From contig MKTZ01000002.1 of the NCBI GenBank assembly GCA_001898505.1, forward strand, positions 108,445-172,444: a stretch of DNA of 64,000 bases, read 5' to 3'. Shown here piece by piece: positions 1 through 64,000 of this stretch. Under the pieces are notes generated by a model. The model was not told the DNA's origin, made no database searches, and saw only the letters and a list, made by a program, of their open reading frames with translations. Every line of letters begins with the position of its first letter. The stretch's first letter is position 1. The position numbers and the translations under genes were made by a program. This DNA is from Sphingobacteriales bacterium 50-39. Its GTDB lineage: Bacteria; Bacteroidota; Bacteroidia; Chitinophagales; Chitinophagaceae.

Positions 1-1073
1 TCCCCTCCATGCTCATTGGGCTCCCAGGCGCCCGCCTGACGGGAATAATTTAGTTTTAGCATGGAGCTTACCGCATCCACCCGCATACCGTCGGCATGGA
101 AGCAATCCAGCCAAAACCGGGCATTGCTGATAAGAAAGCTCTTTACCTCTCCCCGCTTGTAATTAAAGATATAGCTGTTCCAGTCCGGGTGAAACCCCTT
201 GCGCATATCTGCATATTCATAGGTATTGGCCCCGTCAAATAGATATAACCCATGTGCATCGTATGGGAAATGAGAAGGCACCCAATCCAGGATCACCCCG
301 ATGTCGGCCTGGTGAAAAGCCTCTACCAGCGCCATAAAACCCTGCGGATCGCCGAACCGGGAGGTCGGGGCATAATAACCCGTACCCTGATAGCCCCAGC
401 TCCCGTCAAACGGATGCTCCATCACGGGCATCAGCTCCACATGGGTAAACCCCATCTCTTTCACATAAGGCACCAGTCGCTCCCTTATCTGGTCATAGCT
501 GTTGTATCGCTCTTCATCATTCTTGTCGGGACGCATCCAGCTGGCAAGATGTACCTCGTAAACACTCCACGGCGCCTGTAGGGAATTATGCTTCTTCCTC
601 TTCCGCAGCCACTCTTCGTCCTTCCACTGATACTGCAGGTCCCAGGTGATGCTGGCGGTATAGGGACGTTTCTCCCAAAAATGTGCATAAGGATCCCCCT
701 TGTCCAGGCGCTGGCCGTCTGCGCTGCGTATGTGGTACTTATATGCCTCGCCCCTGGGGAGATTGGGTATGAACCCTTCCCAGATGCCGGACCGTTCCAG
801 CCTCACGAACAAAGGATGGGCGTCGGGATCCCAGCCGTTGAAGTGACCGATGACAGATATATACGTGGCATTCGGCGCCCATACGGAAAAATAATATCCT
901 TCCTTCCCCAGCACCGTCACCCGGTGCGATCCAAATAATTTGTATACCTGATAATGGGTGCCCTGCTGAAAATTTCGGATATCCTCCTCCGTGAATAAAG
1001 AGTAATTCCACACGGGTTTCGTAGCATCTACGAAATGGACATCTTCATATCGGGGTGTGTAGGTAGTAGCCAA
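1..1073 (-). CDS. glgB: 1,4-alpha-glucan branching enzyme, N-terminal part (cut by window edge)
   Basis: Glycogen branching enzyme, which cleaves alpha-1,4 chains and re-attaches them through alpha-1,6 bonds in the cytoplasm. I translated the minus strand by hand: an open frame runs from 1073 to the window start without a stop. An N-terminal CBM48/isoamylase-type module (YYFSVWAPNATYISVIGHFN) is followed by the GH13 barrel with conserved region I (DWVPSHFPYD) and region II with the nucleophile Asp (FHADGMRVDAVSSML). These are GlgB hallmarks. The only plausible start is TTG at 1073 (product begins M-A-T-T-Y-T-P-R-Y); no ATG or GTG lies in frame between it and the upstream region. It probably belongs with glgC and glgA further right. 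The C-terminal part lies outside the window. Confidence 0.93.
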   Translation of the reverse strand, partial: MATTYTPRYEDVHFVDATKPVWNYSLFTEEDIRNFQQGTHYQVYKLFGSHRVTVLGKEGYYFSVWAPNATYISVIGHFNGWDPDAHPLFVRLERSGIWEGFIPNLPRGEAYKYHIRSADGQRLDKGDPYAHFWEKRPYTASITWDLQYQWKDEEWLRKRKKHNSLQAPWSVYEVHLASWMRPDKNDEERYNSYDQIRERLVPYVKEMGFTHVELMPVMEHPFDGSWGYQGTGYYAPTSRFGDPQGFMALVEAFHQADIGVILDWVPSHFPYDAHGLYLFDGANTYEYADMRKGFHPDWNSYIFNYKRGEVKSFLISNARFWLDCFHADGMRVDAVSSMLKLNYSRQAGAWEPNEHGG

Positions 1074-1081
1074 TTTGTTTC

Positions 1082-1102
1082 TATTATTTTTATGAAATAA
1101 TA
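1082..1102. promoter_or_regulatory. AT-rich inverted repeat in the glgB leader
   Basis: TATTATTT and AAATAATA form perfect 8-base arms around a 5-base spacer, ending 9 bases upstream of the TTG start of glgB. It could be a weak mRNA hairpin or a regulator site. Nothing else supports a function. Confidence 0.3.
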
Positions 1103-1266
1103 CAATTCCTGCATCAAGGGGTGCGACGTGCAACCACCGGATGAACGCCTTGTCCTTTAACGTAAATTTAAGGGTTCGTCCTTGCATATCCTTTTTTTTA
1201 CGAATAATTTGTACCGGGAACCTGTCAACTGAAAAAACATTACTAAATCCATTACTGCACCTATCC

Positions 1267-4074
1267 ATGCGCCTTCTAATTGCTATGATCGTGGCCGTCT
1301 TTCTCCCTTTTCACTATGCTATTTCCCAATCCGCCCCTCCTCCTAAGCCACCGGGGGCCCTTGTAAAGGGGATGGTCACAGACAGCACCGAAAAGAAGAA
1401 CCTTTCCGGTGGCTCCGTATTGATACTGCAAAAAACAGACTCCATCATCATCAAACATACCCGCACCGACAAGACCGGGAATTTTCAGCTAAAGGACATC
1501 CCGCCCGGTCATTATCTTTTGCTGGTGACCTATCCTTCCTATGCCGACTATGTAGATGACCTGGAAATAAAAGACTCCCTCCCCCATACCCTTCCTCCTA
1601 TCGGACTCGTACTAAAAAGCAAGCTGCTGGAAGCAGTGGTGGTCAGCGGCAACAAGGCCATCCGTATGAAGGGCGATACCCTCGAGTTCAAGGCCGACAG
1701 TTTCCACACTCAGGCTGGCGCCACGGTGGAAGAGCTTCTGAAAAAACTGCCCGGCATACAGGTGGACAGCAAAGGCCAGATCACGGCCCAGGGACAGACG
1801 GTAAAGAAAGTGCTCGTGGACGGGGAAGAGTTCTTTGGGGATGACCCCACTCTCGTCACCCAGAACCTCCGCGCCGACATGGTGGACAAGGTACAGGTAT
1901 ATGATAAAAAGAGCGAACAGGCAAACTTCACGGGCATCGACGATGGTCAAAGGGACAAGACCATCAACCTCAAGCTAAAGGACAATAAGAAGAATGGTTA
2001 CTTTGGCAAGCTCAGCGCCGGTCAGGGTTCCGACGGGTTTTACGACTATGAGGCTATGATCAATTATTTCCGCAAAAAGGAAAAGATCGCTGTCTATGGC
2101 ATTACCTCCAACACGGGAAAGACAGGTCTCAACTGGCAGGAAAGGGATAATTACGGACAGAGCATGGCGGGCAACTTCGATTATGACGAGCTAAATGGGT
2201 ATACCTTCAATGGCCTGAATAATGATTTCGAATCCTGGGACGGCAGATACAACGGTCAGGGCTTGCCTTCCGTAAAGACGGGTGGCCTGCACTATAATAA
2301 CAAATGGGACGATGACCGGCAGTCTGTTAATGGCAACTACAAGGTCATGCAGCTGGATGTACACAATTTCAGCACCACCAACTCCAAGAACATCCTGCCC
2401 GATTCATTTTATTTCAACAACCAGAACCAGCGCTCCTTCGATCATATTCTTCGCCATACCACGGACGGCAGCTACGAGATAAAGTTCGACTCCACCTCTA
2501 CGCTCAAGCTTATGGCCAATGGCGGCATGGACCATAAAGATACTTACAACAATTTTACTTCCGAAGCTTTGGCCAGCGACAGCAGCCTGGTCAACCGCAA
2601 CACGCGCACCATCTCCACCATCGGGGACAACAGAGCCGTCAACAGTGACCTTCTCTGGAAGAAGAGAATGGCAAAAAAAGGCAGGACCCTTTCGGTCAAC
2701 ATCCGGGAGAATTATTCAAACAATACTTCTACCGGTGTCCTGGGATCTACCACCACCTTCTATGATCAGGGGACGTTCACCCGCGACTCCATCGTCGACC
2801 AGCATAAGGACTTCCATACCGAGAACGTGCTGTTCGACACCAAGATCACCTATACCGAGCCGCTTTCGAAAGTCTCCTTTCTGACAGCCACCTACAGTCT
2901 GTCCGTCAACAACAGCCATTCCAACCGCAATTCGTACAATAGGGATGCAGGAGGTAAGTATACCAGCCTGGACTCGCTATACAGCAATGACTATCAGTTC
3001 AACGTCCTCACCAACACGGGTGGCCTCAACTATACATTCCTGAAAAAGAAGTGGCGGGTAGCAGCCGGCTCCGGCATCGGCTTTACCAGGTTTGACCAGC
3101 GGGATATCCATGCCGATACCAACACCCAACGACGATTTGTGAACTGGTATCCCAACGCCTCGCTCAGCTATGCTTTCAGCGCTCAGAAAAATATAGAGGT
3201 CCGCTACAACGGCAGTATGAACCAACCTAGTCTCAACCAGATACAGCCCATCCGGACCAATGACGACCCGCTCAATATCATCGTCGGCAACCCGGGTCTC
3301 AAGCCCGAGTTCCGCCACCGGATCAACTTCTTTTATAGGGATTACAAGCTATTGTCGGAACGGGGCATCTGGATGAACGCTTCCTACAACTTCACACAGA
3401 ACGCTCTTAGCAACAGCTCGAATATTGACACTTCGGGCAAAAGAACTTCCCAGACTGTCAATGTCGACGGCAATCATTCCCTCAATGGCTATCTGAGCTA
3501 TGACCGTAAATTGAAAAAACTGGGAATGTACACCGGCCTGTTTGCCAATTTCAACCTGAACGCCAATTCCAGCATCATCAATAACCTGAAGAATACAACT
3601 AACAGCAATAGCTATACGTTTGGGTTCAGCCTTTACAAATCCAAGGATAAGAAATATGACGCCAGCATCCGGCCCTCCGCCACCTATACGGACAGCCGTT
3701 CGTCTATAAACACACAGACATCTACCAAATACTGGACATATACGATCCATCCCGATCTCAATATCTATCTGCCGTTGAAATTCTACGTCCATGCCGACGC
3801 TGACGTCAACCTGCGGCCAAAGACAGCCGTATTTACCAATAATCTCAATAACACCCTGCTGAACGCTTCGCTGGGCAAGAAATTCCTTAAGAACGACGCC
3901 CTGGTGATAAGTCTGTCCGGCAACGACCTGTTGAATCAAAATATCGGATTCAATCGAAATACGTATAGTAACTTTATAAGCCAAAACACCTTCAGCACTA
4001 TCAAAAGATATTTTATGCTGACAGCCGTCTGGAATTTTACAAAAGCCGGTACCCCCGCACCCAACAATCGTTAA
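1267..4074 (+). CDS. Outer membrane beta-barrel protein, TonB-receptor-like (OMP_b-brl_3 type)
   Basis: Large outer-membrane barrel of about 935 residues. I chose the ATG at 1267 because it begins a clean signal peptide (MRLLIAMIVAVFLPFHYAIS, then Q-S). The open frame extends upstream to 1141, but that extension looks non-coding. After the signal come a carboxypeptidase-regulatory-like beta-sandwich (about residues 30-110, ending in the PIGLVLKS segment), a degenerate plug-like region (about 125-210, with VVVSGNKAI, LLKKLPGIQVD, VKKVLVDGEEFFGDDP) and a long Tyr/Asn/Ser-rich barrel. No clear TonB box is visible, so active TonB-dependent transport is not certain. It is followed 19 bases later by a GLPGLI-family gene, so the two are probably one transcript. 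Family assignment is firm; substrate is unknown. Confidence 0.85.
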   Translation: MRLLIAMIVAVFLPFHYAISQSAPPPKPPGALVKGMVTDSTEKKNLSGGSVLILQKTDSIIIKHTRTDKTGNFQLKDIPPGHYLLLVTYPSYADYVDDLEIKDSLPHTLPPIGLVLKSKLLEAVVVSGNKAIRMKGDTLEFKADSFHTQAGATVEELLKKLPGIQVDSKGQITAQGQTVKKVLVDGEEFFGDDPTLVTQNLRADMVDKVQVYDKKSEQANFTGIDDGQRDKTINLKLKDNKKNGYFGKLSAGQGSDGFYDYEAMINYFRKKEKIAVYGITSNTGKTGLNWQERDNYGQSMAGNFDYDELNGYTFNGLNNDFESWDGRYNGQGLPSVKTGGLHYNNKWDDDRQSVNGNYKVMQLDVHNFSTTNSKNILPDSFYFNNQNQRSFDHILRHTTDGSYEIKFDSTSTLKLMANGGMDHKDTYNNFTSEALASDSSLVNRNTRTISTIGDNRAVNSDLLWKKRMAKKGRTLSVNIRENYSNNTSTGVLGSTTTFYDQGTFTRDSIVDQHKDFHTENVLFDTKITYTEPLSKVSFLTATYSLSVNNSHSNRNSYNRDAGGKYTSLDSLYSNDYQFNVLTNTGGLNYTFLKKKWRVAAGSGIGFTRFDQRDIHADTNTQRRFVNWYPNASLSYAFSAQKNIEVRYNGSMNQPSLNQIQPIRTNDDPLNIIVGNPGLKPEFRHRINFFYRDYKLLSERGIWMNASYNFTQNALSNSSNIDTSGKRTSQTVNVDGNHSLNGYLSYDRKLKKLGMYTGLFANFNLNANSSIINNLKNTTNSNSYTFGFSLYKSKDKKYDASIRPSATYTDSRSSINTQTSTKYWTYTIHPDLNIYLPLKFYVHADADVNLRPKTAVFTNNLNNTLLNASLGKKFLKNDALVISLSGNDLLNQNIGFNRNTYSNFISQNTFSTIKRYFMLTAVWNFTKAGTPAPNNR

Positions 4075-4093
4075 AACATTACAAGACCTCATC

Positions 4094-4843
4094 ATGAAAA
4101 TAGCGCATACATCTCTCCTGCTTATCCTTACTGCGATCATGCTGCAGGCACGGGCGCAGAATACTATTTTTCTTTCCCAGGGAAAGATCGAATACGAAAG
4201 AAGGTTCAACCAGTATTCCCTGCTCGAGGAGGACAACACATGGTCGGAAGTGGAAAAGAAATCGATGTCCCAATTCAGGACCTCTTATTTCGATATGCTG
4301 TTCACCCGCAACAAGACGCTGTACAAGCCCGGTGCCCGGGAAGGCGCGGGCACCAGTCCCATGTGGTTCTCGGAACAGCCAGGGCAGAATAACATCATCT
4401 ACTCCGACCTGGAAAATGAGAAAAGCACCAGCCAGAAAAAAGTATTTGAAGAAACTTTCCTTGTAACGGACAGCCTCCGGAAGATCAGGTGGAAACTGAC
4501 GGACGAGACCCGGGTCATTGCAGGCTTCAATTGCCGCAGGGCCAATGCCATCATCATGGACTCCATCTACGTGGTAGCTTTTTATACGGATGAGATCCTT
4601 ACCACCGGGGGGCCAGAGTCTTTTACCGGATTGCCAGGCATGATCCTGGGAATAGCCCTACCTCACCAGCATGTCACCTGGTTTGCTACCAAGGTGGAGT
4701 CGGTATCTGTAGCCGATACCCAGGTTGCCCCGCCGCAAAAAGGTAAGAAGACGGATATTGCCGGGTTGAAAGAAACATTGAACACGGCATTGAAGGACTG
4801 GGGAAAATATGGGCAGCGGTTCATACAGGCGGCCATGCTGTGA
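4094..4843 (+). CDS. GLPGLI family protein
   Basis: Exported protein of 249 residues with an N-terminal signal peptide (MKIAHTSLLLILTAIMLQARAQ). The family signature is present near residue 179 as FTGLPGMILGIALP, preceded by the conserved AGFNCRRA segment near 145 and the phrase VVAFYTDEI. GLPGLI proteins are a Bacteroidota-specific family of unknown function, usually encoded next to an outer-membrane barrel, as here (19-base gap to the preceding gene). It probably works in the periplasm or outer membrane with that barrel. It converges on the amylase gene with a 14-base gap. Confidence 0.85.
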   Translation: MKIAHTSLLLILTAIMLQARAQNTIFLSQGKIEYERRFNQYSLLEEDNTWSEVEKKSMSQFRTSYFDMLFTRNKTLYKPGAREGAGTSPMWFSEQPGQNNIIYSDLENEKSTSQKKVFEETFLVTDSLRKIRWKLTDETRVIAGFNCRRANAIIMDSIYVVAFYTDEILTTGGPESFTGLPGMILGIALPHQHVTWFATKVESVSVADTQVAPPQKGKKTDIAGLKETLNTALKDWGKYGQRFIQAAML

Positions 4844-4857
4844 CGGCCGGCCAAGGC

Positions 4858-6714
4858 TCAATTCGCCGACCGCTTCAGCTCCAGTATCCACATCTCGCCC
4901 GCTGGAATGGCCGGGATATTCTGCAGGGGATAGCGCTTGCCCGTGATCACATCCACCGCTTCCCCAAATCCGGCCGTCCGTTCACTGTATCGTTCGACGT
5001 CCAGCCTGGCCGGCAAAGAGTCCGTATTCATGGCACACAGCACCGTCTGTTTCGCATCCCATCGAAAATAGACATACAACCCGTGGCTCGGCACATACTG
5101 CATCAATTTTCCTGTTTTCAATGCCGACGATCCTTTTCTGAAATTGGCCAGTGTCCGCACCAGATCCTGTACCGACTTTTCATCGGCGGATAACCCTTCT
5201 CCTGTGAACGCGCTCTTCCTGTCTCCCCGCCAGCCGCCCGGAAAATCCAGCCGCACCCATCCATCCGGGTTGGAAAAACCCTTCATCAATATTTCCGTAC
5301 CATAGTACAGCTGCGGTATGCCCCGGCAGGTAAGCAGCCACTCGATCCCCACCTTTTGCTTGCCTACATTTTCACCTACCTGGGAGAACCACCGGCTCAT
5401 ATCGTGGTTGTCGAGGAAAATGACATTGCGGCTGGGGTCTTTGTATAAAAAATCATTGCTTAAGGTATTGTACAACTTCATCACTCCCTCCGTCCAGCCC
5501 TGCTTTTCCGTCAACGCAGGAAGAATACCGTAAAAATTGCATTGAAAATCCACAGCGCCCTGTAAATTGCTCTTGTAGGCGTTTACGATATTATTCTCCA
5601 CAAAAAAGGCCTGGTTGGACACCCCATGGACCCATGTCTCGCCAAAGAGCGTGATCCTGGGGTACTCATCCGTGAGCGCCTTGTTACAGCGGTTCATAAA
5701 AGCAAGATCATTGTAGATATAGGTGTCGATCCGCCAGCCATCCACTCCAAAGGTCTCCACACACCAGATGGCATGCTGAATAAGAAAATTGGCTGCATAT
5801 GGATCGCCCTGGTTGATATCCGGCATGTCCGTGGTAAACCAGCCATCGCTGGTGATCTTTTTATCGGCCATCGACGCATGCGGGTCCATCAGCGGCTGAT
5901 CCCTGTAGCTGGTCTGTGTAAATTTCGGCCACTGGTGCAGCCAGTTCCCGGAGGGGGCATCCTGTACTAAGAAATGATAAAGCCCTACATGATTGTATAC
6001 GGCATCCTGTATCAGCTTCATGCCGCGGCGATGCAGCTCATCGCTCAATTTTTTATATACTCCCGCGCCGCCCAGTCTCGGGTCGATGGTATAGTGATCG
6101 GTGAACGCATACCCGTGCTCTGTCCTGTTGGGCATATCGTTCAACAGCACAGGCGTCATCCACAAGGTCGTTACCCCTAGTCCCTGCAGATAGTCCAGGT
6201 GATCGATGACTCCCTGCATATCCCCGCCGTGACGCAGGTAAATGGAGTCCCTGTTCAGGGATTGATCGCGCAGGCCCGGCACACGGTCGTTGCCCGGATC
6301 ACCATTGCTCCACCTGTCCGGCATAAGAAAATAGATAAAGTCGGCGCTCGTGACCCCTTGCGCGAACTGGCTGCCATTCCCGGCCCGGCGGGGCAGCAAT
6401 GCATAGTCGATCACCGACATTCCGCCCGCAGTCTTTATCCGGATCTTCATCGTTCCCGGACGAGCTTCCTTCCCGATGTGCAGATCGAGGAATATATAGT
6501 GAGGATTCGCAGCAGGCTGTACTTTCAATACCTGTACACCCGGATAGCTGATGGAGATGGAAGGAGCAGCCGTCCAGCTGGTGTCCCGTAGCATCAATTG
6601 CAGGTTTGCGTTTTTCATGCCTACCCACCAGTTGGTGGGGTAGATCCGGACGCCTTCTTCGCCTCGCAATGCCCCGGCCAATATCAGGAAAAAAATGATA
6701 ATGCTCTTTTTCAT
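4858..6714 (-). CDS. Secreted GH13 alpha-amylase / neopullulanase-like enzyme (SusA-like)
   Basis: A 618-residue glycoside hydrolase family 13 enzyme acting on maltodextrins, cyclodextrins or pullulan, probably in the periplasm (N-terminus MKKSIIIFFLILAGALRG looks like a signal peptide). The order is an N-terminal immunoglobulin-like cyclomaltodextrinase-N domain, the barrel, then a small C-terminal beta domain. All four GH13 regions are visible: I AVYNHVG (about 243), II GWRIDTY with the nucleophile Asp (about 327), III GETWVHG with the acid Glu (about 357), IV DNHDMSR (about 438). The ATG overlaps the stop of the upstream transporter gene as ATGA, so the two are translationally coupled. The exact substrate cannot be read from sequence; Bacteroides SusA is the closest well-known analogue. 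Confidence 0.9.
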   Translation of the reverse strand: MKKSIIIFFLILAGALRGEEGVRIYPTNWWVGMKNANLQLMLRDTSWTAAPSISISYPGVQVLKVQPAANPHYIFLDLHIGKEARPGTMKIRIKTAGGMSVIDYALLPRRAGNGSQFAQGVTSADFIYFLMPDRWSNGDPGNDRVPGLRDQSLNRDSIYLRHGGDMQGVIDHLDYLQGLGVTTLWMTPVLLNDMPNRTEHGYAFTDHYTIDPRLGGAGVYKKLSDELHRRGMKLIQDAVYNHVGLYHFLVQDAPSGNWLHQWPKFTQTSYRDQPLMDPHASMADKKITSDGWFTTDMPDINQGDPYAANFLIQHAIWCVETFGVDGWRIDTYIYNDLAFMNRCNKALTDEYPRITLFGETWVHGVSNQAFFVENNIVNAYKSNLQGAVDFQCNFYGILPALTEKQGWTEGVMKLYNTLSNDFLYKDPSRNVIFLDNHDMSRWFSQVGENVGKQKVGIEWLLTCRGIPQLYYGTEILMKGFSNPDGWVRLDFPGGWRGDRKSAFTGEGLSADEKSVQDLVRTLANFRKGSSALKTGKLMQYVPSHGLYVYFRWDAKQTVLCAMNTDSLPARLDVERYSERTAGFGEAVDVITGKRYPLQNIPAIPAGEMWILELKRSAN

Positions 6715-8108
6715 GCAAGCGCTGCTTTTTCTTGTTGTATCCGGATGGCGCCCCCATCATATACAAAGAGAACGCTGATGGCCGCGCAGATAAGACAGAA
6801 GCCAGCCAGCACAATGGCATAAATAGGTTGATTGCCGTAAATATGCTTGATGATCCACCCGCCAAACAATCCATTTATGATCTGCGGAAGTGTAATAAAG
6901 AAATTGAATATACCCATATAAATGCCCATTTTTCCCGCGGGGATGCAGCTGCTCAAAATAACATAAGGCATGGCGAGTATGCTGGCCCAGGCAAGCCCCA
7001 CACCGATCATGGAATATTTCAGCATGGCAGGGTCCTTGATAAAAAAGACAGAAAGAAGCCCTACACCTCCTGCTGTCAGTGACAATGCATGGGTCAGTTT
7101 CCGTCCGATGCGTTTGGCGATCCCAGGTAGAAAAAGTGCAAAGACCATTGCCACCCCATTGTACCAGGCAAAGGCGCTCCCTACCTTATTGCCTGCTTCA
7201 TTATAGGCAACAGTCTTGGCATAATCACCTGACAGCCCGTACACATGCGTGGCGACGGCATCCGTAGTGAATACCCACATGCTGAATAGAGCAAACCAGC
7301 TGAAGAATTGCACCAGCCCCAGCTGCTTCATGGTCTTTGGCATCCGGGCAAAATCCTTTAGGATCTGCCCCAGTCCCGCATGCTCTGACCCCTCTTCCGG
7401 CTTGCCATGATATTTTTCATATTCTTTCGGAGGGTACTCGCGGGAGAAGAGGACGGTCACCAGTATGGCTGCAATAAAGACAGCAGCACCGATATAAAAT
7501 GAATACTTGATATTGTCGGCAATCCCGCTCGGACCCGTTACCTTGCTGACACCAAGAGAAGCCAGGATATCCGTGAGGCTCGACCCGACAACAGCGCCCA
7601 GTCCGATAAGAAAGGTCTGAACGGAAAAGCCGAGGGTCCTTTGCCTGTCGGGAAGATTGTCGGCTACCAGCGCCCGAAAAGGCTCCATGGCGATATTGAA
7701 GGAAGCATCCATGATCATCACAAAACCAGCGCCTACCCATAAGGCAGGTATCCAGCCCGCCATGCCGGCCGAATTGGGCAGCAGTATCAATGCCAGGGAT
7801 GACAGCAATGCCCCCGTTAGAAAATATGGTTTGCGGCGTCCCAGCCGGTTCCAGGTATGATCGCTGTAATGCCCGATCAATGGCTGCACGATCATCCCCA
7901 CCAGCGGCGCTACCAGCCAGAACATAGGCAGCTGGTCCACATCCGCGCCAAAGGTCCGCAGGATACGGCTGGTATTTGCATTCTGCAGGGCAAAGCCGAA
8001 TTGAATACCCATAAACCCAAAGCTCATCGTAAATATCTGGGCAATGGTCAGGTTGGGCTTGGGCGTGAGCCCTTGACGCAAAGGACCAGGAGAAGTTGAA
8101 GATGCCAT
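6711..8108 (-). CDS. MFS sugar transporter, SLC45/sucrose-maltose type
   Basis: Twelve-helix inner-membrane major facilitator of 465 residues. The loop between helices 2 and 3 reads GHYSDHTWNRLGRRKPY, the form typical of the SLC45/plant sucrose carrier group and of Bacteroidota maltose importers. It begins MASSTSPGPL and carries an early FGFMGIQFGFALQNAN helix. It ends in an ATGA overlap with the SusA-like enzyme, so the likely job is import of the maltose or maltodextrin that enzyme releases. A terminator separates it from glgC upstream. Substrate is inferred from context. Confidence 0.85.
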   Translation of the reverse strand: MASSTSPGPLRQGLTPKPNLTIAQIFTMSFGFMGIQFGFALQNANTSRILRTFGADVDQLPMFWLVAPLVGMIVQPLIGHYSDHTWNRLGRRKPYFLTGALLSSLALILLPNSAGMAGWIPALWVGAGFVMIMDASFNIAMEPFRALVADNLPDRQRTLGFSVQTFLIGLGAVVGSSLTDILASLGVSKVTGPSGIADNIKYSFYIGAAVFIAAILVTVLFSREYPPKEYEKYHGKPEEGSEHAGLGQILKDFARMPKTMKQLGLVQFFSWFALFSMWVFTTDAVATHVYGLSGDYAKTVAYNEAGNKVGSAFAWYNGVAMVFALFLPGIAKRIGRKLTHALSLTAGGVGLLSVFFIKDPAMLKYSMIGVGLAWASILAMPYVILSSCIPAGKMGIYMGIFNFFITLPQIINGLFGGWIIKHIYGNQPIYAIVLAGFCLICAAISVLFVYDGGAIRIQQEKAALA

Positions 8109-8149
8109 AGCAATCGTTGGTTATGTAAAAAATACACTGTGCCCAGCTT

Positions 8150-8178
8150 AAAACTGCCCGGTTCTCCCGGGCAGTTTT
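8150..8178 (-). terminator. Intrinsic terminator after glgC
   Basis: Perfect 12-base arms (AAAACTGCCCGG and CCGGGCAGTTTT) around a 5-base loop. On the minus strand it follows the glgC stop and separates glgA-glgC from the transporter/amylase pair. Confidence 0.8.
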
Positions 8179-8188
8179 ATATAATTAA

Positions 8189-9463
8189 TTATATGACAAA
8201 TCCATTCGGCAGCACGGCTCCCTTCTTGATCACTACTACCCCTTCCTTCACCGTGTACAGCGAATGATCCGTATTCTCCAGATGATGTCCTCCATTGATC
8301 CGCACATCGTCCCCGATGCGACAGTTCTTATCGACGATGGCATTCCGTATATAACAGCGATGCCCAATACCCACCGTGGGAAGACCGTGCGTTCTCGCCT
8401 GCTCGATCTCCTCGATGGTCTCATAATAATCCACCCCCATCAGATAGCTGCTCACGATGGTCGTGCCCGTTCCGATACGGGTACGTATGCCGATAACACT
8501 GTTCTCTATACGGGAAGCATTGATGATACACCCCTCGGCGATGATGGTCTTCTCCAGGGTCGTACCGCTGATCTTCGCCGGCGGCAGCATACGCGCACGG
8601 GTATAGATCGCCTTTTCATTATCAAATAAATTGAAATCAGGGATATCTTTTGTCAGCCCCAGATTGGCCTCGAAGAAGGACGGGATGTTACCGATGTCTG
8701 TCCAGTATCCATCATATTGATAGCTGACCACCTTATACTTTTCCAGGGATTGAGGGATTATTTCTTTACCAAAATCCGTGGATTCCACATACTCATTCTC
8801 CAGCAGCTCGGACAGCAGCTGGCGGTTGAAGATATAGATACCCATGGACGCGAGATAGTTCCGTCCCTGCGCCTGCATAGCGGGGCCTGTATCGCTGATC
8901 CAGGGTGGCAACATATCTTTTTTGGGCTTTTCAGTAAAGGAGGTGATATACCCGCTCTCATCCATTTTCATGATGCCAAAGTCGGAAGCCTCCCTGTCAT
9001 TGACGGGTATCGTGGCAATAGAGATATCCGCCCCCTTTTCCTTATGATGCGCCAGCATATCCATAAAATCCATCTGGTACAGCTGGTCGCCGGAAAGGAT
9101 CAGCACGTAGTCGCTGTCGAAAGGCCCCAGATGCCGCAGACACTGCCGGACGGCATCCGCTGTACCCTGGTACCACGTAGGGTTATCAGGGGTTTGCTCC
9201 GCCGCCAGGATATCCACGAATGCCGAGCTGAAGGCGCTGAAATGATACGTGTTCTTGATGTGGCGGTTGAGAGAAGCCGAGTTGAATTGCGTAAGAACGA
9301 ACATCCTTGTTATGCCGGAGTTCAAACAGTTCGATATGGGAATATCTACCAGACGGTATTTCCCGGCAATAGGCACGGCCGGCTTGGACCGGCTTGCCGT
9401 TAGAGGATATAACCTTGTACCGGCGCCCCCTCCTAAAATCACGGACAGAATCTCTTTAGACAT
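8189..9463 (-). CDS. glgC: Glucose-1-phosphate adenylyltransferase
   Basis: ADP-glucose pyrophosphorylase, the committed step of bacterial glycogen synthesis (glucose-1-phosphate plus ATP to ADP-glucose plus pyrophosphate). The 424 residues match the usual length. The N-terminal nucleotidyltransferase signature GGGAGTRLYPLTASRSKPA is followed by the KYRLVDIPISNCLNSGI motif, the GTADAVRQC segment and a C-terminal left-handed beta-helix with hexapeptide repeats. It lies 40 bases after glgA on the same strand, so the two form an operon closed by the terminator at 8150-8178. Confidence 0.97.
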   Translation of the reverse strand: MSKEILSVILGGGAGTRLYPLTASRSKPAVPIAGKYRLVDIPISNCLNSGITRMFVLTQFNSASLNRHIKNTYHFSAFSSAFVDILAAEQTPDNPTWYQGTADAVRQCLRHLGPFDSDYVLILSGDQLYQMDFMDMLAHHKEKGADISIATIPVNDREASDFGIMKMDESGYITSFTEKPKKDMLPPWISDTGPAMQAQGRNYLASMGIYIFNRQLLSELLENEYVESTDFGKEIIPQSLEKYKVVSYQYDGYWTDIGNIPSFFEANLGLTKDIPDFNLFDNEKAIYTRARMLPPAKISGTTLEKTIIAEGCIINASRIENSVIGIRTRIGTGTTIVSSYLMGVDYYETIEEIEQARTHGLPTVGIGHRCYIRNAIVDKNCRIGDDVRINGGHHLENTDHSLYTVKEGVVVIKKGAVLPNGFVI

Positions 9464-9503
9464 ACTTCGCGGTTTATGATTTGAAACGATAGTTGATTAC
9501 TGC

Positions 9504-10919
9504 TTACTTTATGGATTCATAGAGCTGCATATAAGACTTTACACTGGACTCCCAGCTAAAATCGAGCTGCATAATGTGCTGACGTATCTCCTTCACTTTT
9601 TCGGACTGCTGATACATCTCCACCGCCCGCCAGATCCCATGTGTCATATCACCTACGCTGGCATGGTTGAACCGTATACCATATCCATTCTTGTCGCCAT
9701 AGTCGAGAACAGTGTCATGCAGCCCCCCTGTATTGCGTACCACAGGAATGGTGCCATAACGAAGGGCATACAGCTGATTCAGCCCGCAGGGCTCCACACG
9801 CGAAGGCATGAGGATATAATCCGCGCCGGCGTACATGAGGTGACTCAGCGCCTCGTCATACCCGATATAGACATTATAATCCCCCCGGGAAAGCCCTTTC
9901 ATCGCATTGAGACGGCCTTCAACATCCGGGAACCCACTGCCTAATATAAGAAAGTTCATCCTGCGTCCTACATAATAAAAAGAGTCTTCGATGGCTTGGG
10001 GCAGCAGATCGGCGCCCTTCTCTCCCACCAGCCTGCCGATAAAAGTGATCAACGGCTTTTTAGGGTCCAGCTGAAAACGCTGGCAGAGCAGTTCCTTATT
10101 CTTCCGTTTGCCTTCCTCTACGGTCTCGATGGTAAAATGATCTTCAAAATAGCCGTCCGTGGATGGGTCCCAGACCAGGTTGTCGATCCCGTTGAGAATA
10201 CCCGAACATTTTCCCTTTTCGTATTCCAGCAGAGCTTCCAGGCCGTTGGCATTACTCCTCATCTCTTCCAGATAGGTAGGGCTTACGGTGGTAACCTTCC
10301 AGGCGCACTTGATCCCGCTACCCAGGGAGTTGATGGCATTTCCCCATCCCAGCATGCCCGTTTTCCAGGTGTCGTAGGCAGGTATATAGGTGCTTTTGTC
10401 CCAGCCCATCCAGCCCTGGTATTGTGCGTTATGGATAGTCAGCACCGTAGGTATATCCGCTAAGGACTGATAAGCATGGCAATACTTGAAAAAGAAAGGA
10501 ATAAGCGCCGCCTGATGGTCGTGTACATGCACAATGTCCGGGCGGTGCTTCCAGGCCACCAGCCAGTCCGCCACCGACACCTGGAAGGCAACGAACCGCT
10601 CGATGTCATCGTCATAGCCATATACTTTCTCCCTGTCCAGCACCCCATTGATATCTACCAGGTAGAGGTCGAAGCCTAATTTATTGGTCTTTTCCTTGAT
10701 CACGGTATAATTGAACCACCAGTTGCCGAGATGGGTATATCCCTTATGAACAACATCCCATTCATTGGCCAAAAGGAATTTGGTCCGATACATCGGCATC
10801 ACCACCTTGGCAACATGCCCCAGCTGGCGCTGGTATTTGGGCAGCGCCCCCACAACATCGCCTAACCCACCGGCTTTAGCCACCGGATAACACTCTGCCG
10901 ATACGTGTATTATTTCCAT
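9504..10919 (-). CDS. glgA: Glycogen synthase (ADP-glucose, GT5)
   Basis: GT5 glycogen synthase of 471 residues, which transfers glucose from ADP-glucose to the non-reducing end of alpha-1,4-glucan. The N-terminal substrate-binding motif AKAGGLGDVVGALPK (the KxGGL motif) is near residue 15, TIHNAQYQG lies mid-protein, and the C-terminal GT-B half holds FIGRLVGEKGADLL and EPCGLNQLYALRYGTIPVVR. It starts with MEIIHVSAECYPVAK at 10919 and is the first gene of the glgA-glgC transcript. A 148-base divergent region separates it from the FucP-like transporter and contains a perfect palindrome. Confidence 0.96.
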   Translation of the reverse strand: MEIIHVSAECYPVAKAGGLGDVVGALPKYQRQLGHVAKVVMPMYRTKFLLANEWDVVHKGYTHLGNWWFNYTVIKEKTNKLGFDLYLVDINGVLDREKVYGYDDDIERFVAFQVSVADWLVAWKHRPDIVHVHDHQAALIPFFFKYCHAYQSLADIPTVLTIHNAQYQGWMGWDKSTYIPAYDTWKTGMLGWGNAINSLGSGIKCAWKVTTVSPTYLEEMRSNANGLEALLEYEKGKCSGILNGIDNLVWDPSTDGYFEDHFTIETVEEGKRKNKELLCQRFQLDPKKPLITFIGRLVGEKGADLLPQAIEDSFYYVGRRMNFLILGSGFPDVEGRLNAMKGLSRGDYNVYIGYDEALSHLMYAGADYILMPSRVEPCGLNQLYALRYGTIPVVRNTGGLHDTVLDYGDKNGYGIRFNHASVGDMTHGIWRAVEMYQQSEKVKEIRQHIMQLDFSWESSVKSYMQLYESIK

Positions 10920-11014
10920 TAAAATATGTTAATGCTTAGGGTGCAGCTTTTGAGCAACCGCCATTCAATTTAGGGAAGGTTTTCCATTTAATGCTCCGTC
11001 TGTGATGAAAAAAT

Positions 11015-11031
11015 TTTTCGCGTCGCGAAAA
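11015..11031. promoter_or_regulatory. Perfect 17-base palindrome, candidate operator
   Basis: TTTTCGCG, a central T, then CGCGAAAA. It lies in the divergent region between glgA and the FucP-like transporter, just upstream of a TATTTTCA sequence that resembles a Bacteroidota -7 box for the transporter. The position suits a repressor or activator site. The binding protein is unknown. Confidence 0.45.
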
Positions 11032-11067
11032 CATGCTATTTTCAGCCCTTAATTCCAAAACACTACC

Positions 11068-12528
11068 ATGCATCAAAAAACCAATTGGGCTCAATTTGGT
11101 ACGCTCATCAGCGTCTTCTTCTTCTGGGGCTTTGTAGCAGCGAGTAACGATATTCTCATCCCTGTATTCGAAGACAAATTCCATTTGGAGCATTGGCAAA
11201 GCCAGCTGGTGTCCATTGCATTCTATGTAGCCTATACTGTTGGTTCTCTTATCTACGTCGCTATTTCAAAATCCATAGGTTCCGACCTGCTGAATAAAGT
11301 TGGCTATAAAAATGGTATTGCCATCGGCCTGATCATCTCCGCCATCGGCACCTTATTATTTTATCCCGCAGCCAATAGCGCTTCCTTTACTCTGATGCTT
11401 TCCGGCCTGTTTATCGTAGGGTTGGGATTTTCGCTGCAGCAGATCGCAGCCAATCCGTTAGCCATCGTCATCGGCGACCCGGCGACAGGCTCGCAACGCC
11501 TGACCATGGCCGGTGGCGTCAATAATTTCGGTACTACCATCGGCCCGCTGCTGGTGAGCTTTGCCATCTTCGGCAGCGTCAGCCACGCCAACACCAATGC
11601 CAGTATCGAGAGCGTAAAAACTCCTTATCTTATCCTGGGTCTTGCCTTTGTACTGGTGGCCGTCTTCTTTAAATTCTCCTCCATCCCCAATAAGATCGAT
11701 CTCGACCATGTAGCAGAGACGTCTGCCGGAGAGGAAGACGCACATTCCGCCAAATTATTACATCGCAAATCCGCCATTTCATACCCCCAGCTATGGATGG
11801 GAATGATCGGCATTTTTGTATACGTGGGCGTAGAAGTTTCCACTGCCAGCAATCTGCCCAAATATCTGAAACAGGATCTTCTCATCTCTACTGACAAGGT
11901 AGCCCCGTTCATTTCCCTTTATTGGGCCAGCCTTATGATTGGCCGGTGGACGGGCGCCATAGGCGCATTCGGCCTGAGCAAGTCCGCCCAGCAGGTATTG
12001 CGCTTCGTGATGCCCTATGTAGCATTTGGCATATTCCTTCTCGTCAACATCATTGGCGGCCACGATATCAAAGCATTTGCCATATATCCCCTGCTGATCG
12101 TCGTCATGATCATAGGTGATCTTTTTAGCAAAGGCAATCCGGCGAGAATGCTCCTTATCTTCTCTTCCTGCGGCATCGCCGCCCTTCTCATCGGGATGGC
12201 GACTACCGGCATGGTCAGCGTCTATGCCTTCACCAGCGTGGGGCTCTTCTGCAGCACTCTCTGGCCCTGCATTTTCACCCTGGCTGTTGCCGGATTGGGC
12301 AAGCACACCAATCAGGGTAGCAGTCTGCTGATCATGATGATCATGGGTGGCGGCTTTATCAGCCTCTTCCAGGGCATCCTGTCAGAAACTCCGCTCGGTA
12401 TCCATTACAGCTATATCATGGGTGCAGCCTGTTTTGCCTATCTGGCATTTTACGCCATCCGGGCTAAATCCGTGCTAAAGTCTCAGGGAATCGATTTCGA
12501 TGCTTTACAAGCCGGTGGTGGACATTAA
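11068..12528 (+). CDS. Sugar MFS transporter, FucP/GluP family
   Basis: Inner-membrane hexose:proton symporter of 486 residues in the FHS group (fucose, glucose or galactose permeases). Diagnostic features are the N-terminal FFFWGFVAASNDILIPVF helix, the GLGFSLQQIAANPLAIVIGD segment, the GVNNFGTTIGPLL motif and the late GLFCSTLWPCIFTLAVAGLG helix. The following glucokinase gene, 62 bases downstream on the same strand, points to glucose as the likely substrate; galactose or fucose cannot be excluded. Confidence 0.9.
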   Translation: MHQKTNWAQFGTLISVFFFWGFVAASNDILIPVFEDKFHLEHWQSQLVSIAFYVAYTVGSLIYVAISKSIGSDLLNKVGYKNGIAIGLIISAIGTLLFYPAANSASFTLMLSGLFIVGLGFSLQQIAANPLAIVIGDPATGSQRLTMAGGVNNFGTTIGPLLVSFAIFGSVSHANTNASIESVKTPYLILGLAFVLVAVFFKFSSIPNKIDLDHVAETSAGEEDAHSAKLLHRKSAISYPQLWMGMIGIFVYVGVEVSTASNLPKYLKQDLLISTDKVAPFISLYWASLMIGRWTGAIGAFGLSKSAQQVLRFVMPYVAFGIFLLVNIIGGHDIKAFAIYPLLIVVMIIGDLFSKGNPARMLLIFSSCGIAALLIGMATTGMVSVYAFTSVGLFCSTLWPCIFTLAVAGLGKHTNQGSSLLIMMIMGGGFISLFQGILSETPLGIHYSYIMGAACFAYLAFYAIRAKSVLKSQGIDFDALQAGGGH

Positions 12529-12542
12529 TGTAATTCTTGTCC

Positions 12543-12550
12543 TATATTTG
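12543..12550 (+). promoter_or_regulatory. Bacteroidota -7 box (TAnnTTTG) for the ROK kinase
   Basis: TATATTTG matches the consensus fully and lies 40 bases before the ATG of the ROK kinase. No clear TTG is seen at the -33 position. The kinase may therefore have its own promoter as well as read-through from the transporter. Confidence 0.5.
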
Positions 12551-12590
12551 CAGCCGCTCGTTCAGGCATCAAATCTAAAACTCAGCGTTC

Positions 12591-13577
12591 ATGGCAAAAG
12601 CCGCTTCTTCGTCTTCTTACGAGTCATTGGCCATCGGCATTGACATCGGGGGCACAGGCACAAAATTTGGGATAGTCGACCGTATAGGCAATGTGTTATT
12701 TTCCAGTGAAATATCCACCAGGGGGCACAGCCAGGTAGAAAGCTTTATCGACGAGCTGCACAGCCATCTATCCGTACTCATCGAAAAGGCGGGCGGCACT
12801 GGCCGTATGCGCGGCATAGGCGTAGGCGCTCCCAACGGCAATTATTACAGCGGCACGGTAGAATACGCCCCGAACCTGCCCTGGCGCGGGATCATCCCCC
12901 TGGCCAAGCTTATCCAGAATAAATTCCAGCTGCCCACTATTCTTACCAACGACGCCAATGCCGCCGCCATCGGCGAGATGATGTACGGCGCAGCCAAAGG
13001 CATGAAGGACTTTATCATGATCACCCTGGGTACAGGGGTAGGCAGCGGCATCGTCGCCAATGGTAAACTCATATATGGCCACGACGGCTTTGCCGGCGAA
13101 TTGGGACATACCATCATCATCCCCCACGGTCGCCTGCACGAAGGCACGGGCAAAAAAGGTTCGCTGGAAAGCTACGCCTCCGCCACAGGAGTAAAGCTCA
13201 CGGCCATCGAAATGCTGGAGAAAAGTCAGGAAGCAAGTTTGTTAAGGGGCATTCCTAAGAACCAGCTGGACTCTAAAAAAGTATATGACGCCGCCATACA
13301 GGGGGACAAGCTGGCTAAAGCCATCTTCGACTTCACAGGAGAGATACTGGGTCTGGCGCTCGCCAACTTTGTCATGTTCTCCAGCCCTGAAGCCATTATC
13401 CTCTTCGGGGGGCTTACCAAGTCCGGCGACCTCATCCTTAAACCTACCCGGGAGAACATGGAGAGTAATCTCATCCAGGTGTTCCAGAATAAGGTGAAGA
13501 TCCTGGTGAGCCATTTAAAGGAATCCGACGCCGCGATCCTTGGCGCCAGCGCACTGGTCTGGGATATGAAAATATAA
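12591..13577 (+). CDS. ROK family sugar kinase, probable glucokinase
   Basis: ROK kinase of 328 residues that phosphorylates an imported hexose, probably glucose, in the cytoplasm. The phosphate-1 motif is IGIDIGGTGTKFGIVD (about residues 16-31). The catalytic TNDANAAAIGE motif and GTGVGSGIVANG follow, and the substrate-binding ExGH motif reads GELGH. The usual zinc site of ROK proteins (CxCGxxGC) is replaced by EGTGKKGS, and the protein has no cysteine at all, so it cannot bind zinc in the usual way. It follows a FucP-like importer and ends in a terminator hairpin. Confidence 0.9.
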   Translation: MAKAASSSSYESLAIGIDIGGTGTKFGIVDRIGNVLFSSEISTRGHSQVESFIDELHSHLSVLIEKAGGTGRMRGIGVGAPNGNYYSGTVEYAPNLPWRGIIPLAKLIQNKFQLPTILTNDANAAAIGEMMYGAAKGMKDFIMITLGTGVGSGIVANGKLIYGHDGFAGELGHTIIIPHGRLHEGTGKKGSLESYASATGVKLTAIEMLEKSQEASLLRGIPKNQLDSKKVYDAAIQGDKLAKAIFDFTGEILGLALANFVMFSSPEAIILFGGLTKSGDLILKPTRENMESNLIQVFQNKVKILVSHLKESDAAILGASALVWDMKI

Positions 13578-13604
13578 ATGCAATGACCTTCGATAAAAAC
13601 AAAG

Positions 13605-13636
13605 AGGCCGTCTCAAATATAAGAGGCGGCCTTTCT
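13605..13636 (+). terminator. Intrinsic terminator after the ROK kinase (GAGGCCGTCTC family)
   Basis: Arms AGGCCGTCTC and GAGGCGGCCT with one G-T wobble, followed by a T-rich tract. It belongs to a recurring hairpin family also seen at 21057 and 37484. Confidence 0.75.
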
Positions 13637-13681
13637 ATTTTATAGCCCTATGGGGGGCGGAACTTCAACCCTACCAGTTCC

Positions 13682-15364
13682 CTACCACGGCTTGTTCGTG
13701 CCCTGCAGCAGCCACATTCTCGAATAGGAATGATCGGCCGATTGCCCGACGGGCACATAGATCGTGGACTCCAGCCGGCTGACAGCAGCCTGGTAATTGA
13801 CCAGGTAAGCCTTGTCGAGATTGGGAGAAGGATAAATAGACCGGATCGGCAATTTCGGCCCGAACTGCGCTACCGGCCCCGTCTGCAGATCGGGATACCC
13901 TGTCCTCCTCCAGTCGAACCAGGGCTCGATGCTCAGCCAGCCCGCGATCCATTTTTGCTCCATGATACGCGCCAGCTTATCGGAAGCGCCTGCATAGTCG
14001 ACATCAGGATTGTTATAGTAGGTGTTGAAATCGAACCCGGCCGCATTGCCGGTGACTCCGTAGCGGTCCATGGAAGCCTGTATGCCGTTCCTATAATATT
14101 GGTCCGCGCTCCCGCTCACCGTAAAACCACCCTTTAAAGCCGCCTCCGCCATCAGGAACGAGACCTCTGCAAAGGTCATCAGCTTCACCTTGACATAGGG
14201 GTCGCTATTGAGCCTGTACCGGCTGTGCAGGTAAGAGATATAGGGGTTCCGCTCCGGGTTGTAGGAAGCCCCATCACCACCCTTATTGAATACCAGGGCA
14301 TCTACTGTGGCCAGCCCCACCGGTAATCCTACATATAAAGAAGTATCCACTCCTGTCGTCGTAGCCTTCCTGTATTTCACCGTATAGGATTCGCCATAGA
14401 TATTCGTCATCGTCGCATTCGAGTCGGCAGTGACATTTGCATCCCATTTGTATAGCACCGGATTCACCCAGCGCTGCAGGCGAGGGTCGCCCAGGGCCCG
14501 CAGCTTATTCACCAGGGTAGCGGCAGGCTTTATCAGGTACAGCGGATTCGAGCTGTTCAAAGGCCCTCCCGGCGCTGAATTATCCGCCGTCGCGCCCAGA
14601 TAGCTCATCGTAGCCTCGTCTCCGACGGATGTAAAAGCAGCTCCGGCCGCATTATTGAACTCGCTGACAATATCCACGCCCGCCGCGCTCATCTCCGACC
14701 GCTTGTTATAAAGCCGCATCGCATAGCGCATACGCAGGGAATTGGCGAAAAGCCTCCACTTCGCTCCGCTGCCCGCATAGATCACATCCGCCCCCGCGTC
14801 GATGGCATCCTTGGTGGCATCCAGGTTTGACAACAGATCGTTGGCAGCGCTCAGATCCTTCAGGATCCCCGTATATACGTCCACCTGCTTGTCGTATTTT
14901 GGAAAATAGGTCCCGCCGCTGGCCTTTAGGGCCTCGGAATAAGGGATGTCGCCATAGAGGTCCGTCAACATCCCGAAGACAAAAGATCTCATGACCAGCG
15001 AGATCCCTTCGAACAGCTTGTTGTTGTCCCGGATCGCATTGGTATGGATGATATTTATATTCCGGAGGATGGCATAATAGGTATCCCAGGAGTCATGGCT
15101 CCATCCGTAATTATTTACCGTGGCCGCGTTCTCATTGGTGCCGATCTGAGTGTATTGCAGCAGCCCGGAGATCTTGGACCCCTCGGCCCCTAAATTATAG
15201 TAGAGCTTGGAGGTCTCCGTAAGGACATAAGTAAGAATATAATTGGAAGATACGTTTTCAGCACTATTCGGGTTGATATTGGCCTCATCGAATTTTTTGC
15301 AGGAAGGCGCCGCTATCGTCAGGATCGCGGTTAATGTCACCAACTTTATCAGAAGCGTTTTCAT
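13682..15364 (-). CDS. SusD/RagB-family nutrient-binding outer membrane lipoprotein
   Basis: Surface lipoprotein of 560 residues that captures a nutrient and passes it to the partner SusC channel. The signal peptide ends in a lipobox with the lipidated Cys at residue 22 (AAPSC-KK). The opening FDEANINPNSAENVSSNYILT and the C-terminal WIAGWLSIEPWFDWRRTGYP segment are typical of the SusD-like_2 group. It lies 12 bases after susC on the same strand. The locus contains no glycoside hydrolase or protease, so the substrate cannot be inferred. Confidence 0.93.
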   Translation of the reverse strand: MKTLLIKLVTLTAILTIAAPSCKKFDEANINPNSAENVSSNYILTYVLTETSKLYYNLGAEGSKISGLLQYTQIGTNENAATVNNYGWSHDSWDTYYAILRNINIIHTNAIRDNNKLFEGISLVMRSFVFGMLTDLYGDIPYSEALKASGGTYFPKYDKQVDVYTGILKDLSAANDLLSNLDATKDAIDAGADVIYAGSGAKWRLFANSLRMRYAMRLYNKRSEMSAAGVDIVSEFNNAAGAAFTSVGDEATMSYLGATADNSAPGGPLNSSNPLYLIKPAATLVNKLRALGDPRLQRWVNPVLYKWDANVTADSNATMTNIYGESYTVKYRKATTTGVDTSLYVGLPVGLATVDALVFNKGGDGASYNPERNPYISYLHSRYRLNSDPYVKVKLMTFAEVSFLMAEAALKGGFTVSGSADQYYRNGIQASMDRYGVTGNAAGFDFNTYYNNPDVDYAGASDKLARIMEQKWIAGWLSIEPWFDWRRTGYPDLQTGPVAQFGPKLPIRSIYPSPNLDKAYLVNYQAAVSRLESTIYVPVGQSADHSYSRMWLLQGTNKPW

Positions 15365-15376
15365 CTTTGTCTCTTT

Positions 15377-18300
15377 TTAAAAATCCACATTTAGTTTACA
15401 GCCCACCGATGTCGTCCAGGGCATTACGTTATAATATTCCACGCCCTGCGTCCACACGGCCCCATCCTGTCGGAAGGCCCTTTCCGGATCGATCGCGATA
15501 TGGGCTGCCGTCCATTCGAACAGATTGCTCGCCACCAATGAGACGGAAGCCCCCTGCAGCTTCAGCCGGTGAGTAAAGTTGCGCGGCAGGCGATAGGCCA
15601 GCGAAATTTCCCTGAGCTTCACATACGTGGCGCTGTACAGATTCCGGTCGGGAAAGGGGCGGTTTGCATACCGATAAGCATTAAATGGGTCCAGCCATTT
15701 CGTATCCGCCCCGCCCAGGTTCTCTACATAGGAAATATTGCCGTTGGTCACCACCTGCCGGACACCGGGGTTGAAGCTGGCATCCTGCTTCCGGATAGAC
15801 GCCTGGGAGCCTGTCCAGGCGAAACCGCCATATTCCTCATTCCTTCCCCCGATCCAATTTCCGAGGTAGGCCTTTGGATTTGCTTTGATCTGATCGGATA
15901 TGCCCTTGCTCTTATCGTAGGGAACACCGGAAAAGGTTTCGTCCAGCTGCCCGTTATTCCCGAGGAACATCATCGTATTGGAATAGTAGGAGCCGCCCTG
16001 CCTCCAGTCTATATTGACATACAGCGAGAAAGACTTGTAGGAGAAGGTAGGCTGGATACCTAACATGAAATCGTGGTTGAAGTTGCCGATCTTCATCATA
16101 TGGTTCACGTCGTTGTCGGTCTGCAGTTTCCCGTCGTTGGTCAGGATCGGATACCCGTTATAAGGAGAAGACTTGTCGTTCACCGTGAGCATCGGCAACA
16201 TATAGATATCCCCGATCTGACCGCCGGTATAGGTACGCACTTCCGCCCCGTTATAAGAGACGAAGGGGAAATAGGTGATACCATTGGCCAGCTCCTTGAT
16301 GGAAGTCCGGTTCCTGCTGAAATTGAAGTTCATCTCCCACCGGAAGTCCCCCGATGACACCGGCACGGTGGTCAGCCGGATATCCCAGCCTTTGCTCTCG
16401 ATCAGCCCCGCATTGATCAGCTGGCTCGTCGCCCCCGACTCGCTGGGCAGACCGATGGAAAGCACCTGGTTCTTGCTCCGCGCGATATAATAGGTAGCAT
16501 CCAGGCCGATCCTGTCATTGAAGAGCCTGATATCCACCCCCGCCTCATGAGACGTGGAGATTTCCGGCTTCAACCGTGAGTTCTTCAGCTGACCGTCCAT
16601 ATACATGCGTTTGGCAGCACCCCAGTCCGCTGCCGTGGAATAGGTCTGGTTCAAGCTATACGGCGCGACGTCGTTCCCGACTTGCGCCGACCCCACCCTG
16701 AACTTGGCAAATTTGACCCAGCCGGGCATCTTCACCATATCGGAGAGGACCATGCTCAGCGAAGCCGATGGATAAAAATAGGAACGGTTGGCCTTCGGCA
16801 GCGTGCTCGACCAGTCATTGCGCGCCGTGATATCCAGATAAACCCTGCTCTTATATCCCAGCGATCCCATCCCGTAGACGCCGTAGATCTGCTTCTTGTA
16901 TTTGGCGCTGGTGTAAGACACCGTCCCCGGAACGCCATTGGAAATGGTATACAGACCGGGCACGACCATCTGGGTCGCGTTGATATAGATCTCGCGGCTG
17001 TTCTGCTCCATGCGGCTGGCCCCGGCAAACGCATTCAGGTTCCAGTCTTTCGACAGGTTCTTCTTGTAAGAGAACATAAGGTCCATATTGGTCTCCTTCC
17101 GGAAGAGATTGTCGACGTCATACGCGCCCTTCGGGCTCTCATAATTGTTGTATCCCTTCCTGGCTTCCCGCGCCTCCGTATAGGCATCGCTGGTATATCT
17201 CGCCATCAAGCTCCAATCCCTGGCCAGGTCATAATCCAATTGGAGTTTGCCTACTGTACGGTCCCGGCTGAAACCGGTGGTGTTCTCATACGCGACAAAC
17301 CAGGGATTGTTTTGCTTGTCCTTGTATTTTCGCTGCTTGATGCCTTCCTGCCCCGGCAGCCAGTATTGCCGCAGGTCCATGATATTGATATTGGCGCCCA
17401 TCTCGTACACGCTGCGGACAGGCGAAGTGCGATTGCCGTCGATGATCGGCCGATTGTTCGAACCGGATTCAGTGACCGTGAAGTTGGCCGTGATCCGCAG
17501 CTTGTCGGTCATCTTGTACATCGTGTTCAATGCAAAGGTCGTCCTCCGCAGATCCGTGTTCGGTACCACTCCCTTGCTGATCACATCCCCTACCGAGGCC
17601 CTGAAACTCCCCCGGTCATAATTCCCGCTGACGCCTATATTGTTCGTGCTCGTAAACCCGGTCTGAAAGAAATCCTGAAACCTGTGCGGATAGGAGATCA
17701 GCGGGACCTTCTGGCCGTTGCTGTTCCATTGCACCCATTCCTCGCCGACATCCAGCCTCGGCCCCCAGTTCTCATTCTCGCTCTCCTCCAATACGTGCGC
17801 ACCGGATTTTCCCGACGCGAATTTTGTTTGTACCGGAACATATTTATAAGGTATGTCCATCACCGCCGCCGTGTTCACGGAGATGCCAAGCCCTTTTTTC
17901 CCGCCGCGTCCCGACTTGGTCGTGATCAGGATCACCCCATTTGCCGCCCGGGACCCATACAAGGCGGCCGCGCTCGGGCCCTTGAGCACGGAGATCGTAG
18001 CGATATCGTCGGGATTGATGTCGGAAACGGGATTGCCCATGTCAGCCCCCGCAAAGGCATTGTTCAGCTGGTTCGCCACCGGAACCCCGTCGATGACAAA
18101 GAGAGGCTGATTGTCCTTGTTCAGCGAAGTGGCTCCCCTGATCAATATCTTGACCGATGACCCGGCCGTGCCATCCATCTGAGAGATCTGAACACCGGCC
18201 ACCTTCCCGGATAAGGCATTCAACACGCTGGTCTGCGGCGTCTCCGTCAGCTCCGACCCTTCCACATTCGCGACAGAATAGCCCAGGGACCTCTTTTCGC

Positions 18301-18931
18301 GCTTGATGCCCAGGGCCGTGACCACTACGGTGGACATATCCTGCGCCGCCGGTTCCAATACCACTTCCATCGCCGAACGCCCGGACGCGCGAACCTCCGT
18401 CGTCCTGTGCCCCACATAGCTGAATACCAAAACGGCCCCCGGAGCGCTCCCCTTCAACGTAAAACTTCCATCGGCCTGTGTGACCGTGGCATTCGCTGTT
18501 CCTTTTTCCGATACGGTGACCCCGGACAGCGGCTCCCCATTCTTGGAAAAGACCCTTCCATGCACGTCCGCGGGTGGACGCGGGGCCTCCGAACTGTCCA
18601 ACTGTCGGGGAGCAGACCGTTGGACACGGGTGATCATAATTGTCTTGTCCTCGATGGCATAGCCGAGAGGCTGCCCTTTCAGACAGAGATCCAGGAATTC
18701 CTTCAAAGGCTTTTTCTTTACATCCACCGTCACCCGTTTCGCGTCGGCGATCTCCTGGTAATCATAAAAGACGACAAAGCCGGTCTGCTTCTCGAGAACG
18801 GCGAATACCTGCTCGAGGGGAACCTCCCTCCCGGCATACGTGATAAGTTGTGAATACGTGTGGGCACTAACCTGCAAGGTCAGCAGAAAGGATAGCCATA
18901 CAGTCAATTTAATAAGGCGCAGCAATCGCAT
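15377..18931 (-). CDS. SusC/RagA-family TonB-linked outer membrane transporter with STN domain
   Basis: TonB-dependent nutrient channel of 1184 residues. The open frame extends upstream to 19291, but the ATG at 18931 starts a proper signal peptide (MRLLRLIKLTVWLSFLLTLQ, then VSAHTYSQ), and the extension overlaps the sigma-factor gene. Domains in order: STN secretin/TonB short N-terminal domain (about 30-95), carboxypeptidase-regulatory-like domain (about 115-190, VHGRVFSKNGEPLSGVTV), plug (about 205-330, with ISQMDGTAGSSVKILIRG and PLFVIDGVPVAN) and a 22-strand-type barrel. The STN domain is the part that signals to a FecR anti-sigma factor, which fits the adjacent sigma/FecR genes. Confidence 0.95.
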   Translation of the reverse strand: MRLLRLIKLTVWLSFLLTLQVSAHTYSQLITYAGREVPLEQVFAVLEKQTGFVVFYDYQEIADAKRVTVDVKKKPLKEFLDLCLKGQPLGYAIEDKTIMITRVQRSAPRQLDSSEAPRPPADVHGRVFSKNGEPLSGVTVSEKGTANATVTQADGSFTLKGSAPGAVLVFSYVGHRTTEVRASGRSAMEVVLEPAAQDMSTVVVTALGIKREKRSLGYSVANVEGSELTETPQTSVLNALSGKVAGVQISQMDGTAGSSVKILIRGATSLNKDNQPLFVIDGVPVANQLNNAFAGADMGNPVSDINPDDIATISVLKGPSAAALYGSRAANGVILITTKSGRGGKKGLGISVNTAAVMDIPYKYVPVQTKFASGKSGAHVLEESENENWGPRLDVGEEWVQWNSNGQKVPLISYPHRFQDFFQTGFTSTNNIGVSGNYDRGSFRASVGDVISKGVVPNTDLRRTTFALNTMYKMTDKLRITANFTVTESGSNNRPIIDGNRTSPVRSVYEMGANINIMDLRQYWLPGQEGIKQRKYKDKQNNPWFVAYENTTGFSRDRTVGKLQLDYDLARDWSLMARYTSDAYTEAREARKGYNNYESPKGAYDVDNLFRKETNMDLMFSYKKNLSKDWNLNAFAGASRMEQNSREIYINATQMVVPGLYTISNGVPGTVSYTSAKYKKQIYGVYGMGSLGYKSRVYLDITARNDWSSTLPKANRSYFYPSASLSMVLSDMVKMPGWVKFAKFRVGSAQVGNDVAPYSLNQTYSTAADWGAAKRMYMDGQLKNSRLKPEISTSHEAGVDIRLFNDRIGLDATYYIARSKNQVLSIGLPSESGATSQLINAGLIESKGWDIRLTTVPVSSGDFRWEMNFNFSRNRTSIKELANGITYFPFVSYNGAEVRTYTGGQIGDIYMLPMLTVNDKSSPYNGYPILTNDGKLQTDNDVNHMMKIGNFNHDFMLGIQPTFSYKSFSLYVNIDWRQGGSYYSNTMMFLGNNGQLDETFSGVPYDKSKGISDQIKANPKAYLGNWIGGRNEEYGGFAWTGSQASIRKQDASFNPGVRQVVTNGNISYVENLGGADTKWLDPFNAYRYANRPFPDRNLYSATYVKLREISLAYRLPRNFTHRLKLQGASVSLVASNLFEWTAAHIAIDPERAFRQDGAVWTQGVEYYNVMPWTTSVGCKLNVDF

Positions 18932-19047
18932 GTTGAATCTCCGTTTTGGTTGACGAAAATATTTACCGTCCGTAGGTTGGACACTATGACCAATAAGAGG
19001 ACATAAGAGACCTTCCGGTACTAAATGACTGCAAAAAAAATTAAAAC

Positions 19048-19617
19048 TCAGGGCAGCAGGCTGGTAATGACAGCGGCAAGAAGAGGTTGATAGCCATTTT
19101 TCACCAGATGCTCCCGGATGAAGATCAGCGCTTTTTGCAAATGGTTCTTGACGGTGTGACGGGACAGGCCGGTGGCGGACGCGATCTCGTCGAAGTTCAG
19201 GTTCGCATGCCGGCTCAAAAGATAGATCTTTCTGGGCTGGGGAGGCAGTTTCTGCAGCGCCTTGGCCACCAGGTCCTGGACGTTCCTGCAATTGATGGCT
19301 TCCACGACTTCGTCGCTTCGCTTCAGGGACCCTTTATATATGTGGGCAGCCAGTTGCGCATCCGAAGCAGCCCTCTTTAGGAGTTTCATAGCCAGGTTCC
19401 TGGCGATGCGGAAGATGTATTGATCGAGATGGTTTATTTCGTGCAGATCATCCCTCTTCCTCCACAGGATGATAAAGACCTCTTGGGTCACTTCTTCCGC
19501 GATATGATCCGACTTACAAAGGAACGCAATATAGTCATGGACCCGGTGTACGTAGGTGTCGAAGAGAGCCTTGAATGATTGCCCATCCATCGGAAAGAGA
19601 GGAGTATCTCCGGTCAT
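19048..19617 (-). CDS. RNA polymerase sigma-70 factor, ECF type
   Basis: ECF sigma factor of 189 residues. Region 2 contains FKALFDTYVHRVHDYIAFLC and AEEVTQEVFIILW; region 4 contains LPPQPRKIYLLSRHANLNFD followed by a helix-turn-helix (EIASATGLSRHTVKNHLQKA). It lies 116 bases upstream of susC on the same strand and opposite the divergent fecR gene. The expected job is transcription of susC-susD when FecR releases it after substrate binding. The ATG at 19617 is used here; an internal Met at residue 10 (MDGQSFKALF) is an alternative start. Confidence 0.92.
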   Translation of the reverse strand: MTGDTPLFPMDGQSFKALFDTYVHRVHDYIAFLCKSDHIAEEVTQEVFIILWRKRDDLHEINHLDQYIFRIARNLAMKLLKRAASDAQLAAHIYKGSLKRSDEVVEAINCRNVQDLVAKALQKLPPQPRKIYLLSRHANLNFDEIASATGLSRHTVKNHLQKALIFIREHLVKNGYQPLLAAVITSLLP

Positions 19618-19818
19618 ATGGCATTTATAATGCTACAATAATACTAAAAATCGTATAATACAGCCCTGCTCTACATCCATTTCCAAAAAATACAAAACAT
19701 TTCCGGCGAATAAACGAGATTTGTTAGTTCTAAAAAAGTCTATTTTACCTCTTATATTACAGCCGGACCCATTTCAAAGCCCGTCTCTATCCGGGCCGGT
19801 AAATCAATCACGACGACA

Positions 19819-21048
19819 ATGGACGAACGGATCAATATACTTTTCGACCGGTACCTCCGGGGGGCCTGCTCCGAAGCCGAATGGCAGGAGCTGCTCGCTT
19901 TCATAAAGGATATCCCCGACCAGGACACGGAGACGCTTGACCAGCCCCTGCGGGAACTGTGGGAAAAGGCGCGCAGCGGCGAACTCCCCTCAAAATCCCA
20001 CCTTATCGACACCGATAAGATGTATGCTGTCGTCACGGCCGCCGTCCCTCTCTCCTCGCCGACTCTGGCCCGCCGCCCGAGGACCAGGACCTCACTGGGC
20101 TGGGCAGCCGCTATCACGGGCATCGCGCTCCTCCTCGGGTTCCTCTATTGGAGAAATAGCGGCCGGCAGCCGGAGCCCATCGTCGCCACACCGGTTATCA
20201 GACCGGTCCTTACCCCGGACCAAGTCCGACCCGGCTCGAGCAAAGCAATGCTCACGCTCGCCGACGGCACACAGGTCCCCCTCGATAGCGCGGGGCTTGG
20301 CACCATCACCTGGCAAGGGAATACGAAGATCGTCAATCAGGGAAATGGAACCCTCTCTTACAAGACCGGCGCAACACCAGAAAGTGCTCCGGAACAGCCG
20401 GCAGCCGGCGGCAAGATCGCTTATAATACCGTCAGCACGGCACGCGCCAATCAATATGAACTGATATTGGCCGATGGCAGCAAAGTATGGTTGAACGCCT
20501 CCTCCTCTCTCCGATTCCCAGCAGCCTTCACCGGGTCCGACAGGACCGTCGAAATGACCGGCGAAGCCTATTTCGAAATCGCGAAAGACCCCGCCCGACC
20601 CTTTCATGTGCGAGTGGGCGCATCGGACATCGAGGTGCTAGGCACCCAATTTAATATCAATGCCTACCCTGACGAGACCGTCCTCAGGACCTCCCTCGTG
20701 GAAGGAGCGGTGAAAGTCTCTGCCTCCGGGAAAAGCGGCCTCCTCGCGCCCGGCCAGGAAGCCAGCATCCCGCCTGGCGGCCCCTTCTCCATCGGGCCTG
20801 GCAATGTAGCCCTTGCAGCCGCCTGGAAGAATGGCTATTTCCAGTTCGACAAAGCTCCCCTGCCGGTGGTCATGCGGCAGATCGGACGCTGGTATGACCT
20901 CGATATCGAATATGCCGGCCCAGTCCCGGACCGGCTGTTCAAGGGCAAGCTGCAACGCAGCCTGCCGCTGTCGGGTATCCTGCATCTTCTGCAGCAGGGG
21001 GGTATCCGTGTCGCCCTTGAAGGCAAGACCTTGCGGGTATCCCGCTAA
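19819..21048 (+). CDS. FecR-family anti-sigma factor
   Basis: Membrane-bound anti-sigma factor of 409 residues. A cytoplasmic N-terminal sigma-binding segment (1-90) leads to a single membrane helix at about 93-111 (SLGWAAAITGIALLLGFLYW). The periplasmic FecR domain follows (DGSKVWLNASSSLRFP, MTGEAYFEIAKDPARPFHV, VLGTQFNINAYPDE). A C-terminal DUF4974/STN-like domain (YFQFDKAPLPVVMRQIGRWY, then GILHLLQQGG) contacts the transducing SusC. It is divergent from the sigma gene, whereas most such loci place sigma and FecR in tandem. Codon choice looks unusually rich in C and G by eye. Confidence 0.93.
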   Translation: MDERINILFDRYLRGACSEAEWQELLAFIKDIPDQDTETLDQPLRELWEKARSGELPSKSHLIDTDKMYAVVTAAVPLSSPTLARRPRTRTSLGWAAAITGIALLLGFLYWRNSGRQPEPIVATPVIRPVLTPDQVRPGSSKAMLTLADGTQVPLDSAGLGTITWQGNTKIVNQGNGTLSYKTGATPESAPEQPAAGGKIAYNTVSTARANQYELILADGSKVWLNASSSLRFPAAFTGSDRTVEMTGEAYFEIAKDPARPFHVRVGASDIEVLGTQFNINAYPDETVLRTSLVEGAVKVSASGKSGLLAPGQEASIPPGGPFSIGPGNVALAAAWKNGYFQFDKAPLPVVMRQIGRWYDLDIEYAGPVPDRLFKGKLQRSLPLSGILHLLQQGGIRVALEGKTLRVSR

Positions 21049-21056
21049 AATAAAAA

Positions 21057-21084
21057 GACCGCCTCTTTTATTTATGAGACGGCC
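21057..21084. terminator. Hairpin between convergent fecR and phosphodiester glycosidase genes
   Basis: Imperfect arms GACCGCCTC and GAGACGGCC (two mismatches). Read on the minus strand it is followed by a T-rich run, so it best serves the 21123-22082 gene, and it may work for both. Member of the GAGGCCGTCTC hairpin family. Confidence 0.6.
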
Positions 21085-21122
21085 GCTAACCGATGAATCG
21101 TAGCGTATATACTTTACCGGTA

Positions 21123-22082
21123 TTATTTCTTTATGCGTTCCCGGATGAGGAATACCGCGGGTACAGGCCGTTCACCGTCTTTGTCTGAAGGTTTAACGGT
21201 CTCTTTTCCATTGATGAGCATACAGCTGCTGCCTCCGCCATCCAGGTTCACCGCCTCATAGCATTTCAGGTCGGACAGCATCTTCGCCACCCCCTCCAGC
21301 GTCGCCCCTTCCGCAATGCCGGGACTTCGGCCCTGTATGACCAGGATGATCAGCTGCCCGTCCTTTGTATATCCCATGGCCGTCCGGGGACGCCGGTCGA
21401 TGTCTCCACCCGAGAACAGCTGCTCTTCTTTATTGGTGATCCATATCCGTCCATCATGGATCAATACGGGCCCTCCACCCACGGCCGTCCGCATCTTCCA
21501 CCACTTCCACTCGATGTCCTTAAGATCATAAATGGAAGGATTGCTCTCCTCGCCTTTGGCGACCACCGGCATCTCTTCGAAGGCATAAGGCCAGCGATGA
21601 GTGGTATCCGTAAAGGTCCAGGCAACATCGGCCCTTCTCTTGCGGTCGATGCCAATGGCTCCCCGCGTAGGGTAATAATACAGCATGGAATCCTCACCCT
21701 GCCCTTTTAGCGCCGTGACACTATATGCCACCAGCTTTCCATCCTTCATCACCATGCTGATGTTCTGATTTGTCTCAAAGGAAAAATAAGTGCAGTTTAC
21801 TACCAATAAAGGGAATTGTTCCAACTGGTAGAATTGAGAGGGGGTGAATCGCTTGTTATCTGTCACCTGGTCGGAAAAGATCAGGTGTCTGTCCTTCAAT
21901 TGGGCTGAAACATAATAAGCGATAAAAGGGGCGCCATTCAGAGAATCCGCCCAGCGGTATACATGCATGCTGGACGGTAAAGGCTTATAAATGGAATCTA
22001 CATTTTTCCAATGCGATTGCGCCATGGAGACAGCTACCTCCAATACGGCGGCCAACCAAAGGATCGATCTCTTTCCTGTCAC
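21123..22082 (-). CDS. Phosphodiester glycosidase family protein (NAGPA domain)
   Basis: Exported protein with a NAGPA/DUF2233 domain, the fold of the enzyme that uncovers mannose-6-phosphate by removing N-acetylglucosamine. Bacterial members act on unknown exopolysaccharide or phosphodiester-linked sugars. Key phrases are [52 protein letters not shown] and the terminal [14 protein letters not shown] signature. I chose the GTG at 22082 because it overlaps the lipA stop as GTGA and leaves a compact signal peptide ([20 protein letters not shown], then AQS). An in-frame ATG at 22109 would add nine charged residues. Confidence 0.82.
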
Positions 22083-23023
22083 GCGATCTCTTGCTTTTGG
22101 CGCAGCCATTCATTCCTTCCGTAGCCGGGTATGACATGGCGCTCGCTGTGATAAGAAGATCTTACCAATGGCCCGCTCTCTACGTAATCGAATCCCAATT
22201 CATAGCCTATCTCCCGCAGTTCGGCAAATTCATCGGGGTGAACAAACCGTACGACGGGCAGATGTTTTTTGGTAGGTTGCAGATATTGTCCAAGGGTGAT
22301 CACATCCACTCCGCTGCTTCGCAGGTCCTGCATGGTTTGCACCACTTCTTCCTTGCGCTCCCCCAGCCCCAGCATGACCCCGCTCTTTGTACGCATATTT
22401 CCTTCCTTCAGCAGTTTCAAGGTCTCCATGCTGCGCCAATACTTGGCCTGTATCCGCACCTGGCGGGTAAGCCTTTCCACTGTCTCGATATTATGAGAAA
22501 CTACTTCCGGCGCGGCTTCGATGACCCTCGCTATGTTCTCCCGCTCGGCCTTGAAGTCGGGTATGAGGGTCTCCAGCGTAGTATCCGGATTCAATGCCTT
22601 TACCGCACGGATCGTATTCTGCCAGATGATGCTGCCCCCATCCTTCAGCTCGTCCCTGTCCACGGAGGTAATAACGGCGTGTTTTACCTTCATCAAATAA
22701 ATGGCTTCAGCTACCCTTTGGGGCTCATCCCAATCCACCGGGTCGGGCCTGCCTGTCGCTACTGCGCAAAATCCACAGCTCCGGGTACAGATATTACCCA
22801 GGATCATAAAGGTGGCCGTTCCTTCCCCCCAGCATTCCCCCATATTGGGACAATTGCCGCTTTCACAGATTGTATGCAGCTTATGTGTATCTACGAGACC
22901 ACGGACATGCTTGTAACTTTCGCCGATGGGGAGTTTAACACGTAACCAATTGGGTTTCTTGATCTTAGCTTCGCTATTATTGTCATTTCCCCCGCAGGAG
23001 GGAACTGTTGATCTTTCTTCCAT
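22079..23023 (-). CDS. lipA: Lipoyl synthase
   Basis: Radical-SAM enzyme of 314 residues that inserts two sulfur atoms into octanoyl groups on lipoyl domains (pyruvate and 2-oxoglutarate dehydrogenase complexes, glycine cleavage). Both iron-sulfur sites are present: the auxiliary cluster motif [12 protein letters not shown] (CX4CX5C) and the radical-SAM motif CTRSCGFC (CX3CX2C). The C-terminal VRSSYHSE signature is also present. The ATG at 23023 was chosen because the longer frame to 23155 overlaps the preceding gene. It is followed by a GTGA-coupled glycosidase gene. pdhA, a likely downstream beneficiary, lies at 50.5 kb. Confidence 0.96.
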
Positions 23024-23054
23024 GGTACAAATGTACGCACTTTGAGATACAACC

Positions 23055-23858
23055 TTATTTTCGGCTCCCGAACATGATCTGGACGTAGGCGTTGAAGAAG
23101 AAGTTCTTTTGAGGGACCAGGAGTACCTGTGGTATTTTAGAGAAGTAATATTCACCTGTCAGGCCCACTTCGATGGCGGTGACTGTTTGGTTCAGCCTGC
23201 CGTAGTCAAATCGCATAGCTCCCTTGGCATTCAACCCGGGCTTTATTTTCAAATGTCCCCAGCCCACTGTAAAGCCGGAAGATCCTGTCACCACATCCGG
23301 CAGGGTATCTGTCTGTAGCTCGGTAAAGGTCTTGCGGGTGGTCTCCCCGGTCTGTGTGTTCTGTACATCCACATAATAAGGCTTCAGCATGCCGATGGAG
23401 ACGCCTCCCGTGTACAATGCCGTCACCGCGACGCCATTCTTGTTGCCCTTGCCGCCAATGAGGTGCTGCTGGCCTATTGCCAGCTTGAAGATGTAAAAAT
23501 TATTCAATTTGTATGGCACCAGCGAGCTGTAGTTGAACTGATCGGGAGAAGCCGATACCTTATGCTCCTTCGTGCTTTTCTTTTCATTCAGCTCGAATTG
23601 ATACAAAACGGTACGGGTGGGGGTGACAAATTTCCCTTTTTCGAAATTGATGCCATAGCCATCCGTCGCCAGGCGTATGCCGAATATATTGTGCTTGTTA
23701 AAGATAAGATCCCCTTCCTCCTCCATTCTTATCAAATTGTTGATCCTGTCTCGCTTAGCATCTTTCTTATTCCTTCTGGGGGAGACGTAGCTGCTGTCCT
23801 GGGCATAAAGACTTATAACGGCTGGTAGGATCAGCGTGGACAAGAAAAGTTTCTTCAC
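23055..23858 (-). CDS. Conserved exported protein, probable outer membrane protein
   Basis: Unrecognised by name. The 267 residues begin with a GTG-initiated signal peptide ([20 protein letters not shown]), then a charged stretch ([20 protein letters not shown]) and alternating beta-strand-like sequence, ending [20 protein letters not shown] with an aromatic-rich terminus. That ending suits a small beta-barrel inserted by the Bam machinery, but this is inference. It lies 31 bases before lipA on the same strand and is divergent from the OsmC gene. No catalytic motif is visible. Confidence 0.7.
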
Positions 23859-23905
23859 TGGGGATGATTTAATTTATCTAACGTAAATTTAAGTAAAAAA
23901 GAACA

Positions 23906-24331
23906 ATGACCTCTACAGTTATTTACGAAGGAGATCTGCGGACGGTTGCCACACACCTGCAATCCGGGACATCTATCGAGACGGACGCTCCTGTTGACAA
24001 TCAGGGAAAAGGCGAGCGCTTTTCTCCCACCGACCTGGTAGCCACCTCCCTGGCCGCCTGTATGGCCACTACCATGGGGATCAAGACGAAGGACATGCAG
24101 ATAGACCTGCACGGTATGAAAATATCCGTCCAGAAGATCATGAAGTCGGAGCCACGTCGCATCGGCGGTATCGATGTCAGCTTCGAATGGCCTCCTAGCT
24201 TCCAGGCAGATGAAAAACAAAGGCTGATACTGGAGCGCATTGCGAATACCTGTCCCGTTATGTACAGCCTCCATCCGGACATCGAGGTAAAGGTAGCATT
24301 CAACTGGGATAAGATCGCCCAGCCCGCCTGA
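23906..24331 (+). CDS. OsmC family protein
   Basis: OsmC/Ohr-type peroxiredoxin fold of 141 residues, likely detoxifying organic hydroperoxides in the cytoplasm. The two reactive cysteines are visible in their usual settings: ATSLAACMATTMGIKTKDM in the central helix and ERIANTCPVMYSLHPDIEVK near the C-terminus. DLVATSLAACMA identifies the YhfA/OsmC branch rather than Ohr. It stands alone, divergent from the gene at 23055 and convergent with DUF2851, whose stop directly adjoins its own. Confidence 0.9.
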   Translation: MTSTVIYEGDLRTVATHLQSGTSIETDAPVDNQGKGERFSPTDLVATSLAACMATTMGIKTKDMQIDLHGMKISVQKIMKSEPRRIGGIDVSFEWPPSFQADEKQRLILERIANTCPVMYSLHPDIEVKVAFNWDKIAQPA

Positions 24332-25621
24332 TCAGGCATCCTCTCTGGGGCCGTCCCCACGGCATAGTATATTTTTTCCAACAGCACATTGCAGACAGTT
24401 CTTCTGATCGCAATAGTGCTTTTTTAATTCCAGCAAGGCCTGGGAATCCCCGGCATGCCGGCACATTACATACAGGCTCTTCCATCTCCCGATGACAATA
24501 TTCTTCTCCGCCGGCAGGGCCTTCAGCCAATCCATTGCCTTTTCCAGCAGCTCCGGCTCATTCCGCAGTGCCCCGTACGCATACAACAACGGTACGAATA
24601 CATTGATAAGCAGGCTGTCCTTCAACCCCTCGCCCAATCGTTTGACCCGCCGGGATGATGTCCGGTCAGGGATATAATGATCGTCCCAATAGCTGCCCGC
24701 CGCCACTTCCATCTGCACCTTCAGATCCCCGAAGGACCTCGCCTCCTTGCACCGGCTGAACCAAAAAGAGCCTCCTTTCAATAGCTTGGCCAGCTGCGCC
24801 AGCCTTATCGTTGGAAAATTACCCGGTCGCATACGGAGGAAATGAGCGGGCAGAGGATCAGCGGGTAGCGTGTATTTCACCCGTAAATGACGGAATTCCT
24901 GCTGCAGCCTCCCTGGATGTTCATCCCGGAACACCCCTTCCAACAACCCTGCCTGTCCCAGCAGCAAGGCCTCCAGCTGATCTTCCCCCAGCCGGGCCAA
25001 GGTCGCCAGCGGCAGGCTCCTGGCTATCATTTCGAATGCCGCCCCATTCACGGGTCCTCCAAAGGTCTTTGCCATCAGCAACCAGCAGGTCTCCTCCCAA
25101 TGCTGATGATTGATCTTGAGATCGGCAGCAATAAGGCTCGCCCGCCGATGCAGCCGTTGTTCCACCAGCTGCGCCTTCCAGTCCTCCCATACCTTTCCAT
25201 CCACCCCTTTCAGTTGCTGCTGACAGGGCACCCGATCCCGGCTTTTGATCCACGCCTCATATTGTTGCAGCAGCCATTTGGATACCCTGTGCTCCAGTAC
25301 CAGTGTCGGTACCTCCCGATGCCCCGAAAGAGCCGGTCGTTCGGTATCATTTATCCATACGACGTGCAAAATGACATTCCGATAGTTCTTATCCTTCTGG
25401 TGCGCATGTTTTTCCCAGCCGGATGCCGCAATATGCAGCTCGATGGCGCCCGCCCAATATGTATCTCCTATCTTTATCCGGGCGTCCAGGAAGTCGGGCC
25501 CCTGGTGTATATTGGGCTGTCCGGGGGACAATATCTGTAAACGCACATTATCGGTGGTTTGCAGATCACGTGAATGAAAATATTGATACTGCCAGATCCA
25601 CTGTAGTAGAGACTCTTTCAT
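24332..25621 (-). CDS. DUF2851 family protein
   Basis: Member of DUF2851, a Bacteroidota-centred family of unknown function, 429 residues and full length. The recognisable opening is MKESLLQWIWQYQYFHSRDL followed by QPNIHQGPDFLDARI and WAGAIELHIAASGWEKHAHQ. The C-terminus carries a conserved cysteine cluster (HYCDQKNCLQCAVGKNIL) that may bind a metal. It is the last gene of the minus-strand operon that starts at DUF2520, with a 3-base gap to maf. Confidence 0.85.
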   Translation of the reverse strand: MKESLLQWIWQYQYFHSRDLQTTDNVRLQILSPGQPNIHQGPDFLDARIKIGDTYWAGAIELHIAASGWEKHAHQKDKNYRNVILHVVWINDTERPALSGHREVPTLVLEHRVSKWLLQQYEAWIKSRDRVPCQQQLKGVDGKVWEDWKAQLVEQRLHRRASLIAADLKINHQHWEETCWLLMAKTFGGPVNGAAFEMIARSLPLATLARLGEDQLEALLLGQAGLLEGVFRDEHPGRLQQEFRHLRVKYTLPADPLPAHFLRMRPGNFPTIRLAQLAKLLKGGSFWFSRCKEARSFGDLKVQMEVAAGSYWDDHYIPDRTSSRRVKRLGEGLKDSLLINVFVPLLYAYGALRNEPELLEKAMDWLKALPAEKNIVIGRWKSLYVMCRHAGDSQALLELKKHYCDQKNCLQCAVGKNILCRGDGPREDA

Positions 25622-25624
25622 GAC

Positions 25625-26188
25625 TCACATCTTCTCCAGTTCCTGCACCACCCGGCTGACAGGCAGACCCATCACATTGTAGAAATCGCCCTCGATACCC
25701 CGAATACCCACCACCCCTATCCATTCCTGTATGGCATAAGCACCGGCCTTGTCATAAGGGCGGTATTTGTCTACATAATTCTCGATCTGCTCTCGTGTGA
25801 GCTCATGAAAATATACCTCTGTGCTCTCGGCAAAGGCTATCTCTTTTTGCCCCTGGGAAAGGACCACCCCCGTGACCACCTCATGCTGATGGCCTGCAAG
25901 GCGGCTCAGTATCCCGATGGCATCCTCCCTGTCTACAGGTTTGCCGATGATATCCCCATCCAATACCACTACTGTATCCGCCGCCAGCACAATGCGGTCC
26001 GGAGAAAGCTGTTTTTTTACAGCCAGCGCCTTGTTACGGGCAACATGTATAGGCACCAGCCCCACGGGCAGTCCGGACGGATATGTCTCCGGAGCATCCG
26101 ATACGATCACTTCAAAATCCACCTCTGCCCATTCCAATAACTGTCTGCGCCGGGGACTCCCGGAAGCGAGTACGATACGTTCTTTCAT
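25625..26188 (-). CDS. maf: Maf family nucleotide pyrophosphatase
   Basis: House-cleaning nucleoside triphosphate pyrophosphatase of 187 residues that removes non-canonical or pyrimidine nucleotides. Signatures are the N-terminal LASGSPRRRQLLEWAEVDFE and the central AADTVVVLDGDIIGKPVDRE with the catalytic Asp, then AGHQHEVVTGV. It is packed into the operon with a 1-base gap after the UbiA-like gene and a 3-base gap before DUF2851. Confidence 0.95.
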   Translation of the reverse strand: MKERIVLASGSPRRRQLLEWAEVDFEVIVSDAPETYPSGLPVGLVPIHVARNKALAVKKQLSPDRIVLAADTVVVLDGDIIGKPVDREDAIGILSRLAGHQHEVVTGVVLSQGQKEIAFAESTEVYFHELTREQIENYVDKYRPYDKAGAYAIQEWIGVVGIRGIEGDFYNVMGLPVSRVVQELEKM

Positions 26189-26189
26189 C

Positions 26190-27155
26190 CTATACGATTT
26201 TTATAAAGATCATTGATAATATGCCGGCCAGCATCACTCCCTTGATATATGTGCTCAGCAGGTGATAGTCCGCCGCGGTCGTTGCACGATAAAGTCCTCT
26301 CAATATCCAGATCAAAGGCGCAATAATGAGAACCGCGCAATACGGAAGTATGATCCACCAGCCATTTTGCAATACATAAAATTGTATAACGGCCAGGCTG
26401 CCGATCAGGACCACCATCCATGTAGCCGCAAATACCTTGGCCGCATTCACACCCCATACGATGGGCATGGTCCTGCACCCATATCGCTCGTCACCCGGCA
26501 TGTCCTCGATATCCTTTACTACTTCGCGTATCAGCGATATGATAAAAGCAAACCCGCCATACAGAATAGCAAATTTGAAAAGCCTCGATAGCAAATTATG
26601 CACCACAGGGTCCTTGAATACCGCCAGCCTGAATTCAGCCATATACAATACCAGGATCACCCATGCTGTCAATAGAGAGATGATTATATTTCCAATCAAT
26701 AACCTTCTTTTAAAGGTTGTACTATAGAACCATAACAGGATGACGCAGGCAAGATTACCAAGGCCAACAAATGGGTTATGTGTCTTCAGGCTCACATAGC
26801 CCCCGATGACTATCCCAAGTCCCGACAATATCCAATGCCATAGGATAGTCCAGCGCCTTTTGATGATCCTGTCCACTACCAGCTTGTCGGGCTTGTTCAC
26901 CCGGTCGATATTCAGATCGAAATAGTCATTGATAATATACCCTGCCGCGGCTATCAGGATGGAGGACACCGACAGCAGATAGAACCACCGCGGCTGCAGG
27001 ACATTTACATAGCCCGCATTCCCCGAACGAAAATCAGGCAGCAAGATGCAGTAATAGAACAGCGCCTGCGTCAGAGCAATAAAAATAAGGTTGGGCCAGC
27101 GTATCAGTCTGAAAAAAGCGCCGAGCAACCGGATCATATAGGATAATTTTTCCAT
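26190..27155 (-). CDS. UbiA-superfamily prenyltransferase (GGGP-synthase-like annotation in Bacteroidota)
   Basis: Inner-membrane prenyltransferase of 321 residues with about nine helices. The first Asp-rich motif is NDYFDLNIDRVNKPDK (NDxxDxxxD form) and the second is VKDIEDMPGDERYGCRTMP; both bind the Mg-diphosphate of the prenyl donor. Bacteroidota orthologues in this position, next to KdsC-like and Maf genes, are often named geranylgeranylglycerol-phosphate geranylgeranyltransferase, but the acceptor has not been shown from sequence. The ATG overlaps the last base of the upstream KdsC-like stop. Confidence 0.88.
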   Translation of the reverse strand: MEKLSYMIRLLGAFFRLIRWPNLIFIALTQALFYYCILLPDFRSGNAGYVNVLQPRWFYLLSVSSILIAAAGYIINDYFDLNIDRVNKPDKLVVDRIIKRRWTILWHWILSGLGIVIGGYVSLKTHNPFVGLGNLACVILLWFYSTTFKRRLLIGNIIISLLTAWVILVLYMAEFRLAVFKDPVVHNLLSRLFKFAILYGGFAFIISLIREVVKDIEDMPGDERYGCRTMPIVWGVNAAKVFAATWMVVLIGSLAVIQFYVLQNGWWIILPYCAVLIIAPLIWILRGLYRATTAADYHLLSTYIKGVMLAGILSMIFIKIV

Positions 27156-27676
27156 TATTTAGAGGCAATGGTCGTGTCCAGCTCCCAATGACCATTCAGT
27201 TTCAGGACTTTTTCGATGACATCCCGAACACATCCATGTCCTCCGTTAAAAGAAGAGATATAAGCCGCGATGTGCCGGATCTCCGGCGCTGCATCCGCAG
27301 GAGCGCAGGCCAGCCCTACCAGTTTCATCACCGTATAATCGGGAATATCGTCCCCCATATACAACATATCGCCCTCCTTCAGACCATGTTCCTGCATATA
27401 GGACAACAGCCTTTCTTTTTTATCTTTCACATGCAGATAAACATCCTGTATGCCCAGCCCTTGCAGACGAAGCCTGACCCCTTCCGACTGTCCGCCCGAG
27501 ATCACCAGTACACGATAGCCTTTCTTGATAGCTAGTTGCAGGGAATATCCATCCTTCGTATTCATCGTCCTCCATTGCTGTCCGTCATCCGTCACCTGGA
27601 CGTTCCCATCCGTCATAACTCCGTCCACATCGAATACAAAGGTGCTGATCGACTTGAATTTTTCAAGAACACTCAT
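27155..27676 (-). CDS. KdsC-like HAD-IIIA phosphatase
   Basis: Haloacid-dehalogenase phosphatase of 173 residues, similar to 3-deoxy-D-manno-octulosonate 8-phosphate phosphatase, an LPS inner-core step. Motif I reads FVFDVDGVMTDG, motif II VISGGQS, and motif IV MYMGDDIPDYTVMKLVGLAC. C0-type members like this work as tetramers without a large cap. No kdsA or kdsB is adjacent, so KDO8P specificity is the family default and not proven. Confidence 0.88.
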   Translation of the reverse strand: MSVLEKFKSISTFVFDVDGVMTDGNVQVTDDGQQWRTMNTKDGYSLQLAIKKGYRVLVISGGQSEGVRLRLQGLGIQDVYLHVKDKKERLLSYMQEHGLKEGDMLYMGDDIPDYTVMKLVGLACAPADAAPEIRHIAAYISSFNGGHGCVRDVIEKVLKLNGHWELDTTIASK

Positions 27677-27712
27677 AGCTGAAAGTTGGGGTGCAAATTA
27701 GTGAAATTACCT

Positions 27713-28483
27713 CTATCTTTCCGATTGTATCTGACGGGTGATCAATGTATATACTTCCTTAATATCCTTGTAGCTGCCTATCAATTCCAAATGTCTTTTG
27801 ATAGTGGCCGCATCCCCTCGTATTGCAGGTCCTGTCTGTGCATCCCGGGGAGGGATCCTCGACAGCCGATCGGCCGTTTCACGGATCAGCGGCAGCAGCA
27901 TGTTAAAATCAGCCCCTTCCTTCCGGCAATATTCCTCAGCCAGCACATAAAGATGATTGGTGAAATTATTTACCAGCACTGCCGCCACATGCAGCTTCAG
28001 ACGGGTATCATTATCCGCTGTCTGCACCTGCCCGCTGATGCTTCGGGCAACAACGGCTATCCTTTCCAGGTCCTCCGGAAGGTTCGCATCCACCAGAATA
28101 GGGATCTCGGGGTAAGGCCGCAGCTCCTTGCGAAGGCTTTGTAATGGGTAGAGGACACCGCTGTTGGCACTTACTTTCAGCAATACCTCCTTAGGTGTGG
28201 CGCCACTCGTATGTACAATGAGCTTTCCAGGCAGGGATATCTGTGAACCCAGTGTCCGGAGGGCGTCATCCGAGAGGGCCGCTATATAAAGATCCGCGGC
28301 ATTATAGATATTGGCCAACTTCGATACGTGGCCACACTGCAGCTCGTTTGCCAGCCGCATGGCATGCTCCGGTCGCCGGCTGAACACCTGCACGATCCGG
28401 TGACCCGCCTCCTGCAGTTTGCCGCCTAATACGGTAGCTACATTCCCCGAACCTATGATTACAATCTGCATATCTTTGTTCAT
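27713..28483 (-). CDS. Rossmann-fold DUF2520 protein
   Basis: NAD(P)-binding protein of 256 residues, resembling pyrroline-5-carboxylate reductase/ketopantoate reductase in layout: an N-terminal Rossmann fold (MQIVIIGSGNVATVLGGKLQ) and a C-terminal helical DUF2520 domain (LHVAAVLVNNFTNHLYVLAE). Substrate unknown. The frame extends to 28639, but the ATG at 28483 (MNKDMQIVII) or 28471 (MQIVII) is the sensible start. It leads the minus-strand operon to KdsC-like, UbiA, Maf and DUF2851, and its start faces the hydrolase start across one base. Confidence 0.87.
   Translation of the reverse strand: MNKDMQIVIIGSGNVATVLGGKLQEAGHRIVQVFSRRPEHAMRLANELQCGHVSKLANIYNAADLYIAALSDDALRTLGSQISLPGKLIVHTSGATPKEVLLKVSANSGVLYPLQSLRKELRPYPEIPILVDANLPEDLERIAVVARSISGQVQTADNDTRLKLHVAAVLVNNFTNHLYVLAEEYCRKEGADFNMLLPLIRETADRLSRIPPRDAQTGPAIRGDAATIKRHLELIGSYKDIKEVYTLITRQIQSER
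28471..28478 (+). promoter_or_regulatory. Perfect -7 box inside the DUF2520 start region, for the hydrolase
   Basis: TATCTTTG matches TAnnTTTG exactly and lies 6 bases before the hydrolase ATG at 28485. Transcription normally starts about 7 bases after this box, so the hydrolase mRNA should be leaderless or nearly so. The box is within the first codons of the opposite gene. Confidence 0.55.
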
Positions 28484-28484
28484 A

Positions 28485-29369
28485 ATGAATTTCAAGCAAA
28501 AACTGGCGATCGGGTATACACGCGCCCGTCTGCATATCCTGACCCTCGTATCCCCCCGGCGGGCAGCAAAGAAGGCTTTTTCTCTTTTTTGTACTCCCCG
28601 CCGCAAGTCAGGGAAAAAGCTACCTCCCCTATTCGACAAGGGAGAAAAACTTTCCTTTCACCTGGAAGGCCATTCTGTTCGCGGCCATCGGTGGTTACCA
28701 CGTCAGGCCTCGACAGACACAGGTAAAAATGTCTGTCCTCCGGCCTGTTCTAAAAAAGTGCTCATTGCACACGGCTTCGAGTCCTCCTCCCGCAATTTCG
28801 AACAATATGTTCATGCTTTTCTAAAAAAAGGGTATGAAGTGCTTGCCTTCGATGCACCTGCTCACGGCCAGTCGGGCGGCAGGCGGATCACCCTGCCGCT
28901 CTATGTAGATATGATCCGCACGATCTATGATCGTTATGGCCCTATCCATTCCTTTATGGGACACTCGCTGGGAGGGCTGGCCCTTAGCCTCTTCCTGGAG
29001 TCCATCGCACACGACAGATCCACCCGGCTGGTCCTGGTATCTCCGGCAGTTGAAGCGGTGTCCGCCGTAGATATGTTCTTTCAAATACTGGAGCTGGATG
29101 ACGAAGTGCGGACAGCATTCGACGAATATGAATACCGTCTTTTCGGCCGGCCTTTTTCCTGGTTCTCCCTTCGCCGGGCCCTGCATGGGATCAAGGCCGA
29201 AGTGTTGTGGCTGCATGACGAGGACGATGACATCACCCCGCTGGCAGACACCCTCCCCGTAAGAAAGGACGGGCACTCCACCATCCGGTTCATCCTAACA
29301 AAAGGACTGGGACATCGTAAGATCTACCGGGATGGAGAGGTCATACGACAGGTGGTGGCCTTTCTCTAG
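28485..29369 (+). CDS. Alpha/beta hydrolase
   Basis: Serine hydrolase of 294 residues. The nucleophile elbow is FMGHSLGGLALSLFLES (G-H-S-L-G), the oxyanion region is VLIAHGFESSSRNFEQYVHA, and the acid/histidine end reads WLHDEDDDITPLAD with LGHRKIYRDGEV. The ATG at 28485 (MNFKQKLAIGYTRARLHILT) is preferred over an upstream in-frame ATG at 28419 that lies inside the opposite gene and upstream of the promoter box. Substrate cannot be predicted. It overlaps the convergent pcm gene by 4 bases. Confidence 0.85.
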   Translation: MNFKQKLAIGYTRARLHILTLVSPRRAAKKAFSLFCTPRRKSGKKLPPLFDKGEKLSFHLEGHSVRGHRWLPRQASTDTGKNVCPPACSKKVLIAHGFESSSRNFEQYVHAFLKKGYEVLAFDAPAHGQSGGRRITLPLYVDMIRTIYDRYGPIHSFMGHSLGGLALSLFLESIAHDRSTRLVLVSPAVEAVSAVDMFFQILELDDEVRTAFDEYEYRLFGRPFSWFSLRRALHGIKAEVLWLHDEDDDITPLADTLPVRKDGHSTIRFILTKGLGHRKIYRDGEVIRQVVAFL

Positions 29370-30022
29370 TGATTTTTACCTTCCAGCATCGGCACAAAAG
29401 AAAAATTGTCAAAAAGCTCTTCTGTCACTCCTCCATCCTCCTGTCTGGTCAGTCGCAGCATCCGTTGCACCTGTCCTTCACCTACAGGTATCACCATCTT
29501 GCCTCCCGGCTTTAGCTGCTCTACCAGCCTGGGCGGGATAAAAGGCGCCGCAGCGGTCACGATCACCTTGTCAAAGGGGCCATAGGTAGGCAATCCTTCG
29601 AATCCATCCCCATAAAAAAGCTTGAGATTACGGTATTTTTTCAAATAAGGAAAGGTCTTATTGGTCTCGAACAGCTTCTTCTGCCGCTCGATCGAATAAA
29701 CCAGCGCTCCCATCTCCGACAGTACGCTGGCCTGATAGGCGCTGCCCGTACCGATCTCCAGCACCTTCTCAAAAGGTTTCACTTCAAGCAGCTGTGTCTG
29801 ATAAGCCACCGTATATGGCTGCGAGATCGTCTGCCCCTCCCCTATGGGAAAAGCCCTGTCCTCATAGGCCGTCTTGTCAAGGGCCGAATCCATAAAAAAA
29901 TGCCGGGGTATCTGCTGGATGGCGTCCAGCACCCGCTCGTCCGTAATGCCTTTCTGACGGATAGAGTCCACCAGTTGCCTGCGCAGACCCTTGTGCCGGT
30001 ATGTATCTTCGAATGTTCTCAT
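29366..30022 (-). CDS. pcm: Protein-L-isoaspartate O-methyltransferase
   Basis: Repair methyltransferase of 218 residues that uses S-adenosylmethionine to methylate isoaspartyl residues in damaged proteins. The SAM-binding motif is VLEIGTGSAYQASVLSEMG. The PCMT signatures GEGQTISQPYTVAYQTQLL upstream and DKVIVTAAAPFIPPRLVEQL downstream are conserved. ATG at 30022 (MRTFEDTYRHKG) is chosen over an in-frame TTG four codons upstream. Convergent with the alpha/beta hydrolase. Confidence 0.95.
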   Translation of the reverse strand: MRTFEDTYRHKGLRRQLVDSIRQKGITDERVLDAIQQIPRHFFMDSALDKTAYEDRAFPIGEGQTISQPYTVAYQTQLLEVKPFEKVLEIGTGSAYQASVLSEMGALVYSIERQKKLFETNKTFPYLKKYRNLKLFYGDGFEGLPTYGPFDKVIVTAAAPFIPPRLVEQLKPGGKMVIPVGEGQVQRMLRLTRQEDGGVTEELFDNFSFVPMLEGKNH

Positions 30023-30142
30023 AAACGTGTTCAAGGTGCAAGATAAAGGGTTTGAAAAATATTTATTCCAAACATTTTTCTTTAGTCCGGCATGAACGCT
30101 TAAATTGTTCCGATTTTTCTAAGTTCCTAATTTGCAGTAATA

Positions 30143-31345
30143 ATGAAAACAACTACAGGTGTTCAGCTGGCATTCATGATGTTCGTTCAATATTTTATCT
30201 GGAGTGCATGGTATGTCACGATGGGTACTTACATGGGTACGAACCTGCACTCGTCCGATAAAGAGATCGGTATGGCCTTCAGTGCGTTGGCCATCGCCAC
30301 CATGATCTCCCCCTTTTTTATCGGTATGGTCGCCGACCGGTATTTCGCCGCGCAAAAGATCATGGGCGTGCTGCATTTAGTGGGAGCCCTACTGCTTTTC
30401 CTGACCCCTACCATTCATAACAACGATGTTTTTTTCTGGATCATCCTCCTTTATTCCATTCTCTATATGCCGACCATCGCATTATCGAATAGTGTCGCTT
30501 TTTCCCAGATGAACGATCCTGGAAAACAATTCCCCTGGATCCGGGTCTTTGGCACGCTGGGCTGGATCGTGGCTGGATTGCTGGTCGGCAACCTCGGATG
30601 GGAAAAATCTCAGGCTACTTTTCAACTGGCCGCCGCCGCTTCGGTATTGCTCGGCTTGGTCAGCTTCTTCCTGCCCAACACCCCTCCCAAAGGCGTCGCC
30701 ACCGATGCGTCCGCCAGCCTGGGCGTGGAAGCATTCATCCTCTTCCGGAATAGACCCTATCTCATTTTCTTTATAGCCGCCATCCTGGTCTGTGTCCCCC
30801 TTTCTTTTTACTACGGTTTTGCCAATCCCTTCCTCAACGAGCTGGGCATGAAAAATGCTGCCGGCAAAATGATCATGGGGCAGCTATCGGAAGGCCTCTT
30901 TATCATGGCTATTCCCTTTCTGTTCAATAGCATCGGCGTCAAAAAAATGCTCCTTTTGGGTATGACAGCCTGGATACTCCGCTATATCTGTTTTGCCTAT
31001 GGAAATATCGGGCCAGCCGAATGGATGTTGTATGCAGGCATTATCCTCCATGGCGTATGTTATGACTTCTTCTTCGTCACGGGTTATATGTACACGGAAA
31101 AAAAGGCGGGGGAAAGCATCAAGAACGCCGCACAGGGGCTTTTCACCTTTGCGACCTACGGCCTGGGCATGTTCATCGGCACATGGTTTTCGGGAGTCAT
31201 CGTGAACGGCTACGCTTTCCCAACTATCCCGGTAACGCATGATTGGAAAAGCATCTGGCTGGTACCCGCCTATATCGCCGCCGCCGTCCTGATCTATTTC
31301 ATTTTATTCTTTCGTGAAAAAAAGCAATTGTCAGCTAACCAATAA
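30143..31345 (+). CDS. MFS nucleoside transporter (NupG-like)
   Basis: Nucleoside:proton symporter-type major facilitator of 400 residues with twelve helices. The N-terminus MKTTTGVQLAFMMFVQYFIW followed by WYVTMGTYMGTNL, and the loop GMVADRYFAAQKIMGVLHL, match the NupG/XapB group. It is followed 11 bases later by a Gfo/Idh/MocA oxidoreductase. That pairing is common in Bacteroidota carbohydrate or nucleoside catabolic operons, so the true substrate may be a sugar derivative rather than a nucleoside. Confidence 0.85.
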   Translation: MKTTTGVQLAFMMFVQYFIWSAWYVTMGTYMGTNLHSSDKEIGMAFSALAIATMISPFFIGMVADRYFAAQKIMGVLHLVGALLLFLTPTIHNNDVFFWIILLYSILYMPTIALSNSVAFSQMNDPGKQFPWIRVFGTLGWIVAGLLVGNLGWEKSQATFQLAAAASVLLGLVSFFLPNTPPKGVATDASASLGVEAFILFRNRPYLIFFIAAILVCVPLSFYYGFANPFLNELGMKNAAGKMIMGQLSEGLFIMAIPFLFNSIGVKKMLLLGMTAWILRYICFAYGNIGPAEWMLYAGIILHGVCYDFFFVTGYMYTEKKAGESIKNAAQGLFTFATYGLGMFIGTWFSGVIVNGYAFPTIPVTHDWKSIWLVPAYIAAAVLIYFILFFREKKQLSANQ

Positions 31346-31356
31346 AATTATACTGT

Positions 31357-32550
31357 ATGGTAAAGATCGCAATGCTTGGTTCGGGGTTCATCGGCAGGTT
31401 CTATGCCGACTCCATCCAGGGGCAACGCAGCCAGGACAAAGTTTTCAGCATTTATGCACGCCGGGAAGAATCTGCTAAGAAGTTCGCCGCGGACTATGGC
31501 TGTAGCCATTGGACCACCGATATGGAGCAAGCCATCGCTCATCCGGAGGTCGATGTTGTATGTATCGCCCTTCCCAACAACCTCCACGAGGCCGCTGTTA
31601 TGCTCTGCTGCAAACACAAAAAAGCCGTCATCACCACCAAACCTCTCGGACGCAATGCCGCCGAGGCCAAACGTATGCTAGAGGCGGTCGAGGCAGCAGG
31701 TATCTTTAACGGCTACCTGGAAGACCTGGTCTATACACCCAAATTCCTGAAAGCCTACGACAGCGTAAAGAATGGCGCGCTGGGCAGGATCCTCTGGGCA
31801 AAATCCAGGGAGACCCATCCCGGCCCGCATAGTGAATGGTTCTGGGACATCGAACAGGCCGGCGGAGGCTGTATCCTCGACCTGGGTTGTCATTGCGTAG
31901 AGATCGCCCGCAGCTTCATTGGAAAGGACATCAAACCCATCGAGGTCATGTGCTGGGCCGACACACAGGTAAAGCCCATCGACGCCGAAGATCATGCCAT
32001 CGGCCTGGTAAAATATGAGAACGGCGCCATCGGTCAGTTCGAGGTCAGCTGGACCTTCCGGGGAGGCATGGATCTCCGCGACGAGGTCATGGGCACCGAA
32101 GGCACCATCTGGATGAATAACTTCCTGCGTACAGGATTGGAAATGTTCACCACCGGCAAGGGCGCCGATTATGTGGCGGAAAAGGCGGAAAGTAATACAG
32201 GCTGGCTTTTCCCCGTTGGCGACGAAGTCAACGATCTTGGCTACAATCATATGTTCACCGATATGTTCCGTTCCATAGAGAAAGGCTCCACGCCTAAAGA
32301 GACATTCTATGACGGATATGTCGTCAACGCCATCCTCGACGCCGCCTATCGCTCCGCCAAATCCAAATTATGGGAGCCCGTAAAGCTGGACATATGGCGT
32401 GGACGCACGGGGATAAGCAAGGACAGCCATCTCACCGAATATGACGCCGATCACTACCTGGTAAAAGAAGAAATTACCCACTACGGCGCCAAAAAGGTGA
32501 TCCTCAAACACAAGACTACAGGCAAGATCAGCGAGCAGACCATCAACTAA
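31357..32550 (+). CDS. Gfo/Idh/MocA family oxidoreductase
   Basis: NAD(P)-dependent sugar or cyclitol dehydrogenase of 397 residues. The N-terminal Rossmann motif is KIAMLGSGFIGRFYADSI, the cofactor/catalytic segment is ITTKPLGRNAAEAKRMLE (the EKP-type motif here reads TKP), and the C-terminal domain holds GGGCILDLGCHCVEIARSFI with the usual D-x-G-x-H pattern, in which Cys takes the second position. Co-directional with the upstream transporter. Substrate unknown. Confidence 0.88.
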   Translation: MVKIAMLGSGFIGRFYADSIQGQRSQDKVFSIYARREESAKKFAADYGCSHWTTDMEQAIAHPEVDVVCIALPNNLHEAAVMLCCKHKKAVITTKPLGRNAAEAKRMLEAVEAAGIFNGYLEDLVYTPKFLKAYDSVKNGALGRILWAKSRETHPGPHSEWFWDIEQAGGGCILDLGCHCVEIARSFIGKDIKPIEVMCWADTQVKPIDAEDHAIGLVKYENGAIGQFEVSWTFRGGMDLRDEVMGTEGTIWMNNFLRTGLEMFTTGKGADYVAEKAESNTGWLFPVGDEVNDLGYNHMFTDMFRSIEKGSTPKETFYDGYVVNAILDAAYRSAKSKLWEPVKLDIWRGRTGISKDSHLTEYDADHYLVKEEITHYGAKKVILKHKTTGKISEQTIN

Positions 32551-32565
32551 TGCAATCGACAGCTT

Positions 32566-33897
32566 ATGCATGGAAGGCTCGTATGGGTATCGACAATTTG
32601 TCTGGGGCTGCCGTTATTCCTATTTGCGCTGCTGCGGGATATCCATTACACCAAAGAATATCCCGGCGACCTTCGTAACCGTATTGTAGGCGCCAGGATC
32701 ATCGGAGATGGACATTCCCCCTATTTCTACAAATGGAAGGAAGGGGACGGTCTGCGCTATTATGACCCCGACAACTTCGATACGCTCAAGCCTGCCGTTA
32801 TGACCTCGACGCCTTTTATGCACCGGCTGCTATTGCCCATTGCAAACAGGCCGCAGGCACGGATAGCGCAATACTGGCTGGTATTGGAATACCTGTTGCT
32901 GGCCGGAATGACGATCTTCGCTTTTTACTGCGCACGCTCAGGGGGACAACGGTTGGCGGTCATAGCCGTTGCCCTGCTGTTCCTGCTGACCAATGCCTGG
33001 AAATGCCAGGTGTCCCATGGCCAATATTACCTGCTTATAGCCGCGTTCGGCATGCTGTTTTATGCTTCCATGCGACATCAAAAGAGCATTGGATGGGCGC
33101 TGATTGGCGGGACGGCGGCGGCTTGTATGATCTTAATAAGGCCATACGCCATTTTATTTCTTATTCCCCTGGCCTTGTCGGCCAGGGGTTTTTCACGTCG
33201 ATGGCTCCTCGCAAGCCTTATACCGGGCCTTTTACTGGCAGGCTGGATACTGACCAGCAGCAGGGAGCTCGATCTCTGGAAAGACTATGCGCACATGTTG
33301 CAGGAGCAGCTGAAAGTGCATCAGGACCTGCCGCATGAAGTGCGGCACAATGCCCCGGACCCGCATTACCGTTATTGGGAAGGATTGGATATGTCGGCAG
33401 TCGATGACCAGATGAGACACACATGGTCTCCTGTCCATTCAGAGAACGGGAATGTCTTCGTGCTATACCGGCTGTTACTGCATCGAAAGCTATCTGTAAC
33501 AGCACTGGGACTGTTATGCATGACGACCATCATTGGTCTGACGGCTCTCTGGTACTTCCTGCGGCGGTCATCCGGAGGAAGAGACATCACACGAATGGCC
33601 ATCTTTGGTTTCTGTCTCTATATGATCGCGGACCTTTTCTCTCCCATCTACCGTCATCAGTACTATACCGTACAGTGGATTTTTCCTCTGCTATTGGCGG
33701 CTGCAATCTGGTCCCCACAAAGGAAAAGATGGTATGGCGCCCTGCTGATCGGGCTGCTGTTAAGCATTATTCACTTCCCCTTCGTGAAAATGGGCAATAC
33801 CATTGGTGAATATCTGATCCTGCTGGCTTTACTGGCTATTTCACTGCTTCCTGGGACACCTGGAAAGGAAAACTTGCAGCCAGCAAGCCTTTCCTAA
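32566..33897 (+). CDS. Multi-pass membrane protein, glycosyltransferase family 87-like
   Basis: About ten membrane helices in 443 residues. A periplasmic-facing loop after helix 1 (GARIIGDGHSPYFYKW) and the phrase CQVSHGQYYLLIAAFGMLFY near residue 150 resemble polyprenyl-phosphate-mannose-dependent mannosyltransferases of GT87/DUF2029. That call rests on pattern resemblance only. It follows the oxidoreductase by 15 bases and may be co-transcribed. It contains a long hydrophilic loop (about residues 230-290) between helix clusters. Confidence 0.6.
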   Translation: MHGRLVWVSTICLGLPLFLFALLRDIHYTKEYPGDLRNRIVGARIIGDGHSPYFYKWKEGDGLRYYDPDNFDTLKPAVMTSTPFMHRLLLPIANRPQARIAQYWLVLEYLLLAGMTIFAFYCARSGGQRLAVIAVALLFLLTNAWKCQVSHGQYYLLIAAFGMLFYASMRHQKSIGWALIGGTAAACMILIRPYAILFLIPLALSARGFSRRWLLASLIPGLLLAGWILTSSRELDLWKDYAHMLQEQLKVHQDLPHEVRHNAPDPHYRYWEGLDMSAVDDQMRHTWSPVHSENGNVFVLYRLLLHRKLSVTALGLLCMTTIIGLTALWYFLRRSSGGRDITRMAIFGFCLYMIADLFSPIYRHQYYTVQWIFPLLLAAAIWSPQRKRWYGALLIGLLLSIIHFPFVKMGNTIGEYLILLALLAISLLPGTPGKENLQPASLS

Positions 33898-33922
33898 GTC
33901 ACATAAAAAGCTATGCACAACC

Positions 33923-33931
33923 GGTGGATAA
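33923..33931 (-). promoter_or_regulatory. DnaA-box-like site upstream of nrdB
   Basis: On the plus strand GGTGGATAA, one base away from the DnaA-box complement TGTGGATAA. It lies just upstream of the candidate nrdB promoter. A single near-match can occur by chance. Confidence 0.2.
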
Positions 33932-33939
33932 CATACCCA

Positions 33940-33968
33940 TTGTTTTTTATCTAGCAATGTTATTTTTG
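33940..33968 (+). promoter_or_regulatory. Promoter for nrdB-nrdA
   Basis: TTG at 33940-33942, an 18-base spacer, then TATTTTTG at 33961-33968, a full match to the Bacteroidota TAnnTTTG -7 box. It predicts a leader of about 85 bases before the nrdB ATG at 34061. Confidence 0.6.
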
Positions 33969-34060
33969 GGTTATCACCGCCCGATTTACATTCTAGCAGG
34001 AATTTTTTTCGAGCCACGTATTTTGACCATAAAGTATTAATCTGCAATCTGTTTTAAAAA

Positions 34061-35032
34061 ATGGAGTACGGAAACGAGATCTTATTGCGCGAAAACAAGG
34101 ACAGGTTTGTGATCCTCCCGATCAACTACCCGAAAGTGTGGGAAATGTATAAAAAGCATGAGGCCAGTTTCTGGACGGCTGAAGAGATCGACCTTACCCC
34201 GGACTTGCAGGATTGGGCAAAGCTCAACGACGGCGAACGCCATTTCATCTCCCATGTGCTGGCTTTTTTTGCTGCCAGCGACGGCATCGTGAACGAGAAC
34301 CTGGCGGTCAACTTCATGAGCGAAGTACAACTGCCGGAAGCCCGCTGCTTTTATGGCTTCCAGATCATGATGGAAAACATTCACTCGGAGACATATGCGC
34401 TCCTCATCGATACCTATGTCAAGGACCCACAGGAAAAACATCGCCTGTTCCATGCCATCGAGACGGTACCAGCCGTACAGAAAAAGGCAGAATGGGCCCT
34501 TCGCTGGATAGAGAATGGCAACTTCGCCGAAAGACTGGTGGCATTTGCCGCCGTGGAAGGGATATTCTTCAGCGGTAGCTTCTGCTCCATCTTCTGGATG
34601 AAGAAAAGAGGCCTGATGCCCGGTCTCACTTTCAGCAATGAGCTGATCAGCCGCGACGAAGGCCTCCACTGCGAATTTGCCTGCCTGCTTTACAGCATGC
34701 TGCAGAATAAGCTGTCACAGGAGGAGGTATATGCCATCATTGGCGACGCCGTCCGTATAGAAAAAGAATTCATTACTGAAGCATTGCCCGTGGACCTCAT
34801 CGGCATGAACGCGCGGCTGATGCAACAGTACATCGAGTTCGTGGCCGACCGCTGGCTCGGCGAGCTGGGGTATCCAAAGATGTTCAATGCGACCAACCCC
34901 TTCGACTTCATGGAAATGATCTCCCTGCAGGGTAAGACCAATTTCTTCGAGAAAAGAGTGGGAGATTATCAAAAGGCCGGTGTCATGTCCGGTAAGGAGT
35001 CACAGACCTTCAGCCTGGAAGAGGACTTCTAG
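34061..35032 (+). CDS. nrdB: Ribonucleoside-diphosphate reductase subunit beta (class Ia)
   Basis: Small subunit of 323 residues that holds the di-iron/tyrosyl radical cofactor. Iron ligands and the radical Tyr are visible in the expected order: [15 protein letters not shown] near 75-90, the helix [17 protein letters not shown] with Glu, His and the radical Tyr seven residues after the Glu, [14 protein letters not shown], and [13 protein letters not shown] with Glu and His. The presence of the radical Tyr assigns class Ia rather than the Tyr-less class Ic. nrdA follows 56 bases downstream. Confidence 0.97.
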
Positions 35033-35088
35033 TTCCCTTTTCACACAGCCCTGTCATCAGTTAGAAACTACAAACCCATTGATATTAT

Positions 35089-37473
35089 ATGTTCGTTATT
35101 AAAAGAAACGGTAAGAAAGAATCCGTGAAATTCGACAAGATCACGGCCCGTATAGAAAAACTTTGCTACGGTCTCGACAGGAGGTTTGTCAACTCCATCG
35201 ACGTAGCCAAAAAAGTGATCGAAGGCCTTTATGACGGCGTTACCACCACCGAGCTGGATAACCTGGCCGCCGAAACAGCCGCCTCGCTCACCGTAAAACA
35301 CCCGGATTACGCGCTTTTGGCCAGCCGCATTGCCGTTAGCAACCTGCACAAGAACACCATCAAGAGCTTTTCCGCCACCATGCAGCTCCTGTATGAATGC
35401 AAGGACAGCAAGACGGGCAAACTTGTTCCCCTGCTGGCGGATGATATATGGGAGATCATTCAGCAACACGCCGAGCTGCTGGATTCCACCATCATCTACG
35501 ACCGCGACTATGGCTTCGATTATTTTGGGTTCAAGACCCTGGAGAAATCCTATTTGCTGAAAGTGGATGGGAAGGTCGTAGAGCGCCCTCAGCACATGTA
35601 TATGCGCGTAGCCATCGGCATCCACAAGGAGGACATCGACAGCGCCATCAAGACGTATCACCTGATGAGCGAGCGGTGGTTCACACACGCCACGCCTACC
35701 CTCTTCAACGCGGGCACGCCCAAGCCCCAGATGAGCAGCTGCTTCCTCCTCACCATGAAGGACGACAGCATCGACGGCATCTACGACACGCTCAAACAGA
35801 CAGCCAAGATCTCCCAGAGCGCTGGGGGCATCGGCCTGTCCATTCATAATATCCGCGCCACCGGCTCCTACATCGGCGGCACCAACGGCACCAGCAACGG
35901 TATCATTCCCATGCTCCGTGTATTCAACGATACTGCACGTTACGTGGATCAGGGCGGCGGTAAACGCAAAGGCGCTTTTGCTATCTACCTGGAACCATGG
36001 CATGCCGATGTTTTTGAATTCCTGGATCTTCGTAAAAACCACGGCAAGGATGAACTGCGGGCCAGAGACCTCTTTTATGCCATGTGGATACCCGACCTGT
36101 TCATGCAGCGTGTCGAGGCCGGCGGCGAATGGAGCCTGTTCTGCCCTCATGAAGCTCCGGGTCTGCCCGAATGTTGGGGAGAGGAGTTTGAAAAGCTCTA
36201 CACCCAGTATGAAAGCGAAGGTCGCGCCCGCAAGACGGTCAAAGCCCAGGACCTCTGGTTCGCCATCCTGGACGCACAGATCGAGACGGGTACCCCCTAC
36301 CTGCTGTATAAGGACTCCGCCAATCGTAAGAGCAACCAGCAGAACCTGGGTACCATCAAGAGCTCCAACCTCTGTACGGAGATCATCGAATATACCTCGC
36401 CCGATGAAGTGGCGGTCTGCAATCTCGCCTCACTGGCCCTGCCCCGCTTCGTCTCGAACGGAGCTTTCGATCACCAGAAACTCTACGACGTCACCTACGA
36501 GGTTACGAAGAATTTAAATAAGATCATCGACGGCAACTACTACCCCGTAGATGAAGCCCGCAATTCCAACCTTCGCCACCGTCCCATCGGTCTCGGCGTA
36601 CAAGGCCTGGCGGACGCCTTTATCCTGCTGCGCCTACCCTTCGAAAGCGATAAGGCCAAGCAGCTTAACAAGGAAATATTCGAGACTATCTACTTTGCAG
36701 CCATGACGGCTTCCAAAGACCTCGCCAAACTCGAAGGCGCTTACGAGACCTTCGCCGGCTCACCCGCCAGCAAGGGCATCTTCCAGTTCGACATGTGGAA
36801 TGTAGAACCTACCCTCCGTTGGGACTGGTATCGTCTGAAGGATGAAGTGATAAAATATGGCGTACGCAACTCTCTGCTGGTAGCACCTATGCCTACGGCC
36901 AGCACCTCGCAGATCCTGGGTAACAACGAGTGCTTCGAACCATATACCTCCAATATCTACGTGAGAAGAGTGCTCAGCGGCGAATTCGTCGTCGTCAACA
37001 AGCACCTGCTCAAGGATCTCGTCGACCTCAACCTGTGGAATGACGATATGAAGAATAAGATCATCTTCCAAAATGGCTCCATTCAGCAGATAGAAGAGAT
37101 CCCGGCAGGTATTAAAGAGATCTATAAAACAGTTTGGGAAATACGCCAGCGCAATATCATCGATATGGCAGCCGACAGAGGCGCGTATATCTGTCAGTCG
37201 CAATCGCTGAACCTCTTCGTAGAGACACCTTCGGCCAGCAAGCTCACCTCCATGCACTTCTATGCCTGGAAGAGTGGCCTGAAGACGGGCATGTACTACC
37301 TCCGCACCCAGGCAGCTTCCCAGGCCGTGCAATTCACGGTGGAAAAGCAGGGCGGCAAGATGGTGGAGCCGCTGGTCAACCAGCACAACCTGAAAGTTGT
37401 GGAAGGCAGCGCAGAAGATATAGCAGGACCCACCTGCAGCATGCAGGACGGATGCGTCACCTGCAGCGCATAA
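35089..37473 (+). CDS. nrdA: Ribonucleoside-diphosphate reductase subunit alpha
   Basis: Catalytic subunit of 794 residues that converts NDPs to dNDPs. An N-terminal ATP-cone ([20 protein letters not shown], about 1-95) gives dATP overall-activity control. Active-site residues are present: first redox Cys in [11 protein letters not shown], Asn/Cys/Glu in [11 protein letters not shown], second redox Cys in [10 protein letters not shown], and the radical-transfer Tyr pair in [10 protein letters not shown]. The C-terminal shuttle cysteines lie in [12 protein letters not shown], a slightly unusual tail. It ends in a strong terminator hairpin. Confidence 0.97.
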
Positions 37474-37483
37474 AGTAAAAAAG

Positions 37484-37516
37484 AGGCCGTCTCAAAAGTA
37501 AAGAGACGGCCTTTTA
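37484..37516 (+). terminator. Intrinsic terminator after nrdA (GAGGCCGTCTC family)
   Basis: Perfect 10-base arms AGGCCGTCTC (37484-37493) and GAGACGGCCT (37503-37512) followed by TTT. This is the best-preserved copy of the hairpin family found also at 13605 and 21057. Confidence 0.85.
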
Positions 37517-37792
37517 GTATATGGAGGGAGCGAAAGGGCCGGCATCCAGGCAAAGACCATCGGGCTGGAGGTTCCATCATCCAGGAAGTTGTAAGGCAGC
37601 AAATCATGCTGTTTAAAGAAGGTCCCGGCTCGTAGCAGGATATCTTCGATGCTACAGCGAAAAGCAATATGGCGGCTCGCGATAGGTTGCTGCGTTTCCC
37701 AAACACCCAACATGGCCTCACGCGGGTGGCCTATCATATATCATGGAACGCCGGAAAGTCTGGATCCATTGCCTGGTAACCCGGCCGCGATT
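37517..37792. other. Gene-poor stretch between nrdA terminator and the acetylesterase
   Basis: No convincing gene. A minus-strand frame from 37737 (81 codons, MIGHPREAMLGVWETQQPIA at its start) reads into the nrdA terminator, matches nothing I recognise and has no signal peptide or motif. It may be a remnant or chance frame. No repeat or RNA gene is apparent. Confidence 0.4.
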
Positions 37793-39769
37793 CTATTTTC
37801 CTACCGCATACTTCACCTCTTCCGTCGCGCCCTTCCATTGATCCGTCCGGAAAGGAGGAGCCGGCAATCCGTCCTTATTGAAAAGATTGTCTTCCCAGGC
37901 ATCATCCGCCCATCCATAACGGACGGCCACAGGGGTGGCGACCTCATCCGACCAGACGACAACTTTATCGCCCTGGATGGCAGCCTTTGCATAATGCCAC
38001 TCCTGATCGGTGCCAGCGACCTCAAACCCCCGCAGATAGCCATACTTGTCGGGAGTGCTAAGCCCACCGCCTGTATGCCCAAAATGCAGTACCATTCTAT
38101 GCCCGTCCGTCTCCATGATCCGATAAACAGGCCCGCTGTATTCCATCGTTTGACCATAGAGGTTATTCAACGCGATAAAGGCCAGCCGTTTGCCAACATC
38201 CTGCTTGTCCTTCGGATGTATATCGGTGGAATTGCCGATATCCGTTGTCACCGCCATTCCGGTATTGGGTAGCGACAGGGTCATGGCCTGCGCCTCTCTC
38301 AGCTCGGCCCAGGTGCTGCCTCGCTGGCTATTGCCGTTGTTGGCTCCAAAGCTGGCCAGCTGCACAAAATAAAAGGGAAAGTCCCCTTCTTTCCAGCGCT
38401 GACGCCAGTCGGTGATCATGAGGGGAAAAGCCTTGCGGTACTGATATGCCCTGCCCGCATTGGTCTCGCCCTGGTACCAGATAGCCCCCCGGATGGTATA
38501 CGGTATCAAAGGATTGATCATGGCATTGAACAACAAAGTGGGCGCACTGTTGGGGCCCGTGGCAGTATTCATGACGACACTGGCCACATTGAACGACCAG
38601 TCGCCGGCAAGGGACAGCTCATGGCTGCCGATGGTGCATTCCATTTCCCCGGGCTCTCCGTATATCCCGCCATCGCCGCCTGTATCATTCACCCGCACAG
38701 CGATCAGGTTCTTTCCTGCCTTCAACACTCCGGCTGGAATAGTATACCGGCGATGTTCACTGTAATTATTGATAGCGCCTACCTTTACTCCGTTGACATA
38801 GGTCTCGTCATTATCGTCAATCTTTCCCATGTCCAGTACAGCCGCCTTGCCGGCATCGGCATCGGATATTTCAATAACTTTTCTGAACCAGACGATGCCA
38901 TCGAGATCATCCAGCCCTAAACCTGCCTGTTCCCAAAGACCAGGCAGCTTCATATGCGGCCAATGCGTGTCGTCGAGGTCCAGTGAGCTATATCCTGTTT
39001 CATCTCCTGTCAATGTCCCTTGCAAGGCGGTGATCTTTTTTATAAGATCGGTCTTCTTTTGTTCCCCGATCTGCTTTATATCAGCCGCCGGCGGCATGGT
39101 CCGGATCATCTCTCTGAATTCATCGCTCTGCTCAAATGCTCCCCGGCTGGTCCAGGTCTCCACCATCGTGCCGCCCCATGAGGTATTGATAAGGCCGATG
39201 GGAATATGCAGCTTTTGATAGAGCTCACGCGCAAAAAAATAAGCCGTGGCGCTAAAGTCGCCGGCGGTCTGCGGACTGCAGACCTTCCATTCCCCGTTGG
39301 GGATATCTGTTTGGGGGATAAGTGCGACTGTAGTGGGAACCTTTATCTGACGGATGGCATCAAAATTTGCGGCGGCTATCTCCTCCTGATAGTTGTTGAT
39401 CTTACCCCATCCGGCAATGGGCATTTCCATATTCGACTGACCGCTGCAGATCCATACCTCTCCTACCATCACATTGTTGAAGGTCTTGTCGCTCTTTGCT
39501 CCGGTGACGGTCATTTGATAAGGCCCTCCCGCAGACATCGGGTCCAGTCGAAGGGTCCATTGCCCCTGCTTGTCCGCCTTGACAGTCCTGGTTTGTCCAT
39601 TGAAACGAATAATGATCTTTTCGCCGGGCGATGCCCATCCCCAGACGGCAATGGGCTTGTCACGCTGTAACACCATATTGTCCCCGAACAGACGGGGCAA
39701 ACGGACTTCCGCAAAAAGGGAAACGGATAACAGCAAAGCTGTAAAGAACAGACAGGATTTTTTTATCAT
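37793..39769 (-). CDS. Sialate O-acetylesterase family protein
   Basis: Secreted SGNH-type esterase of 658 residues that removes O-acetyl groups, in this family from sialic acids or from plant/bacterial polysaccharides. Signal peptide MIKKSCLFFTALLLSVSLFA. The nucleophile Ser lies in EVWICSGQSNMEMPIAGW near residue 110, and the catalytic Asp/His in NSTDIHPKDKQDVGKRLAF near 520. A galactose-binding-like beta insert sits in the middle (about 260-400, KNLIAVRVNDTGGDGGIYG). No sialic-acid catabolic genes are nearby, so hemicellulose-type substrates are equally possible. Confidence 0.9.
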   Translation of the reverse strand: MIKKSCLFFTALLLSVSLFAEVRLPRLFGDNMVLQRDKPIAVWGWASPGEKIIIRFNGQTRTVKADKQGQWTLRLDPMSAGGPYQMTVTGAKSDKTFNNVMVGEVWICSGQSNMEMPIAGWGKINNYQEEIAAANFDAIRQIKVPTTVALIPQTDIPNGEWKVCSPQTAGDFSATAYFFARELYQKLHIPIGLINTSWGGTMVETWTSRGAFEQSDEFREMIRTMPPAADIKQIGEQKKTDLIKKITALQGTLTGDETGYSSLDLDDTHWPHMKLPGLWEQAGLGLDDLDGIVWFRKVIEISDADAGKAAVLDMGKIDDNDETYVNGVKVGAINNYSEHRRYTIPAGVLKAGKNLIAVRVNDTGGDGGIYGEPGEMECTIGSHELSLAGDWSFNVASVVMNTATGPNSAPTLLFNAMINPLIPYTIRGAIWYQGETNAGRAYQYRKAFPLMITDWRQRWKEGDFPFYFVQLASFGANNGNSQRGSTWAELREAQAMTLSLPNTGMAVTTDIGNSTDIHPKDKQDVGKRLAFIALNNLYGQTMEYSGPVYRIMETDGHRMVLHFGHTGGGLSTPDKYGYLRGFEVAGTDQEWHYAKAAIQGDKVVVWSDEVATPVAVRYGWADDAWEDNLFNKDGLPAPPFRTDQWKGATEEVKYAVGK

Positions 39770-39783
39770 ATGGAAGATGTGAG

Positions 39784-41511
39784 TTATTTCAATTTCATAT
39801 CCTTGATGATCCCTTCGATGCGGCCATTCAGTTCTGCATGCACCCGATCGAAATCAGCGGCGTTGGGTAGCCTGGTATGCACACTGAAATAGAATTTGAT
39901 CTTGGGCTCCGTACCGGATGGACGGGCAGATATCTTCGACCCATCCGCAAGGACAAACTGCAATACATTGGATTGAGGCAGCTCGATCTTCCAGTTCTCA
40001 CCGGTCTGAAGGTTCTTGCCGTTGCGCAGCTCATAATCCAGCAGCTCCACGACAGGAGAGCCATTGATCGTAGCAGGAGGGCTGCTTCGGTAGGCGCTCA
40101 TCATGTCAGCGATCTCCTTTTGTCCGTTCATTCCCTTCTTTGTAAGAGAGATGAGCGACTCTTTATAAAAACCATATTGGACATATAGTTCGATCAGCTT
40201 GTCATAAAGGCCGCGCCCTTTATCCTTTTCATACGCAGCCATCTCGCAAAGCAGGGCAACGGCGCTGACGGCATCCTTATCTCTCAGCCTGTCGCCGATC
40301 ATCAATCCATAGCTCTCTTCGCCACCGATGACATAATGCTCGCTGCCTTCCTTTTCCTTGATCAGCTCGGCGATATATTTAAACCCGGTGAGTACGTTAT
40401 AACATTTCACCCCATTGCGGCTGGCTATTTCATCGATGAGGTTTGTAGTAACTATGGTCTTGACAACCATGTCATTGGGCTGAGCAATCCCCTTTGCTTT
40501 ACGGGCTTCGATCATATAGTTGAAAGCCAGTACGGCCGTCTGGTTGCCATTCATCAGTACCCATTCACCCCGTTTGTCCTTAACCCCGATGCCTACCCTG
40601 TCCGCATCCGGGTCCGTACCTAAAAGTATATCTGCGTCTATCTGTTTGGCCTTCTTCAATCCAATACTCATGGCCTCGCTCTCTTCAGGGTTGGGGTAGA
40701 TCACGGTGGGGAAGTTGCCATCCGGAGTAGCCTGCTCATCCACTACATGGACATTGCTAAACCCAAACCGCTGCAACACTTCCGGCACCAGTTTGATGCC
40801 CGTCCCATGGATAGGCGTGTAAACTATACGCAGATTATGTTGTTTTTCAATAATTTCAGGGTATACAGACAGATCTTTCACCATGGCGATATACGCTTCG
40901 TCGATGTCCTTTCCGATCATGCTGATATTGGCTTCTCCTCCACCCCATTTGACCTCATCCACCGAAGCTATCTTCTCTACTTCTTTTATAACATTCTTGT
41001 CATGTGGAGGCACCAGTTGACCGCCGTCATCCCAGTACGCCTTATAGCCATTGTATTCTTTGGGATTGTGACTGGCTGTACAAACGACCCCACCCTGGCA
41101 ACGAAGCTGCCGGATGGCAAAGCTCAATTCAGGGGTCGGCCGGAGGGATTGAAAGAGGAATACTTTTATCCCATTGGCTGCGAATACATTAGCTGTAGTT
41201 TCGGCAAAAAAACGGCTGTTGTTGCGGCTGTCATGCGCAATGGCAACGCGGACTTCCTGGCCCGGAAAGGATTTCTTCAAATAATTGGCATAACCCTGGG
41301 TAGCCATTCCAATGGTGTACTTATTCATACGGTTGGTACCCACTCCCATGATCCCCCGCAGACCGCCGGTGCCAAATTCAAGGTTCCGGTAAAAACTCTC
41401 TGTCAGCTCGGTGGGGTTTTCCACCTTTAATCTGTTGATCTCGTCCTTGGTAGCCTGATCATAATTGCCTTTAAGCCAAAGGTCCACCTTGCTCTGAATA
41501 GCAGCATCCAT
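39784..41511 (-). CDS. Alpha-phosphohexomutase (phosphoglucomutase/phosphomannomutase type)
   Basis: Cytoplasmic mutase of 575 residues that interconverts hexose 1- and 6-phosphates, so it can feed glucose-1-phosphate to GlgC. All four active-site loops are visible: the phosphoserine loop CTASHNPKEYNGYKAYWDDG, the metal loop LGTDPDADRVGIGV, the sugar-binding loop GGEESYGLMIGDRLRDKDA, and the phosphate-binding loop SARPSGTEPKIKFYFSV. Length and the GYKAYWDDG motif fit the PgcA/PGM2 group rather than GlmM. It lies 14 bases downstream of the acetylesterase start on the same strand. Confidence 0.94.
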   Translation of the reverse strand: MDAAIQSKVDLWLKGNYDQATKDEINRLKVENPTELTESFYRNLEFGTGGLRGIMGVGTNRMNKYTIGMATQGYANYLKKSFPGQEVRVAIAHDSRNNSRFFAETTANVFAANGIKVFLFQSLRPTPELSFAIRQLRCQGGVVCTASHNPKEYNGYKAYWDDGGQLVPPHDKNVIKEVEKIASVDEVKWGGGEANISMIGKDIDEAYIAMVKDLSVYPEIIEKQHNLRIVYTPIHGTGIKLVPEVLQRFGFSNVHVVDEQATPDGNFPTVIYPNPEESEAMSIGLKKAKQIDADILLGTDPDADRVGIGVKDKRGEWVLMNGNQTAVLAFNYMIEARKAKGIAQPNDMVVKTIVTTNLIDEIASRNGVKCYNVLTGFKYIAELIKEKEGSEHYVIGGEESYGLMIGDRLRDKDAVSAVALLCEMAAYEKDKGRGLYDKLIELYVQYGFYKESLISLTKKGMNGQKEIADMMSAYRSSPPATINGSPVVELLDYELRNGKNLQTGENWKIELPQSNVLQFVLADGSKISARPSGTEPKIKFYFSVHTRLPNAADFDRVHAELNGRIEGIIKDMKLK

Positions 41512-41680
41512 ATCGTTGTTTTTTCGGCTAAAACTACGTTATTATTGATATAAATAGTAAATTTGTTAGGTCAATCCCCTGAAATACCTGCACTGACTTT
41601 GCCAGCCTTGGCACGATGTAAAGGCTGAAGTATAACTTCCCATTCACAATATCCGGTGAGAAAATTGTAGCATTTTTCTG

Positions 41681-41689
41681 TATCTTTTG
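41681..41689 (+). promoter_or_regulatory. Near-consensus -7 box for the GYF_2 protein gene
   Basis: TATCTTTTG, the TAnnTTTG box with one extra T, 41 bases before the ATG at 41731. Confidence 0.35.
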
Positions 41690-41730
41690 ATGATGAGCTT
41701 AATTTGTATACCTCTTAACCGGAATGCTGG

Positions 41731-43035
41731 ATGACCAATTATTCGTTACTTCGGGACAATAAGCAAAGTGGGCCTTACACCTTCGATGAGCTGAAGGAAA
41801 AAGGGTTGAAAGCCTATGACCTCGTTTGGATAGAAGGTAAAAGCGCTGCATGGCGTTACCCCTGCGAGATCCCGGAACTGAGCCCCTTTGCTCCCCAGGT
41901 GGAAGAGCAACCGTTCGACCGTTTCTACAAAAAGCCTGCCCAGGACAATACACAAAATAATACATCGGTTACTCCCGCTCCTGTCCGCACCTCTCCTAAC
42001 GGCGCCGTTGCCGCCACTATCCTTACAGGTGATGCCTCTTCTTCCACGTTGCCTGGCCGGCGGATCATTTATGTGACCCTGCCCGCAGGTAGAACAGCGC
42101 CTGTTGCAGTTCCTGCCGCACGGGAGACCAGAGAGCCTGTCATTAAAGAACCCCAGGTCAAAGAGCCCGCCGCCATACCTGCCCCCCTGGGAACATTTGA
42201 GGACATTCCTGCTCATTATACCGAAGACTGGAAGGCAAGTGTAGAATCAACGCCCCGCAACAGCAGGAAGTCTCAGTCTTTGCGTCTGGGCCAGACCCTG
42301 ATGTTAGGTCTTACAGTATTGGCGCTCCTGGTAGCAGGCATTTTTATCGGCCTGTCCCTAAACAAGAACTCGCTGGGTATTATTAGACATTTCTCCATCG
42401 GCAATGGGAAAGATAAGCCGCCGATGACAAACCCATCCCAGCCCCTTGCCGTTAACAGTCTTCCTCCTGCCACCGTTACCTCTACCGTTAAAGAAGAAGC
42501 CCATAACAAGGACAGCGTCGTCTCTATCGCATCCACGCCTCCTGTGACAACACCTAAGACCAGGCCTTTCGCTCATCAAGAAAGACCCTCATCCGCGCTC
42601 CAAAAGCCCCAGCCAGTTGCTCCGGCGCCCAAGGACTCTTCGCTGCAGGCCATGCCTGCCGCACACAGGGAGGCCACGCACCGGTCGGATATCACGGCCG
42701 ACAAGGTCGATAAGGATGCCATCCGGGACAACCTTTCCAACCTTGTATCTATTGGCGCCACTGGTTATACAGTAGGCACATTCGGAGGAATATCCAATCT
42801 GCAGCTCACCGTAAGCAACCACTCTATCTACTCCCTGGATCTTGTCGTAGTGGAAGTTCAGTATATCCAGGCCAATAAAAAAGTATTTAAGACCGAAAAT
42901 ATGTACTTTCGTGGTATCGCTCCTGGCTCGGCTCTGATGCAAGAGGCTCCTAAAAGCTCCCGTGGCATAAAAGTTCAATACAAGATCACGCTTGTTAACT
43001 CAAAAGAATTGGGTTTGTCCTACTCTGCGCTGTAA
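41731..43035 (+). CDS. GYF_2 (DUF4339) domain membrane protein
   Basis: A 434-residue protein with an N-terminal GYF_2 domain (SLLRDNKQSGPYTFDELKEK, LVWIEGKSAAWRYPCEIPEL; about 1-60). A long Pro/Ala-rich cytoplasmic linker and a single membrane helix at about 187-210 (LMLGLTVLALLVAGIFIGLS) follow, then a second low-complexity Pro/Ser/Thr linker and a C-terminal beta-rich domain (about 330-434, SIYSLDLVVVEVQYIQANKK) that looks like a small immunoglobulin-like fold. GYF_2 usually binds Pro-rich peptides. The layout suggests a protein that links a cytoplasmic peptide contact to an envelope domain. Function unknown. Confidence 0.8.
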   Translation: MTNYSLLRDNKQSGPYTFDELKEKGLKAYDLVWIEGKSAAWRYPCEIPELSPFAPQVEEQPFDRFYKKPAQDNTQNNTSVTPAPVRTSPNGAVAATILTGDASSSTLPGRRIIYVTLPAGRTAPVAVPAARETREPVIKEPQVKEPAAIPAPLGTFEDIPAHYTEDWKASVESTPRNSRKSQSLRLGQTLMLGLTVLALLVAGIFIGLSLNKNSLGIIRHFSIGNGKDKPPMTNPSQPLAVNSLPPATVTSTVKEEAHNKDSVVSIASTPPVTTPKTRPFAHQERPSSALQKPQPVAPAPKDSSLQAMPAAHREATHRSDITADKVDKDAIRDNLSNLVSIGATGYTVGTFGGISNLQLTVSNHSIYSLDLVVVEVQYIQANKKVFKTENMYFRGIAPGSALMQEAPKSSRGIKVQYKITLVNSKELGLSYSAL

Positions 43036-43176
43036 AAGGTCCGGCGTTTTGTGTTTAGTATGAACCATAACTTTGAGTTAACGATTATTTCTTCTCATTT
43101 GGCATAGTACTTGAAAACTACCGGCGTTCTCAGTGTTCAATCAAACGCTGTGTTGAGAACCTTTAAATCGATTTGT

Positions 43177-43371
43177 ATGAAAAATGCAATGGTGCAGCTA
43201 GCCTTGGTTCTGATAGGTATCACTAGTGTTCATGCTGTTAAGCTGCTACAAGCCTCTTCTCTCTCCGCACATGTATATCCCACTGCTGCCGCTGAAAAAG
43301 TCTGGACAGTCCATGACAAGGATTCACTAAAAATGATCGGTATCTATGTCAAGGCCATAGACAAACAATAG
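43177..43371 (+). CDS. Small secreted peptide
   Basis: A 64-residue product starting at ATG 43177 with a clear signal peptide (MKNAMVQLALVLIGITSVHA). The mature part is about 44 residues and ends MIGIYVKAIDKQ. I do not recognise it. The frame continues upstream to a TTG at 43111, but that would bury the signal peptide. It lies between the GYF_2 protein and the saccharopine dehydrogenase-like gene, all on the plus strand, 16 bases before the latter. Confidence 0.55.
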   Translation: MKNAMVQLALVLIGITSVHAVKLLQASSLSAHVYPTAAAEKVWTVHDKDSLKMIGIYVKAIDKQ

Positions 43372-43387
43372 TGCGTATCTTGCCTTT

Positions 43388-44680
43388 ATGAACAAACATA
43401 TTCTCCTTTTTGGCGCTGGTAAGTCAGCCACCTGTCTGATCCAGTTTCTCGATAGGACCGTTTCCTCCCGGGACTGGCAGCTGACAGTAGCCGAAAGCAA
43501 CCTGGAACTTGCCCAATCCAAGCTCAGTGGCTCCCCTCACACAAAAGCAGTACAGGTCAGCGTGGAAGACCGCGAACAACGGGACAACCTCATCCGACAG
43601 GCAGATATCGTCATTTCCCTGCTTCCCCCTGCTCTGCATTTCCTGGTGGCTACCTCCTGTATAGAATGGAAAAAACACCTGCTGACAGCCTCCTACCTCG
43701 ATGATAAGCTCCGGGCCCTGGAACCCGCCATCAGGGACAAGGGCCTTTTATTTCTTTGCGAAATGGGATTGGACCCTGGTATCGATCATATGAGCGCCAT
43801 GCAGTTGATCCACCGGATCAGGGAGCAGGGAGGACAGGTACATTCTTTCCTCTCGCACACCGGTGGCCTCGTTTCGCCCGTCAGCGATGACAACCCCTGG
43901 CATTATAAGATCAGCTGGAATCCCCGGAATGTGGTGCTGGCCGGATCGGCAGGCGCAAAATACCTGGAGAATGGGCAGACGGTCACACGCACCTATGAAG
44001 AGCTGTTCCGGCGGATCAATAAAGTGGAAATAAAAGAGTTGGCTTCCCTCGCATGGTATCCTAACAGAGATTCGCTTTCCTATATTCCTGTCTATGGACT
44101 GGACGGAATAAATACCTTTATTCGCACCACGCTGCGATATCCGGATTATATCAGGGCCTGGAGCGCCATTGTAGATGCCCATCTCACGGACGACAAGACC
44201 CCGTTATCGTTATCTAAAGATAATGTCACCATTGCCCAATGGTCTTCTCCCATTCGTCCCCTGGTCGATGACTCGATCCGCTCTCAGCTGGAATACCTGG
44301 GTCTTTTTAGTGACGAGCCGATCCCGCCCTCCGCTCATACTTCTGCCGACGTTCTGCAATACCTGCTGGAAACCCGTCTGGCCATGCGTCCGGGGGACAG
44401 GGATATGATCGTTATGTTACATGAAATAGCCTATACGACAGCCGCCTCTCCCGGAGTCACCCGTAGAATAACCAGCAGCCTTGTCGTGCACGGAGAAGAT
44501 CATCTGCGGACAGCCATGGCAAAGACAGTAGGTCTCCCGTTGGGCATTGCCGCTGTATCGATACTGGAAGGGAAGATAAAGCTTACAGGACTTCATATCC
44601 CTATATCCCCCGGGATATATACCCCCGTGATGGAGGAGCTGGCCCTGCAGGGTATCCGCTTTGTGGAAGAAGGGAGTTAA
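43388..44680 (+). CDS. Saccharopine dehydrogenase family protein
   Basis: NAD(P)-dependent dehydrogenase of 430 residues. An N-terminal Rossmann fold (HILLFGAGKSATCLIQFLDR) is followed by VISLLPPALHFLVATSCIEW and LFLCEMGLDPGIDHMSAMQL, then the Sacchrp_dh_C catalytic domain (GGLVSPVSDDNPWHYKISWN). These match saccharopine reductase/dehydrogenase (glutamate-forming) proteins of lysine degradation. No alpha-aminoadipate genes are adjacent. The last four bases overlap the convergent gene at 44677. Confidence 0.88.
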   Translation: MNKHILLFGAGKSATCLIQFLDRTVSSRDWQLTVAESNLELAQSKLSGSPHTKAVQVSVEDREQRDNLIRQADIVISLLPPALHFLVATSCIEWKKHLLTASYLDDKLRALEPAIRDKGLLFLCEMGLDPGIDHMSAMQLIHRIREQGGQVHSFLSHTGGLVSPVSDDNPWHYKISWNPRNVVLAGSAGAKYLENGQTVTRTYEELFRRINKVEIKELASLAWYPNRDSLSYIPVYGLDGINTFIRTTLRYPDYIRAWSAIVDAHLTDDKTPLSLSKDNVTIAQWSSPIRPLVDDSIRSQLEYLGLFSDEPIPPSAHTSADVLQYLLETRLAMRPGDRDMIVMLHEIAYTTAASPGVTRRITSSLVVHGEDHLRTAMAKTVGLPLGIAAVSILEGKIKLTGLHIPISPGIYTPVMEELALQGIRFVEEGS

Positions 44681-46005
44681 TTCACCTCGATGCTCAGCGT
44701 ACTGAGTATGTGATAATCGATGTCCCGAAAATAGATCACGTACTTCCCTTTTTTGAGATACAGTAGATAGAGCTTCTTCCCGCCGGGAATATAGGTCTGA
44801 TCCGCCGGCACCAGCTGCCAGGGCTTATTGTTGTTCCCGGCAATCTCGTCCTGGTAATAGGCCTGAACAAAAAATACGGAGGGTGAACTGGGCTTGATCG
44901 GTACAGGCTGCCGAAGCCCTCCAAGGTTGAACCATGTGGGTCTTCCATCCTGGTATTTAGTGAGAGGGTGAATGACGGAAAGATCATAAAGATCCCCATG
45001 TATGACATTCACCGGCGTATTGTTCACGAGAGCTATGGAAGGCGACTTTATGGAGAACTTCTGCAAATAGGCCTGGTATAACACCCGGCCATACCCGAAA
45101 TTACCCTCTTCCGTCATATCCGTCTGATCGATGGTCAGCGGATCGATGCCCGACATCCTTTTGAACGCCAGCGCCATGGGAATGAAGCCATCCTCCGTTT
45201 CTTTCTCGCTGATATGGGTATAGCTCGCCAGCACCAGCATACGCGCTGTCGTATCCCGCTGCAATGCACTATAGATGTTCGCCGCCTGTATGGAATCCCG
45301 CTGATTGGGTCTGTGTCCAGCTACGGTATCCTCGTAGGGCACCAATTGGTAGCCTATAGCCAGCGCCTCGCGTACCAGCTCCCCCAACACGGGTTCGGCC
45401 GTATAATATCCCGTATGCAATCTCAAACGGGATAGTTCATGGTCGGAGAAGTTATTCAACATCTCCATGGCCAGCAGACGGTATCCTCCCTTATACAGGT
45501 CTTTTAACAACGATATGACAAAGGCGCTCTGCAACGGCTTATTATGTGCCTCGTTGATCATTAGGACACGGGTGTTTCTGGCGGCGAAGTGAATATATTT
45601 CCAGGCTTCCACATGTTCCACATTCTTAAGGCCGTCCACCATCCGAAAGACCTTCCGGCGGGCGCCATCATCGATGCTGTCATAGCTGCTCTCCAGGTAT
45701 TGCATGGCCGTCTGATAGTCCCCTGCAAAAGCAAAGTACTGGCTCAACTCGTCGTAATATCCCTTTTCCGTATAGATACCCTTGAACTTTGCTTCATCCT
45801 TAAAGGCGTGATACAATGGGAATAGATAATGCAGATTGCCTTTGGGCATCAACGTAAGGATATTCAGCTTGGGGCTGTACCCTGCCGGGATGTCCCGTTT
45901 ACAATGATCCTGTAATTGTTCCACAGGCGCCAGCAGCTGTCCGGTAACGCTTTGCACCGTTGTGATCAGGACCGCCGCCAGTAAGCTCTTCTTAAAAAAG
46001 GTCAT
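44677..46005 (-). CDS. Exported protein, EreA/ChaN-like superfamily candidate
   Basis: I do not recognise a named family with certainty. The 442 residues start with a signal peptide (MTFFKKSLLAAVLITTVQSV, then TGQ). Near residue 147 is RVLMINEAHNKPLQSAFVIS, then LLAMEMLNNFSDHELSRL and VPYEDTVAG. A strand ending in E-A-H followed by a second strand with E-M resembles the metal-binding core of the erythromycin-esterase/ChaN/TraB group. A C-terminal beta domain (about 380-442) follows. It may be a periplasmic hydrolase. It is convergent with the saccharopine dehydrogenase-like gene. Confidence 0.6.
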   Translation of the reverse strand: MTFFKKSLLAAVLITTVQSVTGQLLAPVEQLQDHCKRDIPAGYSPKLNILTLMPKGNLHYLFPLYHAFKDEAKFKGIYTEKGYYDELSQYFAFAGDYQTAMQYLESSYDSIDDGARRKVFRMVDGLKNVEHVEAWKYIHFAARNTRVLMINEAHNKPLQSAFVISLLKDLYKGGYRLLAMEMLNNFSDHELSRLRLHTGYYTAEPVLGELVREALAIGYQLVPYEDTVAGHRPNQRDSIQAANIYSALQRDTTARMLVLASYTHISEKETEDGFIPMALAFKRMSGIDPLTIDQTDMTEEGNFGYGRVLYQAYLQKFSIKSPSIALVNNTPVNVIHGDLYDLSVIHPLTKYQDGRPTWFNLGGLRQPVPIKPSSPSVFFVQAYYQDEIAGNNNKPWQLVPADQTYIPGGKKLYLLYLKKGKYVIYFRDIDYHILSTLSIEVN

Positions 46006-46043
46006 TTGGGCTGCAATATCATAAACTCTTTGTTAGAAAAAGC

Positions 46044-46736
46044 TTAAATCGCCGCCAGCTTTTCGCGCAATAGCTGTACGCCGACGGATGCGGGCTGCTC
46101 GATCGTCGTCAGGCCGGGAATGGCGGAAGTGTATGGGATCTTCTTGTCCACAATGAACTTGGGTATCCAGGTCCTTGCAAAATCCACCAGACCAGCCGCC
46201 GGATAAACCACCAGGGAGGTCCCCACAATGACAAAGACATCAGCTGACCGCACCAGGGGGATGGCTTCCTGGATCATGGGGACAGGTTCCTCGAACCATA
46301 CGATATGTGGCCTTAGCTGCGCACCATCATCCGCCAGATGCCCCAAAAGAATATCTTCTTTGATATCATATACCAGCGACTCGTCAGCTTCGCTGCGCAT
46401 CTTGAATATCTCTCCATGCAGATGCAGCACCTGGGTGCTTCCTGCCCTTTCATGAAGGTCGTCGATATTCTGCGTGATGATATGTACGTCGAAATCTTTC
46501 TCCAGCTCGGCCAGTCCAATATGACCGGCATTAGGCACTGCTTTCCCCACATCTCTCCTGCGCATATTATAAAAATCCAGCACCAGCTGCGGATTGGCCC
46601 TCCAGGCCCTTGGCGTCGCCACTTCCGTTACATCATATCCCTCCCACAACCCGTCGCTGTCCCGAAAGGTCCTTAAGCCGCTCTCCGCGCTGATGCCGGC
46701 GCCGGTGAGCACTACCAGCTTCTTCTTTTTGTTCAT
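46044..46736 (-). CDS. NAD-dependent protein deacylase, Sir2 family (zinc-less)
   Basis: Sirtuin of 230 residues. NAD-binding motifs are LTGAGISAESGLRTFRDSDG and TQNIDDLHERAGS, the catalytic His is in VLHLHGEIFKMR, and VIVGTSLVVYPAAGL closes the fold. DFYNMRR carries the Tyr and Arg that class III (SIRT5/CobB-like) enzymes use to bind succinyl or malonyl groups. The zinc-ribbon cysteines are absent; the region reads RSEADESLVYDIKED, and the protein has no Cys. It lies 4 bases downstream of the DUF4349 lipoprotein start region on the same strand. Confidence 0.92.
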   Translation of the reverse strand: MNKKKKLVVLTGAGISAESGLRTFRDSDGLWEGYDVTEVATPRAWRANPQLVLDFYNMRRRDVGKAVPNAGHIGLAELEKDFDVHIITQNIDDLHERAGSTQVLHLHGEIFKMRSEADESLVYDIKEDILLGHLADDGAQLRPHIVWFEEPVPMIQEAIPLVRSADVFVIVGTSLVVYPAAGLVDFARTWIPKFIVDKKIPYTSAIPGLTTIEQPASVGVQLLREKLAAI

Positions 46737-46740
46737 GCTA

Positions 46741-47625
46741 TCAAGATACGCTGCTTTTGGCAGACCTTCGTGGGCGTTTTCTCCACCACATGAGCCCCAG
46801 CAATGCTGCCAGTAGCAAAGGCCACAACCCCACTACCCCGATCATCAAAGCGCTTACCCAGTTCCAACCGTCCTTAAAGGCATTCCCTATTTTATGCAGG
46901 AAATCAGGCTCGGTATTGTCTCTCACCGTCACCTCCAATAATTGATAATAGGTCAGATTGATCGTACTATACGTTGCGGCATGGCTCAAATAAGCGATCC
47001 TTCCCGTGGCGCCATCCATCTGCCCCTGGATATCATTGATCTCATTTTGTACGGCCAGGATATCCTTCATTGTATGAGCCTGCCGCAACAGCTCCAGATA
47101 ACGGAGCCGCACTTCTTTTTTTGTTTCCAGTTGCGATTTGGTATCTACCAGCTGCATCGTGACATCTTCCGAATTGATTTCCTTGCTCACTAACCTGTCA
47201 CTGTCGGACGGCAGTTGCATCACCATTTCGTCAAATCGATCCACCGGAACTTTTATCATGACGGTGTTCTCGATCTTTTGTTCATTTGTCGCCTGCGCCT
47301 CCTTAGCAATATATCCTCCCGCAGCCTTTACCTTGTCATGCAGCCGTGCTGTAAAAAATTTAAAGCTTTTCGTTTCCACGCTGATATTCGCCGTCTTAAC
47401 GATCTTCTTGTCCCAGTCGGGGTTGGCAGCTGGCTGCGATTGCCCGGCGCCGGGAGCCCCGCCGGCGTTGGCAGGTCCCGCAACAGTATCCGCACTTTCC
47501 AGGCGGCGGTCCGATTTATCTGCTGCCGCGGTTTGCGGTTCTTTATTCAGTTCCGCCCTGTTACAGGCAATAGCCAGCACTACCAGCAGCCATGCTGCCG
47601 GAAGGATGATTTTCATCGTTCGCAT
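46741..47625 (-). CDS. DUF4349 domain lipoprotein
   Basis: Envelope lipoprotein of 294 residues with the lipidated Cys at residue 21 (VVLAIAC-NRAE). A Gly/Ala/Pro-rich linker is followed by the DUF4349 domain (KIVKTANISVETKSFKFFTA, VMIKVPVDRFDEMVMQLP), a coiled-coil segment (about 160-215, QLETKKEVRLRYLELLRQAH) and a C-terminal membrane helix with a basic tail (LMWWRKRPRRSAK). The family is widespread and of unknown function. The coiled coil and second membrane anchor suggest a structural or signalling envelope role. Confidence 0.88.
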   Translation of the reverse strand: MRTMKIILPAAWLLVVLAIACNRAELNKEPQTAAADKSDRRLESADTVAGPANAGGAPGAGQSQPAANPDWDKKIVKTANISVETKSFKFFTARLHDKVKAAGGYIAKEAQATNEQKIENTVMIKVPVDRFDEMVMQLPSDSDRLVSKEINSEDVTMQLVDTKSQLETKKEVRLRYLELLRQAHTMKDILAVQNEINDIQGQMDGATGRIAYLSHAATYSTINLTYYQLLEVTVRDNTEPDFLHKIGNAFKDGWNWVSALMIGVVGLWPLLLAALLGLMWWRKRPRRSAKSSVS

Positions 47626-47749
47626 AAATTTTTGTTTGGGTTACTTGTTTAGATGTGAGAACAGGAACAAGCGTAGCCGGCTACAGGGATTGATACCCGC
47701 AGCCGGTGAAAAGTAACCCGCAAAGAAATGTTAATAGTATGCCGGAACC

Positions 47750-48157
47750 CTATTCGCCCGCCAGCTCCATGATCACCTTCCACTCGTCATCTTTTACGGT
47801 CTGCACGGACAGCCGCCCCAGACGCACCAGGTCCATTTTGGTCAGACGTTTGTCTGCCTTGACCTGCGCCAGGGTCACAGGGTGTTTAAGCTTTCTTACA
47901 GCCCGGAGATCCACAGCTACCCAACGATCGTCATCCGTGGTTGGGTCCTGGTAGGATTCTTTGACCACTTTGGCGATACCCACGATCTCCGTCGCGCCCA
48001 TGCTATGATAATATAGTACCTCATCTCCTTTCTTCATGGCCCGGAGATTCAGACGGGCAGCATAGTTCCGTACCCCATCCCAAAATGTTTCCTTGTCCTT
48101 TACCAGCTGGTCCCAGCTGTATACTTCCGGTTCGGATTTCACGAGCCAATAAGCCAT
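47750..48157 (-). CDS. EVE domain protein
   Basis: PUA-like EVE domain of 135 residues. It begins MAYWLVKSEPEVYSWDQLVK at ATG 48157, continues with FWDGVRNYAARLNLRAMKKG and DEVLYYHSMGATEIVGIAKV, and has an aromatic cage typical of readers of modified nucleic acid bases. A TTG three codons upstream is less likely as start. EVE genes are often near stress or restriction functions, but none is visible here. Confidence 0.9.
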   Translation of the reverse strand: MAYWLVKSEPEVYSWDQLVKDKETFWDGVRNYAARLNLRAMKKGDEVLYYHSMGATEIVGIAKVVKESYQDPTTDDDRWVAVDLRAVRKLKHPVTLAQVKADKRLTKMDLVRLGRLSVQTVKDDEWKVIMELAGE

Positions 48158-48312
48158 AACAACCAATTTACTGTCGAATGTACAACAAAAAAATTCTCAC
48201 CGGCAAATCCAGATCACGATCCGAGATCGTATGTATTTCGGTTGGTTACCTGTACGGAGCATCACACTAATACATTGGTTATCAACACCTATCCGCAAGC
48301 GGGGTCATGCCC

Positions 48313-48344
48313 AAAGCAACTTTTGAAAAAAAGTTGCTTTTTTT
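48313..48344 (+). terminator. Strong intrinsic terminator, GAAA tetraloop
   Basis: Perfect 12-base arms AAAGCAACTTTT and AAAAGTTGCTTT closed by a GAAA tetraloop and followed by a run of seven T. Orientation is plus. There is no plus-strand coding gene upstream. Confidence 0.8.
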
Positions 48345-48432
48345 AAATCTAAAAGCGATCCCGTTACGTATGTCTATTTCGAGGCCTGGTTTTAACCCTA
48401 TTTAACGCTTGCGACAGGTTGTTTTAAGGGTC

Positions 48433-48476
48433 AAGACCATCCAGTTACAGGTGTAATTTGGGTGGTCTTATTTTTT
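48433..48476 (+). terminator. Second intrinsic terminator
   Basis: Arms AAGACCATCC and GGGTGGTCTT with one G-T wobble, a 17-base loop, then ATTTTTT. Plus orientation, 89 bases after the first terminator. Confidence 0.65.
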
Positions 48477-48563
48477 ATCCACTTACACGGAGTCGGACCT
48501 GAAGGTCCGTGCCATTACACGGTATCTGTTTGATTGCCCTTCGGGAGGCTTCGCTGTGCTCGC

Positions 48564-49280
48564 CTATTTACTGGCTAATACATCCGCAATATGCATGGTC
48601 CGGATAGCGTACCCCTTATGCCGGATATACCCATCCAAATGCATCAGGCAGGAAAGATCAGTGGAGATAATATAGTCGGCGCCAGTCTGCAGGGCATTGT
48701 TCACTTTTTGATCGGCCATGGCGATAGAGATGGATTCGAACTTGACGGCAAAGCTGCCCCCAAAACCACAGCAGGTCTCTACATCATTCATCTCTACCAT
48801 TTCCAATCCTTTTACACGGGCCAGCAGTTTCCGGGGCTCTTCCTTGATACGGCATTCCCGCAGGGCCGCGCAACTGTCGTGATAGGTGGCCTTCCCTTTT
48901 AAGACAGCCCCTACATCCTCCACCCCCATTATATTTACCAGGAAGTCCGAAAATTCATAGATACGCCGTCCCAGGCCCTTGACATCATTATGTACGGAAG
49001 AATTGTCGAAGAGCGTGGAATAGTAATTACGGACAAAACCAACACAGGAAGCGCTGGGCGCCACAACGTAGTCATGTCCGTCAAAGTCCTTGAGAAATTT
49101 AGAGCATACATCCCTTGCCTCGTCCCTGAACCCGGCATTGAATGCAGGCTGACCGCAACAGGTCTGGTTTGTATTGTAAGTAACCGCTGCACCGGCCTTT
49201 TCCAGCACACTCACCATATTAAAGGCTGTTTGCGGATACAGCTGGTCTATAAAACATGGTATGAAAAGCTGGACTGTCAG
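48564..49280 (-). CDS. lutA: (Fe-S)-binding protein, LutA/YkgE family, with CTG start
   Basis: Subunit of the LutABC-type L-lactate utilisation system, or a related glycolate/lactate oxidase subunit, of 238 residues. Two CCG domains are visible: NQTCCGQPAFNAG and VETCCGFGGSFAVKFES, each paired with an upstream Cys. Homology must continue upstream of the first ATG (at 49217), because the in-frame codons encode the family opening TVQLFIPCFIDQLYPQTAFN. No ATG, GTG or TTG exists there before the upstream stop. The CTG at 49280 overlaps the ribH stop as CTGA and gives the expected length, so I use it. lutB and lutC are not in the window. Confidence 0.85.
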   Translation of the reverse strand: MTVQLFIPCFIDQLYPQTAFNMVSVLEKAGAAVTYNTNQTCCGQPAFNAGFRDEARDVCSKFLKDFDGHDYVVAPSASCVGFVRNYYSTLFDNSSVHNDVKGLGRRIYEFSDFLVNIMGVEDVGAVLKGKATYHDSCAALRECRIKEEPRKLLARVKGLEMVEMNDVETCCGFGGSFAVKFESISIAMADQKVNNALQTGADYIISTDLSCLMHLDGYIRHKGYAIRTMHIADVLASK

Positions 49281-49792
49281 AGCGTCGTGGGTTGTTTAAA
49301 AGATTTAAGAAGGGAGATCATCTTTAGCGCAGTGATGGCGGCTTCTTCCCCTTTGTGACCATGACGCCCGCCGATACGCTCGTCCGCCTGCTGCTGGTTA
49401 TCCACTGTAAGGACACCAAAAATGGTGGGTACAGGCAGCACCATATTCAGCTGTACGACGCCATCCGTGACAGCCCTGCATACATATTCAAAATGGGGCG
49501 TATCTCCCCGCAATACACAACCTAAAGCAATAAAAGCCAGGGGACGGTCGTCCTTGTATTTATGGACTTCCCAATAAGCCTTTATCCCGAATGGTATCTC
49601 GAATGCCCCCGGCACGGTGATCACTTCCTGTACATGTGCGCCGGCCTTTTCCAGGGCTGAGCGGCATCCCTTCTCCAGTTCATCCACCACAGCCGCATTC
49701 CATTCGGTACGCACAATAACGACACAGGCATCCTGTGATTGGAGAATGCCTGTATCCGTTTTTAATAAGCCGCTATTCTTGACTTCAGCCAT
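49277..49792 (-). CDS. ribH: 6,7-dimethyl-8-ribityllumazine synthase
   Basis: Penultimate riboflavin enzyme of 171 residues, which condenses 5-amino-6-ribitylamino-uracil with dihydroxybutanone phosphate and assembles into 60-mer capsids. Motifs are VIVRTEWNAAVVDELEKGCR, VPGAFEIPFGIKAYWE, IALGCVLRGDTPHFEYVCRA with the catalytic His, and FGVLTVDNQQQADERIGG. Its stop overlaps the lutA start; it lies 6 bases downstream of the TPR gene. The neighbourhood TPR-ribH near recF-dciA is conserved in Bacteroidota. Confidence 0.97.
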   Translation of the reverse strand: MAEVKNSGLLKTDTGILQSQDACVVIVRTEWNAAVVDELEKGCRSALEKAGAHVQEVITVPGAFEIPFGIKAYWEVHKYKDDRPLAFIALGCVLRGDTPHFEYVCRAVTDGVVQLNMVLPVPTIFGVLTVDNQQQADERIGGRHGHKGEEAAITALKMISLLKSFKQPTTL

Positions 49793-49798
49793 ATGTTT

Positions 49799-50479
49799 CT
49801 ATTGTGTCACACCCAGCCGTGCCAGATACTTATCGATCTCGGCCCCTCTGGGAGTAGAAGGATACTTATCCTTGATGATTTTATACATGGCAATCGCATC
49901 TTGCGTCCTGCCCATGGTTTCATACAGGGCGCCGCAGCGGAAAAGATATTCCGGAGAGAATACCTCGTCCTTTTCATAATAGGTTCCCGCTTTTTTATAC
50001 TGCTCCAATGCCTCTTCTTTTTTATTCAGCTCGGAATAGGCATCGCCCAGCAGACCATAAGCGCGTATCTGCAATTGCTTGACAGGTGAAGAGAACTCCT
50101 TAAGATATTTTACGGCATTGTTGAAATCGCCCAGCTTGAGATAGCAGCTGCCGGCATAGAAATTCGCCAGGTTGGCGGCTTTTGTACCGCTGTACTTGGA
50201 AATGACCTTTAAAAAGCCGGGATTGGCATTGTCGCCGTTCAGGGCCAGCTTGGTCGAATCCTCGCGATAATATTCTTCTGCACGGAATATAGCTTTATTG
50301 GCCTCGGCTTCCTTGGGTTCGCTGATAAAGTTCTTATAGCCAAAATAACCTGCTACAAGAATTGCTAGCACCAGCAATCCATAACTTGCCTGTTTGCCCC
50401 ACCGGCCCCAGAATTTTTGGAGCTCATCTACTGGATTCTTCTCTGCTTCCAGGTGCGCCGGATGTTTGATCTCTGACAT
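49799..50479 (-). CDS. Membrane-anchored tetratricopeptide repeat protein
   Basis: A 226-residue protein with a short cytoplasmic N-terminus, one membrane helix at about 33-52 (ASYGLLVLAILVAGYFGYKN) and a periplasmic TPR array. Repeats include SGTKAANLANFYAGSCYLKL, RAYGLLGDAYSELNKKEEAL and YLFRCGALYETMGRTQDAIA. The layout resembles YfgM, which assists envelope chaperone/translocon complexes, but the orthology is not certain. It lies between pdhA and ribH. Confidence 0.85.
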   Translation of the reverse strand: MSEIKHPAHLEAEKNPVDELQKFWGRWGKQASYGLLVLAILVAGYFGYKNFISEPKEAEANKAIFRAEEYYREDSTKLALNGDNANPGFLKVISKYSGTKAANLANFYAGSCYLKLGDFNNAVKYLKEFSSPVKQLQIRAYGLLGDAYSELNKKEEALEQYKKAGTYYEKDEVFSPEYLFRCGALYETMGRTQDAIAMYKIIKDKYPSTPRGAEIDKYLARLGVTQ

Positions 50480-50502
50480 TAGTATTTGTTTGATTTATAG
50501 GT

Positions 50503-51498
50503 TTAATCTACAATGAAAGGATAGCTCTTATCCATATATATATCTTTCAACACTTCGGAATCGTCCGGCCAGGGCGACTCTTCCGCAAATTTCACCGATG
50601 CGGATACGGTCTCGTCTACACGCTTGTTGATGGCATCGATCTCTTCCTGTGTAGCGTATTTCCTGGAAAGGATGGTGGCCAATACCATTTGAATGGGATC
50701 TTTCTGCTTGTATTCGTCCACCTCTTCCTTGGTACGGTATTTCTGGGGGTCGGAAATAGAGTGGCCTTTATACCGGTAGGTCTTTATCTCCAGCAAAGTA
50801 GGCCCATCGCCCTGGCGGGCGCGCTTCACGGCCCGGGCAACTCCATCATGAACAGCCTCTGCACTCATCCCGTCGATGCTATCGGCGGGCATTTCATAGG
50901 CATCAGCCAGCTTATAGATATCCACTACGTTGGAAGTCCTCTCGACAGAGGTTCCCATCGCGTAGTTGTTGTTCTCGCAAATAAAAACCACCGGCAGCTT
51001 CCACAGCATGGCCAGGTTGAAGGTCTCATGCAGCATACCCTGACGGGCAGCGCCGTCCCCGAAGAAGGTAAGACATACATTGTCCGTACCCTTGTACTTT
51101 TCTGCAAATGCCAATCCTGCACCTGTACCTATCTGCGCCCCAACAATACCATGCCCTCCAAAGAACTTTACGTCCACTCCGAAAAAGTGCATGCTTCCAC
51201 CTTTCCCTTTTGCAGCGCCCGTAGCCTTGCCATATAATTCCGCCATACATGCATTGGCTGCGACCCCTTTTGCCAAAGCCAGACCATGGTCGCGATAGGC
51301 CGTAATAAAAGGATCGTCCGGCTTGGTAGCTGTCATACAGCCTGCTGCAATAGCTTCCTGTCCAATATAGGCATGGAAAAAACCACGGATCTTTCCCTCC
51401 ATTTTATATTTTTCTTCCGCCATCAGTTCGAATTGACGGATCAGCTGCATCAGCTCATACCAGTATAGATAGGTCTCTTTTGAAAATTTGGTAGCCAC
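50503..51498 (-). CDS. pdhA: Pyruvate dehydrogenase E1 component subunit alpha
   Basis: Thiamine-diphosphate-binding alpha subunit of 331 residues that decarboxylates pyruvate as part of the PDH complex. Motifs are RGFFHAYIGQEAIAAG, AAKGKGGSMHFFGVDVKFFG, the TPP motif FFGDGAARQGMLHETFNLAM ending in NNNYAMGT, and the phosphorylation-loop-like YRYKGHSISDPQKYRTKEE. The start is GTG at 51498 (V-A-T-K-F-S-K-E). The beta subunit and E2/E3 are not in the window. It is divergent from recF. Confidence 0.95.
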   Translation of the reverse strand: MATKFSKETYLYWYELMQLIRQFELMAEEKYKMEGKIRGFFHAYIGQEAIAAGCMTATKPDDPFITAYRDHGLALAKGVAANACMAELYGKATGAAKGKGGSMHFFGVDVKFFGGHGIVGAQIGTGAGLAFAEKYKGTDNVCLTFFGDGAARQGMLHETFNLAMLWKLPVVFICENNNYAMGTSVERTSNVVDIYKLADAYEMPADSIDGMSAEAVHDGVARAVKRARQGDGPTLLEIKTYRYKGHSISDPQKYRTKEEVDEYKQKDPIQMVLATILSRKYATQEEIDAINKRVDETVSASVKFAEESPWPDDSEVLKDIYMDKSYPFIVD

Positions 51499-51616
51499 AA
51501 TATTTGCGAATTTGAGGTTTGTACCCGCCGGATGTTACTAAACCCGGCACGGCGGGGGCAAATATACGGGGGAAAAAGGAATTTTCGGCGTTATCTTGCG
51601 TCCGAATATATTCAAC

Positions 51617-52759
51617 TTGTTATTCCTAAGCGAGATATCACTGGTGCAGTTCAAAAACTACGAACAGGCCTCCTTCCACTTTTCCGAGAGGATCGTAGGC
51701 ATCTGCGGCAGCAATGGCATTGGCAAGACCAATCTGCTGGATGCCATCTATTACCTTTGCTTTACTAAGAGCTATTTTACCAGGCAGGACCAGCTCAGCG
51801 TACATAAATCGTCGAAGTCTAATATCCGTCCTTCGGACAACGAACCTTTGGTTCGTTCTGACGCGTCCGGCGTCGCCGGCTTTCGCATCGAAGGACAATT
51901 TGAGAAGGAGGGCCAGCCCTTGAAAGTGGTCTGCATCCTGCGGGAGAACGGTAAAAAAGAGCTGTTTTCCAATAATGAGCCCTGCGAACGTTTCTCCCAA
52001 CATATTGGCCGCCTGCCCTGTGTCATCATCGCCCCTGACGACGTGCAGATCATCACCAGCGGCAGCGAAGAACGCCGCCGCTTCCTGGACGCCCTCCTCT
52101 CCCAGCTGGACCCTGTCTATCTGCAGAGTCTTATCGAATACAATCGGATCCTTCAACAGCGGAATGGATACCTCAAGTCATTGATAAACAATAGAGTACA
52201 AGACATGGAGCTCCTGGATGTGTACGATGGGCAGCTCACAACCCCCGGCATTTACGTTTTTGAGAAGAGAAAGACCTTTCTCCGGGACCTCCTGCCCCTG
52301 GTCCAGCGATCCTATACGGACATCGCCGGGGTCGAGGAGCCCCTCTCCTTCACCTATGACAGTACACTGCTGGAGGCGCCTTTTGCCCAGCTTCTCCGGA
52401 ACTCCAGGGACAAGGACCTCTATCTCCAGCGCACCAATACAGGTATCCATAAGGATGACATCGACATCCTCTATGGCGGACAGCCCTTCAAATCCATCGC
52501 CTCCCAGGGGCAGCGAAAAAGTCTCTTATTTGCTCTGAAACTGGCGGAATATGAAATGCTCAAACAATACAAGGGTTTCCCTCCTCTCCTCCTCCTGGAT
52601 GACGTGTTTGAAAAACTGGACGCTCATCGTATGCACAACCTCCTGGATAAGGTCTGTCTCAGGGACCATGGACAAATATTTATTACGGATACCCATGGCG
52701 ACCGCATCCGGCAGGAGATGGATAAATTGAAGATACCCAGTCAGATAATAGCGCTCTGA
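51617..52759 (+). CDS. recF: DNA replication and repair protein RecF
   Basis: SMC-like ATPase that loads RecA with RecO and RecR at gaps. About 380 residues. Walker A is GICGSNGIGKTNLLDAIYYL, the ABC signature region is ASQGQRKSLLFALKLAEYEM, and Walker B is PPLLLLDDVFEKLDAHRMHN. No ATG lies near the conserved start ISLVQFKNYEQASFHFSER. TTG codons at 51596 and 51617 are in frame. I prefer 51617 because it leaves the usual six or seven residues before this motif, and because a TATCTTGC promoter-like box overlaps the first TTG. It is followed by a hypothetical gene and dciA. Confidence 0.93.
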   Translation: MLFLSEISLVQFKNYEQASFHFSERIVGICGSNGIGKTNLLDAIYYLCFTKSYFTRQDQLSVHKSSKSNIRPSDNEPLVRSDASGVAGFRIEGQFEKEGQPLKVVCILRENGKKELFSNNEPCERFSQHIGRLPCVIIAPDDVQIITSGSEERRRFLDALLSQLDPVYLQSLIEYNRILQQRNGYLKSLINNRVQDMELLDVYDGQLTTPGIYVFEKRKTFLRDLLPLVQRSYTDIAGVEEPLSFTYDSTLLEAPFAQLLRNSRDKDLYLQRTNTGIHKDDIDILYGGQPFKSIASQGQRKSLLFALKLAEYEMLKQYKGFPPLLLLDDVFEKLDAHRMHNLLDKVCLRDHGQIFITDTHGDRIRQEMDKLKIPSQIIAL

Positions 52760-52857
52760 GCAGATCGTCTCCACTCATAATTTTTAAAGCCCGATATTTT
52801 AAAAAGTTCTATTAAAAAATTTTACATTTATTTTTTAAGAGCCCAAAACCAATTGCT

Positions 52858-53313
52858 ATGCCAGATGATCTGGAATCTTCTATTTCTTTTTTAGAATCTA
52901 CAAACGACCCTGCAAACGCCTACTTTTCTTTTACCGTGGATGAAACGGGCGAATATGGCCTCATCAGGGCAAATAAGGAAGGACTTCGGCTCTATGCGGC
53001 CGAGCTGTTGAAAAAATCGATCGAGCTGGAACAAAGACAGGACGGACAGCCTCTGTTTTTCGGCCACCTGGAATGGGTGGTCAGCGATGCCGGATACGAC
53101 CTCATAGCCGGTATCGCTCCTCTATATCAGTCCCGGAACGACATCCCCCGCCATGCGGATCAGGAAGGCCGTCAGGTAGGACCTCTTAAAAAAGAGCAGC
53201 CTGCCCGTCACGGGTGTCTGTTTTCTATCATGTTGTGGGTAATTGGAGGTGTGATTTTCCTTGCTGCGCACAAGGCTTTTGCTAACTTGCACCTATGGGA
53301 GAATATTCACTAG
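52858..53313 (+). CDS. Hypothetical protein with C-terminal membrane helix
   Basis: I do not recognise this 151-residue protein. The first 110 residues are acidic and predicted globular (YFSFTVDETGEYGLIRANKE, FFGHLEWVVSDAGYDLIAG). A membrane helix lies at about 120-138 (CLFSIMLWVIGGVIFLAAHK) with a short tail, a tail-anchored layout. Its 3' end overlaps the dciA start by 19 bases, so the two are probably co-translated. A TACATTTA sequence 33 bases upstream resembles a -7 box. Confidence 0.65.
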   Translation: MPDDLESSISFLESTNDPANAYFSFTVDETGEYGLIRANKEGLRLYAAELLKKSIELEQRQDGQPLFFGHLEWVVSDAGYDLIAGIAPLYQSRNDIPRHADQEGRQVGPLKKEQPARHGCLFSIMLWVIGGVIFLAAHKAFANLHLWENIH

Positions 53314-53576
53314 GGGACGCCTTACGAAAATTTCTGGACAACAGCCGGCTAAAGGGTTCTATCCAGGCCCTGCAGATCGAAGAAGTATGGGAGCAGATCA
53401 TGGGCAAGACCATCGCCCGTTACACAGATAAGATACAGATCCATGGTTCCACGCTTTATATCAATACATCTGTCGCGCCCCTGCGTCAGGAATTACTCTA
53501 CCAGAAAGAAAATATCATACAACGCGTCAATGAGGCCCTGGGCGAAAGAGTGATAAAAGATGTAGTGATCAAATAA
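53295..53576 (+). CDS. DUF721 domain protein, DciA-like
   Basis: Short DUF721 protein of 93 residues. DciA is the ancestral bacterial replicative-helicase loader, and the DUF721 domain is its core. Recognisable phrases are LGDALRKFLDNSRLKGSIQA, VEEVW-like IEEVWEQIMGKTIARYTDKI and the conserved LRQELLYQKENIIQRVNEAL. It lies downstream of recF, as in many Bacteroidota. Its stop is one base from the convergent permease stop. Confidence 0.88.
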   Translation: MGEYSLGDALRKFLDNSRLKGSIQALQIEEVWEQIMGKTIARYTDKIQIHGSTLYINTSVAPLRQELLYQKENIIQRVNEALGERVIKDVVIK

Positions 53577-53577
53577 T

Positions 53578-54624
53578 TTATCCTCTTCCCACTCTGGGAT
53601 CGATGATACCATACATAATGTCCGCCAGCAAGCCGATAAGGATAAAGAAAAAGGAAGAGATCAACACCGACCCCATTACTACGGGAAAGTCCAGCTTCTC
53701 CAATGCGTCCACCGTCACTTTCCCGATGCCAGTCCATCCAAAGATATATTCTACAAAGAAGGCCCCCGCCAGCAGCTCGGCAAACCAGCCGGTGATGGCT
53801 GTGATCACCGGGTTCAATGCATTGCGCAGTCCATGCTTCCATACGACGACCCTCGGGGAGAGCCCTTTTGCATAAGCCGTCCGGATATAATCCTGGTCCA
53901 GCACATCCAGTAACGCGCCCCTCGTCAGCTGGGCGATGATGGCCATCGGCCGGATGCCCAATGTAATGGCCGGCAGGATCAGATTCTGCAATTGAAGATG
54001 CCTTCCGGCAAAAGGATCCGTATGATATAAATTACCCGTCAGATGAAGTCCCGTATAATCGCTCAGGACAAAACCAAATAAATAAGCAATGACGATGCCC
54101 ATAAAGAAACTGGGCGCCGAGATACCCAGCACGCTGGTAAAGATAGCCGTCGTGTCCATCCATGTGTCTTTCTTCACCGCCGCCAGCACCCCCAGCGCTA
54201 TGCCCGACACAACAGCTATGAACATGGCCGCTATCGCCAGGAGGATGGTCCGTGGCAATGCCTCCATCAACACCTGCCCCACATCCTTTTTTGTTTGGTA
54301 ACTCCGGCGGAGATATGGCCATTTCAACCCTAGTTTTATATTCCCGCCTACAAACCATCCCCTCAGCCCTTTCTGTGCGATCTCTTCCTTCGAGTGAATA
54401 CCGATAGGGCTTACATCATCCAGGTAGAGGACAAACTGCTTCCAGCGCGGCTGATCCAGGTACAGTTCCTTGCGGATATTCTCCTGGGTGGCGGCATCTG
54501 CCCTTTGACCCATCACCAGACGCGACGGGTCGCCAAAACCCTGAAAGAGGAGGAATACGGCCACCACCACTCCCAGCATCACCAGCAGGCCATAAAAGCT
54601 TTTTCTAATGAGGTATCGTATCAT
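53578..54624 (-). CDS. ABC transporter permease, DppB/OppB type
   Basis: Inner-membrane permease of 348 residues for a peptide/nickel-type ABC importer. It opens MIRYLIRKSFYGLLVMLGVV and has a long periplasmic insert after helix 1 and the EAA loop YIRTAYAKGLSPRVVVWKHG that contacts the ATPase. The partner OppC permease, ATPases and binding protein are absent from the window, so it is an orphan here. Its ATG lies inside the 3' end of the BT_3928 gene (20-base overlap). Confidence 0.92.
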   Translation of the reverse strand: MIRYLIRKSFYGLLVMLGVVVAVFLLFQGFGDPSRLVMGQRADAATQENIRKELYLDQPRWKQFVLYLDDVSPIGIHSKEEIAQKGLRGWFVGGNIKLGLKWPYLRRSYQTKKDVGQVLMEALPRTILLAIAAMFIAVVSGIALGVLAAVKKDTWMDTTAIFTSVLGISAPSFFMGIVIAYLFGFVLSDYTGLHLTGNLYHTDPFAGRHLQLQNLILPAITLGIRPMAIIAQLTRGALLDVLDQDYIRTAYAKGLSPRVVVWKHGLRNALNPVITAITGWFAELLAGAFFVEYIFGWTGIGKVTVDALEKLDFPVVMGSVLISSFFFILIGLLADIMYGIIDPRVGRG

Positions 54625-55771
54625 GATTGATTATAGCTGTAGTGGCGCCCGGTAACTCATTGATACTGGGCAGCGCCAGTCCAAGGTCGGCATAGCTCCA
54701 CTTTTGAAGGATCGTCCCCTTCTTCAGCAGGTACAGGGTCGGATTGGCCCTGGCAGCTGTCTTGATGGCTGTGGCGTCACATTTCAGGATGCTTACCCCA
54801 TCGCTGACACCGGCCCTGCGTGTCCAATCTGCCACATTATCATAATTCCCCGTGATAAAATACAGCGGAATATGTTTGGCCTTCGCCATGGTGTAGATCA
54901 GGCTGAACTCTTTGACCCAGGGGGCGGGATATTCATCCAGCTCTTTGGTAAAGATGAATATCTTAAAACCATCCTGTTCGAGCACCGCCTGCGTAGTATC
55001 CGTTCCAGTCTCCGTCAGCAGGACAAAGTCCTTGATAGCTGGCTCGGCATTCCCTTTGCGCACCAGTTTGTCATAGCGGCTGACGAACTTATAGCTATCG
55101 TCAAAATCCGCGGGGAAATTATTTCCTACAATGTCTATTTGCTTACCATTCTTGTTGTAGACCATGGTAATAACCGTACTGTCAGGTATGGAACCCGGTG
55201 GCGCCTTCATCTTTTCCGGCATGTTCGTGCCGGCACGATAAGGCAGGCAATCCACTGTGGGCAGATGTATCAGTACGTACCATTGAAAGGCGACGGACAG
55301 AACCGTGGCAAGCACCAGGATGGCGATACTGGCCACCTGCGACAGCAAAGGCTTTATCCTTTTCTGTGCGAAGAACAGAAAGAGAATGAGGACCAGCAGG
55401 ATCAGGTCTTTTGAAAAGGACTGGCCGGCCGAGAGCGGGATACAATCTCCGAAGCAGCCGCACTCCCGCACCTTTCCGGACAGGTAGGCATAGCCGGTGA
55501 GAAATGTAAAAAAAATGATCAGCAAAAGGAGCAGCCAGCTGAATAGCCGCATCCTCCATCCTAACAGGATCGCCACTCCCGCAACGATCTCGAAGACGAT
55601 CATGACGATGGAAAAGATGAGCGTATAACTGTCCAGCCAATGGAAATTCCAGACCTCGAAGAATTCCTGCATCTTATAGCTCAGGCCCAGCGGGTCATTG
55701 GCCTTTACCAATCCCGAAAAAATGAAAAGAACGCCCACGATGATACGGGCAATGCTGACAAGTATTTTCAT
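54605..55771 (-). CDS. BT_3928 family membrane protein (DoxX-like plus thioredoxin-like)
   Basis: A 388-residue protein with four N-terminal helices of DoxX/MauE type (ARIIVGVLFIFSGLVKANDP, VAILLGWRMRLFSWLLLLLI) and a Cys cluster RECGCFGDCIPL after helix 3. A fifth helix follows (about 150-170), then a large extracytoplasmic domain with a late thioredoxin-like pattern (YFITGNYDNVADWTRRAGV, NPTLYLLKKGTILQKWSYAD). The family is named after a Bacteroides gene. A role in disulfide or redox handling is inferred. It lies between DUF1599 and the permease on the same strand. Confidence 0.85.
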   Translation of the reverse strand: MKILVSIARIIVGVLFIFSGLVKANDPLGLSYKMQEFFEVWNFHWLDSYTLIFSIVMIVFEIVAGVAILLGWRMRLFSWLLLLLIIFFTFLTGYAYLSGKVRECGCFGDCIPLSAGQSFSKDLILLVLILFLFFAQKRIKPLLSQVASIAILVLATVLSVAFQWYVLIHLPTVDCLPYRAGTNMPEKMKAPPGSIPDSTVITMVYNKNGKQIDIVGNNFPADFDDSYKFVSRYDKLVRKGNAEPAIKDFVLLTETGTDTTQAVLEQDGFKIFIFTKELDEYPAPWVKEFSLIYTMAKAKHIPLYFITGNYDNVADWTRRAGVSDGVSILKCDATAIKTAARANPTLYLLKKGTILQKWSYADLGLALPSINELPGATTAIINHDTIPH

Positions 55772-55789
55772 GGAATATGCTATTTATGG

Positions 55790-56344
55790 TTATCCGCTGT
55801 GTCTCCCTTCCGTGATCAATATCAGGGCGAACAACGAATAGTTGATGATGTCGATAAAGTTCGAGTCGATGCCCTCGCTGACCAGCGTCTTTCCCTCATT
55901 TGCCACGATCTGCCTTATCCGCAGTATCTTCATCAGGATGAGGTCCACAAAGCTTTCCTGGCTCATATCCCGCCATGCCTCCCCATAATCATGGTTCTTG
56001 TCCAGCATGGTTTGGTATACAATGGCCATTTTTTCGTCGTACCAGTTTGCCACCTCATCCGGATGGACTTCCGCCGGTCCATTGGGGTCCGACAACTGTA
56101 TCAGCCCGATGATCCCATAATTCACCATTGCCCTGAACTCTCCCGTCTTATCCTCCTTCACACGGGCCTCATGAGTTTCCTGGAGAGTTCGTATACGCCT
56201 GGCCTTGATATATAGCTGATCGGCAATGCTTATTGGACGCAATACCCTCCATGAAGTCCCGTAATCCCATGTCTTTGCCATAAATGTACGCCTGCATAAG
56301 GACACAGCTTCCTTGTATTGCTCATCCGTAGTATTCTTCATCAT
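55790..56344 (-). CDS. DUF1599 (nucleotide-modification-associated) protein
   Basis: A 184-residue protein with two copies of the DUF1599 unit: AVSLCRRTFMAKTWDYGTSW near 13-32 and MAIVYQTMLDKNHDYGEAWR near 105-125, each followed by a LILMKILRIRQI-type helix. The domain is linked by sequence analysis to nucleotide modification and has an all-alpha NTP-PPase-like character. It is divergent from folP across 50 bases and precedes BT_3928. This arrangement is common in Bacteroidota. Confidence 0.88.
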   Translation of the reverse strand: MMKNTTDEQYKEAVSLCRRTFMAKTWDYGTSWRVLRPISIADQLYIKARRIRTLQETHEARVKEDKTGEFRAMVNYGIIGLIQLSDPNGPAEVHPDEVANWYDEKMAIVYQTMLDKNHDYGEAWRDMSQESFVDLILMKILRIRQIVANEGKTLVSEGIDSNFIDIINYSLFALILITEGRHSG

Positions 56345-56364
56345 ACAAATATATGGCTCTATCC

Positions 56365-56372
56365 TATCTTAG
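56365..56372 (+). promoter_or_regulatory. Near-consensus -7 box for folP
   Basis: TATCTTAG, one mismatch from TAnnTTTG, 22 bases before the folP ATG. Confidence 0.3.
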
Positions 56373-56394
56373 CATCTCAAATTAACGCACAATC

Positions 56395-57222
56395 ATGTTC
56401 ACCTTGAATGGCCGGGGCAGGTTGCGGACAGGCGGCAGCCCCCTGGTAATGAGCATCATCAACAGCACGCCTGACTCCTTTTATGGAGGCAGCCGCACGG
56501 GCAACGATAAGGATCTGCTTGACCAGGCTGAAAAAATGCTGCAGGATGGGGCTGATATCTTAGACATCGGAGGCCAAAGCACCCGCCCCGGCGCGGAATG
56601 GGTGGGAGAAGAAGAGGAGCTGCGCCGGATCATTCCCCACATCACCCTGCTAAAACAACATTTTCCGGATGCCTTTTTGTCCGTAGATACCTGGTACAGC
56701 CGGGTAGCACAGGAAGCCGTAGCCGCCGGCGTCTCTTTGATAAATGATGTCAGCGGAGGACAGCAGGACCCGGGGATGCTGTCCATGGTAGGCGGGCTGG
56801 GTGTTCCTTATGTGTGCATGCATATGAAGGGCACGCCTGCCACCATGAATAAAGAAGCTGTATACGAAGACGTGACAAAGGAAGTGCTGGATTTTTTTAT
56901 CACCCGAACGGAAGATTGCAGGCAGGCAGGCATACACGATGTTATTTTGGACCCCGGAATGGGATTTGCCAAGACACACGGGCATAATCTGGAACTGCTG
57001 CACAACCTTTCCGTCTTCCGCATGCTGGGGCGCCCTATCCTGTTAGGCGTCTCGCGAAAATCCACCATCTATAAGTTATTAGGCATTACTCCTGAAGAGG
57101 CCCTCAACGGCACCACCGTTCTGAATACACTGGGATTGCTCAACGGAGCGGACATCCTTCGCGTACATGACCCCAAAGAGGCCAGACAAGCCATCCTTCT
57201 TATGGAGGCCTATAAAAAATAA
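56395..57222 (+). CDS. folP: Dihydropteroate synthase
   Basis: Folate pathway enzyme of 275 residues (p-aminobenzoate plus hydroxymethyldihydropterin diphosphate to dihydropteroate) and the sulfonamide target. Motifs are PLVMSIINSTPDSFYGGSRT, ILDIGGQSTRPGAEWVGEEE, SVDTWYSRVAQEAVAAGVSL, INDVSGG, YVCMHMKGTPATM and DPGMGFAKTHGHNLELL, ending with LGVSRKSTIYKLLG. The stop codon overlaps the following bidirectional terminator. Confidence 0.97.
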   Translation: MFTLNGRGRLRTGGSPLVMSIINSTPDSFYGGSRTGNDKDLLDQAEKMLQDGADILDIGGQSTRPGAEWVGEEEELRRIIPHITLLKQHFPDAFLSVDTWYSRVAQEAVAAGVSLINDVSGGQQDPGMLSMVGGLGVPYVCMHMKGTPATMNKEAVYEDVTKEVLDFFITRTEDCRQAGIHDVILDPGMGFAKTHGHNLELLHNLSVFRMLGRPILLGVSRKSTIYKLLGITPEEALNGTTVLNTLGLLNGADILRVHDPKEARQAILLMEAYKK

Positions 57223-57250
57223 AAAATCCCGCTGGATGCGGGATTTTTTT
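57221..57250. terminator. Bidirectional terminator between folP and the FKBP gene
   Basis: Perfect 12-base arms AAAAAATCCCGC and GCGGGATTTTTT around a 5-base loop, with A and T runs on both sides. It serves both convergent genes. Confidence 0.85.
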
Positions 57251-57254
57251 GCAA

Positions 57255-58190
57255 TTATTTGTGTTGTTGTGGCTGTGGCCTCGTCGGCATCTGGCCTTGC
57301 ACTTGCGGCGGCATCATCGACTGAGCGGGCGCCTTGGGAGCATCCGTAACGTCGGCGATCTCGACTTCGAAGATAAGATTCTCAAAAGGCTTGTGACCAG
57401 GTCCGGGCTGTTGGTTGTATGCCAGGTACGCAGGAATATACAAAGTGCCTTTACCACCTTTCTTGAACTTCCGCAGACCATCATCCCAGCCCTGGATAAT
57501 GGAGCCTGCCCCTACGACAAACTTCAGCGGATCGCCAGGCCCCTTCATGTTGGATTCGAATTCCTTGCCGGAAGGAAGCAGCTTGCCGGTGTAACGAACA
57601 GCTACCTGTTTCCCGGAATCCACCTTAGGACCATCTCCCTCGGACTGCACTACCACATAAGTACCTTTCTCTGTCTTTTCAGCCTTTATATTGTTCTTGG
57701 TAAGATAGCTTTCCACCTCATTTATTTCCCGTTGTTTTTCGGCAGTCAGCTCTTTTTCATTATCAGCCGTCTTATCTTCCAGTGTGGGGAAGATGTCCAG
57801 TACCTTGAACGCAATGGTCAGTTTATCCTTCTTGTGGATAAAGGGAGGCAGCTGACCGCCAAAACGCTTTTGCAAGGTATCCGCCAGTTCTACCACCACG
57901 GCGCTGTCACCCTTACGCAACAGCGGGAATACTTCCGTTGGGCTGTATACCGGACGGGCGCTGTCCACCTGGATATATACAGGCATGCCTCCTTCCGAAG
58001 AATACAGGACGGAGTCGCGCACCTTCTGTACAAAATGCACTTTTATGAACTCGCCTTTCTTGACGACAGGGTTCTTCTTATCAGAAATGATCTTATATAA
58101 AATACCGCTCTTTGTCTTCTTATACTCCTGGCTGGTACAGGACCCCAGCAAGATCATGCTGACAAATACGAACAACGGGATCTTTTTCAT
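57255..58190 (-). CDS. FKBP-type peptidyl-prolyl isomerase lipoprotein
   Basis: Envelope lipoprotein of 311 residues with the lipidated Cys at residue 18 (ILLGSC-TSQE). There are two FKBP-like units: a degenerate first one (about 30-125, KGEFIKVHFVQKVRDSVLYS) and an intact second one (about 180-285, VAVRYTGKLLPSGKEFESNM, then IIQGWDDGLRKFKKGGKGTL). A Pro/Gln-rich tail follows. The second unit carries the usual aromatic active-site residues, including the Trp of IQGW. It likely acts as a periplasmic folding catalyst. 17 bases separate it from the DHH gene upstream. Confidence 0.92.
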   Translation of the reverse strand: MKKIPLFVFVSMILLGSCTSQEYKKTKSGILYKIISDKKNPVVKKGEFIKVHFVQKVRDSVLYSSEGGMPVYIQVDSARPVYSPTEVFPLLRKGDSAVVVELADTLQKRFGGQLPPFIHKKDKLTIAFKVLDIFPTLEDKTADNEKELTAEKQREINEVESYLTKNNIKAEKTEKGTYVVVQSEGDGPKVDSGKQVAVRYTGKLLPSGKEFESNMKGPGDPLKFVVGAGSIIQGWDDGLRKFKKGGKGTLYIPAYLAYNQQPGPGHKPFENLIFEVEIADVTDAPKAPAQSMMPPQVQGQMPTRPQPQQHK

Positions 58191-58207
58191 TTAGCTTTCT
58201 TTATTAT

Positions 58208-59215
58208 TTATTGTAATTGTGATGAATTCTCTTTTATTGCCTGTATAAACCGTTGCACGGTCTGTTCAAGCGTATCGCTGCTCCGTCCGCCGGCTGCGTT
58301 GAAATGCCCGCCCCCCTCAAAATACCTTCTCGCAAACGTGTTCACATCAAAGTCTCCCTTACTCCGGAAAGAGCATTTCACCTCCTCATCCCGGTCGATG
58401 ATCAATGCCGCCATTTTTATACCCTGGATGGTCAGGGGGTAATTGACCAACCCCTCCGTATCCCCGGTCTTGATCTCAAAACGCACCAGATCCTTCCAGG
58501 GGATGGCTATAAGGGCTGCATTATGTTCATAATATATCTCCATCTTGTTCTGCAGCACATATCCGAAAAATCGGAGGCGGTTCTCCAGGAAGTTGTCAAA
58601 AAGGTTCTCATGGATCCTCGTATGATTGAAACCCGTATCCTTCAGGGTAGCCACCATGCGGTGTACGGACGCCGAAGCCGCCGGGAATCTGAAAGAGCCC
58701 GTATCGGTCATAACTCCGGCATAAAGACAGGAGGCTATATCGACATTGATCTTGTCCGCATGTCCGCTGCCTAAGATCAGGTCATAGACCATCTCGCTGG
58801 TGGAGCTTTTTCCCGTATCGCTCACTCCATATGTAAAACTCTCACGTTCAGGCTGCTGGTGGTGGTCAATGAGAATTTTTTCGCAGGTCATCTTCCGGAT
58901 CTTGTTTGCCATAAATCTCGTCCGGCTCAACACATTAAAGTCCAGGCAGAACAGCCATTCTGCCTGATCCAGGACGGGATTCGCCTTTTCGGGGCTGTAC
59001 TCAAAATCGATCACCCCGTTACAACCCGGCATCCATTTCAGCCAGTCTGCCCAGTTAGTAGGCGAGATCACTGTACAGGTATGCCCTAGTTGTTGTAGGA
59101 AATGGTATAGGCCGAGGGCAGAACCCATTGCGTCCGCATCCGGCTTTTGATGCATGGTGATAACTACCTTCCGGGGTTTGTTCAATTGCCCATATATATC
59201 CTCTATTGCTCGCAT
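58208..59215 (-). CDS. DHH family phosphoesterase, NrnA-like
   Basis: Bifunctional oligoribonuclease/pAp phosphatase-type enzyme of 335 residues. Metal-binding motifs are MHQKPDADAMGSALGLYHFL (DAD), LFCLDFNVLSRTRFM (D), and the name-giving ILIDHHQQPE. The C-terminal DHHA1 domain ends in YFEGGGHFNAAGGRSS. Likely roles are nanoRNA and 3'-phosphoadenosine-5'-phosphate turnover. It is divergent from ndk and followed by the FKBP lipoprotein gene. Confidence 0.93.
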   Translation of the reverse strand: MRAIEDIYGQLNKPRKVVITMHQKPDADAMGSALGLYHFLQQLGHTCTVISPTNWADWLKWMPGCNGVIDFEYSPEKANPVLDQAEWLFCLDFNVLSRTRFMANKIRKMTCEKILIDHHQQPERESFTYGVSDTGKSSTSEMVYDLILGSGHADKINVDIASCLYAGVMTDTGSFRFPAASASVHRMVATLKDTGFNHTRIHENLFDNFLENRLRFFGYVLQNKMEIYYEHNAALIAIPWKDLVRFEIKTGDTEGLVNYPLTIQGIKMAALIIDRDEEVKCSFRSKGDFDVNTFARRYFEGGGHFNAAGGRSSDTLEQTVQRFIQAIKENSSQLQ

Positions 59216-59277
59216 ATAAGAGGCTGCAAAGGAACTAAATTAAATGGCAAATCCCAAATAAACCAAAAACTATACCT

Positions 59278-59285
59278 TACCTTTG
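59278..59285 (+). promoter_or_regulatory. -7 box for ndk
   Basis: TACCTTTG matches TAnnTTTG fully, 24 bases before the ndk ATG at 59310. No TTG is seen at -33. Confidence 0.55.
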
Positions 59286-59309
59286 CTCCCCAAAAATCAT
59301 AACGAAAAT

Positions 59310-59726
59310 ATGAGCAATCGAACTTTTACCATGATCAAGCCGGACGCCTTCTCCAAAGGACATTCCGGAGCCATTCTTGACAAGATCATTAAAAGCGGCT
59401 TTCGTATCGTGGCCCTGAAGCTCACCCAGCTGTCTGCTGGCAAGGCTGGGGAATTTTATGCAGTACACAGTCAGCGCCCTTTTTATGGTGAGCTGGTAAG
59501 CTTTATGAGCAGCGGCCCTATCATCGCGGCCATCCTGGAAAAGGACAATGCGGTGGCTGATTTCCGCAAGCTCATCGGCGCTACGGACCCTGCAAAGGCG
59601 GACGAAGGCACCATCCGTAAATTGTTTGCATCTTCTGTAGGCGAGAATGCCATCCATGGCAGCGACAGTGACGAGAACGCTAAGATCGAAGGCGACTTCT
59701 TCTTCAGTGGCCTGGAAAGAATATAA
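59310..59726 (+). CDS. ndk: Nucleoside-diphosphate kinase
   Basis: NDP kinase of 138 residues that balances NTP/dNTP pools and so complements the ribonucleotide reductase. It begins [20 protein letters not shown]. The active-site His is in [20 protein letters not shown], and [16 protein letters not shown] is the conserved loop before it. ATG at 59310 is chosen; a TTG at 59283 lies inside the promoter box. It is followed by a strong terminator. Confidence 0.97.
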
Positions 59727-59731
59727 ATGAG

Positions 59732-59757
59732 ATCCCCCCTTCGCAGGGGGGATTTTT
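59732..59757 (+). terminator. Intrinsic terminator after ndk
   Basis: Arms ATCCCCCC and GGGGGGAT with a 6-base loop, then TTTTT. Confidence 0.8.
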
Positions 59758-60679
59758 AATTTTTAACGGGCGTCAGGGTATACCCCTGCTTGCGCAACAG
59801 ATCTATCACTCCATTCTCCCCCGGCAGATGCGCCGCCCCTACCGCCACCAGCAAGGATTTTTTTGGCAAAAGTCCGGCAAGCGTCTTTGCCCATTTCCGG
59901 TTGCGATCATATAAGAGAAGGTCCATATGGCCGCTCATGCTCGGATCGCCCTGACGGCTCATCGAATCGATCTTATCGAGGTCTTGCTCCTTATATACCT
60001 CCGCCAGCTGCCGTGTCATCTTTTTGTATTCATCGCTGCTGTCCACATAATTCACCAGCTCCCTGGCCTGCTGCTCATATGGGATACTGTCGAACAAGCC
60101 CGCCTGGAACTCTACTGTCTCCAGCCCGTTCACAGGTTTGTTGTAGGTACGCAGCTCCTTCATGATCATCAATTCCATCCCGTCCGTGGTCTGACAATCC
60201 AGGCCGGCCGTCTCGATGAGACTGCTGATCAGCATGGGCTTGAACCGTTCGAGCATGCCAAAGGGTAACATGGCGGCATGCCGGTTGAAATATGCCTTTA
60301 CCCGATCGTATTCCTTTGGAGTGAGCAGGTCTGATAGCTTCTTGCTGTCATTCATCCGCATGTATTTCATGGAACCCAGCATTCCCGACATATCGCTTAT
60401 ATCGATCTCAAAATAGACTTCGTCAATATGCGCAATTACAGCACGAAGACTATCGCTCAGATGAGCGTCGTCCGTACAAAGTATATGCATGGTGCCGAAT
60501 AAATAACTTGGCTTCTTCAATCCATTGCCCGATATCTGCCATAATAAAGTATGAGGCGTCTGAGAAAAGCCCAGACAGGTCCACAACAATCCTGCTGACA
60601 GCAACATCAACTGCTTCCACCGGTGAAGCCCGCCTTTTTTATCCTGTTTATACTGAAGGCGCGACTGCTTCTTGTCCAT
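59756..60679 (-). CDS. TraB/GumN family protein
   Basis: Exported 307-residue member of the TraB/GumN family, probable metal-dependent proteases or hydrolases. The first conserved motif is SYLFGTMHILCTDDAHLSDS with the GTMH signature near 60, then EVYFEIDISDM, GLETVEFQAGLFDSIPYEQQ and the C-terminal LVAVGAAHLPGENGVIDLLR with the second GAxH motif. A signal segment (LMLLSAGLLWTCLGFSQ) follows a basic N-terminus. It overlaps the end of the UbiD gene by 32 bases. Confidence 0.9.
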   Translation of the reverse strand: MDKKQSRLQYKQDKKGGLHRWKQLMLLSAGLLWTCLGFSQTPHTLLWQISGNGLKKPSYLFGTMHILCTDDAHLSDSLRAVIAHIDEVYFEIDISDMSGMLGSMKYMRMNDSKKLSDLLTPKEYDRVKAYFNRHAAMLPFGMLERFKPMLISSLIETAGLDCQTTDGMELMIMKELRTYNKPVNGLETVEFQAGLFDSIPYEQQARELVNYVDSSDEYKKMTRQLAEVYKEQDLDKIDSMSRQGDPSMSGHMDLLLYDRNRKWAKTLAGLLPKKSLLVAVGAAHLPGENGVIDLLRKQGYTLTPVKN

Positions 60680-62579
60680 ATAGCTGATCTTTGAATTTTA
60701 ATGACGGGGAAGGCAGGAAAGGGCCTAATCCCAGCTGCTCCCATTTTTGATCCACTGCCGCTATCGTAGCGTCATCCGCTACAATGATATTCGGCCAGTC
60801 ACGCTGAAAGTTATCGAATTCCGGGGTTTTTCGGGTACCATCCAACCCAAGGCAGGCGAATATTTTTTGCGCGTCTTTTTTTGAAGGCCGCTCCACTATT
60901 AAATGATCCCTGCGGGGGTCCAGGTTATTGCAGCATCTCCATAAGGCTACTGGAAGATCGTTCGCATTCACGGTATGCTCTACGTACACCACCATCTTTA
61001 TACCTTCCATCTCCTCCTGCTGACAGATAGCCTCATGCAATACACGGATATGACCAGCCCGCTGTTTTTCGACTGAAAGGATGAGACAGGGAATATCCTG
61101 GTGTAGAAGGGAAAGATTGGCGCCCTTTATCTCCGGGAACCTTTCCATCAATCCGGTAGCGGTTAGCTTGTCATAACCCGTGATGGACAGTTGATATCGT
61201 CCATCTACCTCTTCCTCCGTCTTGGCCGTCCCGTCGATACACATCTTGCCGCCAAATCCCAGCTTACTACAGCTATGGTCGAGCACATCCATCGGCCCCT
61301 GGGAAAAATAGGCATCCGTCGCGGGGTTAAAATGCTTTAAAACTGCAGCTGCCAGCCGGGGGTAATCCTGTATATCGGCATGTTGGTCGGCTACGACCAG
61401 TATCTTGTTGAACATCATCTGGCCGGCTCCCCACATGGCGTTCATGACTTTTTGCGCCTGACCGGCATAATCCTTCCGGATCTTAGCGATCACCAGATTG
61501 TGGAAGACCCCTTCCACCGGCATATCCATATCCATGATCTCAGGCACCAGCGTCATCTTGATGGGAGCTAAAAAGATCCTTTCCGTGGCCTTACCCAGCC
61601 AGGCATCCTCTTGCGGAGGTATGCCGACAATGGTAGCTGGATATACAGGATTCTTGCGATGGGTAATGGCGGTGATGTGAAACCGCGGATACCAGTCCGG
61701 CAGCGAATAGTAGCCCGTATGATCTCCAAAAGGCCCTTCCCAGATCATTTCGTCGAGAGGGTCCACATACCCTTCGATGACAAAGTCTGCATCGGCGGGA
61801 ACTTCTATCTCAGGTTGTGTGATACATTTTACCAGCTCGACCTTTTTCTTGCGAAGGAAACCTGCCAGCATGTATTCATCCACATTTTCCGGCAGGGGCG
61901 CCGTGGCGCTGTATGCATAAGCGGGATCACCTCCAAGGGCGACTGCCACCGGCATCTTTTGTCCTGTCTTCTTATATTCCGAAAAATGCTTCGCACTGAC
62001 CTTGTGCTTATGCCAGTGCATGCCAGTCAGGGTTGGGCCAAAGACCTGCATCCGGTACATTCCGACATTCCGGGTGCCTGTATTCGGGTCTTTTGTATGA
62101 ATGATGGGTAAGGTGACAAATGGTCCTCCGTCCCTGGGCCAGCAGGTGATGACGGGAAGGGCGCCGATATCCGGCTTTTCCATGACCACTTCCTGGCACT
62201 CTCCCCTGCCGCTTCTCACTTTGGGCATCCAGCTGGCAAACTGTCCTAATTTGGGAAGGAGCTTTAGCTTGTCCAACAACCCTTCTTTGGGGGCCGACAG
62301 GAGGTGGAAAAGTTGTTCGATTTCCCGGGTGACATCGTCTAAATGTTCTACCCCAAGGGCCATGCACATCCGGCGTTCGCTGCCATATGCGTTCATCAAT
62401 ACGGGGAAGTCGGTACCTGTATTTTCGAAAAGCAAAGCCTTGCCGCCGTGGCCGCTCTTGCTGATCCTGTCTGTTATCTCTGCTATTTCCAGTTTGGGAT
62501 CTACATAGGTCTTGATACGCACCAATTCTCCCGCTTCCTCCAGCGCTTGAATAAATTCTTGCTGATTTCGATAGGCCAT
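60648..62579 (-). CDS. UbiD family decarboxylase
   Basis: Prenyl-FMN-dependent decarboxylase of 643 residues. Family phrases are ALLFENTGTDFPVLMNAYGS, PVITCWPRDGGPFVTLPIIH, RNVGMYRMQVFGPTLTGMHW and EIPVPADADFVIEGYVDP-like EVPADADFVIEGYVDPLDE, then GPFGDHTGYYSLPDWYPRFH with the catalytic acidic residues. In bacteria such enzymes act in ubiquinone or futalosine-menaquinone synthesis or on aromatic acids. As Bacteroidota use menaquinone, a menaquinone-route role is plausible but unproven. No ubiX is adjacent. Confidence 0.93.
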   Translation of the reverse strand: MAYRNQQEFIQALEEAGELVRIKTYVDPKLEIAEITDRISKSGHGGKALLFENTGTDFPVLMNAYGSERRMCMALGVEHLDDVTREIEQLFHLLSAPKEGLLDKLKLLPKLGQFASWMPKVRSGRGECQEVVMEKPDIGALPVITCWPRDGGPFVTLPIIHTKDPNTGTRNVGMYRMQVFGPTLTGMHWHKHKVSAKHFSEYKKTGQKMPVAVALGGDPAYAYSATAPLPENVDEYMLAGFLRKKKVELVKCITQPEIEVPADADFVIEGYVDPLDEMIWEGPFGDHTGYYSLPDWYPRFHITAITHRKNPVYPATIVGIPPQEDAWLGKATERIFLAPIKMTLVPEIMDMDMPVEGVFHNLVIAKIRKDYAGQAQKVMNAMWGAGQMMFNKILVVADQHADIQDYPRLAAAVLKHFNPATDAYFSQGPMDVLDHSCSKLGFGGKMCIDGTAKTEEEVDGRYQLSITGYDKLTATGLMERFPEIKGANLSLLHQDIPCLILSVEKQRAGHIRVLHEAICQQEEMEGIKMVVYVEHTVNANDLPVALWRCCNNLDPRRDHLIVERPSKKDAQKIFACLGLDGTRKTPEFDNFQRDWPNIIVADDATIAAVDQKWEQLGLGPFLPSPSLKFKDQLYGQEAVAPSV

Positions 62580-62639
62580 AATAAAAGTCGGCGAACCGAT
62601 TGGCTCGCCGCTGTAAAATTATGACAGAATCTGATCTGC

Positions 62640-63500
62640 TTAGTAGACTTTTTTCGGACAGTCGTAGATGGCCTTGCTCCTCCTATAAGCTTGAGGTGTT
62701 TGAGAGTGGCTGCCGGTGCTAAATCCAATGATCACGCGTATGCCGGAAAAGTAGTACCAGTCCTTTGTTTTAGCATTGCCTCGTATCGTGCCATCCGGGG
62801 GATAAGGAGCTCCACCTTTCAGCTCGCCTCCGCGATAAGCCATTTTCACGGCATCCGGTCCCCTGGCCGCCAGCAGTTTGGCCCGATCCACATAGGTGGT
62901 GCCGACATCGTCCAGGTAATCCGTGAAAGTCTTGCGCATGCCTATCTCGTAGGCGATGACCACATTGTCTGTCACGCGCAGCTTGAGACCGCCGCCAAAT
63001 GGAATAGCCATCTGGAAAAGATTATAAGGCTTTCTGTCGGGATAGGCAGCCAGCCCTTCCCCTTCCGTACTCAATTGACGGAGATATAGCTTGTGTCCTA
63101 AACTGTCGTATGCGTATGGGTTGAAGTGAAAAAGGGCGACGCCGGCAAATATGTAAGGCGACCATTTACTTTCATTCAGGTCCATCACGTTATATTCCAG
63201 CAGCAGGTTCCCTTCATAGATGCGGCTCTGAAAGCTGAGGTTCCGGGCCCTTACCAGGGCCTTGTCGCTATAGGCATCGGAAGCGCCGATCTTGCCGTAA
63301 CTCCCATTTCCGACGACAGAAAAATGTGGGCTGAGATCATATTGCAGGCCGAGGGTAAACGCGCCATGGGCCTGTTGAGTGGTGTAAGGCTTGCTTTGAA
63401 GGTCCCCGATGTAGTTGGAGAATCCTCCCATTAAATTGACATGCCATTGGGCTTGGACTAAAACAGGGGACAGCATTCCTATTAACAAGAATTTCTTCAT
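62640..63500 (-). CDS. DUF6089-type outer membrane beta-barrel protein
   Basis: Small outer-membrane barrel of 286 residues. Signal peptide MKKFLLIGMLSPVLVQA, then WHVNLMGGFSNYIGDLQSKP, the opening typical of DUF6089/PorG-like barrels. Alternating strands include SPYIFAGVALFHFNPYAYDS and FGGGLKLRVTDNVVIAYEIG. PorG is a type IX secretion component with the same fold, but this gene is not in a secretion locus, so that role is not claimed. It lies 60 bases upstream of the UbiD start on the same strand. Confidence 0.82.
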   Translation of the reverse strand: MKKFLLIGMLSPVLVQAQWHVNLMGGFSNYIGDLQSKPYTTQQAHGAFTLGLQYDLSPHFSVVGNGSYGKIGASDAYSDKALVRARNLSFQSRIYEGNLLLEYNVMDLNESKWSPYIFAGVALFHFNPYAYDSLGHKLYLRQLSTEGEGLAAYPDRKPYNLFQMAIPFGGGLKLRVTDNVVIAYEIGMRKTFTDYLDDVGTTYVDRAKLLAARGPDAVKMAYRGGELKGGAPYPPDGTIRGNAKTKDWYYFSGIRVIIGFSTGSHSQTPQAYRRSKAIYDCPKKVY

Positions 63501-63813
63501 TCTTTGTTTGATTTTCGTGAAAAACTCCGGACGAATGGACGATAAAAGGCGGTTTTACGAAAGGAATACGGATCTGGAGGTCGTGAGACTAAGTAGATTT
63601 TAGACCAATAGATATGTCGATTTTAAGAAGATGCTATGTAGAACGCAAGTATTGAGCCAATTATTGAAAATAATAAAAAAATGAGATAAAAAGGAATCGG
63701 GGGGCAAAAAGCCCGGATTTTTTTCGCAAGTAAAGGAATTTTCTATTACCTTTGCACCCCCTGGAACTGTACAATTTCCGTGTAACTCAAGGGAATAGGT
63801 TCCAAACAGACCT
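63501..63813. other. 313-base intergenic region before tRNA-Pro
   Basis: No protein gene seen. It holds an AT-rich stretch, an imperfect hairpin at 63695-63724 (GGGC-AAAAA-GCCC core with outer AATC/GATT pairing) followed by a T run in plus orientation, and the tRNA promoter box at 63747. The hairpin has no obvious plus-strand gene to terminate. Confidence 0.45.
63747..63754 (+). promoter_or_regulatory. -7 box for tRNA-Pro
   Basis: TACCTTTG, full match to TAnnTTTG, 59 bases upstream of the mature tRNA. It implies a 5' leader of about 50 bases. Confidence 0.5.
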
Positions 63814-63887
63814 CGGGACGTAGCGCAGCCCGGTAGCGCACTTGCATGGGGTGCAAGGGGTCGCTGGTTCGAATCCAGTCGTCCCGA
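63814..63887 (+). tRNA. tRNA-Pro (anticodon GGG)
   Basis: Folds as a full 74-base cloverleaf: acceptor CGGGACG/CGTCCCG, D stem GCGC/GCGC, anticodon stem CTTGC/GCAAG with loop ATGGGGT (anticodon GGG at 63848-63850), a 5-base variable loop, T stem GCTGG/CCAGT with loop TTCGAAT, discriminator A. The first C-G acceptor pair and G-rich anticodon fit proline. CCA is not encoded. It is followed by its own terminator. Confidence 0.95.
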
Positions 63888-63898
63888 CGAACAAGAAG

Positions 63899-63922
63899 CC
63901 CGCAGCGATAGCTGCGGGTTTT
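63899..63922 (+). terminator. Intrinsic terminator after tRNA-Pro
   Basis: Perfect 8-base arms CCCGCAGC and GCTGCGGG with a GATA loop, then TTTT. The group II intron begins 5 bases after this T run. Confidence 0.85.
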
Positions 63923-63927
63923 GCTTT

Positions 63928-64000
63928 GTGCGCCAGGCACGTCCATTAGCTCTAGGGTGGAAGTCCCGAACGAGCGAGGTAGTAAGAATCGTTAGCCGAA
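63928..64000 (+). mobile_element. Group II intron, 5' end (class C type), cut by window edge
   Basis: The sequence from 63928 starts with the group II 5' consensus GTGCGCC and continues with domain I elements: a GGCACG segment, then CTAGGGTGGAAGTCCCGAAC and later GTAAGAATCGTTAGCC. From memory, these align with the start of the Oceanobacillus iheyensis group IIC intron (the AGGGTGAGAGTCCCGAAC and GTTAGCC blocks). It lies directly behind the tRNA-Pro terminator, the target choice known for class C introns. The rest of the ribozyme and any reverse transcriptase gene are outside the window. Confidence 0.85.

What the first reader, a model, noticed from the sequence alone, without database searches (positions are those of the whole stretch)
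63899..64000. Group IIC-type intron seated behind a tRNA-Pro terminator
Seen: an intact tRNA-Pro(GGG), an 8-base-pair terminator with T tract, then GTGCGCC and domain I blocks typical of a group II intron, running off the window. Known: class C introns insert downstream of intrinsic terminator hairpins. Inference: the element used the tRNA terminator as its homing site, leaving tRNA expression intact. It is the only mobile element I can see in the window.
Basis: partly seen in the sequence, partly recalled or inferred. Interest (0 to 1): 0.72.

Follow-up and report, generated by a model that had tools for sequence, protein, structure and literature searches.

The report
Intron nested in tRNA-trailing folded repeat
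The window ends 73 bases into a self-splicing-type (group II) intron that sits directly behind a hairpin following a tRNA-Pro gene, an ordinary habit for its likely class, but the hairpin belongs to a roughly 150-base repeat, predicted to fold and likely mobile, that recurs behind tRNA genes of at least nine amino acids and often ends in a copy of that same tRNA's tail.

Summary
tRNA-Pro(GGG) at 63814-63888, hairpin at 63899-63918, TTTTGCTTT, then a group II intron 5' end from 63928, cut at 64000 by the end of contig C2. The same 5' end closes contig C21 (57 nt identical), and one 3' end opens both C9 and C20 (61 nt identical): I infer two copies whose bodies the assembly lost. Synteny assigns C20 to this site. 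A full-length sister copy on C16 (93% over the shared 5' end) carries Rfam D1-D4 and D5 matches and a 441-aa reverse transcriptase nearest GsI-IIC RT. All 17 five-prime ends of the family that I read follow a hairpin. So it is a likely class C intron in a typical site.

This family (36 of 37 model pairs with two-sided changes; no Rfam match in 20 loci scanned) occurs in 22 of 33 genus and 42 of 244 family genomes, behind tRNAs of nine amino acids; 24 of 36 genus loci end in a 15-17/17 copy of their own tRNA's 3' end. The units look like insertions that bring a replacement terminator. Their mobility and the enzyme that moves them are inferred.

The parts
63814..63888 (+). tRNA-Pro (GGG)
   Evidence: ARAGORN and Rfam tRNA 61 bits
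63872..63888 (+). last 17 nt of the tRNA gene; an identical 17-mer closes the unit on contig C20 (L076:175-191)
   Evidence: 17/17 at +169 in the joined site
63889..63927 (+). first 39 nt of the folded repeat unit; the rest is at L076:62-191 on contig C20, behind the intron 3' end (C20 assigned by synteny)
   Evidence: (C20 67.9 bits with model R1, of which the joined site is a seed)
63899..63918 (+). 8-bp hairpin, predicted terminator of tRNA-Pro
   Evidence: flagged on the minus strand only
63919..63927 (+). T-rich tail TTTTGCTTT, the last bases of the 5' exon (IBS1 by position)
63928..64000 (+). first 73 nt of a group II intron (likely class C), cut by the contig end

Best explanation
The window ends 73 bases into a group II intron, likely of class C, that lies directly behind a hairpin following tRNA-Pro(GGG), and this hairpin is the first arm of a roughly 150-base repeat unit, predicted to fold, that is likely itself an insertion between the tRNA and its original terminator. 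Intron step (inferred from the known behaviour of class C and from the junctions): the intron RNA with its reverse transcriptase, which has no endonuclease domain in the sister copy, would have recognised the hairpin and the short T-rich stretch behind it, reverse-spliced between GCTTT and TCCGG, and been copied into DNA. The joined flanks show no lost or duplicated bases as far as a T run allows (C20 assigned by synteny). Unit step (inferred): an enzyme, probably a tyrosine recombinase supplied in trans, would insert the unit at the 3' end of a tRNA gene, leaving the tRNA whole, repeating its last 17 bases at the far end of the unit, and supplying a new terminator as the unit's first hairpin. 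The result is one mobile element seated in another behind an intact tRNA gene.
For: Intron: 93% match of the stub to a full-length copy; RF02001 145.9 and RF00029 47.5 bits on that copy; RT TIGR04416 404 bits, RVT_1 plus GIIM only; PDB best hits GsI-IIC RT 2.6e-119 and the 7uim group II intron maturase 8.6e-109, against LtrA 6.6e-38. The same 5' end at two contig ends and the same 3' end at two contig starts. C20 assigned by homology to the uninterrupted region behind tRNA-Pro in relatives; C9 gave no match to the same 19 loci (alignment). Hairpin in front, judged by eye on printed sequence: 5 of 5 copies of the family in the genome (three of them with RF02001 hits), 8 of 8 in 5 named genomes, 4 of 4 five-prime ends in the rest of the genus, two of them from one genome. 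Unit: 36 of 37 pairs with changes on both sides, 95.4% of cells paired, 531 two-sided cells against a shuffled mean of 147; tRNA directly 5' in 22 of 30 genus loci and 16 of 17 loci from other genera; own tRNA 3'-end copy of 15/17 or more in 24 of 36 genus loci, while the 17-mers of other amino-acid isotypes never exceed 14; relatives with the tRNA but no unit; tandem units.
Against: The body of this intron copy is missing from the assembly, so its class rests on the sister copy. 12 of 36 genus loci and 8 of 16 loci from other genera lack a good tRNA-end copy. 7 of 30 genus loci have no tRNA found, some because an island or a contig end separates them. Units behind one tRNA type look most alike, so descent in place is possible. 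No enzyme was tied to the units. Some hairpins counted behind the tRNA-end copy are the next tandem unit and not a displaced native terminator.
Confidence: 0.75

Rival explanations
1. Plain class C intron behind the tRNA's own terminator; the folded sequence around it is only a long trailer RNA kept by descent and never mobile.
For: Units behind the same tRNA type look most alike, and the hairpin part is kept in shortened copies. A conserved fold fits a functional RNA.
Against: Relatives have the tRNA-Pro gene without a unit and with another hairpin (L080, L088, L091; upstream gene shared); tandem copies; copies of the specific tRNA's 3' end at the far side; found in only 42 of 244 family genomes, a lower bound because of strict filters.
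Confidence: 0.2
2. The units are the tRNA-side ends (attachment regions) of larger integrative islands, left behind when the islands are lost, not small elements that move on their own.
For: Tyrosine recombinase genes beside the units in L148 and L150 and an ORF that reads integrase-like to me beside a unit-like stretch in L183 (no Pfam hit, no R1 match); units parted from the tRNA by 2.0 and 6.4 kb with a tRNA-end fragment on the left (L146, L154).
Against: Tandem arrays of bare units (L152, L094, L155); many adjacent units show no island in the sequence read; units displaced by islands are also explained by later islands entering the same tRNA.
Confidence: 0.35
3. A group II intron of another class that lies behind the hairpin by chance.
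For: The stub is only 73 nt and has no Rfam hit of its own; the same genome also holds an intron of another model family for which I see no hairpin in front (C10, RF01999).
Against: 17 of 17 five-prime ends that I read sit behind hairpins, and the sister RT is nearest GsI-IIC RT.
Confidence: 0.03

Closest known systems
Bacterial class C (group IIC) introns
   Same: RT without endonuclease domain (sister copy), insertion right after intrinsic terminators (PMC4424553 and PMC8919778, passages seen), short T-rich 5' exon
   Different: Nothing in kind; the hairpin used here belongs to another repeat
Group IIC-attC introns (PMC4424553, passages)
   Same: A class C intron seated in a folded DNA structure that may serve recombination
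   Different: No attC model or integron search was run, so kinship of the unit with attC sites is untested
Integrative elements and islands at tRNA 3' ends (recalled)
   Same: Repeat of the tRNA 3' end at the far side, tRNA left whole, tandem accretion
   Different: About 150 nt, no gene, conserved fold, one architecture behind tRNAs of nine amino acids
REP/MITE-type palindromic repeats (recalled)
   Same: Short, gene-less, palindromic, multi-copy
   Different: Sits at tRNA 3' ends and repeats the tRNA tail

Membership tests
Bacterial class C group II intron | Ribozyme domains match group II models | tested here: met
   RF02001 and RF00029 on the sister copy L007; the window stub alone gives no hit
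Bacterial class C group II intron | RT/maturase nearest a IIC enzyme and without an endonuclease domain | tested here: met
   Sister copy only: (best PDB match GsI-IIC RT)
Bacterial class C group II intron | Insertion directly behind a terminator hairpin with a T-rich tail | tested here: met
   hairpin in 17 of 17 five-prime ends read by eye; the tail is short and less T-rich in L105 and L107; fold of the window hairpin
Bacterial class C group II intron | Domain V and exact 3' boundary of this copy | tested here: inconclusive
   3' end and boundary CTCGAT|T seen at the start of contig C20; the contig begins inside what aligns with domain V of the sister copy
Bacterial class C group II intron | IBS1-EBS1 pairing of this copy | not testable with these tools
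   Body not assembled; in sister copies IBS1 TTTTT/TTTTT/TAAT face loops AAAAG/AAAAA/ATTA (my reading)
tRNA-integrated element (for the unit) | Direct repeat of the target tRNA 3' end | tested here: met
   24 of 36 genus loci, 8 of 16 loci from other genera
tRNA-integrated element (for the unit) | Carries its own integrase | tested here: not met
   The unit is about 150 nt and has no room for a gene
Known Rfam RNA family (for the unit) | Reaches the gathering score of any family | tested here: not met
   in 20 loci only tRNAs and one fluoride riboswitch
Integron attC site (for the unit) | attC R and L boxes and an integron integrase nearby | not tested
   No attC model on hand

The most novel reading that the evidence does not exclude
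The units are a new class of gene-less mobile element: about 150 nt of folded DNA that jumps to the 3' ends of tRNA genes of many isotypes, duplicates the last 17 bases of each target tRNA, and pays its way by handing the tRNA a fresh terminator, which class C introns then use as a landing pad.
Probability: 0.4. Interest if true: 0.75.

Novelty: new variant of a known kind. Interest (0 to 1): 0.5.

Why it matters
The intron itself adds one more clean case to a known rule. The unit family would matter because tRNA 3' ends are common docking sites of bacterial islands (recalled): a small element that docks there, copies the tRNA tail and brings its own terminator would help explain how tRNA genes survive repeated insertions, and would show an element whose target preference spans many tRNAs.

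Tried and rejected
Assigning contig C9 as the 3' flank of the window's intron: rejected, no similarity to 19 relative loci around tRNA-Pro. Units in phages: the joined own unit has no match among 50,697 phage records. A 19-base right-end pattern found one viral contig, L183, but model R1 finds nothing in it. One alignment of two unit types aligned poorly and was not used further (A1). The test that the left arm of the right-end hairpin follows the tRNA T-stem was weak and is not claimed. Literature: for the units, searches showed no paper on them in the titles and abstract starts listed (15 of 251, 8 of 8, 15 of 24, 1 of 1 and 3 of 3 papers listed); only open-licence papers are held. For the intron, searches; I saw passages of two papers and no whole paper. 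Phylum-wide spread was not obtained.

Full report
Observation. The window is G000:C2:108445-172444 and its last base is the last base of the contig. tRNA-Pro(GGG) lies at 63814-63888, the hairpin CCCGCAGC-GATA-GCTGCGGG at 63899-63918, TTTTGCTTT at 63919-63927, and the intron starts GTGCGCC at 63928. The hairpin region folds at -22 kcal/mol, z -5.7. The simple terminator scan lists it only on the minus strand.

The intron. A DNA search of the window's own genome with the full sister copy gave 6 matches at 5 places: the full copy on C16, a truncated copy at C2:35890 (77%), one at C1:55214 in two pieces, the window stub, and a stub at the end of C21 that is identical to the window's over its 57 nt. 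Contig ends were then read for all 27 contigs. C9 and C20 begin in one and the same intron 3' end (61 nt identical), which differs from the C16 copy (about 73% over 62-71 nt). I infer that the genome holds two copies of one intron whose bodies were dropped by the assembler; that the two 5' ends and the two 3' ends belong to the same intron is part of this inference. Of the two 3' flanks, C20 continues with sequence similar to what follows tRNA-Pro in relatives (79% over 126 nt to L089, E 1.6e-25), while C9 gave no match to the same 19 loci. Joining the flanks gives GGGTTTTGCTTT|TCCGGGAGCG. It aligns around the join without a gap to four of five uninterrupted relatives; the fifth (G029) has one extra base in the T tract. 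One of the five sits behind tRNA-Pro(TGG).

Class. The C16 copy (L007, minus strand) carries RF02001 (145.9 bits) and RF00029 (47.5 bits) and a 441-aa protein that scores 404 bits with TIGR04416, has RVT_1 and GIIM and no other Pfam domain, and is nearest in the PDB to GsI-IIC RT and the 7uim maturase. Class C introns are described as inserting at intrinsic terminators (PMC4424553, passages; PMC8919778, passages). Here all five copies of the family found in the genome lie behind a hairpin; three of the five are long enough to give RF02001 hits. So do 8 of 8 copies matched by a 24-base pattern in 5 named genomes and 4 of 4 five-prime ends elsewhere in the genus (L099, L101, L105, L107; L105 and L107 are from one genome and have short, less T-rich tails). 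These were judged by eye on printed sequence, with RNA folds printed for the eight. In L158 my script set the 5' end 13 bases too far in; I read the site by eye. The C10 intron, which matches another model (RF01999), shows me no such hairpin. The introns are patchy: 6 of 33 genus genomes, the own one included.

What the hairpin belongs to. Relatives showed that the sequence behind tRNA-Pro is a unit of about 120 nt predicted to fold into a branched structure, followed by a short linker and a hairpin that ends in a copy of the tRNA's 3' end. The joined own site is 169 nt from the tRNA end to the end of the copy, predicted at -87 kcal/mol; a relative's unit has z -7.8. The window's terminator is this unit's first arm. 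A covariance model of five units (R1) found 144 matches in 22 of 33 genus genomes at E 0.01, some of them the same unit seen on the opposite strand, and matches in 42 of 244 family genomes, 26 of 101 genera, at E 1e-5 with stricter filters. The 42 include four genomes of the own genus.

Place of the units. Thirty of the 144 genus matches were returned as loci (mostly the best of each genome). A tRNA lies directly 5' in 22 of 30; in L137 it lies one unit further up; 7 have none found. Five of the 30 are seeds of the model (L113-L116, and L128, the own C20 piece, which begins after the tRNA); of the 25 others, 18 are adjacent. In other genera 16 of the 17 loci returned have a tRNA within about 13 nt. 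Over the adjacent tRNAs are Pro, Gln, Val, Leu, Ser, Arg, Glu, Cys and Lys. No Rfam family other than tRNA and one fluoride riboswitch matched in 20 of these loci.

The fold. On 56 distinct aligned matches, 36 of 37 model pairs show changes on both sides, 95.4% of cells pair (shuffled 67.1%), and sliding the partners by 1-3 columns drops this to 41-51%. The alignment was fitted to the model, which favours it, and it holds one opposite-strand match (L139); the margin is large.

The tRNA tail. In 24 of 36 tRNA-unit loci of the genus at least 15 of the last 17 bases of that tRNA recur 115-297 nt downstream; the 17-mers of tRNAs for other amino acids and scrambled 17-mers never scored above 14 there. 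The 36 are the 22 adjacent loci, nine, L004, L079, L094, L099 and the joined own site. Left out before the count: L137 (second unit of L119), the tRNA-Pro(CGG) of L142 and two tRNA-Gly genes (no adjacent unit), and the first tRNA of L145 (the same as L134). L004 was chosen by eye and gave no model match. In other genera 8 of 16 have such a copy. Behind the copy, 22 of 31 loci have a hairpin and T tract within 70 nt against 23.1% of 359 random stretches; 23 of these 31 were preselected for a good copy, and some of the hairpins are the next tandem unit. In the own locus the copy is followed by GAAACCCGCTACCAGAGCGGGTTTC and a T-rich stretch, similar to the hairpin directly behind tRNA-Pro in a relative without a unit (L091). 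My reading is that the unit was inserted between the tRNA and its native terminator.

Islands. Some units lie 1-6 kb from a tRNA, or have no tRNA found but a T-arm-like or tRNA-end-like left flank (L142, L143, L146, L147, L148, L150, L154). In L154 a 6.4-kb and in L146 a 2.0-kb stretch separates tRNA and displaced tail. Tyrosine recombinases (PF00589) lie beside units in L148 and L150, both in the own genome. This fits later islands entering the same tRNA ends, or units being island ends; I cannot decide between these.

A second nested case. In G001 an intron matching the first part of this family (86%) lies behind tRNA-Cys, a unit, a 16/17 copy of the tRNA-Cys tail and then a separate hairpin with seven Ts.

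Verdict. The intron is a new member of a known kind in its usual site. The unit family is the unexpected part: shown are its covarying predicted fold, its place behind many tRNAs and the tRNA-specific tail copies; inferred are its mobility, the enzyme and the terminator function.

Noticed in passing
G000:C2:172444 and G000:C21:298670; starts of C9 and C20: Four contig ends lie inside matching intron ends: the assembly probably broke at a two-copy intron and dropped its body.
   Followed up: yes
L099:1450-2060 (minus): Second nested case: tRNA-Cys, unit, copy of the tRNA-Cys tail, hairpin, intron 5' part of the same family.
   Followed up: partly
L152:2531-3228 (minus); L155:51-551 (minus); L094: Tandem arrays of bare units, three or more in a row, with the tRNA tail or a relic of it between them.
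   Followed up: partly
L142, L143, L144, L146, L154: Units spaced 1-6 kb apart on one strand with other genes between them, suggesting stacked islands at one tRNA.
   Followed up: partly
L183:4850-5500: A putative viral contig has a tRNA-Ser-like tail fragment followed by a unit-like stretch (no R1 match), next to a 587-aa ORF that reads integrase-like to me but has no Pfam hit.
   Followed up: partly
L160, L162, L163: Three copies of the same intron family in one MAG labelled Thermoanaerobacteraceae, far from the other, Bacteroidota-labelled hits: transfer, mis-binning or mislabelling.
   Followed up: no
L047:1390-2260: Truncated intron of the same family on the window's own contig: 5' part and the start of the RT gene; no 3' end was found.
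   Followed up: no
L048:1255-3074: A different group II intron (RF01999) in the same genome, with no hairpin that I can see in front.
   Followed up: no
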